A DNA stretch of 32,987 nucleotides from Fusobacteriota bacterium. Its GTDB lineage: Bacteria > Bacillota > TC1. Position 1 is the stretch's first letter. Each line of letters starts with the position of its first letter. Location: positions 1-32,987 of the forward strand of contig JAKEGG010000052.1 in the NCBI GenBank assembly GCA_022615965.1, in the 5' to 3' direction. The notes beneath the pieces were generated by a model. The model saw only the letters and a program-made list of their open reading frames with translations. It was not told the DNA's origin and did not search any database. The position numbers were made by a program, and so were the translations under genes. Below, piece after piece: positions 1 through 32,987 of the stretch.

Positions 1-1349
1 ATAACCTTTAAATAATCTCTTTTACTTAAATCAACTACAATAGCCTCCATCAGAAGCTGGCTTTTAAAACCACTATTAATAAATTCCAACTGAACTTTTT
101 CAAAATTTATTCTTTCATGAGCTGCATGCTGATCTATAATAAAAAGCTCATCCTTCAGGCTGGCAAGAACATAGCTATCTTTAAAAGTACCGAATACTTC
201 TACATCACGGAAAGGATTATTTATATTTGAAGAAGGATACTCATCATTAAACAAAGTATCTTGAGGCTGATTATTTTCTTGCTGGGAAAAATCAAATGAT
301 AAGCTTTCTTTGATCAAGGTTTGTTCTTGTAAAGCTTTTGTTTGTTGAAATTGTTCTGTTTTTTCTGAATTCAACCTATCAATCACCAGGTTTTTTAATA
401 ATTCGCCAACTATATTTTCATCTTCTATTTTAACTTCAATTTTTCTTGGATGTATATTTACCTCAAGAGCAAATGGTGGAGCATCTATATAAATGATGCC
501 TATTGGATATCTATTGATTGGCAGACGATTCTGGTAGGCATCTATAAAGTATTTACTTAATCCTTTATGTATCACATAGCGGTTGTTGATAAAGAAGACA
601 ATGTGCTCTTTATTACCTCTATATTGATGGATCCCTCCGACCAGTGCCTTTATCTTTATCCCTTGTGCTTCACCTTCAAGATATAGCATTGACTTTGCTG
701 TGGTTAAAGAAAATATTATACTAGCAAGCTCTTTTATTTCATTGTTGCCTTTTGACTTAAAAAGCAATTCAGAATCAACATAAAGTTCCATTTTGATGTC
801 AGGACGTGATAAAAAAAGTTTTTCCACAATACTAATTACATCTTTAGTCTCTTTAAACTGGCTATTTAAGAACTTTTGTCTTACAGGTGTGTTGTAGAAT
901 AACTCCTCAACTATTACAGTAGTACCTTGATTGACGGCTACTTCTTTTTTATCAATAGTTTCTCCTCCTGCTATACTTACAGTATACCCAATATCACTAC
1001 CTACAGTTCTAGAAGTAAAGGTCACCTTACTAACTGAAGCAATACTAGCTAAGGCTTCCCCTCTGAAGCCCATAGTAGTTAATCTATATAAATCATCTAT
1101 CGTTGTTAGTTTACTAGTTGCATAACGTTGGAAAACTTTATCGAACTGGCTATTGTCAAGACCTCTGCCATTGTCGATTACCTTGATTTTCTTTAAACCT
1201 CCTCCTTCAATGAATATAGAGATTTTTCCTGCTCCTGCATCCAGACTGTTTTCTACTAATTCTTTTACTACCGAAGCAGGCTTTTCAATTACTTCTCCAG
1301 CTGCAATTTGATTGATTGTATTTTCATCTAATACTATTATTTTATTCAT
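1..1349 (-). CDS. mutL: DNA mismatch repair protein MutL (3' part outside window)
   Basis: MutL is the ATP-dependent matchmaker of mismatch repair that couples MutS to strand incision. The reading frame opens at the ATG at 1347-1349, only three bases after the mutS stop, and runs uninterrupted to the left edge, giving about 449 codons with no stop. The N-terminal GHKL ATPase motifs are clear in my translation: INQIAAGEVIEKPASVVKEL near residue 13, a DAGA motif, DNGRGL, and TSK followed by GFRGEAL near residue 95. The visible end contains the start of the C-terminal dimerisation domain (LFIIDQHAAHERI). The linker is Gln/Asn-rich, as usual. mutL is transcribed directly after mutS. Only the C-terminal end is missing, because of the window edge and not because of damage. 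Confidence 0.96.
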   Translation of the reverse strand, partial: MNKIIVLDENTINQIAAGEVIEKPASVVKELVENSLDAGAGKISIFIEGGGLKKIKVIDNGRGLDNSQFDKVFQRYATSKLTTIDDLYRLTTMGFRGEALASIASVSKVTFTSRTVGSDIGYTVSIAGGETIDKKEVAVNQGTTVIVEELFYNTPVRQKFLNSQFKETKDVISIVEKLFLSRPDIKMELYVDSELLFKSKGNNEIKELASIIFSLTTAKSMLYLEGEAQGIKIKALVGGIHQYRGNKEHIVFFINNRYVIHKGLSKYFIDAYQNRLPINRYPIGIIYIDAPPFALEVNIHPRKIEVKIEDENIVGELLKNLVIDRLNSEKTEQFQQTKALQEQTLIKESLSFDFSQQENNQPQDTLFNDEYPSSNINNPFRDVEVFGTFKDSYVLASLKDELFIIDQHAAHERINFEKVQLEFINSGFKSQLLMEAIVVDLSKRDYLKV

Positions 1350-1352
1350 TGA

Positions 1353-3878
1353 TTATTCCTCTGATAATTTTTTTAATTTATAGATCAATTCCAAAGCATT
1401 GATTGGTGTTAAATTGTTAGGATTTATTTCTTTTAAAATATCCTTAAGCTTATTATTTTTTTCTATAAAATTAAATGCTATTTGCTTATCTTCTTGAACA
1501 TAACCTTGTATATCCTGTCCTTCAAAATGCTCTATCAGCTCTTCAGCTCTGGCTATTATCTCTTCAGGAAGTCCTGCCATTTTAGCAACATGTATGCCAT
1601 AGCTTTTATCTCCACCACCTAATACAACTTTCCTTAAAAATACTACTTCATCAGGATATTCTTGAACAGCCATTGATAAATTGATGATATTATTATATTC
1701 ATTTTCTAGTTCAATCAATTCATGGTAATGGGTGGCAAATACTGTTCTCCCTTTAGTTACCTTTAAAAGGTATTCACTGACAGACCAGGCAATTGACAGT
1801 CCATCAAGAGTACTAGTTCCTCTACCTACTTCATCCAATATGATCAGGCTATTTTCACTACCATTTTTGATTATTGAAGCAACTTCATTCATTTCTACCA
1901 TAAAGGTACTTTGGCCGCTGCTTAAATCATCACTAGCGCCTACTCTGGCAAATACTCTGTCTACAAGACCTAACTTGAAGCTGGAAGCCGGAACAAAGGA
2001 ACCACACTGAGCCATTATAGTTAATATTGCTACCATTCTGATAAAAGTTGACTTACCAGCCATGTTAGGCCCTGTAATTATAGCCAGGTTATTATGTTGA
2101 AAATCAAAGTCATTAGGTATGTACCTCTCTTCTGACATTAGCTTCTCTACTACTGGATGTCTACCGTCTATAAGCTTAAACACTTGAGACTCACAAATTT
2201 CCGGTCTAATATAATCATTTAGATTTGCTACATAGGCAAAACTTGTTAATACATCTAATCTGGCAACATTAAAAGCAATTTCTTTAAGCTGATTTTTCTT
2301 AACCAGAACAGCTTGTCTGATACTTAAAAACATTTCATACTCTAATTCTCTTAGCTTATCCCTGCTGTTTAAAAGCTTGTACTCTAACTCCTTTAATTCC
2401 TGATTGATGTACCTCTCACTTGAGGCTAGCGTTTGTTTTCTAATGTACTCTGGTGGTGCAAGATGAGCATTAGCTTTAGTTAATTCAATATAATATCCAA
2501 AGACTTTATTGTAGGAAATCTTCAGTGATTTTACTCCTAGTCTATCTCTTTCTGCAGTCTCTAAATCCTTGATAAAATTTTTACTTTCTTTGGTAAGTTG
2601 TCTTAAATAATCTATTTCATCATTATAGCCTTCCTTGATCACCCCTTCTTCTTTAAGGGTAAATGGAGCATCATCACTAATGCTCTTATCTATTAAATCA
2701 ATCAAGTCATTTTGATCTTTTATTCCATTTACAATTTCAGCTAACTCAAGGAGGTTTTCTTCAACCATTATTTTTTTTATTTTCATAATATTGATCAGGG
2801 ATTTTTTTAATGCCAACATTTCTTTCGGGTTGTTATTACCATAATCCAGTCGACCTAATATTCTTTCAATATCATATACATATTTTAAAGCTTCTCTTAT
2901 TTCCTGATTAAGAATAATTTTATCAAAAAAAATATTTACAATATTAAGTCTTTCCTCTATAGCCGGTAAACTTAACAATGGTTCCTCCAGCCATTTCTTT
3001 AGCAATCTTCCACCAAAAGCTGTCTTGGTTTTATCCAGGATCCCTAAAAGTGAATTTCCAGCATCACCACTTCTAAGGCTTTTGGTCAGTTCCAGATTTT
3101 TTCTGGTCCAAGTATCCATAACCATATGCTGATCCAAGGAATAAAAATCAAGTCTATCAATAAAAGAAAGATTACCTTTTTTTGTAAAATCAAGATAACT
3201 ATATAATAGCAAGGCTGCATTAAAAGTTCTGGTTAACTCTACCATGGTTAAGCCAATTTCTACCTTATCTCCAATAGCTGTTATTTCTCCTTGATATATG
3301 GTAATGAAATCTACCAGGCTTTGATACTTATTTTTATCGTCCTGATTTGATACTACTAGCTCTTTTAGTTCCAATCTTTTAATTTCTTCATATATTCTGC
3401 TTTGATCTTCATATATTTTTTGAGATGATACTTTGAACTCTCCAGTAGAAAGATCAGCATAGGCAAAAGAAATACTATCATCATTTTCCATGATACTGCC
3501 AATATACAGGTTTTCTTTCTCCTTAAGACTACCTTCTTCAAGCATTGTTCCAGGAGTTATGATCTGGATTACTTCCCTTTTAACAATACCTTTGGTAGTC
3601 TTGGGGTCTTCAACCTGTTCACAAATAGCCACTTTATAGCCTTTATCGATCAATTTTTTAATATATGAGTTAGCGGCATGATATGGTATCCCACACATAG
3701 GAATTCTTTCTGCTAAACCTCCATCTCTTCCAGTTAAAGCAATTTCTAAAATGGAAGATGCAGTTTTAGCATCTTCCATAAACATTTCATAAAAATCCCC
3801 TAGCCTGTAAAAAAGAATGGTATCCTCATATTTTTCTTTGATTTCTAAATATTGACGCATCATTGGAGTTAATGACAT
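1353..3878 (-). CDS. mutS: DNA mismatch repair ATPase MutS
   Basis: MutS recognises mismatches and small loops and recruits MutL. The protein is 841 residues. The mismatch-reading motif is at residues 29-31 (FYE within RLGDFYEMF). The C-terminal ABC-type ATPase has Walker A GPNMAGKST, a DEVGRGTSTLDG signature/Walker B, and the ATHYHEL switch. I chose the ATG at 3876-3878 because AAAGGAG lies 7-8 bases upstream. A longer in-frame start at 3923 lies inside the end of miaB and has no ribosome binding site. Its own stop is three bases from mutL. Order miaB-mutS-mutL is common in clostridia and implies one operon. Length and domain order are normal, with no sign of damage. Confidence 0.97.
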   Translation of the reverse strand: MSLTPMMRQYLEIKEKYEDTILFYRLGDFYEMFMEDAKTASSILEIALTGRDGGLAERIPMCGIPYHAANSYIKKLIDKGYKVAICEQVEDPKTTKGIVKREVIQIITPGTMLEEGSLKEKENLYIGSIMENDDSISFAYADLSTGEFKVSSQKIYEDQSRIYEEIKRLELKELVVSNQDDKNKYQSLVDFITIYQGEITAIGDKVEIGLTMVELTRTFNAALLLYSYLDFTKKGNLSFIDRLDFYSLDQHMVMDTWTRKNLELTKSLRSGDAGNSLLGILDKTKTAFGGRLLKKWLEEPLLSLPAIEERLNIVNIFFDKIILNQEIREALKYVYDIERILGRLDYGNNNPKEMLALKKSLINIMKIKKIMVEENLLELAEIVNGIKDQNDLIDLIDKSISDDAPFTLKEEGVIKEGYNDEIDYLRQLTKESKNFIKDLETAERDRLGVKSLKISYNKVFGYYIELTKANAHLAPPEYIRKQTLASSERYINQELKELEYKLLNSRDKLRELEYEMFLSIRQAVLVKKNQLKEIAFNVARLDVLTSFAYVANLNDYIRPEICESQVFKLIDGRHPVVEKLMSEERYIPNDFDFQHNNLAIITGPNMAGKSTFIRMVAILTIMAQCGSFVPASSFKLGLVDRVFARVGASDDLSSGQSTFMVEMNEVASIIKNGSENSLIILDEVGRGTSTLDGLSIAWSVSEYLLKVTKGRTVFATHYHELIELENEYNNIINLSMAVQEYPDEVVFLRKVVLGGGDKSYGIHVAKMAGLPEEIIARAEELIEHFEGQDIQGYVQEDKQIAFNFIEKNNKLKDILKEINPNNLTPINALELIYKLKKLSEE

Positions 3879-3879
3879 C

Positions 3880-5193
3880 TTATTCTCCTTTAACCTTTCC
3901 AAATAATGACCAGGTATTGGCATCAGTTATTCCAACCCATACCAGCTTTCCTGTTAATTTTTTATCTCCCTTAAAATTCACTACCTTATTGCCACTTGTT
4001 CGACCAGTAAGATTATTTCTTTCACCAAAACCTTCAACTAAAACTTCTACAATCTTGCCTATCATCTTATTATTTCTTTCCAGACTTTTTTTATTTTGAA
4101 GCTCTAGCAGCCTTTGAAATCTTTCCTTTTTAATAGCTTCAGGTATTTGTTCTGTCATTTTAGCTGCTCTTGTTCCTTCTCTTATTGAATATTGGAACAT
4201 ATATGCTTGGTCATAACCTACCTTTTCAACAACGTCTAATGTATCCTGAAAATCCTCTTCAGTTTCTCCAGGAAAGCCTACTATTATATCGGTAGAAATC
4301 GTTGCTTCAGGTAACACCTTATAAATATATTCGGTTAAATCAAGATAATGCTTTTTGGTATAGCCTCTGTTCATCTCCTTGATGATTTTATCGCTTCCTG
4401 ACTGTAAAGGTAGATGTATCTGATGACAGACATTCTTAGAATCCTTAATAACATCAATCAAGGCTTCATCAAAATCTCTTGGGTGAGAAGACATAAATCT
4501 AAGTCTGTAATCTCCTAGAACATCAAGTTCTTTGAGTAGTTTTGCAAAGTTTGTTCCATCTTTAAAGTCCTTACCATAAGAATTAACATTTTGTCCTAAA
4601 AGTGTTATATCCTTAAAACCTTGGTCAAGAAGTTCCTTGACCTCTTGAATAATATATTTTATCTCCCGGCTTTTTTCCCGTCCTCTGACATATGGTACGA
4701 TACAGTAGGAACAAAAATTATTACAGCCATAGATAATATTAACATAAGCCTTTAGCTTATCATTTCTTTTTATCGGAACATATTCTCTGATATCCATGCC
4801 CTCACTATCAGAAACAGCCTTTATTTGTTTTTGATCAGCTTTAGCAGACTCTAACAGAGAAGCAAATTCATTTAAATTATGGGTCCCATAAATTATGTCA
4901 ACTTCCTTGAATCTTTTTTCAATATACCTGGCCACATCCTCTTGTTGAGTCATACAGCCTCCTACAGCAATAATAAGGTGTTTCTTTTTCTTTTTAAGTT
5001 TACTGAGAACACCTATCCTGCCGATCACTTTATCTTCAGCCTTAGCTCTGATGCAACAGGTATGTAGTAAGATAAGGTCAGCATCCAAATAATTTTCTGC
5101 TTTACTATATCCTCTTTCTTCAATTATTCCACTTAGAGTTTCAGCATCATGTTCATTCATCTGACAACCCCAGACTTCAATAAAATATTTCAA
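3880..5193 (-). CDS. miaB: tRNA-2-methylthio-N6-dimethylallyladenosine synthase MiaB
   Basis: MiaB is a radical-SAM methylthiotransferase that adds the 2-methylthio group to i6A37 of tRNAs reading UNN codons. It has 437 residues. The N-terminal MTTase domain carries the three cysteines for the auxiliary 4Fe-4S cluster (C10, C46, C80). The radical-SAM triad is C157-x3-C161-x2-C164 within YGCNNFCSYCIVP. A C-terminal TRAM domain follows. The start is a TTG (5191-5193) with AAAGGA 8 bases upstream, and no better ATG is available. The stop is one base from the mutS ATG, and the mutS ribosome binding site lies inside the miaB end, so translation is probably coupled. No terminator is visible between the cation ATPase gene upstream and this gene. 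Confidence 0.95.
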   Translation of the reverse strand: MKYFIEVWGCQMNEHDAETLSGIIEERGYSKAENYLDADLILLHTCCIRAKAEDKVIGRIGVLSKLKKKKKHLIIAVGGCMTQQEDVARYIEKRFKEVDIIYGTHNLNEFASLLESAKADQKQIKAVSDSEGMDIREYVPIKRNDKLKAYVNIIYGCNNFCSYCIVPYVRGREKSREIKYIIQEVKELLDQGFKDITLLGQNVNSYGKDFKDGTNFAKLLKELDVLGDYRLRFMSSHPRDFDEALIDVIKDSKNVCHQIHLPLQSGSDKIIKEMNRGYTKKHYLDLTEYIYKVLPEATISTDIIVGFPGETEEDFQDTLDVVEKVGYDQAYMFQYSIREGTRAAKMTEQIPEAIKKERFQRLLELQNKKSLERNNKMIGKIVEVLVEGFGERNNLTGRTSGNKVVNFKGDKKLTGKLVWVGITDANTWSLFGKVKGE

Positions 5194-5238
5194 GTTTTCT
5201 ATCCTTTCTCAAAATCTATAAATATTTATCATACAATT

Positions 5239-7959
5239 TTATTTTACGGTATCAGGTATTTTATTATCTTTGATTTTTCTAATAATAGCACCAGCTATCC
5301 TTCTGATTAATTTTACTAGTTCAGATACTAATAATACTGATAATGCTGTTAATAAAATTTTCAGCCACATTGTCAATGATAGGGGATTTGTATTAAATGC
5401 AGGACCACCAAACTGAGTAATCAACAATTGCAGAAAAAATGTACCTGCAAAAACAATCAGCATAACCTTATTATTAACTATATTCTTCAGCACGCTTGTA
5501 TTTCCCAGTTCTCTTGAATTAAAAGCATTTACCAGCTGGAATAATACAAATAATGTGAATATTACTGTGGCCATTTCATTATCTCCAGCTCCTAGGAAGT
5601 TAGTGATTTTTTGCAATAAAATAATGAAGGAAATATATATTCCATTGATAATTATATTACCTAGCATTTTTTTAGTAACTATATTAGCATGCCTTTTAGT
5701 AGGAGCATTTTTCATTAAATCATTTCTGATAGGCTCTAAACCAAGAGTTAAAGCAGGAGGTCCATCCATTATCAGGTTTATCCATAATATTTGTATCGCA
5801 TTAAAGGGTGCAGCAAAACCAATTAAAATAGTTGTTACAATAACAAATACTGAAGAAAGGTTGACAGTTAGCTGAAACTGTAGAAATCTTTGGAAATTCT
5901 CATATATGCCTCTGCCCCATTTAACAGCCTTAACAATAGTTGCAAAAGAGTCATCTAAAAGCACCACATCACTGGCTTCCTTGGAAACTTCAGTTCCAGT
6001 AATACCCATAGCAATTCCTACATCAGCGCTTTTGATTGCTGGAGCATCATTGATACCATCTCCTGTTACTGCAACTACATTGCCCCTGGCCTTTAACATA
6101 TTGACTACACGTAGCTTAGTTAAAGGTGTGCTCCTGGCTATAACCTTAATATCGTCTATTTTAGCCTCTAGCTCCTGATCAGTCATTTTTTCTATGTCCT
6201 GTGCCTTTAAAACCAAGGATTTATCATCTAATATACCGAGCTCCGCCGCTATGGCTCTTGCGGTAACAATATTGTCGCCTGTTAGCATTTTAACACTTAT
6301 ACCTGCTTGCCTGCAGTGGTTTATTGCTTCATAGACCTCTTTTCTGATTGGATCTTTGATTACTACAAACCCATCAAAAATCATTTCTCCTTCAATTAGC
6401 TTTCTATCCTCTTTATAGTTATATGCTTCTGTTAGCTCTTTATGGGCGAAGCCAATCAATCTCATACCTTGACTTTCAAAATAGTGAATTTGTTCTTCAA
6501 CATAGTTTATATGTTCTTTAAGTTCCTTTGCTCCACCATCAATGTAGATTTTATTGCAAAGATGCAAGATTTTTTCTGTACTACCTTTGGTATAAACTAT
6601 TTTTTTATTGTTTTCCTCAACAATAGTAGTCATGCTTTTTGTTTCTGAAGCAAATGGATATGAATAAATTATTTCTGCTTTTTTTCTACTTTCCAAATAG
6701 GATTCTTGGGTAACCTGATCATGAACTATCAGCAAAGCTCCTTCAGTAGGACTACCAATAAACTTTATCTGATCCTTTTCAATATATTCTAAATGTGCAG
6801 ATGTATTGATACTAAAATTATTTAATAGATATGGTGAAGTGGTTTGTTTAGGATCAATAAATTTCCCAGCTTCAAATACCTTTATGACTGTCATCTTGTT
6901 TTCAGTTAAGGTTCCTGTTTTATCTGAGCATATGATATTTGTGCTGCCAACTGTTTCACTGGCTACCAGATTTTTTACCAGAGCATTTTCTTTGGCCATT
7001 TTGATTATATTGATAGCTAAGGAAGCTGCTACTATTGTTGGTAGTCCTTCAGGCACTGCAGCGACTATCAGAACTATACTGCTGATAAAGGCTTCTGAAA
7101 CATTTTCAAAATTGATATTATTTGCCAAGAAAAGTTTTACTATTTGTATTATTAGGATGAAAACAGATAAGCTGATACCTATAATGCTGATAGCTTTACC
7201 TAGCTTTGCCAGCTTTTCCTGTAATGGTGTCAAGGTTTTATCCTGCTTTTTCAACTCATCGGCAATTTTACCAAATTCAGTATTATCTCCTACATCAGTT
7301 ATTACAGCTCTGGCATTGCCTGCAGTGATATATGTTCCTCCATATACCATATTAAATCTTTCAGCAAGAGGAGTATCTTCTTTTTTGATTATTTTTTTAG
7401 CATCTTTATTAACTGGCAGACTCTCTCCTGTAAGTGAAGCTTCATCTACTTGAAGCTCTAAACTTTCAATCAATCTGGCATCTACAGGAATTTTATCACC
7501 AGTTTCCAATTGGATTATGTCTCCAACAACAAGCTCTTTTTGAGGCACTAAGGTTATTATTCCATTTCTTATGGTTTTGACTGCAATATTTTCTTTGATC
7601 TTATTAAGAGCTTCAAAGGCTTTCTTAGATCTGCCTTCCATGAAAACTGTAATAGTCGTAGACAAAGCTATAGCAATCAAAATGCCAATAGATTCAACAA
7701 ACTCCCCATGCTGACCATTGACTATTTTAAATATATTCACACCTACAGTTATTGCTGCAGCAATGATCAATATAAATATCATTGGTTCAAATAAGGCTTC
7801 TAGAATTCTTTTAAACAAGCTTTTTTCTTTTTCCTTAGAAAAAGAATTTTCACCATAAAGACTTCTGGATTCGATTACTTGATCATCATTAAAGCCTTTT
7901 TCTTTGTCTGCTCCTAGGTTTTCTAATAGTTTGTCGATATTCTCCAAATAATTTTTCAT
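5239..7959 (-). CDS. P2A-type cation-transporting ATPase (Ca2+/Mn2+ exporter)
   Basis: This is a 906-residue P-type ATPase of the Ca2+ (PMR1/SERCA-like, YloB/YoaB) group, acting in the cytoplasmic membrane. Visible motifs are the actuator TGES at 177-180, PEGLP in membrane helix 4 at 303-307, the phosphorylated aspartate D346 in DKTGT, MLTGDN, and the hinge GDGINDAP. Helices 5-10 follow, and NLIMDGPPALTLG marks helix 6. An N-terminal cation-ATPase domain precedes helix 1. AGGAGG lies 6 bases before the ATG. The leader is a yybP-ykoY Mn2+ riboswitch, so manganese export is the most likely physiological role, with Ca2+ an alternative. Family membership is direct from sequence. The metal is inferred from the riboswitch. 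Confidence 0.95.
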   Translation of the reverse strand: MKNYLENIDKLLENLGADKEKGFNDDQVIESRSLYGENSFSKEKEKSLFKRILEALFEPMIFILIIAAAITVGVNIFKIVNGQHGEFVESIGILIAIALSTTITVFMEGRSKKAFEALNKIKENIAVKTIRNGIITLVPQKELVVGDIIQLETGDKIPVDARLIESLELQVDEASLTGESLPVNKDAKKIIKKEDTPLAERFNMVYGGTYITAGNARAVITDVGDNTEFGKIADELKKQDKTLTPLQEKLAKLGKAISIIGISLSVFILIIQIVKLFLANNINFENVSEAFISSIVLIVAAVPEGLPTIVAASLAINIIKMAKENALVKNLVASETVGSTNIICSDKTGTLTENKMTVIKVFEAGKFIDPKQTTSPYLLNNFSINTSAHLEYIEKDQIKFIGSPTEGALLIVHDQVTQESYLESRKKAEIIYSYPFASETKSMTTIVEENNKKIVYTKGSTEKILHLCNKIYIDGGAKELKEHINYVEEQIHYFESQGMRLIGFAHKELTEAYNYKEDRKLIEGEMIFDGFVVIKDPIRKEVYEAINHCRQAGISVKMLTGDNIVTARAIAAELGILDDKSLVLKAQDIEKMTDQELEAKIDDIKVIARSTPLTKLRVVNMLKARGNVVAVTGDGINDAPAIKSADVGIAMGITGTEVSKEASDVVLLDDSFATIVKAVKWGRGIYENFQRFLQFQLTVNLSSVFVIVTTILIGFAAPFNAIQILWINLIMDGPPALTLGLEPIRNDLMKNAPTKRHANIVTKKMLGNIIINGIYISFIILLQKITNFLGAGDNEMATVIFTLFVLFQLVNAFNSRELGNTSVLKNIVNNKVMLIVFAGTFFLQLLITQFGGPAFNTNPLSLTMWLKILLTALSVLLVSELVKLIRRIAGAIIRKIKDNKIPDTVK

Positions 7960-7971
7960 GTTTCCTCCTAA

Positions 7972-8008
7972 TAAAAAATAGACTTTCAGCGCTATAGCGC
8001 TAAAAGTC
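7972..8008 (-). terminator. Riboswitch expression-platform terminator
   Basis: On the minus strand GACTTTTAGCGC and GCGCTGAAAGTC form a stem around a short TATA-type loop, followed by TATTTTTT. It sits between the Mn riboswitch aptamer and the AGGAGG of the cation ATPase gene. Its 5' arm contains the eight bases (7999-8006) that form the 3' side of the aptamer's closing stem, so aptamer and terminator cannot form together. Confidence 0.85.
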
Positions 8009-8091
8009 TTGTCACCTTGAATTCAGGTTGTAAAACCAGATACTAGGTATCGGGAATGTTGGCTTTACAGTTTTAACTACTCCCTTTTAAC
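7999..8091 (-). promoter_or_regulatory. yybP-ykoY manganese riboswitch aptamer
   Basis: Read on the minus strand, the leader begins GTTAAAAGGGAGTAG and ends GACAAGACTTTTAGC. These match the family hallmarks: a GGGAGUAG-type loop directly after P1, a second conserved internal loop near the 3' end, and the AAGAC(C)UUU closing strand. P1 pairs GTTAAAAG (8084-8091) with CTTTTAGC (7999-8006). An inner helix pairs GTAAA with TTTAC, and a small hairpin pairs ACCTGA-type bases with CAAGGT. The family senses Mn2+ and commonly precedes P-type cation ATPases, as here. P1 and the downstream terminator share bases, so Mn2+ should turn the gene on by antitermination. Confidence 0.88.
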
Positions 8092-8098
8092 TTTTTTA

Positions 8099-8127
8099 AT
8101 AATAGCATAAATCATTATATATTTCAA
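8099..8127 (-). promoter_or_regulatory. Promoter of the riboswitch/cation ATPase gene
   Basis: TTGAAA (8122-8127), a 17-base spacer and TATTAT (8099-8104), with an extended -10 TG. The expected transcription start is about 8092, which coincides with the first base of riboswitch P1. Confidence 0.75.
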
Positions 8128-8153
8128 TTTTTATTTATATTTTAGTTTTAACC

Positions 8154-8182
8154 TTTACATATGTCTTTTTTTGTTATATAAT
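8154..8182 (+). promoter_or_regulatory. Promoter of tRNA-Gly
   Basis: TTTACA (8154-8159), 17 bases, then a perfect TATAAT (8177-8182), placed about 18 bases upstream of the mature tRNA-Gly 5' end. Confidence 0.8.
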
Positions 8183-8200
8183 ACATATTGCGTTGGTAAT

Positions 8201-8274
<74 letters not shown>

Positions 8275-8276
8275 GT

Positions 8277-8317
8277 AAAAAAGCAAGCTGAATCATTTTG
8301 ATTCAGCTTGCTTTTTT
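8277..8317. terminator. Bidirectional intrinsic terminator
   Basis: The arms AAAAAAGCAAGCTGAATC and GATTCAGCTTGCTTTTTT form an 18-bp perfect stem with a short loop, and both strands end in a T run. It ends the tRNA-Gly transcript on the plus strand. On the minus strand it overlaps the stop codon of the DUF6020-type membrane protein gene and ends that transcript. Confidence 0.92.
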
Positions 8318-9993
8318 ACTATATGGCTAAATAAACCGAACATTAAAGGCATCGAAAAGATAAATGGCAAAGCATATCTATAGTATGCATTTACAGGTGA
8401 AGCAATGCATACCAAAACCAAAACCAACGCTGGACTAAGGACTATGATACCTTTATAATATTTACGATATCCCATATAGCCAGTCATAAATATCAGAAGC
8501 CAGACATGAAAACCAATATTTACAGCAAGACCCAGAACAGGAATATAGGGCAAAACTACTGTTGGATAATAGAGTATATCCCTTAATAGACCCAGATTAT
8601 TAAAGCTATATTCAAAGCCATCTTCAGTAATTGATGGATTAAAATTATGATAAATATACCAATTAGTTTTCAATGGGAAAAAATAGCCGTAGGTATTGTT
8701 CATGGTTGCTTCGAAATAGACACCTGGATGCTTGATAAATTGCTTCAGCCAAACCTGGAAATAATTTTTCAAGTCATCATCTTCATAAAAACGATTAAAT
8801 GAGTTTTTTACAGGATCAGAAATCTCAGGCTTATATCTATCTGCCAGTGTTTCATAATCCAGAAGTATATCTATTATCCCCTGCTCTTTTAAGGTAACCT
8901 CATTACCATAGTATTTGACATACCTGGCAGTTTGCTGAAAAGGTATAGATAAGCTTTCTCTTATGCTGCTTGGAGTGATTTTAAAATATGGTAGTACGAC
9001 CTTGGTATAGGACAAGGAAAAACCTATCACTAAAACTAAAATCAGCAATAGTTCTTTTTTCAACTTTTTATTAACCAAAATCAACCATGGAAAAGAAAGA
9101 AGAATCACATGAAAGCCATTATTTCTAAATAAGATGATCATCATCATCAAGATAAAAATACCAATATACTTCCATTTTCCCAACTTATTTTCTGCCAGGA
9201 GAATCTGGTGTAATATAATGATGTAAAACACGATCAAGGCAGAAAATATCACATCTTTAACACCTGTCATTGCATAAAAAGGATATATTGGCAGAATGCT
9301 ATATATCAATAATATGATTACTCGATATTTTGAGCTGACACCTATTCTTTTCAGATAAACTATACTATAGCTTAATGCTGTGGAGAGAATGGCAATTTGT
9401 ATGGCTGAATATATAAATAAGCCGAAATTATCATTTTCAAAAAAATGACCTAACTTAAGGGTGCTGCCTAACAATAATGTATGTATTACAGGGTGATGAT
9501 TGGTAATTATTACATTGCTATCAATTAGTTCAGAGAATAAATTATATAAATTAGTTACCCCAAAAAATTGCTTTATTTGATAACTTGAGTCTGGATTTAA
9601 CAATATCGGATAATAAGCTATGATATATGGCAACCAGGCAATTAACATGAAAATAAGACTAAAGATAAATGGGTGTTTATCAAATGCCGCTAACATTTTA
9701 TTGATTATTGAGAATCTACTTTGAAAATCACCTTCGAATAACCTTCCATTATTTACTTTTTTAAATAAATAATCTAGAACTTTATAGCTTATAAAAACAA
9801 AAAAAGAATAAATAAATATTGATAGTATAATGTTTACTGGACCACCTAAAATAAGGTTCCAGCTATTGCTTATAATGAAGCTAAAGCCAAACAATATAAA
9901 AAAGGCATAGAGGAAACTTAGTGCCAATATTGTTTTGCTGATCTTGTTTTTACCCTTATCTGCTATGTTTGAAGCTTTTTTATTTTTATCCAT
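8293..9993 (-). CDS. Polytopic membrane protein, DUF6020-like (GT-C fold)
   Basis: A 566-residue protein with about a dozen predicted membrane helices and a basic, Lys-rich N-terminal tail. The region LLNPDSSYQIKQFF after the first lumenal-type loop, plus TNHHPVIHTLLLG, resembles DUF6020 and the broader GT-C/PMT-like membrane glycosyltransferases, where an acidic residue after helix 1 is catalytic. The biological substrate cannot be told from sequence. It stands alone between two tRNA genes, with terminators on both sides. The ATG at 9991-9993 has no ribosome binding site. A -10-like TATAAA (10000-10005) preceded by TGC ends six bases before the ATG, suggesting a leaderless mRNA. Family assignment is by recalled motif and was not searched. 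Confidence 0.72.
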   Translation of the reverse strand: MDKNKKASNIADKGKNKISKTILALSFLYAFFILFGFSFIISNSWNLILGGPVNIILSIFIYSFFVFISYKVLDYLFKKVNNGRLFEGDFQSRFSIINKMLAAFDKHPFIFSLIFMLIAWLPYIIAYYPILLNPDSSYQIKQFFGVTNLYNLFSELIDSNVIITNHHPVIHTLLLGSTLKLGHFFENDNFGLFIYSAIQIAILSTALSYSIVYLKRIGVSSKYRVIILLIYSILPIYPFYAMTGVKDVIFSALIVFYIIILHQILLAENKLGKWKYIGIFILMMMIILFRNNGFHVILLSFPWLILVNKKLKKELLLILVLVIGFSLSYTKVVLPYFKITPSSIRESLSIPFQQTARYVKYYGNEVTLKEQGIIDILLDYETLADRYKPEISDPVKNSFNRFYEDDDLKNYFQVWLKQFIKHPGVYFEATMNNTYGYFFPLKTNWYIYHNFNPSITEDGFEYSFNNLGLLRDILYYPTVVLPYIPVLGLAVNIGFHVWLLIFMTGYMGYRKYYKGIIVLSPALVLVLVCIASPVNAYYRYALPFIFSMPLMFGLFSHIVKKQAESK

Positions 9994-9999
9994 AGTTAC

Positions 10000-10028
10000 T
10001 TTATAGCATATATTAAGTAATTTTAAAA
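10000..10028 (-). promoter_or_regulatory. Promoter that would give a leaderless mRNA
   Basis: Extended -10 TGC-TATAAA (10000-10008) with a weak TTTTAA at -35 (10023-10028). Transcription would start on or next to the ATG of the membrane protein gene, which has no Shine-Dalgarno sequence. Confidence 0.45.
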
Positions 10029-10046
10029 CAATTTATATTGTTTTAA
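10023..10046. repeat. AT-rich inverted repeat between divergent promoters
   Basis: TTAAAACAAT and ATTGTTTTAA form 10-bp arms separated by TTAT. The palindrome covers the presumed -35 regions of both the minus-strand membrane protein gene and the plus-strand tRNA-Arg promoter. It could be an operator or chance in AT-rich DNA. Confidence 0.6.
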
Positions 10047-10066
10047 GTTGGATTTTGTGGTAATAT
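10038..10066 (+). promoter_or_regulatory. Promoter of tRNA-Arg
   Basis: TTGTTT (10038-10043), 17 bases, and TAATAT (10061-10066) with an extended TG at -15/-14. The transcript would start near 10073, just before a terminator-like hairpin (10076-10107). Confidence 0.65.
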
Positions 10067-10075
10067 AAGGGTTGT

Positions 10076-10107
10076 AAAAAAGCTAACCTTGATTTGGTTG
10101 CTTTTTT
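10076..10107 (+). terminator. Terminator-like hairpin in the tRNA-Arg leader
   Basis: AAAAAAGC-t-AACC pairs with GGTT-GCTTTTTT around a 7-base loop, with one bulged T, and the stem ends in six T residues. It lies between the tRNA promoter and the tRNA. It could be an attenuator, a processing signal, or the leftover terminator of a lost gene. Confidence 0.6.
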
Positions 10108-10112
10108 AAAGT

Positions 10113-10189
<77 letters not shown>

Positions 10190-10205
10190 GTATACAACTC
10201 ATAAC

Positions 10206-10238
10206 AAAAAAAGACACATTAACATGTGTCTTTTTTTT
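10206..10238. terminator. Bidirectional intrinsic terminator
   Basis: AAAAAAAGACACAT pairs with ATGTGTCTTTTTTT around a four-base TAAC loop. It ends tRNA-Arg on the plus strand and the ferritin-like gene on the minus strand, 22 bases past that gene's stop. Confidence 0.9.
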
Positions 10239-10260
10239 ATTGTTAAATCAAATGAGCTCT

Positions 10261-10752
10261 TTATTTTATATTGCAACTAAAACCATATTCAGAGGCTTCT
10301 GGTAAAGTCCCATTTTTTTCCAGAAAATTGATTAGTTCAGTGATCAAATGACAGTGGTCCTCTTCTTGACTGATTAAAAACTCAAAAATAGCCTTTTCTT
10401 CAACTGTTTCAGCTTTTACCTTTAACTCTTTATATAAATTTATACTTTCTTGCTCCTTTAATAGCGCTTCCTTATAAAAATCCAGTTCCTTATTAACAGA
10501 ATCAGATTTTATATTCACATCCGGAGCATCTTTAAAAATGCTTTTAACCTCACTTAAAAAGTCTCTGTCAGAAAGTTTATTTCTAACATTATGTAATAAG
10601 TCATCTATGATATTGGCATGTACTCTTTCATCCTTAGCCATTAAAATACAGACATTTCTTAAACCTTCATTATCCTTATATAGCTCTGCTTGTTTTAGAT
10701 AATATTGCTCCCCTTCTCTTTCCATCGCAAATGCAAATTCTAGATTATTCAT
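10261..10752 (-). CDS. Ferritin-like / rubrerythrin-family protein
   Basis: A 163-residue four-helix protein. The diiron-type pattern is seen as EREGEQYY near residues 11-18, the ExxH pair E42-x-x-H45 in KDERVHANI, EQESINLY near 100, and a second ExxH at 130-133 in QEEDHCHLI. It lacks the C-terminal rubredoxin domain of true rubrerythrin, so it is a stand-alone erythrin-like domain. Such proteins in anaerobes are linked to peroxide or oxidative stress defence, but the electron donor here is unknown. AAAGGAGG lies before the ATG. It follows the iron alcohol dehydrogenase gene by 73 bases with no clear terminator, so read-through is possible. It ends at the terminator shared with tRNA-Arg. Confidence 0.85.
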   Translation of the reverse strand: MNNLEFAFAMEREGEQYYLKQAELYKDNEGLRNVCILMAKDERVHANIIDDLLHNVRNKLSDRDFLSEVKSIFKDAPDVNIKSDSVNKELDFYKEALLKEQESINLYKELKVKAETVEEKAIFEFLISQEEDHCHLITELINFLEKNGTLPEASEYGFSCNIK

Positions 10753-10825
10753 ATTCTATTTTTCCTCCTTTATCTACTTTTATATTTACTGTTTTATTGT
10801 ATCAAATTAAGTTGTAATAATACAA

Positions 10826-12001
10826 CTACTTACATGACATTAGATAAATCTTCCTGGCATCTGTCATATCCAACTTTTTAAATCTTCCTATAAGACCACC
10901 ACTATTTATATTCAGCTTAGCTACTAAAATATCGATATCAGCCATATCAGCACCTAGTTCTCTGAAATTTGTAGGTAAGCTTATGCTTCGGAAAAAGCTT
11001 TCTAGTTCATCTATTCCTGTTGTAATTATTTCAGCTTTAGTCTTACCAGCGCCATTTACCTCCATGACATTTTGGGCAAACATCAGAAACCTATCTGGAC
11101 TTACATCAACCACATATCTCATCCAGGCAGGTATCACTACAGCCAGACCAGCTCCATGGGGTACATCATATAAAGCACTTAATTCATGCTCAAGTGCATG
11201 ACTTGACCAATCTTCTTCTCTACCTGTACCACAAATACCATTATGAGCCAAAGTACCTGACCACATTAAATTAGCCCAGGCTTGGTAGTCCCTTCTATCT
11301 TCAATCACCTTTTGGCCTTGTTCGATAATTGTTTTTAAAACACCTTCACTTATTCTATCAGTAACTGCTACTTGAGGTGTATTAGTAAAGTATCTTTCAA
11401 TTATATGAGCCATCATATCAGCAATGCCACAGGCCATCTGGTAAGTGGTTAAGGTATAACAATTTTCTGGATTCAGTATTGAAAATTTTGGCTTTAACCA
11501 TGGCGAGCCAATTCCTCGTTTATACATACCATTTATTTTTGTTATAACTGCATTGCCTGACCCTTCACTTCCTGCAGCTGGAATTGTTAAAATCGTACCA
11601 ATAGGCAATGCCTCTTCAATAGCACCTTTTTTATCAAACAGATCCCAAAAATCTCCCTGATAATTGACACCAGCTCCTATTGCTTTAGCAGAATCAATAA
11701 CACTACCACCACCTACAGCCAGTATAAAGTCTATATTTTCCTTTCTACATAATTCAATCCCCTCATAAACCAATTCATCAACAGGATTAGGCTTTACTCC
11801 ACCAAGAGTAAAATATTTGATCGAACTATCATTTAATATCTTCAGTATTTTCTCTAAAAGACCGCTTCTGATAGCAGAGCCTTGACCATAATGAACGAGA
11901 ATATTAGTACCCTGATACTTTTTTATCAGCACGCCTAGCTCATGTTCAGTATTTTTACCAAATACAAATTCTGTTGGACTGTAATATATAAAATTATTCA
12001 A
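10826..12001 (-). CDS. Iron-containing alcohol dehydrogenase
   Basis: A 391-residue group III alcohol dehydrogenase of the butanol dehydrogenase/YqhD type, cytosolic, using NAD(P)H to interconvert aldehydes and alcohols. The dinucleotide motif GGGSVIDSAKA spans residues 97-107. The metal site is predicted as D195, H199, H268 and H282, with H272 nearby, all in the usual context (CGIADMMAH; HALEHELSALYDVPHGAGLA). The first codon is TTG (11999-12001), with AAGGAAGTG upstream, and the N-terminus MNNFIYYSPTEFVFGK fits the family. It is divergent from the hemolysin III gene. The physiological substrate cannot be read from sequence. In an amino-acid fermenter it may dispose of reducing equivalents. 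Confidence 0.93.
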   Translation of the reverse strand: MNNFIYYSPTEFVFGKNTEHELGVLIKKYQGTNILVHYGQGSAIRSGLLEKILKILNDSSIKYFTLGGVKPNPVDELVYEGIELCRKENIDFILAVGGGSVIDSAKAIGAGVNYQGDFWDLFDKKGAIEEALPIGTILTIPAAGSEGSGNAVITKINGMYKRGIGSPWLKPKFSILNPENCYTLTTYQMACGIADMMAHIIERYFTNTPQVAVTDRISEGVLKTIIEQGQKVIEDRRDYQAWANLMWSGTLAHNGICGTGREEDWSSHALEHELSALYDVPHGAGLAVVIPAWMRYVVDVSPDRFLMFAQNVMEVNGAGKTKAEIITTGIDELESFFRSISLPTNFRELGADMADIDILVAKLNINSGGLIGRFKKLDMTDARKIYLMSCK

Positions 12002-12138
12002 GATTACACTTCCTTATTTTCTTATATCTTATCTTATTTAGTGAATTTTAACCAGAAAATAAAAAAATAGATAAAAAATAGCATTTAATAATATTCCCAG
12101 TGATATAATGATAATATATCTACTTAAAAGGAGAAGCC

Positions 12139-12774
12139 ATGAATAAACGTAAATATACCTTAGGTGAAGAAATATTCAATTCTACCAGTCACGCTATTGG
12201 TGCCATACTAAGCATACTCGCTCTTATAATAATGATTTGGTTATCTGTTAGTACTAAAAATACTGTAGGAGTCATTTCTTCTATAGTTTTTGGTTTTACC
12301 TTAATTCTGCTTTACACATCTTCAACTCTATATCATGCCTTAACCAACAAGACAGCAAAAAAAGTCTTTCAGATTTTTGACCATTGTAGTATTTATTTAT
12401 TAATAGCTGGTTCCTATACTCCTTTTGCTCTCATGGTTATTGGTGGATCCAAGGGTTGGATCATTTTTGGTATAATCTGGCTTTGTGCTTTATTAGGTAT
12501 TATTCTTAACTCGATCAATTTGAAAAAATTCCAGCTGTTTTCTATTATCTTATATGTAGGTATGGGTTGGACAGCTATTTTCTATATAAAAGATATATTT
12601 GCCAGTCTCGATTTAGGTGGAATAATTTTATTAGCAGTTGGCGGAGTGCTCTATACCCTTGGTATCATCTTCTACTTAGTTAAAAAAATCAAGTATTTTC
12701 ATTCAATCTGGCATCTTTTTGTATTAGCCGGAAGCATGTGTCATGTACTATGTGTAATATTGTTTGTGCTTTGA
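12139..12774 (+). CDS. Hemolysin III / PAQR family membrane protein
   Basis: A 211-residue integral membrane protein with seven predicted helices. Family motifs are EEIFNSTSHAIGAI near residue 10, SSTLYHAL, FDHCSIYLLIAGSYTPF near residue 80, and a C-terminal HSIWHLFVLAGSMCH. Conserved Ser/His/Asp residues form the metal site typical of the PAQR superfamily. The bacterial role is not settled; the family name reflects a hemolytic activity reported for a Bacillus homologue. AAAAGGAG lies six bases before the ATG, and an extended -10 (TGATATAAT) lies upstream. It is the only complete protein gene on the plus strand in this window and is followed immediately by a strong terminator. Confidence 0.92.
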   Translation: MNKRKYTLGEEIFNSTSHAIGAILSILALIIMIWLSVSTKNTVGVISSIVFGFTLILLYTSSTLYHALTNKTAKKVFQIFDHCSIYLLIAGSYTPFALMVIGGSKGWIIFGIIWLCALLGIILNSINLKKFQLFSIILYVGMGWTAIFYIKDIFASLDLGGIILLAVGGVLYTLGIIFYLVKKIKYFHSIWHLFVLAGSMCHVLCVILFVL

Positions 12775-12800
12775 TACTTACTGTTTTCTGATCAAAAACA

Positions 12801-12837
12801 AAAAAACAAGCCACTTTTTTAAGTGGCTTGTTTTTTT
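12801..12837. terminator. Bidirectional intrinsic terminator
   Basis: AAAAAACAAGCCACTT and AAGTGGCTTGTTTTTT are perfect 16-bp arms with a TTTT loop. It separates the convergent hemolysin III gene (plus) and carbamate kinase gene (minus). Confidence 0.93.
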
Positions 12838-12854
12838 ATTAAAATTAATTTTGA

Positions 12855-13790
12855 TTATTTAACGATTTTTGTTCCAGCTTCAGCAACGATTGAATCTCTT
12901 AATGAATCAAGAGATGTAATGATACCTTGACCTCCAGCTTCAACAAACTCCATAATTGCCTCAACCTTAGGACCCATGCTGCCTTTACCAAACTGACCTT
13001 CATCTAAATATTTCTTAGCAGTAGCCAAGTCTATTTTTGAAAGGTTTTCTTGATTTGGCTGTCCAAAGTTAATAGCAACATTAGGAACATCTGTAGCAAT
13101 TACTAAATAATCAGCTTCTAATTCTTTAGCAAGTAAGCTACTAGCCAAGTCTTTATCAATAACAGCTTCAACACCACTTAATTGACCATCATCAGCTTTA
13201 ACAACAGGGATTCCTCCACCGCCAACAGTAACAACGATACAACCAGCTTCAATTAAATCTTTAACTTCATCTAATTCAACAACGTCTATAGGTCTTGGTG
13301 AAGCTACAACTTTTCTCCAACCTCTACCTGAATCTTCAACCCAGTTTTCACCTTTAGCGATACCTGCTTTAGCTTCATCTTCAGTATAGAAGGCACCTAC
13401 TGGCTTAGTAGGATGTTCAAAAGCTTTGTCATTTTTATCTACTACAACCTGAGTAAGTAAAGTTACTACTTTTTTATCAATTCCTTGCTTTTTTAGTTCA
13501 TTGCCAATATTTTGTTGGATCATATAACCAATCAAGCCTTGGCTTTCAGCTCCACATACATATAGTGGCATTGCTGGAACCTGGTCTCTTGCCGCAGCAT
13601 TTTGCAATAAAATATTACCAACCTGAGGACCATTGCCATGAGCTATAACAACCTCATAGCCTTCATTAACTAGTTTTACAATATTTTCACTTGCGTTAAG
13701 AACATTTTCCATTTGTTCTTCAATAGTACCTGCCTGTTTAGGCGAAAGTATAGCATTTCCTCCTAAGGCAACAACAACTTTTTTACTCAT
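12855..13790 (-). CDS. arcC: Carbamate kinase
   Basis: Carbamate kinase transfers the phosphate of carbamoyl phosphate to ADP, giving ATP by substrate-level phosphorylation. The 311-residue protein shows the amino acid kinase fold motifs: VVVALGGNAIL at the N-terminus, VIAHGNGPQVGN near residue 50, CGAESQGLIGYMIQQ, VVTVGGGGIPV near residue 200, and GSMGPKVEA near the end. I use the ATG at 13788-13790, which has AAGGAG at 13799-13804; an earlier in-frame codon at 13829 lies in the leader hairpin. It has its own promoter. It lies directly after the hydantoinase gene but is separated from it by a terminator. No arginine deiminase or ornithine carbamoyltransferase is nearby, so its carbamoyl phosphate source is probably the ureide pathway of its neighbours. 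Confidence 0.95.
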   Translation of the reverse strand: MSKKVVVALGGNAILSPKQAGTIEEQMENVLNASENIVKLVNEGYEVVIAHGNGPQVGNILLQNAAARDQVPAMPLYVCGAESQGLIGYMIQQNIGNELKKQGIDKKVVTLLTQVVVDKNDKAFEHPTKPVGAFYTEDEAKAGIAKGENWVEDSGRGWRKVVASPRPIDVVELDEVKDLIEAGCIVVTVGGGGIPVVKADDGQLSGVEAVIDKDLASSLLAKELEADYLVIATDVPNVAINFGQPNQENLSKIDLATAKKYLDEGQFGKGSMGPKVEAIMEFVEAGGQGIITSLDSLRDSIVAEAGTKIVK

Positions 13791-13817
13791 AATTAATTCT
13801 CCTTTTAAAAAAATTAA

Positions 13818-13848
13818 AAGACACACCACATAAATGGCAGTATGTCTT
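13818..13848 (-). terminator. Attenuator-like hairpin in the arcC leader
   Basis: On the minus strand AAGACATACTGC pairs with GTGGTGTGTCTT (12 bp with G-U pairs) around a 7-base loop, followed by TTAATTTTTTT, then the AAGGAG of arcC. It starts about 12 bases after the expected transcription start. Confidence 0.6.
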
Positions 13849-13867
13849 CGCTTTTATTACACTAATT

Positions 13868-13896
13868 ATTATACTTATTTTTAAAATAATATGCAA
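13868..13896 (-). promoter_or_regulatory. Promoter of carbamate kinase gene
   Basis: TTGCAT (13891-13896), a 17-base spacer and a perfect TATAAT (13868-13873). It lies just downstream of the hydantoinase terminator, so arcC can be expressed independently. Confidence 0.82.
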
Positions 13897-13935
13897 GTTT
13901 ATGTTTTAAATTTACTATTTTTTTAAATAAAAAAA

Positions 13936-13959
13936 GAGACACACAAAATCGTGTGTCTC
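13936..13959 (-). terminator. Intrinsic terminator after the hydantoinase gene
   Basis: GAGACACAC and GTGTGTCTC are 9-bp arms with a 6-base loop. On the minus strand the stem is followed by TTTTTTT. It closes the PLP-enzyme/hydantoinase transcript. Confidence 0.9.
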
Positions 13960-13976
13960 AAATAACTATGATTTAT

Positions 13977-15326
13977 TTAACATTTAATAAATTTACCAGC
14001 AGGATCACCTATTAAAAATCTTCCTTCTTTATAGGCAATTCCCCCTCTTAGTATTGTCATTACCGGGTAACCCTTTAATTCCAGACCACTAAAAGTAGAA
14101 TAATCTGCAGCGGTATGAACTAATTTATCACTAATTTCTAATACAATATCCGGATCAATTACAACAAGGTCAGCATAACTTCCAGCTTTGATTGTACCCT
14201 TCATAGGATAAAGTCCGAATTTTTTTGCTGGATTTGTTGCCAACAGACTTGCTAAAGTTGGCAAATCCATTTTGCCTGCGGCTACAGTCTGACTATAAAT
14301 TACTGGTAACAAAGTTTCAGTTCCAGGAATTCCACCATTAGTTTCATAAAATGTATTGGCAAAAAACTTTTGGTGCCTGCTATAGGCACAATGATCTGTA
14401 GTAATAAAATCAAAGGTGCCCTTCAGAAGTTCATCCCATAGGAGTAGTCTTTCTTCCTCGCTTCTAAGTGGAGGTTGCATCACGAAAAGCTGTCCATCTT
14501 CTCTTTTATAGACATCCTTATTAAGCATTAAATAGTGAGGACAAGTCTCACCAGTTATTTTTACACCTCTAGCTTTTGCTTCTCTGATCAATTTGCCAGT
14601 TATACCAGAGGATACATGAACTATATGTGCTGATAAATCTTCGAGTTCACACATCTCAATAATTCTCTGAACTGCATATGTCTCTGCCTGGCTAGGTCTG
14701 CTATCACTATGATATTCAACTGCAGTTTTTCCAGCGTTTTTAAGGTCTTTGATTGCCTCGGCAACAATACTGTTATCTTCAGCATGAATCGTAACTTCCA
14801 AACCTGCTATCTTTGCATTTCTTAAAACATCGAAAATATGATCATAATCCATGATGAAGCCATAGGTAGTATAAAGCTTCAAGCTATTTATACCATAACT
14901 TCTAAAGGCTTTTAGCTCATCAAGTGTATAAGGTCTGTTTCCAGATAAAGTCATATGAACAGTAAAATCAACAAAATTATGTCCTAAAGCCTCTTTTACT
15001 CTATAATCAAGTGAATCCAGAAGACTTAATTCATCCCTAGGCTCTGCATAATCAACCACTGTTGTCACACCACCACATAAAGCAGCTCGTGAGCCAGTTT
15101 CAAAGTTATCAATGGTATAGACCTTATCAATTGGCATCTTATAATGAACATGGGCATCAATAACTCCAGGAAAAACTATCTTTCCTGAAACATCAATAAT
15201 TTCATCTCCAGTTCCAGCAACAATACTTTCTGCTATCTGGGCTATTTGCTCACCTTCGATCTTTAAATCCCCTTTTATTTCTTTTTCTTCAAGAACAATT
15301 GTACCACCTTTTAGTATGATACTCAT
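13977..15326 (-). CDS. Dihydropyrimidinase / hydantoinase-type amidohydrolase
   Basis: A 449-residue cyclic amidohydrolase that opens hydantoin-, dihydropyrimidine- or allantoin-like rings to carbamoyl amino acids. The binuclear metal site is complete: H59 and H61 in DAHVH, the carboxylated lysine K150 in INSLKLYTTYGF, H181 in HAED, H237 in HVSS and D311 in TTDHC. This spacing matches dihydropyrimidinases closely. The start ATG follows AGCAGGTG and lies 15 bases after the preceding PLP-enzyme stop, so the two are co-transcribed. Together with carbamate kinase and the ssnA remnant it resembles the E. coli ygeZ/hyuA neighbourhood used in anaerobic purine/ureide breakdown. The true substrate is an inference; allantoinase or a D-hydantoinase are alternatives. 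Confidence 0.9.
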   Translation of the reverse strand: MSIILKGGTIVLEEKEIKGDLKIEGEQIAQIAESIVAGTGDEIIDVSGKIVFPGVIDAHVHYKMPIDKVYTIDNFETGSRAALCGGVTTVVDYAEPRDELSLLDSLDYRVKEALGHNFVDFTVHMTLSGNRPYTLDELKAFRSYGINSLKLYTTYGFIMDYDHIFDVLRNAKIAGLEVTIHAEDNSIVAEAIKDLKNAGKTAVEYHSDSRPSQAETYAVQRIIEMCELEDLSAHIVHVSSGITGKLIREAKARGVKITGETCPHYLMLNKDVYKREDGQLFVMQPPLRSEEERLLLWDELLKGTFDFITTDHCAYSRHQKFFANTFYETNGGIPGTETLLPVIYSQTVAAGKMDLPTLASLLATNPAKKFGLYPMKGTIKAGSYADLVVIDPDIVLEISDKLVHTAADYSTFSGLELKGYPVMTILRGGIAYKEGRFLIGDPAGKFIKC

Positions 15327-15341
15327 TGGAGCACCTGCTTT

Positions 15342-16586
15342 CTAATAACCAATTTTCTTTAAAGCTTCTGCTAATCCTTCAGATGTAGGTTCAACCTTAA
15401 TAGGCTCACCAGCTGCTTCAATAGCATTTTTAACATCCTTTAAGCCATTTCCAGTTACTGCACATACAACTGATTCATCTTTCTTAATAACACCATTAGC
15501 AACTAACTTTCTTAAACCAGCCATACCTGCACAACCAGCGGGCTCACCAAACACACCTGAATGTTTTCCCATAAATCTCATAGTATCTAAAATTTCTTCA
15601 TCAGTTACAGTTTCCCAAACACCATTTGATGCTTCAACAGCTCTAATGGCTTTAACAGCATTTCTTGGAACTCCAACTGCAATACTATCAGCTATAGTAT
15701 TTTCTTCTTCTGGCTTCCATTCTCTTTTTTCCATCCAGGCATGAGCAAGTGGCGCACAGCCTTCGGCTTGAATTCCAGCTACTCTAGGAAGCTTATTGAT
15801 AAATCCAGCATTATATAGATCTACATACCCCTTATAGGCACCTGCAATAGTACATCCATCTCCAACAGAAAATACGATCCAGTCTGGAACTTCCCAGTTC
15901 ATCTGCTCACAGGTTTCAATAGAAACAGTCTTTTTACCTTCTACACAATATGGATTAACAGCAGCGTTTCTATTGTACCACCCAAATTTTTCAATCGCTT
16001 CAGCTGAAAGCTTGAAAGTTTCTTCATATGAGCCTTGAACGCTCATAACATTTGCACCAAAGATCTTTAATTGAGCTACTTTTCCTTGTGGAGCACGACC
16101 AGGAACAAAGATAACAGATTTAATACCAACACTAGCAGCATTACCAGCAGTTGAAGATGCAGCATTACCTGTCGAAGAACAACAAATTACTTCAGCACCT
16201 TCTTCTAAAGCCTTGGCAACGGCGATGCTTGAAGCTCTATCCTTTAATGAAGCAGTAGGATTGATACCATCATCCTTGACATAAAGAGTATCTAAGCCAA
16301 CTTCTTTTGCTAATTCATCAGCTTTATATAGAGGTGACCAGCCTACTCTCAGCTTGCCTTTAGGACCATTCTCTTCAACTGCCATAAATGGCTCATATCT
16401 CCACATGCTATAGTCTTTATTATTTTGCAAAGATTCTTTAGAAATGATTGTTTTGATATAGTCATAATCATAAACTACATCAAGTATCCCTAAAGAAGGA
16501 CCGCAATCATCACAAGTATATCTGCCTTTTTCCGGCTTATATTGTTTTCCACAGTTAACACATTCCAGGTATTTTACATTTTTCAT
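15342..16586 (-). CDS. thrC: Threonine synthase-like PLP-dependent lyase
   Basis: A 414-residue fold-type II PLP enzyme. It begins with a zinc ribbon (C9, C12, C25, C28), as in many threonine synthases. The PLP lysine is K115 in NPTASLKDRA. The phosphate-binding SSTGNAASSTAGNAA follows, and a GDGCTIAG-type loop is near residue 240. Threonine synthase converts O-phosphohomoserine to threonine, but no hom or thrB gene is near. It is instead co-transcribed with a hydantoinase, where homologous clusters carry 2,3-diaminopropionate ammonia-lyase (YgeX), another fold-type II enzyme. A catabolic role is therefore possible. I start at the ATG 16584-16586, because the GTG nine bases upstream is part of the AAGGAGTG ribosome binding site. 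Confidence 0.85.
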   Translation of the reverse strand: MKNVKYLECVNCGKQYKPEKGRYTCDDCGPSLGILDVVYDYDYIKTIISKESLQNNKDYSMWRYEPFMAVEENGPKGKLRVGWSPLYKADELAKEVGLDTLYVKDDGINPTASLKDRASSIAVAKALEEGAEVICCSSTGNAASSTAGNAASVGIKSVIFVPGRAPQGKVAQLKIFGANVMSVQGSYEETFKLSAEAIEKFGWYNRNAAVNPYCVEGKKTVSIETCEQMNWEVPDWIVFSVGDGCTIAGAYKGYVDLYNAGFINKLPRVAGIQAEGCAPLAHAWMEKREWKPEEENTIADSIAVGVPRNAVKAIRAVEASNGVWETVTDEEILDTMRFMGKHSGVFGEPAGCAGMAGLRKLVANGVIKKDESVVCAVTGNGLKDVKNAIEAAGEPIKVEPTSEGLAEALKKIGY

Positions 16587-16623
16587 AGGTTTCACTCCTT
16601 AAAAATTATTCAATTACTAAATA

Positions 16624-16632
16624 ATTATATCA
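16624..16632 (-). promoter_or_regulatory. Extended -10 promoter of the PLP-enzyme/hydantoinase operon
   Basis: TGA-TATAAT on the minus strand directly downstream of the ABC transporter terminator. The -35 region is poor (T-rich), so the extended -10 probably carries recognition. Confidence 0.6.
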
Positions 16633-16645
16633 TAAAAATATACCA

Positions 16646-16677
16646 TAAAAAATATGGGAAACTTAGTTTCCCATATT
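16646..16677 (-). terminator. Intrinsic terminator after the ABC transporter operon
   Basis: AATATGGGAAACT and AGTTTCCCATATT are 13-base complementary arms almost without a loop. On the minus strand the stem runs into TTTTTT. It begins five bases after the ATPase gene ends. Confidence 0.9.
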
Positions 16678-16681
16678 TAAT

Positions 16682-17446
16682 CTACACTTCCAAAATACTT
16701 TTTAAAAACTCTTTTGTTCTTTCCTCTTTTGGATTTTTAAACAAATCCTCAGGAGAGCCTTCTTCTAAAATCTTGCCCTCATCCATAAAAAGAACTCTAT
16801 CAGCCACTTCTTTTGCAAAGCCCATCTCATGGGTAACTACAATCATGGTCATACCTTCCTTAACCAGATTTTTCATTACAGTCAGAACTCCACCAACTAA
16901 TTCTGGGTCAAGAGCACTGGTAGGTTCATCAAAAAGCATCATATCAGGCTTCATGGCCAAAGCTCTGGCAATAGCTACTCTTTGTTGTTGTCCCCCTGAT
17001 AAGCTGTGAGGATACGAATTTTCCTTATCTGTTAATTCAATCTTTTCTAAAAGTTTTCTCCCTTCTAAAATTACTTGTTCTTTATTTTCACCAAGCGCAA
17101 TAACCGGCCCTTCGATAATATTTTCCATTACAGTTTTGTGTGGAAAAAGATTAAAATTCTGAAAAACCATACCCATTCTTTTTCTGATTTTTACAATTTC
17201 TTTTTTAGGTAATTCATGGTATTTCTTTTTCTTTTCATCATAGTCCAGTCCAACTGGTTTTCCTTCGAAATAAATCAAACCCTTATCATGTTTCTCTAAA
17301 TGATTAAGACATCTTAAAAATGTGCTTTTACCACTTCCTGAAGGTCCAATAATAACTACGACTTCTCCTTTTTCTACCTTTAGCTCAATGCCCTTTAAAA
17401 CCTCATGGCTTCCAAAGCTTTTATGTAATCCCTTAACTTCAATCAT
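16682..17446 (-). CDS. Polar amino acid ABC transporter, ATP-binding protein
   Basis: A 254-residue ABC ATPase of the GlnQ/ArtP/TcyN type that powers amino acid uptake from the cytoplasmic side. Walker A is GPSGSGKST near residue 35, the Q-loop is FQNFNLFPH, the signature is [15 protein letters not shown], Walker B is [13 protein letters not shown], and the H-loop is VVTHEMGFA. Compared with most GlnQ proteins there is a short Lys-rich insertion before the Q-loop ([16 protein letters not shown]). Its start overlaps the permease stop by four bases, the classic coupled arrangement. It is the last gene of the binding protein-permease-ATPase unit. Confidence 0.95.
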
Positions 17447-18111
17447 CGGCTATATTCTCCTCTTAAATTAAACTTCTTACTTAATAAATATATTATTACC
17501 ATGATCGAGGAAGTCATAATAAGATATATAGCTGCTGCCGTAACATATATTTCCATTGATCTGACATAGGTTGCATCTAAAATAGTAGCCTTTCTCATCA
17601 GCTCTACTAAAGATATTACTGAAACCAAAGCAGTATCTTTCATAGCAGTAATACACTCATTACCAAAAGGCAAAACAACGACTTTGATGGCTTGAGGTAA
17701 TATGATCCTTCTCATGCTTTGCCAGCTTGTCATGCCAATAGATAAGGCCGCTTCATTTTGACCTTTGTTGATAGAAGTTATCCCTCCTCGGATGATCTCA
17801 GAAATATAGGCTCCTTCGCAAACACTTAAGGCACATACTCCTGCAGTAAAGGCAGAAAGCTCTATACCTAGGCTAGGTAAGCCAAAATACCAGATAAACA
17901 GCTGTACTATCAAGGGTATGCCACGTATTGACCAGGTATAAAACCAGGAAATGCCATTTAAAACTTTAAATCTTGATAATCTAAATAAAGCTGAAATCAG
18001 ACCTAATATCGAACCAAAAAAGATAGCTAAGACTGTTAGTAAAACAGTCATTTTAGCTCCTTCTAACAATAGAGGTAAAATTTTAAATAAAAAATTTAAA
18101 TCCATCAGCAT
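17443..18111 (-). CDS. Polar amino acid ABC transporter, permease
   Basis: A 222-residue membrane permease of the HisM/GlnP family. It has about five helices and the EAA loop ([28 protein letters not shown]) that contacts the ATPase near residue 105. Only one permease gene is present, so it probably works as a homodimer. The start has two nearby ATGs (MLMD); either is possible. It starts five bases after the binding protein stop and overlaps the ATPase gene by four bases. Confidence 0.94.
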
Positions 18112-18116
18112 ATATC

Positions 18117-18902
18117 CTATTCAGGGATTAGTCCTGTAATATTATCCTTTCCAAACCATTTCTCTGCTATCTGCTTTAAAGTACCATCTTCTTTAAGTTC
18201 CTTTAGGGCCTTATTTACTTTTTCAACCAACTCTTTGTCTTCTTGTCTCATACCTATACCATATTGTTCAGTAATCAACTTTTCCGGCAATAAAGAAAAC
18301 TTATTCCCCTGTTCATTGATCAAATATGCACCAACTACTGTATCTACAGCAATACAATTGATTCCATCTGCTCTTTTCACAGCTAAATCATTAAAGGCTG
18401 CTGGGTAGGCATCATAAAATTTAACATTAGTCTTATAACCTAAATTTTCAAGTCCTTCAGCGCCAGAGCTGCCAGTCTGAACTCCAATGATATTTTTACT
18501 TAGATCCTTGATATCAACTGAGGTATCACCTTTATTTACTGCAATTGATATACCGGCATTAAGATAAGGCTCTGAAAAGGCAATTTCTTTTTTCCTGTCT
18601 TCTGTTATAGTCATACCACAAATTACCATGTCGATCTTTTTAGTTTTTAAAGATTGTACTATACCTTTCCAATCAGATGGCTGCCACTTTAGCTTAACAC
18701 CTATCTTCTTAGCAATAGCCTCACCTAAATCAACATCAAAACCTACTATGGCATCTGTATTCTTATCATGAAAAGTCATTGGTGGAAAGGCATCATCGAT
18801 TCCAACTATCAATGTATCTGCATCTTCCTTTTTACTACAACCTGCTGTAAAAACCAGCACAAAACCTAATAATATAACTACTAAAACTGCTAACTTTTTC
18901 AT
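18117..18902 (-). CDS. Amino acid ABC transporter substrate-binding lipoprotein
   Basis: A 261-residue extracellular solute-binding protein (family 3). Its signal peptide ends in the lipobox FTAGC, making C22 the predicted lipidated residue. The family signature VGFDVDLGEAIAKKIG and the binding motif EDRKKEIAFSEPYL near residue 105 are clear. Family 3 proteins bind polar amino acids. The exact ligand is not readable from sequence, but the nearby serine/glycine and ureide catabolic genes make a fermentable amino acid likely. A good AGGAGG precedes the ATG. Only 57 bases separate it from the upstream flavoprotein gene and no terminator is seen there, so it may be read from the leader at 20.8 kb. 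Confidence 0.94.
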   Translation of the reverse strand: MKKLAVLVVILLGFVLVFTAGCSKKEDADTLIVGIDDAFPPMTFHDKNTDAIVGFDVDLGEAIAKKIGVKLKWQPSDWKGIVQSLKTKKIDMVICGMTITEDRKKEIAFSEPYLNAGISIAVNKGDTSVDIKDLSKNIIGVQTGSSGAEGLENLGYKTNVKFYDAYPAAFNDLAVKRADGINCIAVDTVVGAYLINEQGNKFSLLPEKLITEQYGIGMRQEDKELVEKVNKALKELKEDGTLKQIAEKWFGKDNITGLIPE

Positions 18903-18959
18903 TTCTACCTCCTTGGTTTATAAACTACTTTAATTATTTTAACATTATTATTTACTCAA

Positions 18960-20210
18960 TTAAACTAGTTTTGAATTATTTGTAATACTTAAATTTGCAA
19001 CGAAAGCACTCGAAAAGGCAAATTGAATATTATATCCTCCAGTACTACCATCTATATCCAGTGCTTCACCAACAATATACATGCCTGGATATTTTTTAAC
19101 TTCATATTTATTTAAATCTATTTCCTCTAAAGCTATACCACCAGCTGTCACCATGCTATCCTTAAAACCTCCGGTATTTTCAACTTGATATTCGTCTTCA
19201 AAGAATAATTTCATAAGATCTTTAAGCTTGTTATTACTTACTTCCTTTAACCAACCCTTATCGTCGAGTTCTGTTCTTAATAGCTGCTTTTCTATAAACC
19301 TTCTTGGTAAAACCACTTCTGACTCATTTAATGTTTTACTGACAGAAGATATGGTTTTTATACTGTTGTTTTCTTTCAATTTAATTAATTTTCCAACAGC
19401 CATTTCGAAGTTTAAGTCTGGACAATAGTTGATATGAATTTTAGTTCCACTTTCTAAGTATCTGGATATATTCAATATTCCTGGACCCGTAAAATATTTA
19501 TGTGCAAATAATATACTGTTTTCTTCTTGATGTTTTTTTCTATCAATGACCTTTATCTTTACCTTATTGATAGATACCCCTGCTAAATCTTCAAAAGGAT
19601 AATTCTTTACAAAGACAGGAGTTAAGGCAGGCTTTAATTCTTTGATTGCTATTCCTAATCTAAGCAAAGAGGGTATTATTGTAGCATTAGACCCAGTAGC
19701 TGGATAGCTTTTTCCACCTGTAGCAATAATTAGTTGCTGACACTTATATATAGTTCCTCCTTGAGATTTTATTTTAAATATGCCATTATACTCGATGTCT
19801 ACGATCTCTTCTTCAGTAATTAACTGAAATTTATTCTTCTTAGCTTTAGCTAAAAGCTTATCTATCAGATTTTGAGGCTTTTCCTTTAAGTAAACTTTAT
19901 TATTATCTTTAATGCAGGTTTCAACTCCCAGACCAGTAAGATATTGTTCTAAATCCAGGTTATTAAATTTGTATAAGGTTTTTCTGATTAGCTTTCCATT
20001 ATCTCCATACTTATCAATAAATTCTTTGATCTTTACTATATTGGTGATATTGCCTTGACCCCCTCCTGAAGCTATTAGCTTCAAGCCAGTCCTTACTGTA
20101 TTATTTATTATAAGCTTTGGCCCAGGAGAAGTGTTTATACTTGAAAAAAACAAACCTGATACTCCTGCGCCTACTACTATTATATTATATACTTTATCTT
20201 TACTCATCAT
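18960..20210 (-). CDS. BaiN/HI0933-family FAD-dependent oxidoreductase
   Basis: A 416-residue flavoprotein. The N-terminus YNIIVVGAGVSGLFFSS is the FAD Rossmann motif, followed by SGGGQGNITN, and GGKSYPATGS near residue 165. The C-terminal TAGGIALEEIDLNKYEVKKYPGMYIVGEALDIDGSTGGYNIQFAFSSA is diagnostic of the HI0933 family. Some members act on bile-acid intermediates; most have no known substrate, and none can be assigned here. Two adjacent ATGs are possible starts, with AAGG upstream. It begins 11 bases after the stop of the ssnA-like remnant, and the two probably share a transcript. Confidence 0.9.
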   Translation of the reverse strand: MMSKDKVYNIIVVGAGVSGLFFSSINTSPGPKLIINNTVRTGLKLIASGGGQGNITNIVKIKEFIDKYGDNGKLIRKTLYKFNNLDLEQYLTGLGVETCIKDNNKVYLKEKPQNLIDKLLAKAKKNKFQLITEEEIVDIEYNGIFKIKSQGGTIYKCQQLIIATGGKSYPATGSNATIIPSLLRLGIAIKELKPALTPVFVKNYPFEDLAGVSINKVKIKVIDRKKHQEENSILFAHKYFTGPGILNISRYLESGTKIHINYCPDLNFEMAVGKLIKLKENNSIKTISSVSKTLNESEVVLPRRFIEKQLLRTELDDKGWLKEVSNNKLKDLMKLFFEDEYQVENTGGFKDSMVTAGGIALEEIDLNKYEVKKYPGMYIVGEALDIDGSTGGYNIQFAFSSAFVANLSITNNSKLV

Positions 20211-20221
20211 ATTTCCTTATT

Positions 20222-20491
20222 TCATGTTTTCTTAATATTACTATATTTTTTATGAGTTGTCTTGATATTGACAAAAAAGCAGCCACTAATAGTTCCATAC
20301 ATATGTGTATGAGCATTGATAAAGCCTGGAACAATTATCGAGTCATCACAGCAAATAGCTTGAGTATTCGTACAGGATGTCAACATATTATTTGGTTGAA
20401 TATCAGTTATTATGCCATTATTTATTACTAAGCCATGATCTTTTTTCAAACCGTCTTTAGTTAATAAGTACTTCCCTTTTATTACCAGCAT
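20222..20491 (-). pseudogene. Truncated SsnA-like amidohydrolase (N-terminal remnant)
   Basis: An 89-codon frame with a good start (AGGAGG before the ATG). It encodes the N-terminal beta-sandwich and first metal motif of a cytosine deaminase/SsnA-type amidohydrolase: MLVIKGKYLLTKDG, then IIVPGFINAHTHMYG at residues 53-67. After HTHMYG the family similarity stops, and a short unrelated Lys-rich tail ends at a TGA. Intact relatives are about 400-450 residues, so more than 80 percent is missing, including the other metal ligands. It cannot be an active amidohydrolase. Loss by internal deletion up to the flavoprotein gene is the simplest reading. In E. coli and clostridia ssnA belongs to the purine/ureide cluster that also contains hydantoinase and carbamate kinase, both found nearby here. 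Confidence 0.8.
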
Positions 20492-20541
20492 TTTTTCCTC
20501 CTAAATATCATATTCAATCAAAATCTTTACTTTTTTTATAC

Positions 20542-20633
20542 AAAAAAGCATATGTCCAAAAATTAACTGGCATATGCTACATTAAATCTATTGATGACTC
20601 CAGTTCCCAGAACCTAAGTCTAGATTTCTTATT
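20542..20633 (-). ncRNA. Structured RNA candidate, copy 1 (nearest the gene)
   Basis: Minus-strand RNA with nested stems AAAUCU/AGAUUU, GACUU/GAGUC and GUUC/GAAC with a UGG loop, then terminator hairpin AGCAUAUGCCA/UGGACAUAUGCU and UUUUUU. All three stems pair fully in this diverged copy, including the position that is an A-A mismatch in copies 2 and 3. Confidence 0.6.
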
Positions 20634-20643
20634 TATTTGTATT

Positions 20644-20734
20644 AAAAAAGCATATGTCCAATACAATACTGGCATATGCTAACTAAATCCTTCTTTGACT
20701 TCAGTTCCCAGTACCTAAGTCCAGATTGCTTATT
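20644..20734 (-). ncRNA. Structured RNA candidate, copy 2
   Basis: Same fold as the other copies: AAUCU/GGAUU, GACUU/AAGUC, GUAC-UGG-GAAC (one A-A mismatch), then a terminator hairpin and UUUUUU. About ten AT-rich bases link it to the next unit. Confidence 0.6.
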
Positions 20735-20744
20735 TATTTATATT

Positions 20745-20835
20745 AAAAAAGCATACGTCCAATACAATACTGGCATATGCTAACTAAATCCTTTTTTGAC
20801 TTCAGTTCCCAGTACCTAAGTCCAGATTGCTTATT
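20745..20835 (-). ncRNA. Structured RNA candidate, copy 3 (first transcribed)
   Basis: Arms on the plus strand: outer stem 20824-20828 with 20787-20791, middle stem 20818-20822 with 20798-20802, apical stem 20812-20815 with 20805-20808. The terminator hairpin is 20750-20781, with the U run at 20745-20750. It begins a short distance after the only clear promoter-like sequence of the array. Confidence 0.6.
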
Positions 20836-20879
20836 CGCTTTTTCTATTATCATTATATCTGTTTTACAGAATAAGCAAT
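20831..20879 (-). promoter_or_regulatory. Putative promoter/operator of the tandem RNA leader
   Basis: TTGCTT (20874-20879) and TATAAT (near 20855) are present, but the spacing is about 15 bases, shorter than ideal. CTGT-AAA-ACAG lies between them. GAATAAGCAA of the array and TTGCTTATTC of the promoter form an inverted pair. The segment 20831-20850 is repeated exactly at 32631-32650. Confidence 0.5.
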
Positions 20880-20885
20880 ACTTTA

Positions 20886-20903
20886 TTTGAAAATATTTTC
20901 AAA
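20886..20903. promoter_or_regulatory. 18-bp perfect palindrome (operator candidate)
   Basis: TTTGAAAATATTTTCAAA reads the same on both strands and lies just upstream of the array promoter. A second dyad, TATTGAT/ATCAATA (20906-20926), is adjacent. It may bind a dimeric regulator; the AT-richness makes chance possible. Confidence 0.5.
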
Positions 20904-20952
20904 AATATTGATTAATTTTATCAATAAGTAATGAACATAAATTATGTTGTAT

Positions 20953-20982
20953 AAAAAAGGAGCAGAATATCTTTCTGCTCCT
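20953..20982 (-). terminator. Intrinsic terminator after glyA
   Basis: AGGAGCAGAA and TTCTGCTCCT are perfect 10-bp arms with a 5-base loop; on the minus strand TTTTTT follows. It is 29 bases past the glyA stop. Confidence 0.93.
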
Positions 20983-21010
20983 CGAAAACAAAATTTCTTA
21001 GTTAAACAAA

Positions 21011-22354
21011 CTATTTAACCCATTTTTCTTGACTTGCATCTTGTGTTTTAGCATATAGATCCTTGTCAACTTCATTACCAGCCATAACAGCTTCTACCAA
21101 ATCAGTATAGGCTTTATAATCTGAATATAAAGGTACTTCTTGGCATAATGCCTGAACATCTTTTGCTATACCATCTTTATCATTTTCAAAATGATCATCG
21201 CTTAAAGCTCTGCTGATAATTTCAGCTATTTTAGCCATATGCTCTTCATTAAAACCTCTGGTTGTAGCTGCAGCTGCTCCTAAACGAATACCACTTGTGA
21301 TGAAAGGACTTTGAGTATCAAATGGAATTCCATTTTTGTTGCAGGTAATACCAATTTCATCTAATCTATGCTCAGCTTCTTTACCAGTTAAACCTAAGCT
21401 AGTCATATCAACCAACATAACGTGGTTGCTTGTTCCACCAGATACTACTCTGATATTGTGTTTCATTAAGCCTTCTGCTAATGCAGCAGCATTTTTCACA
21501 ACTTGTTTTTGATATTCAACAAATGAAGGCTCCAAAGCTTCTTTGAAAGCAACAGCTTTTGCAGCAATAACATGCATCAAAGGTCCACCTTGTAGGCCTG
21601 GGAATACAGCCTTATCAATTGCTTTTGCATGCTCTTCTTTACATAAAATCATTCCACCACGAGGACCTCTTAAAGTCTTATGGGTAGTTGTAGTTACAAA
21701 ATCAGCATAAGGAACCGGAGATGGATGAACACCAGCAGCAACTAAACCTGCAATATGAGCCATATCAACCATCAAGTAAGCTCCTACTTTGTCGGCAATC
21801 TCTCTGAATCTTTTAAAATCGAAAATTCTTGAATAAGCACTTGCTCCAGCTACGATCAATTTTGGCTTGCTCTCAACAGCTAATCTCTCTACTTCATCAT
21901 AATCGATTTGCTCTGTTTCTTTATCAACACCATAGTGAACAAAGTTAAAGTACAGACCTGAAATATTAACTGGGCTACCATGTGTCAGGTGTCCACCATG
22001 AGCAAGGCTCATTCCTAATACAGTATCTCCTGGCTTTAATACAGCCAGGTAAACAGCTTCATTCGCACTTGCTCCAGAGTGAGGCTGAACATTGGCATGA
22101 TCTGCACTAAATAATTTTTTTGCTCTGTCTCTGGCAATATTTTCAGCTACATCTACATGCTCACAACCACCATAATATCTTTTTCCTGGGTATCCTTCTG
22201 CATATTTATTTGTTAATACAGAACCTTGAGCCTGCATAACTGCTGGGCTTACGAAGTTTTCTGAGGCAATCAATTCGATTTTATCAGTTTGTCTGCTTCT
22301 TTCATCTTCTAGAACCTTGGCAATTTCAGGGTCATAATTTACTAATCTTCTCAT
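21011..22354 (-). CDS. glyA: Serine hydroxymethyltransferase
   Basis: GlyA interconverts serine plus tetrahydrofolate with glycine plus methylene-tetrahydrofolate in the cytosol. At 447 residues it is longer than the usual 410-430, because of a C-terminal extension. Family motifs are IASENF near residue 29, [18 protein letters not shown] at 51-68, and the PLP lysine K226 in [23 protein letters not shown] precedes the ATG. It has its own strong promoter and terminator. It sits directly downstream of the glycine reductase operon, which suggests that it supplies glycine from serine for reduction, besides its one-carbon role. The codon pattern and structure look normal. Confidence 0.97.
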
Positions 22355-22396
22355 TATTTGTTTGCACCACCTTATAAAATTTTAAACCATACTATA

Positions 22397-22425
22397 ATTA
22401 TATATTTATTATCAACTTATTTCAA
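22397..22425 (-). promoter_or_regulatory. Promoter of glyA
   Basis: TTGAAA (22420-22425), 17 bases and perfect TATAAT (22397-22402), just downstream of the grd operon terminator. Confidence 0.85.
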
Positions 22426-22429
22426 TAAA

Positions 22430-22462
22430 AAACAAAAAATACTCCCGGAGTTTATCCAGGAG
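22430..22462 (-). terminator. Intrinsic terminator of the grd operon
   Basis: On the minus strand CTCCTGG and CCGGGAG pair (one G-U) around ATAAACT and run into a T-rich tract. It begins 11 bases past the grdD stop. Confidence 0.85.
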
Positions 22463-22472
22463 CATTTATTTG

Positions 22473-23630
22473 CTAAATATAGCCTTTATCTTTTAATACT
22501 TCTTTAGCTTTATCAAGATCTTCATTTGCTACCATGACAATTGGACCTGTGCAGCCCATTCCACTAGTTGCATAAATTTGTTCTTTCCAAAGACTTGATA
22601 CTGCATCATCTAATTCTAAAATATCAATACCACTGATATCAGCAGGTGTAGGCTTAGAAGGTGGTATTTCCACCTTGTCTCCACTCTTTTCATTATTATC
22701 TTTACTTTCAATTTCCTGGATGATTTTCTTTAAATCAGCAATATTAGCCTTATCAAATTCATCATCAACCTTCTCAAGTAAATTGCCATAGGCACATAGA
22801 CCAGCATAACCAATAGCTCCAGCTATAACATTGGCACCGCTGGCTCTGGAGATAATACAAACAATACGATCATAATTCTCTCCGACTCCAGGACCATAGC
22901 CATAACCAATTGATTCATAGTTACCGCCACTGCCATAAGCTCCAAATATTTTCATCATTACGTTTCCTGTAAGACTATCCATAGTCATCACATTAGGAAC
23001 GCCCAGCAATAAGTCATTGCCTCTCATAATTGTACCGCCATCGCTTCTGGCTGATTCAGCAAAATCAACATCATAACCATTTAACTCTAGTTTTCTTAAA
23101 GCTTTTTCTACCTGCCTGGCTCCTTCAATATTCAGGATACCAACTGTTGGCCTTTTGATTCCACAAGCCTTAGCAACTGCAATACCAGAAATTGTATTTT
23201 TGATCATCGAAACTACTCTGTTAGTGTCTGTTGTTCCTGTCGTATTGGCTACAAACATTTTCGAACCTTTACCAGGAGTAATTGCTCTACCTACTGTAGA
23301 AACACCTATAGGAAAATTATAGTGCATAGTAACTGCAGCATCTAAAGTACCATTTAAAAGCATTCTGTCCATAACCTCATGGGCTTCATCCTCAGATGCA
23401 ACCTTGATCAACTCTAAATCTGTTGCTACGTTATGTCCAATTACTACAACTTCAATATGCCTATTTCTTTTACTAGCTAGTTCAGCACCTCTGATAATTT
23501 CCATTTCACCATGCTCGCTACCTAAAGTAGTAACTCCTACTCTTGTTCTTTTACTAAAGCTGCCTGTCTCCAAAGCTAGTGCTATTTCTTCCAGAGTTTC
23601 TTTTACATAGGATTTAACTTTATCTTCCAA
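22473..23630 (-). CDS. grdD: Glycine reductase complex component C, subunit alpha (GrdD)
   Basis: GrdD is one of two subunits of protein C, which takes the carboxymethyl/ketene group from the selenoprotein A selenoether and releases acetyl phosphate. The protein has 385 residues and is related to the PlsX/phosphotransacylase-like fold. The C-terminal ATSGMGCTGPIV places C360 at the position of the cysteine (Cys359 in the C. sticklandii protein) known to carry the acetyl group. The start is TTG (23628-23630) with AAGGAGG 8 bases upstream. It follows grdC by 16 bases and is the last gene before the operon terminator. The KDNNEKSGDKVEIPPSKP segment near residue 320 looks like a charged linker. 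Confidence 0.96.
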   Translation of the reverse strand: MEDKVKSYVKETLEEIALALETGSFSKRTRVGVTTLGSEHGEMEIIRGAELASKRNRHIEVVVIGHNVATDLELIKVASEDEAHEVMDRMLLNGTLDAAVTMHYNFPIGVSTVGRAITPGKGSKMFVANTTGTTDTNRVVSMIKNTISGIAVAKACGIKRPTVGILNIEGARQVEKALRKLELNGYDVDFAESARSDGGTIMRGNDLLLGVPNVMTMDSLTGNVMMKIFGAYGSGGNYESIGYGYGPGVGENYDRIVCIISRASGANVIAGAIGYAGLCAYGNLLEKVDDEFDKANIADLKKIIQEIESKDNNEKSGDKVEIPPSKPTPADISGIDILELDDAVSSLWKEQIYATSGMGCTGPIVMVANEDLDKAKEVLKDKGYI

Positions 23631-23646
23631 ATCAAGAACCTCCTTA

Positions 23647-25182
23647 TTATAAGTTTTGAGCTAAGTTCTTCAAAGCTTCTGCCACTATACTTCTAACTTC
23701 TTCCTTACTTACATTGGTTGTCTCTTGTACGCCTTCATTAGTCTCCATGATAAACGAAACACCATCAAATAAGTTTGTTAATCTGCCAAGGAACAGGCTT
23801 CCTTTGCCTATTATCATTGCTCTTTTTATATTTTGATTTAAAATTTCCTGTCTGGCAAAGCCAATATATGGTACTCCAGAAGGAATATGTCCCTGAGTAG
23901 GAGCAAAACCTGGCATACCTTTTTCATTAACGATTTTATCAATATCTTCCTTGATAAAATCACCACGCTTAACACCTAAAGCTGCTATCATTTTATAGTT
24001 TGATAGAGGAACATCACCTGCTCCTGCTGGTACAGTGATTTCAGGGTTTTGTAATTCTGGTGAAAACTTATCAACATCTTTTAGAGAAATATCTACTCTG
24101 TCCAAAGGATCAGTAACAATAGCCGTGATAACAGCTTGAGGGGCAGAACCTGCACCTATAGTATGTCTGCCAACTGCATCTGTTCTGATGACCGGATTAA
24201 CACCATCATTTTCTCCAATATGTATTGCAAAAGTACCTAAAACATCTTCAAGTACAGGTATACCTTTTTCGATATGTGATTTAGAGTTCATACCTAACTT
24301 AGCTGTACTTCCACCAGCTAAAACCACAACATTCTTATATACACCTGACTGCACTAAGGCAGCTGCCTGGACCAAAGCATGAACTGGCCCGGCACAAAAG
24401 CTTCTGGTATCACTACCTGTAGCGTTGACGCAGCCACATACTTCCCCAATAGCCTTGGCTATATTGCCACCACCACGTTGATTCATATCACCACACGCTT
24501 CTTCAGATGCCTCAATTATGTAATCAACTTCTTCAGGTCTTAAATTTGTTTTTGCAAACATACTAAGTAAATTGATTGCTGCAGTAGCCTTGCTTGCTAA
24601 ATTTTCAAACATTACATGACTTGTCAACACAGCATCAAATTCATGTGCTTTTTTCACACAGCCTACCAGCCTACCTGCATGATACATTGGTTCAGCACCA
24701 TCTTCTAAAACCAGTTTATCTAGTTCATCAAATAATACACCTTTTGTATCTAGCTTTGCCAACTGCTTATCTATGATTTGTAATTCTTTTCTATTTTCTA
24801 ACTTAACTTTTGTAGCTTTTTGAAAGCTATCTTCAAGGACTACCAAGTCAAAAACATCTACAACCTTAATAAATGCGATTAATTCATCTTCTGCATAAAT
24901 TGAACCATATGGTCCATCTGTATTGGCTACTGCCAAAGGATTTTCATACCATGGACGTTTATGGCACTTCAACATTTCTGGCTTTACATTGCCGATATAT
25001 ACCTGATTTGGTGGATATTTAACAACCTCATCAAAACTTCTTAAAGATTTTGGAATATCTTTTAAATGCTCTGAATCTGGATTTTTATGCCTCTCTGAAG
25101 TTTGATTAGTTCCTTGATGTACTGTCATTTCTGGCGCATGAAACAAGCTGTAGCTTGTTCCTTTTATTACCGGAAAACTCAT
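23647..25182 (-). CDS. grdC: Glycine reductase complex component C, subunit beta (GrdC)
   Basis: GrdC is the other protein C subunit. It has 511 residues and is related to FabH/thiolase-fold acyltransferases. Seen features are MTVHQGTNQTSERHKNP near residue 19, GDMNQRGGGNIAKAIGEVCGCVNATGSDTRSFCAGPVHALVQAAALVQSGV in the middle, and ATQGHIPSGVPYIGFA near residue 430. It acts with GrdD in the cytosol to convert the carboxymethyl-selenoether of GrdA to acetyl phosphate, which acetate kinase (not in the window) turns into ATP. The ATG has AAAGGAGGG 9 bases upstream. A terminator-like hairpin lies between grdB and this gene, so it may be made in a different amount from the upstream selenoproteins. 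Confidence 0.96.
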   Translation of the reverse strand: MSFPVIKGTSYSLFHAPEMTVHQGTNQTSERHKNPDSEHLKDIPKSLRSFDEVVKYPPNQVYIGNVKPEMLKCHKRPWYENPLAVANTDGPYGSIYAEDELIAFIKVVDVFDLVVLEDSFQKATKVKLENRKELQIIDKQLAKLDTKGVLFDELDKLVLEDGAEPMYHAGRLVGCVKKAHEFDAVLTSHVMFENLASKATAAINLLSMFAKTNLRPEEVDYIIEASEEACGDMNQRGGGNIAKAIGEVCGCVNATGSDTRSFCAGPVHALVQAAALVQSGVYKNVVVLAGGSTAKLGMNSKSHIEKGIPVLEDVLGTFAIHIGENDGVNPVIRTDAVGRHTIGAGSAPQAVITAIVTDPLDRVDISLKDVDKFSPELQNPEITVPAGAGDVPLSNYKMIAALGVKRGDFIKEDIDKIVNEKGMPGFAPTQGHIPSGVPYIGFARQEILNQNIKRAMIIGKGSLFLGRLTNLFDGVSFIMETNEGVQETTNVSKEEVRSIVAEALKNLAQNL

Positions 25183-25194
25183 ATATAATACCCT

Positions 25195-25230
25195 CCTTTA
25201 AAAAATAGGGATAGCCAAAAAGCTATCCCT
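25195..25230 (-). terminator. Intercistronic terminator-like hairpin between grdB and grdC
   Basis: AGGGATAGC (minus strand) pairs with GCTATCCCT around a TTTTTG loop and is followed by ATTTTTT, immediately before the grdC ribosome binding site. It is likely to cause partial termination or to protect the 3' end of the grdX-E-A-B message. Confidence 0.78.
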
Positions 25231-25236
25231 TTTCTG

Positions 25237-26538
25237 CTAAAATACAGTTTGTTCAGAAACAGGTGTTTCTAAAGCCTTTAAAGCCTTTTTAACAAGTTTC
25301 CTTCTCAACTCTTTTTCATCTTCCATGCTTAATGCTGGATTTCCTAATGGATAAGGAATTGCTACCGTAGGTACAATTCTATTTGCTCCTACTGTCAATG
25401 AAATAGGCACAACTGTGCACATATGAACAACTGGGAATCCAGCTCTTTCAATTTCTTTAACCATCGTTGCCCCGCAACGAGTGCATGTTCCTCAGGTGGA
25501 AGTTAAAATAACAGCATCTACACCTGCTGCTTTTAAGTCTTGAGCAATCTCAGTTGCGAATTTTTTTGAATTGGCAACTGAAGTTCCATTTCCTACTGTT
25601 GTGTAATAAAATTCATGTAAGCTGCCAACCTCTCCGTTGCTTTCCATTTCTCTTAAAACATCTAACGGTAATACTCTGTCTAGATCCTGATTTGCATATA
25701 CAGGATCATAGCCACCATGAGCAGTTTCACCATTGCTTGGATCAAAGTTATCCATACCAGCGATGGAATACTTGCCGTATTTAGAAGCACTTGAAGCTTC
25801 TATTCTATCTGGATTACTTTTCGGCACTGGTCCACCAGATGAAACCAAAGCTATTTTAACTTTCGTTACATCTTGAACAGGCTCTGCAGGATCCACTCTG
25901 TCAAAGACAGGCATTGGATATTCTGTTTCAAATCCTTCACCATTGATTTTCTTGATCAAAAGATTTACAGCTCTTTTAGCTCCTCTTTCTTCACAGAAAA
26001 TATTTTTCCTGACTCCTCTAGGCATATAGCCTTCAGCTTCAGGTGTGCCAATAGCTTCACCTTTACCTAATTTCAGAGCTAAAGGTGCTATTTTACTTAA
26101 AGCATCCTTCATTCCTGCAGCTGAATTTGCAGTTTCTATCATATAGATATCTTTCTTATACATATCAGCTCCAGGATTTTCATTATACATTCCTGATACT
26201 ACAGGAATGTTTAGCTTTTCTACCACTGCTTTTCCTACAGCTCCACATGCCACACCATAACGTCCGGCATTAAAAGCTGGTCCAGCTATTACAACATCTG
26301 GATTTTCTTCAGAAATCATTTTTATTATTGTATCTAAAGCTTCATCCACATTTTCGTTAAAATATGAGTCTCCACAAATCACAGTGGAAGTAATTTTTCC
26401 CTCATCTCCTAAAATAGCTTGAAGTCCCATACCTGGACCTTTTACCCCAGCTACTTTTTCAGGAGTGTAGTCAGCTTTATCTTCTCCGCCGATTCCACCA
26501 TAAAATTGGTTAATGTAGTGTACTACTTTAATTCCCAA
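25237..26538 (-). CDS. grdB: Glycine reductase component B selenoprotein GrdB (Sec349)
   Basis: GrdB is the selenocysteine subunit of the substrate-specific protein B. It binds glycine together with the GrdE pyruvoyl subunits and passes the carboxymethyl group to GrdA. The full protein is 433 residues, close to known GrdB proteins (about 436). An in-frame UGA (25492-25494) is codon 349 in TSTUGTCTRCGATMV, the known active-site motif; similarity continues through to the stop at 25237. A 7-bp hairpin (25464-25480) begins 11 bases after the UGA and fits a bacterial SECIS. The start is TTG (26536-26538) behind AAAGGAGG. A standard gene caller would split the gene into 348- and 75-residue pieces. 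Requires SelA-D (outside the window). Confidence 0.95.
25464..25480 (-). promoter_or_regulatory. Candidate bacterial SECIS hairpin of grdB
   Basis: RNA UCGUUGC-GGG-GCAACGA, a 7-bp perfect stem, starting 11 bases 3' of the UGA. The spacing matches the E. coli fdhF SECIS. The loop here is a GGG triloop, unlike the GU-containing fdhF loop. Confidence 0.65.
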
Positions 26539-26564
26539 GGTTCGACCTCCTTTATATTCTAATA

Positions 26565-27008
26565 TTAGGCTCTAAATTTTTTTACTGCATCAATCAATGC
26601 ATCAACATCTAAAACCATTTCCATCATACCAGCCTGGTCGTCGTATACCCCTGGATCTACAGAATCTTTAAGTTCAAATGCATGATAAACTGGAAGTCCT
26701 AACTGAACTCCTGCCAATGGACCTGCATATGTAGGATCACCTTCTGTAACTGTTTCAGCTGCGAGGCTTGCTGCTTCAGCTTCCCCTGCTCCTAATACAA
26801 CTACTAAATCCTCACCATATTGATCAGCTAAAGATTTAATTCTAGCTTGATTTTCTAAGTCCATTGCTCCAGCGCTTGTTCAAACAAAGCATTCTGTAGT
26901 AGAAAATACTACTTCAGCGCCGGCTATTGTTTTGACCATTTCTTCTACAGCTTGTCCAGGCACACCATCTCTGTCCCCAAGAATAGCTACTTTTTTATTT
27001 TCTAACAT
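26565..27008 (-). CDS. grdA: Glycine reductase selenoprotein A GrdA (Sec43)
   Basis: GrdA is the small selenoprotein shared by all glycine/sarcosine/betaine reductases. It carries the substrate carbon as a Se-carboxymethyl group and is re-reduced by thioredoxin. It is 147 residues including Sec. The N-terminus reads [24 protein letters not shown], then [18 protein letters not shown], with C40 and U43 forming the CxxU redox pair. The UGA is at 26880-26882. The ATG (27006-27008) follows AGGAGG. It sits 44 bases after grdE and 26 before grdB, as in other grd operons. A gene caller that treats UGA as stop would report only the last 99 residues. No hairpin as clear as the one in grdB is seen just after this UGA. 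Confidence 0.96.
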
Positions 27009-27052
27009 AGCCTTTCCTCCTTATATTGATTATATCTTTTCATTCTTTTTAA

Positions 27053-28339
27053 TTAATATGTTTTTGCTGATAAATAACCATAGCCAACTTCACTTGTTGC
27101 TCCGGTGATAGCTTGTAGTTCAACTATTATGCTTCCATCTTCATTTAAGCTTCCTTGGAAACCACCTGCAATAACTTCAGCTACTTCAGGATAACCAATG
27201 ACATTTTTCATTACTGGTAGTTTGATTATTTCATTTGCATTGCCACCAGTTACAACAGCATCTCCTAACGGAGTTGAATCTGCCAGGGATTGTGAACCAC
27301 CATCCTGACCAGCATATTCATCTGTAATAAGAACTGTTTTGATCCCTTTTTTGGTTATCTTGTTACAGTTCATAACTAAATCAGCATCTGGATTACCAAA
27401 ACCTTCCTCAGAAATTATTACTGCATCCACTCCTAAAAATTCAACAAGCTTAGCTGTCATATTTGAAGATCTTTCCTTATCCATCAAAGTTACATTTTCA
27501 TTGGTTATTATACATCCTAAGAAATTATAATCCTTACCATGTCCAGCATAGAGCTCTTCTATAACAGGATGATTCATATGTACATAGGTTGGATTCTTAT
27601 CACAAGCAGAAACACAATTTCCACTGACAATTGCTCCATCAAACACTTCTGTTGGATAAAGGAATGTTGGGATGATCTTCTTAGCATCTACTCCATATAC
27701 ATAAGTATCATGTAGTAAGCCTTGGGTTTGCAGCATATATACGTAAGCTACCTTTGGCAAATCCTTATATTCATTGATTTGCTCAGCTAAAGGCTTAGTT
27801 TCAAATACTTTAACCTCATTTGGTTCAATATCTTTTCCTGCCTTGCCCACATAAATAGCAGCTCTAAATCCTGCCAATCTTACTATTTCTTCATGTTCAT
27901 GCTGACCTATCCCCTCAATAGGTTCAACCTTTAAAACTATATTATTGGTTTTAGAAAACGGTGTAAATTCTGCTCCAGGGCCGCTCATATCTATTATGCC
28001 CTCTTGGAAACCTACAATTCTTCCTGTTGTTACAATTGCAGCACCCTTCAGAACATTAGTGATTCCATTGCCTACCTGTTCTACATCAGACATAAAACCT
28101 GGAAAAATTCCGCCTTGACCTTCAACTTTCACTCTAGGCTCAATAACATCCTTTACAGGAATAATACGTGTTTCCTCACCTGGTTTTGCCAAATATACAT
28201 CAACAGAGGCTATTCTTTCATCAGCTCCTGCTTCTGCCAAAAATTCATCCTTATTAACATAAAGTATGTCACCCTTTACTTCTGTAGCATTTCCAAACTG
28301 TACATCATCAATAAAGATATTCCCAATTTTTAATTGCAA
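27053..28339 (-). CDS. grdE: Glycine reductase component B precursor GrdE (pyruvoyl subunits)
   Basis: GrdE is a proprotein cleaved in the protein B complex to alpha and beta subunits; the new N-terminus is a pyruvoyl group made from a cysteine, which binds glycine as a Schiff base. I start at the TTG 28337-28339 (MQLKIGNIFIDDVQFG), because the upstream in-frame GTG lies in the AGGAGGTG ribosome binding site. With this start the protein is 428 residues, and the cleavage cysteine in SGNCVSACDKN is C242, the same number as reported for C. sticklandii. The flanking region TYVHMNHPVIEELYAGHGKDYNFLG is typical. It lies between grdX and grdA in one operon. Confidence 0.95.
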   Translation of the reverse strand: MQLKIGNIFIDDVQFGNATEVKGDILYVNKDEFLAEAGADERIASVDVYLAKPGEETRIIPVKDVIEPRVKVEGQGGIFPGFMSDVEQVGNGITNVLKGAAIVTTGRIVGFQEGIIDMSGPGAEFTPFSKTNNIVLKVEPIEGIGQHEHEEIVRLAGFRAAIYVGKAGKDIEPNEVKVFETKPLAEQINEYKDLPKVAYVYMLQTQGLLHDTYVYGVDAKKIIPTFLYPTEVFDGAIVSGNCVSACDKNPTYVHMNHPVIEELYAGHGKDYNFLGCIITNENVTLMDKERSSNMTAKLVEFLGVDAVIISEEGFGNPDADLVMNCNKITKKGIKTVLITDEYAGQDGGSQSLADSTPLGDAVVTGGNANEIIKLPVMKNVIGYPEVAEVIAGGFQGSLNEDGSIIVELQAITGATSEVGYGYLSAKTY

Positions 28340-28375
28340 AACCTTCACCTCCTTTTAAATTCTTATATAAAATTA

Positions 28376-28777
28376 TTATATAGACACAATTTTGTATAAA
28401 GTAGTCCCTAAGCCTTCCACTCCAGTTTGAACGAGACTAAAATCAATAAACATCAAATCATTATCGATCCTCTCCTGCTCCTTACCCCAGTTTCGAACAG
28501 GCTTAACAAACTTCTTGCTGGTTTCAATAGCATTTTCTATCAACCTTAAAGAATCTACATCTACTGAACCTTCTTTTTTTTCCATGACAACTGATTTGTA
28601 TTCTGTTTCATGAGGCTTGATACTTCCAGCTAAAGGATGGGTCAATATAATGTTTCCCTGATGTACTAGATCTCTGATTTTTTCAAATACTGAATCAAGA
28701 TTTCCATCAACAAAAACAACTTGATATTTTTCTGCAACCATTCTATTATTGCTTACAACAAATATTTCTTTTCTCAT
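28376..28777 (-). CDS. grdX: GrdX family protein
   Basis: A 133-residue cytosolic protein found at the head of glycine/sarcosine/betaine reductase operons. Its function has not been established. The sequence MRKEIFVVSNNRMV, then ILTHPLAGSIKPHETEYKSVV near residue 45 and RLIENAIE near residue 80 match the family as I know it. There is no signal peptide, membrane segment or metal motif. AAGGAT lies before the ATG. It is the first gene after a 177-base intergenic region with a promoter candidate and a 17-bp inverted repeat. The usual trxA/trxB genes found in some grd operons are absent here. Confidence 0.9.
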   Translation of the reverse strand: MRKEIFVVSNNRMVAEKYQVVFVDGNLDSVFEKIRDLVHQGNIILTHPLAGSIKPHETEYKSVVMEKKEGSVDVDSLRLIENAIETSKKFVKPVRNWGKEQERIDNDLMFIDFSLVQTGVEGLGTTLYKIVSI

Positions 28778-28822
28778 CCTATCCTTCTAACAAACATCAA
28801 TTTATACCCATTTAATAGTACA

Positions 28823-28851
28823 ACAAAAGGCTAGAAAAGTAAATGTTTTCA
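28823..28851 (-). promoter_or_regulatory. Putative promoter of the grd operon
   Basis: On the minus strand TTTACT, 17 bases and TACTAT lie about 50 bases upstream of grdX. Each hexamer matches the sigma-A consensus at about four of six positions, so this is a moderate candidate. Coordinates are approximate to a few bases. Confidence 0.5.
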
Positions 28852-28865
28852 CAACCTTTCACAGC

Positions 28866-28908
28866 ATATTTTCAGGTTATTCGCAAAAAGTGAATAACCT
28901 GAAAATAT
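28866..28908. repeat. 17-bp perfect inverted repeat upstream of the grd promoter
   Basis: ATATTTTCAGGTTATTC and GAATAACCTGAAAATAT flank a 9-base loop (GCAAAAAGT). On the minus strand it is not followed by a T run, so it is not a normal terminator for plsY. It lies between plsY and the grd promoter. Confidence 0.88.
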
Positions 28909-28954
28909 ATTCTTATATTTGTATCTAATAATTTTATTTCATTAAGGAATAAAT

Positions 28955-29581
28955 CTATTTTCTATTCTTTTTTTTATTGAAAATTATTTTCTTCTCTTCT
29001 CCTATTATAAGCTTTTTAATATTATTCCTATGCTTATAAATCACAAAAAAACCAACCGCCAAACCACCTAGCCTCACCAAGAAGTTAACGTACATCCCAG
29101 TAATAAATTCTGGCAAGACAATCAATATCATGCCGGTAATAGCTCCAATGATCGATGCCAAAGAAACATAACCAAAAAACAACAACACCACTATAAAGAC
29201 AACAAGTACTATTGTTAACTGAAAAGGCGCTAGAAAGAAAAATACTCCTGCACCAGTAGCAACGCCCTTACCACCTTTAAAGCCAGCGAACACTGGATAG
29301 AAATGGCCAATAATCGCCATAACACCAGCAACCAAAGCCAATGCTTCTCCTCCAAGAAGTGAACCTATCCAAGCGGCGAGAAAACCTTTTGCTATATCAA
29401 GAATGATCACAGGTATACCAACTTTAGCACCTAACACTCTGATGACATTTGTTCCTCCCAGATTGCCACTGCCGTGCTTTCTAACATCAACTCCACCAAA
29501 AATTTTACCTAAAATCAAGGCAAATGGAATAGATCCTAACAGATACCCTATCACAATTGCTAAAACAGCCTTAAAAACCAT
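28955..29581 (-). CDS. plsY: Glycerol-3-phosphate acyltransferase PlsY
   Basis: PlsY acylates glycerol-3-phosphate from acyl phosphate in the membrane, the first step of phospholipid synthesis in most Gram-positive bacteria. It has 208 residues and about five helices. The three conserved motifs are present: GSGNLGGTNVIR near residue 37, GHFYPVFAGFKGGKGVATG near residue 93, and a late helix with an EFITGM-type loop. The C-terminus is very basic (KKIIFNKKKNRK). Its ribosome binding site GAGGAG overlaps the stop of the DUF4914 gene, so the two are translationally linked. The pairing with DUF4914 is curious, as no shared pathway is known. Confidence 0.95.
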   Translation of the reverse strand: MVFKAVLAIVIGYLLGSIPFALILGKIFGGVDVRKHGSGNLGGTNVIRVLGAKVGIPVIILDIAKGFLAAWIGSLLGGEALALVAGVMAIIGHFYPVFAGFKGGKGVATGAGVFFFLAPFQLTIVLVVFIVVLLFFGYVSLASIIGAITGMILIVLPEFITGMYVNFLVRLGGLAVGFFVIYKHRNNIKKLIIGEEKKIIFNKKKNRK

Positions 29582-29585
29582 GATT

Positions 29586-31475
29586 TTACTCCTCGATATA
29601 TTTACCAGGCATCAGCTCATTTAACCTGGATAATGATGCACCCGCTAAAAACTCTTCAATTATATTTTTACCTAATTCATCAAGCTCAGGTGTCAGAAAC
29701 TGCGCTAGTTGCTCTTTAAAGAAATTAGTTAGCTTGTTTGCCCCTTGATTAAAAACCTCTTTACCTACATAAATCTGTTCAGTTACTCTTAATATTCTGG
29801 CAGGTATTTCCTTTCCATCTAACTTGACATTCTTCATACCATATCCTAATACTGGGTATTCAAGATCAACCAGCTCCTCTTTCTTAAATGTTGCCTGGCC
29901 TCTTCTGGATAAATATTCTCTGGAAATATGTTCAGCCTTAAAGCCAACCTTGTAGCTGCCAATATATTGATTAGGAATAAGTACATATCTGGTTGCAGGT
30001 GTTTTCAACATTTGCCTCAACAATATGTTTGCCTGATCGACTTTTTTTCCAGTTGCAAATGGCCAGTATGATCCCACTCCTTCACTTTCCATCTTATCAG
30101 AATGAGTTATACTTGGATTTGCAAACCCTCTTGGCGCTACCAATCTCCATAACCAGGCAATAGCTGGAGGCAAAACATGAAAAAGACCTACCACTCCATA
30201 GCTAATATTATTTTTGGATGTAGGTGGTGTTCTTAATCCAAAGCTTCTTAGATCAACCTCCACTACTTCATCTTTTTTAGCACCAAAGTGCTCTTTAGGA
30301 ACGATGACCCTAGGATTAGAGCAAGGCTTGCCAGGTGCATCCATAATATGCTCCCAAATCAAGGCAGTAGATTTAGGTGAGGCATCGATATTAAAAAATA
30401 ACATTGGGGATTTGGGATGAATAGTCAATCTTTCTAAATGTCTTTCAGTTCCATATTCTTTTATATGATCTACTCTTAAAAACCAGCCTGATTCTGCATC
30501 CGTTACAGTTATCTTCTCAGAATTCTGTAATTTAGGATGTGCTAAAGCCATGTCGTCTGTCACTGGCTCTAACTCAGAATTAGCTAATAAATCAATATAT
30601 ATCTTATCTCCACTAACTGTACTTTCACCTAAGAGAATCCTTCCATCTAATTCTCTTTGTGTATTTTCGAGCATTTCACTTTTACCACCACCTGAAGCAC
30701 CTTCATGCATAATGGTGTATTTATTTTCATAAGGAGTTGTCACTTTTACTGTCGAAGCATGGAGTGTATTCCACCCCTCCTTTTCTCCTAAATCAAGTAA
30801 CACACTATAAACTCCTTTTTTAGCACTTGGACCTGGATACAGATTGTAGGAAAAAATTTCATGTAAATTTTCAAGACGATTATGAACCACCACCTGCTTA
30901 CCTTTAAAGTATGTGTGCCTAAAAGGAGGGGCAACGTACATCACCGCTTTTGGTTCAAAACCTTCTTCAATATCTTCAAAAGATATGAAATCTTGAATAT
31001 CTCCTAAGGCCGTTGCGAAAAATGCGGCATTCGCCGGAGCTAAAACTAAAGATGGATAACCAAATTTCTTACCGCCTGACATAAATGGCATAGCAATCAC
31101 ATTATCTAAACCTTTAAACCATTCTATAGTATCCTTTTTTAAAGATGTAAAGTCTTCTTTAAATCTATTTATAAAGGTATCTTTATCAGTTGGCTGATCA
31201 TCGGCAATAACCATACAATTTGGATCTCTTCTTCTCATATAAGGATCAGTATAATTTATCGCCAGACCATTTTTACACTTTGCTACAGTACATTCAACAA
31301 CTTTGCCTATTCCCTCTATAGTATAGTAAACTTCATAAAAATCTCTGGTACCACTTTCAATACCTAAAGAGTATTTAAACAGTTCTTCACGATTTTTAGC
31401 AAATACTACATTAGTGCTTTCAAAAATTTCTTCAACTTCTTTAGGAACTTTCATTTTTCTTAATATGTCGTTCAT
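29586..31475 (-). CDS. DUF4914 family P-loop protein (PEP carboxykinase-like)
   Basis: A 629-residue cytosolic protein that I assign to DUF4914. A P-loop GASGGGKS at residues 259-266, followed by a strand with DDMA and a basic EHISREYLSRRG segment, gives it a PEP carboxykinase-like core. The family is not a proven carboxykinase, and the loop differs from the ATP-type (GLSGTGKT) and GTP-type enzymes. No membrane segment or signal is seen. AGGAGG lies before the ATG. It is sandwiched between a zinc-ribbon membrane protein and plsY in one transcript. Substrate and partner cannot be named; a nucleotide-dependent kinase or carboxykinase is the general expectation. Family name is from memory of motifs and was not searched. 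Confidence 0.78.
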   Translation of the reverse strand: MNDILRKMKVPKEVEEIFESTNVVFAKNREELFKYSLGIESGTRDFYEVYYTIEGIGKVVECTVAKCKNGLAINYTDPYMRRRDPNCMVIADDQPTDKDTFINRFKEDFTSLKKDTIEWFKGLDNVIAMPFMSGGKKFGYPSLVLAPANAAFFATALGDIQDFISFEDIEEGFEPKAVMYVAPPFRHTYFKGKQVVVHNRLENLHEIFSYNLYPGPSAKKGVYSVLLDLGEKEGWNTLHASTVKVTTPYENKYTIMHEGASGGGKSEMLENTQRELDGRILLGESTVSGDKIYIDLLANSELEPVTDDMALAHPKLQNSEKITVTDAESGWFLRVDHIKEYGTERHLERLTIHPKSPMLFFNIDASPKSTALIWEHIMDAPGKPCSNPRVIVPKEHFGAKKDEVVEVDLRSFGLRTPPTSKNNISYGVVGLFHVLPPAIAWLWRLVAPRGFANPSITHSDKMESEGVGSYWPFATGKKVDQANILLRQMLKTPATRYVLIPNQYIGSYKVGFKAEHISREYLSRRGQATFKKEELVDLEYPVLGYGMKNVKLDGKEIPARILRVTEQIYVGKEVFNQGANKLTNFFKEQLAQFLTPELDELGKNIIEEFLAGASLSRLNELMPGKYIEE

Positions 31476-31498
31476 TTTATACCTCCATAAAATATTTG

Positions 31499-32608
31499 TT
31501 ATTTATTTTCATTTTCAGCTTTAGCTATAGTGACCTGTGCTACGTAATCACTAAATTCCAACAGATAGGTTCCAGCATCACTTGCTCTAAACACAAGCTG
31601 ATCAAAGGTATCTACCGTTATCTTGCTGCCTGTCAGATTATATTCAACTAAAATCCTATTGCTACCTTTTCCAGTAATATCTTTAACACCATTCACTTTA
31701 AAATCAGGATTTGTAACCATTGCATAAAGCTCAGTAAGAAGAGTTTTCTTTTCTTCTAGATTACCTTCATAACCTACAAAGCTAATAAGATCGTCTGTTG
31801 AGCTCAAGAAAGTATTTTGATCCATACCTTTGATCGTAGTAAAAAAGCCTTCCATAGTTTCTTTACTAGGTAGATCAGTTTTGCCATCACCTGATTTTAC
31901 AATTTGATTGACCAAAAAGCTCATAAAGAATAACATGAAAACAAATAAGCCTAGCAAACCAGCTAAAATCTTTACCAACTTTTTATTAGACTTCTCATTG
32001 TCTTTTTTAAAATCATCAGATTTCTTTTTTGGAGCAAGACTCCAAGCAGGTAAATTGATCAGCTTCTTTTTATCAGATTTAACAACTGGCAACGATTGAT
32101 TTTTAACTCTTTTCTCTTTCTGTTTCGGCTTGAGAAATGTGTTTTCAATTGTATCTTCATTTTTAAATAATCCGTTAAACGTTGTCTCATCCTGAGCATT
32201 TATTGGTTCTTTAAACATATCTTCCAAAGACTCATAGTAATCTTCTTTTTCAATACCATCTGCACCAACTACTGTTTTTATCGACTCATAATACTCTTGA
32301 TCGATTTTTTTCAACTTTTCTTCTCTGGCTCTCTTTTCAGCTTTTAGCTTCATTTCATCTTCAAAAGGCTCTTTGACTTTTGTAGAAACAGGGACATATT
32401 CATCAGACATAAAATCTTTGATCATGCTGTCATAATCCTGAAAAGTTTTATTGCTGACCGGTGAATTAAAATTATTCTCGACCTCTTTGTAAAAATCTTC
32501 TGAGTCTTTAGGATCTGAAACAGTTAAAAAATCATCTGTAGCTCCGCAATAAGAACAGTATACCGGCTCTTTATTAAATTTTTTTCCACAAACTTTACAT
32601 TGCCACAT
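31499..32608 (-). CDS. Zinc-ribbon single-pass membrane protein
   Basis: A 369-residue protein of unknown function. An N-terminal zinc ribbon has C4, C7, C18 and C21 (CKVC and CSYC). A long charged, low-complexity cytoplasmic region with acidic DxxF/EDMF-type patches follows, then one membrane helix at about 211-237 (LVKILAGLLGLFVFMLFFMSFLV). The C-terminal 130 residues would be outside and contain a predicted beta-rich domain (ending in TYLLEFSDYVAQVTIAKAENENK). The zinc ribbon, linker and single helix design occurs in many Firmicutes proteins with sensing or envelope roles. It has a strong promoter and leads into DUF4914 and plsY. I cannot assign a function. Confidence 0.85.
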   Translation of the reverse strand: MWQCKVCGKKFNKEPVYCSYCGATDDFLTVSDPKDSEDFYKEVENNFNSPVSNKTFQDYDSMIKDFMSDEYVPVSTKVKEPFEDEMKLKAEKRAREEKLKKIDQEYYESIKTVVGADGIEKEDYYESLEDMFKEPINAQDETTFNGLFKNEDTIENTFLKPKQKEKRVKNQSLPVVKSDKKKLINLPAWSLAPKKKSDDFKKDNEKSNKKLVKILAGLLGLFVFMLFFMSFLVNQIVKSGDGKTDLPSKETMEGFFTTIKGMDQNTFLSSTDDLISFVGYEGNLEEKKTLLTELYAMVTNPDFKVNGVKDITGKGSNRILVEYNLTGSKITVDTFDQLVFRASDAGTYLLEFSDYVAQVTIAKAENENK

Positions 32609-32630
32609 CTAACGAAACTCCTCATATGAA

Positions 32631-32650
32631 TTATTCGCTTTTTCTATTAT
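32631..32650 (-). repeat. 20-base sequence shared with the 20.8 kb leader
   Basis: The same 20 bases occur at 20831-20850, in both cases on the minus strand at the -10/start region of a promoter. Here it overlaps the TATAAT of the zinc-ribbon gene promoter and runs through AGAAAAAGCGAATAA. Confidence 0.9.
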
Positions 32651-32674
32651 ATATTTTTTTCACTTTTTTTTCAA
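32646..32674 (-). promoter_or_regulatory. Promoter of the zinc-ribbon/DUF4914/plsY operon
   Basis: TTGAAA (32669-32674), 17 bases and perfect TATAAT (32646-32651). It is back to back with the promoter for the plus-strand ATPase. Confidence 0.85.
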
Positions 32675-32682
32675 TTTTTTTA

Positions 32683-32711
32683 TTGACTATAGATATAGGT
32701 AGCTATATAAT
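32683..32711 (+). promoter_or_regulatory. Promoter of the right-edge ATPase gene
   Basis: TTGACT (32683-32688), 17 bases and perfect TATAAT (32706-32711), giving a 5' untranslated region of about 75 bases. Confidence 0.85.
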
Positions 32712-32793
32712 TAAGTTAAATCAATTTTATATAATCTAGTTTATACTATTTTAAATTATATATATTTATATTTCATATGTTAGGAATATACAA

Positions 32794-32987
32794 ATGTTTA
32801 TTGGAAGAAAAAAAGAACTTGCTGAATTAGAAAGCAGATATATGGAAAAAACTCCTCAACTCGTTGTTGTATATGGAAAGAGAAGACTAGGTAAAACTGC
32901 TTTACTTAAAGAATTTGCAAAGGATAAAACCCATTTTTTCTATGTAAGCAGGGAAACAATCGATAACGAACAAATCAAATTATTTTC
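32794..32987 (+). CDS. AAA ATPase, ATPase_2/DUF234-type (5' end only)
   Basis: The frame opens at ATG 32794 and stays open to the window edge (64 full codons). It reads MFIGRKKELAELESRY, then VVVYGKRRLGKTALLKEFA with a Walker A-like GKRRLGKT near residue 30, and HFFYVSRETIDNEQIKLF. This is the typical opening of the widespread archaeal/bacterial ATPases that have a C-terminal DUF234 nuclease-like domain. Their role is unsettled. A weak AGGA lies upstream, and a strong promoter is at 32683-32711. The C-terminal part cannot be seen. Confidence 0.82.
   Translation, partial: MFIGRKKELAELESRYMEKTPQLVVVYGKRRLGKTALLKEFAKDKTHFFYVSRETIDNEQIKLF

Follow-up and report, generated by a model that had tools for sequence, protein, structure and literature searches.

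A rare structured RNA with built-in terminators at uricolytic gene clusters: a candidate transcription-antitermination switch in one, two or three copies

Introduction

Little is understood of how gut bacteria regulate their genes for uric-acid metabolism, as stated in the study that only recently characterised the reductive uric-acid pathway of anaerobes (PMC12507026). The genes of this pathway encode XdhD, YgfK/UacX, SsnA, HyuA, carbamate kinase, YgeY and YgeX. In the stretch of bacterial DNA considered here (the window, 32,987 nucleotides), three copies of a short sequence with the look of a structured RNA lie in front of what appears to be a truncated ssnA gene. This raises the question of what an RNA of this kind does at such a place and why it should be present three times in a row. 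A sequence-only reading had favoured a multi-gated riboswitch or attenuator, with independent small RNAs as the alternative.

The tandem array

A single array was delimited in the window by Tandem Repeats Finder (20531-20835; period 101, 3.0 copies, 89% matches). The three minus-strand units of 101-102 bp, head to tail, that the sequence-only reading had described are thereby borne out, as they are by the homologues in ten other genomes presented below. Each unit has two stems, the outer P1 and the inner P2, which closes a 13-nt loop, GGNNCYGGGAACU; an intrinsic terminator of its own completes it. In the window, P1 reads AAUCU/GGAUU or AGAUU, P2 reads GACUU/AAGUC or GAGUC and the loop reads GGU(A/U)CUGGGAACU, after which come a short linker, the terminator hairpin and U6. 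The presence of a hairpin and U6 in every copy was correctly seen, with folds of -11.9 to -13.7 kcal/mol. From upstream to downstream, the features are the following:

20957-20983, minus strand: terminator of the upstream glyA (21011-22354)
20852-20878, minus strand: putative promoter TTGCTT-N15-TATAAT, directly upstream of unit 1, proposed from sequence only
20745-20828, minus strand: unit 1, from P1 to U6 (P1, P2 with its loop, terminator); covariance-model E 4.5e-14
20824-20828 and 20787-20791, minus strand: the two strands of P1 of unit 1
20798-20822, minus strand: core of unit 1, GACUUAGGUACUGGGAACUGAAGUC, with P2 closing the conserved loop
20751-20780, minus strand: terminator hairpin of unit 1, -13.3 kcal/mol; CCAG at 20770-20773, complementary to loop CUGG; U6 at 20745-20750
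20644-20727, minus strand: unit 2, from P1 to U6; 98% identical to unit 1
20697-20721, minus strand: core of unit 2, P2 and loop
20650-20679, minus strand: terminator hairpin of unit 2, -13.7 kcal/mol; CCAG at 20669-20672; U6 at 20644-20649
20542-20626, minus strand: unit 3, from P1 to U6; diverged, 83% identity to units 1 and 2
20596-20620, minus strand: core of unit 3, GACUUAGGUUCUGGGAACUGGAGUC, P2 and loop
20548-20577, minus strand: terminator hairpin of unit 3, -11.9 kcal/mol; CCAG at 20567-20570; U6 at 20542-20547

Each window unit folds more stably than nearly all of its dinucleotide shuffles, by 2.7-3.9 SD (z -2.7 to -3.9). In their own genome they match the covariance model with E ~1e-14, a value obtained with a model built partly from the window units themselves. 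The same search returned three copies only, all of them in the array, and weaker matches that correspond to a terminator and to coding sequence. Since glyA has its own terminator, the array is not merely the tail of the glyA operon. The short spacing of the TTGCTT and TATAAT boxes makes this promoter weak alone, and it is absent from the list of a consensus promoter scan of the window. Relatives carry TTGCAA-N16-TATAAT at the matching place (L002, and also upstream of the G005 unit), and a promoter-like box stands directly upstream of the units in several loci.

Homologues and their distribution

Beyond the window, 14 units were found at 11 loci in 10 genomes, which brings the set, with the window array taken as one locus, to 17 units at 12 loci in 11 genomes from three families of the phylum. 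Building a covariance model from homologues, as had been advised, did yield matches in further genomes together with covariation and a fixed gene context: model R1 led to G083 (two loci) and G118, while the units of G006-G009 were found by reading upstream of ssnA, where the same order recurs, and that of G005 with the loop pattern. Three relatives from the window's genus (G001, G002 and G004) carry two tandem units each, of types a and b. Among them, identity is 81-88% for a with a, 92-95% for b with b and 69-73% for a with b. Orthologous units are thus more alike than a is to b, from which it follows that the tandem arrangement is older than these three species and that both copies have been kept.

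No further lineage was found in about 398 genomes of the phylum (models R1 and R2 and a composite pattern) or in a single pattern scan of 85,000 species, and the RNA is therefore rare. In the 398 genomes the composite pattern loop-CCGG-T5 returned the expected seven CCGG-type genomes and nine genomes with chance matches in or beside genes; its CUGG-type version returned genus members only, plus sites judged from the matched letters to be chance. Within the stretch read, the RNA is absent from several ssnA-bearing relatives (families f15, f48 and f29). It is also missing from G003 (76% complete) despite the presence of hyuA; both G003 and G005 are without a close ssnA.

Several groups of candidates were rejected. 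Matches of R1 outside the family (e.g. L019, L021, L034, L022 and window 12782-12841) are terminators or coding repeats, and those of R2 in G021, G055, G302, G056 and others are due to chance. The 37 stretches from the 85,000-species scan proved on inspection to be real only at the loci of the known genus and G083. In two stretches of Clostridiaceae C70 (L048 and L049) a P2-like hairpin is retained, but neither a complementary arm in a terminator nor the gene context is present. Pattern GGNNCYGGGAACT, run on 20 genomes, gave 40 sites that were inspected, the G005 site alone being real. The window match at 12782-12841 is an AT-flanked hairpin, AACAAGCCACTTTTTTAAGTGGCTTGTTTTTTT, located where the carbamate kinase and HlyIII genes converge; it is a bidirectional terminator to which R1 also gives a score.

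Conservation of the RNA structure

The loop GGNNCYGGGAACU is invariant in the 17 units apart from its N, N and Y positions. The pairing of P2 survives complete replacement of its sequence, being GACUU/AAGUC, GGCUU/GAGCC, GACUC/GAGUC, AUUCC/GGAGU (G007) or GUCUC/GAGAC (G009). Standard pairs occupy 54 of 60 P2 cells over 10 distinct rows (G006, with an internal loop in P2, left out and one bulged C in G008 skipped), against a mean of 45.0 and a maximum of 52 in 2000 trials in which the 3' strands were exchanged among units. When P1 and P2 are taken together in 11 units, six pairs show two-sided changes and covariation reaches 0.544, whereas shuffling gives 0.244 and sliding the partners no more than 0.202, in an alignment that was fitted by hand with N padding and so leans towards the proposed structure. 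The R1 alignment made with MAFFT points the same way. In family f2, P1 is less clear.

Of the three nested stems originally proposed, P1 and P2 are kept and the apical one is not: within the loop, position 16 is A, G or U, and position 22 is A in every unit. The changes in the outer and middle stems of the diverged copy do maintain pairing, whereas the apical replacement of A-A by U-A is loop variation and not a compensatory change. Selection on RNA structure, suggested at first from the window alone, is supported by homologues that keep P1/P2, the loop and the terminator.

At the gathering threshold, no Rfam 15 family matches the window array or the arrays of other lineages, and lenient searches up to E 1-5 gave chance matches only; the sequence-only reading had not recognised the fold as a known riboswitch. 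It had raised the possibility of a conserved RNA named after ssnA; neither Rfam 15 at that threshold nor the literature searches, in which subscription literature was covered in part, returned one.

Gene context and the derived window locus

Every unit sits in a reductive uricolytic (purine) cluster, either before ssnA, between hyuA and the carbamate kinase gene, or before an M20-type peptidase, and in every lineage it has the orientation of the next gene. In G001, G002 and G004 the order is glyA, two small ORFs, units a and b, full-length ssnA, an xdhABC-type molybdenum hydroxylase and a preA-type flavoprotein. In G007 it is, by sequence likeness, lyase, hyuA, arcC, the unit, ssnA, xdhA, xdhB, xdhC and a preA-type fusion; the units of G006, G008 and G009 also lie just upstream of ssnA. 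In G118 the unit is placed between hyuA and arcC (lyase, hyuA, unit, arcC, a UbiD-like ORF, ssnA, xdhABC, preA-type fusion), as it is in G005 (lyase, hyuA, unit, arcC) and at one locus of G083 (hyuA, unit, arcC). The other locus of G083 reads glyA, unit and an ORF that resembles M20 peptidase/YgeY, as judged from its sequence. The same genes make up the syntenic purine cluster described previously (PMC4016543).

Some further features of these regions were recorded. The two small ORFs between glyA and the array (L009 of G001, 9593-10307; 99 and 142 aa) occur in G001, G002 and G004 and are absent in the window; neither has a match in Pfam, nor the larger one in NCBIfam. In the hyuA-arcC units of G083 and G118 (L035 and L029), P1 and the terminator are separated by an additional hairpin of the form CCC(N)..GGG. 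In the uricolytic operon of G118, xdhB and xdhC are separated by two frames that resemble transposase halves (L098, 6055-7532, minus strand). An Azaaromatic (yjdF) riboswitch lies in the same 18-kb region as the uricolytic genes of G005 (L209, 4716-4816, plus strand).

Downstream of the array, the window carries:

20222-20491, minus strand: 89-codon remnant of ssnA, whose residues 1-69 match residues 2-70 in a 435-aa SsnA
18960-20210, minus strand: HI0933-like / TIGR00275 FAD-binding protein
16682-18902, minus strand: ABC transporter of the polar amino-acid type (binding protein, permease, ATPase)
15342-16595, minus strand: PLP-dependent lyase (PALP, threonine-synthase-like), with a homologue before hyuA in G005, G007, G083 and G118
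13977-15326, minus strand: hydantoinase/dihydropyrimidinase (HyuA), TIGR02033 above cut-off
12855-13829, minus strand: carbamate kinase (ArcC), TIGR00746 above cut-off

The flavoprotein gene and the amino-acid transporter are where the sequence-only reading had put them, and the truncated ssnA is indeed an 89-aa remnant; its position as the first gene is a derived state, since the full-length ssnA of the relatives heads an ssnA-xdhABC-preA operon. The remnant shows 45% identity over 69 residues, compared with 86-89% among the ssnA genes of three relatives. The window order is thus three units, ssnA remnant, HI0933-like flavoprotein, amino-acid ABC transporter, lyase, hyuA and arcC, and xdhABC-preA is missing at this locus. 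In G001, G002 and G004, ssnA and hyuA are about 20 kb apart on one contig, so that the arrangement in this 80% complete genome would be simply explained by a deletion through which the downstream genes became joined to the ssnA leader.

Elsewhere in the window, a SECIS_4 element (25454-25491, minus strand) comes right after the in-frame stop of a GrdB-type ORF (25492-26538; glycine/sarcosine reductase), a selenoprotein gene that an ordinary translation breaks at its UGA codon, and a 21-bp tandem repeat of 2.1 copies (6475-6518) lies within the ORF at 5239-7959.

Taken together, the RNA of the window and its relatives is a real, conserved and previously uncatalogued structured RNA that has its own terminator, is tied to uricolytic genes and stands in tandem in the window's genus. 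Its attachment to this cluster in three families makes it a small, well-defined candidate regulator that lends itself to testing, and it may be a natural sensor of urate-type compounds.

Loop-terminator complementarity and a proposed switch

The tetranucleotide CYGG of the loop is matched in every one of the 17 units by an exactly complementary CCRG within the 5' arm of its terminator. Loop CUGG goes with arm CCAG in the nine units of the window's genus and loop CCGG with arm CCGG in the other eight, and none of the 17 has a mismatched version. The terminator sequences otherwise vary widely among lineages, with folds of -10.6 to -22.7 kcal/mol across units, and the pairs flanking CYGG/CCRG, checked by eye, are not conserved. 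As the tetranucleotide is present in 6-45% of shuffled arms, unit by unit (the arms of w3 and G005 being shortened in that comparison), the match is notable only through its agreement across lineages. The covariation amounts to one U/A to C/G change, which separates one genus from the rest. One two-sided evolutionary event, together with a tetranucleotide so frequent in shuffles, makes this good but not conclusive evidence.

Pairing between loop and arm would break the top of the terminator, and in each of the 17 units the complementary segments predict a structure that excludes the terminator and stands beside one regulated gene. Cis control of transcription termination is on these grounds very probable, and the multi-gated attenuator of the sequence-only reading gains support from the retained P1/P2, loop and terminator and from the constancy of a single gene cluster. 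Since the terminators are far stronger than a four-base-pair helix, termination should be the default, and the loop-arm pairing must be stabilised by something.

In the mechanism that we propose, each unit would by itself form a whole transcription switch acting in cis, in which P1 and P2 fold first and present the loop. By default CCRG would pair inside the terminator hairpin and RNA polymerase would stop (OFF). The loop region would bind an effector, for which a small molecule from purine or uric-acid breakdown is the likeliest candidate; CYGG would then capture CCRG of the terminator 5' arm in a pseudoknot, the terminator could not close and polymerase would read through into the uricolytic genes (ON). 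Two or three units in series would act as successive gates, with lower leakage and a steeper response. Pseudoknot formation, the nature of the effector, the way in which tandem units work together and the ON direction are inferred, the last because it fits a catabolic operon. A conserved structured RNA with covariation and a fixed metabolic gene context makes the riboswitch reading of the units plausible, and we lean towards a transcription-antitermination leader that is probably an ON riboswitch for a purine-breakdown intermediate, that is, a small-molecule switch. The more specific picture is tentative: the units may belong to a riboswitch class not described so far, with uric acid, 2,8-dioxopurine (yanthine) or a ureido intermediate as its ligand, which would activate the anaerobic reductive uric-acid pathway through a loop-terminator pseudoknot, in natural one-, two- and three-gate versions. 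A ligand from the purine pathway is the best guess because all loci share this pathway and nothing else, and a purine-type ligand as such is possible rather than probable.

Alternative explanations

The most serious competitor, unlikely as we judge it, is a protein-responsive attenuator in which an antiterminator, or a protein that blocks an antiterminator (cf. BglG/SacY, PyrR, ANTAR), reads the P2 loop. A short hairpin with an invariant loop that overlaps a terminator is also a typical protein target, PyrR leaders are likewise repeated with a terminator each, and a pseudoknot of four base pairs could equally be bound by protein. However, the gene neighbourhoods read showed no regulator of the antiterminator type, the conserved sequences of RAT, PyrR and ANTAR sites differ from those of the units, and a 13-nt loop that is invariant on both sides is more like an aptamer pocket.

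Somewhat less probable still is the same kind of switch with another effector, such as glycine, carbamoyl phosphate or a pterin/molybdenum cofactor, an idea to which the adjoining carbamate kinase, glyA and molybdenum hydroxylase genes lend some weight. Against it stand the uric-acid pathway as the sole common denominator of the loci and the lack of any match to the Moco or glycine RNA families of Rfam.

The small-RNA alternative, in which trans-acting RNAs of about 85-90 nt would be repeated for dosage and lie beside uricolytic genes by chance, appears improbable. One promoter-like box followed by a terminator would yield discrete short RNAs, and a terminated leader may accumulate. Yet the units are always found at the uricolytic cluster and in the orientation of the next gene while occupying different joints (ssnA, arcC, M20-type ORF), as expected of an element acting in cis, and the loop complements the unit's own terminator.

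A repetitive or mobile intergenic element devoid of regulatory function, of which head-to-tail copies and the 98% identity of units 1 and 2 are reminiscent, is very hard to reconcile with the confinement of all three copies in the window's genome to the array, with paralogues a and b kept apart across three species and with a single gene context throughout.

Comparison with known systems

In guanine-class purine riboswitches, terminator control is common and the fold is a three-way junction with two kissing loops; the units here have neither such a fold nor such a sequence, and no Rfam match. These riboswitches and their xanthine variants (PMC9295807) share with the units an association with purine-related genes. 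NMT1 (xanthine-I) is likewise a two-stem RNA, of about 45-50 nt, that controls purine-oxidation genes and binds xanthine and uric acid (PMC7373994, PMC8266621). It is proteobacterial, however, and has its conserved residues in junctions instead of the terminal loop. It also controls ribosome binding, makes almost no use of terminators and is an OFF switch, whereas every unit here has a terminator. Its J1/J2 junction consensus was not found in the units, given that cmscan returned no match and provided that Rfam 15 includes the NMT1 model.

A likeness in mechanism exists with the HMP-PP (thiS motif) riboswitch, which is very compact, has a ligand-binding structure that overlaps an intrinsic terminator and forms a P2-loop pseudoknot that competes with the terminator, ligand leading to readthrough (ON) (PMC6478431), much as proposed for the units. 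By analogy it provides a precedent for compact, terminator-overlapping ON switches with such a pseudoknot (PMC6478431). The HMP-PP aptamer is embedded in the terminator stem, whereas the units have a separate upstream P1/P2 and share only CCRG with the terminator; its thiamin context and thiS consensus also contrast with the uricolytic context of the units, for which Rfam gives no match.

Several units of one class before one gene are likewise known from pseudo-cooperative tandem riboswitches, defined as complete units of aptamer plus platform (reviewed in PMC9481103), and from the triple-tandem c-di-GMP riboswitch (PMC4759541). Those examples come from established classes, whereas the class here is undescribed. 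At least two complete units (putative sensor plus terminator) stand in series in the window, with three, and in G001, G002 and G004, with two each. Units that occur singly, in pairs and in a triplet offer a natural and clean case for the effect of stacked terminators on leakage and steepness.
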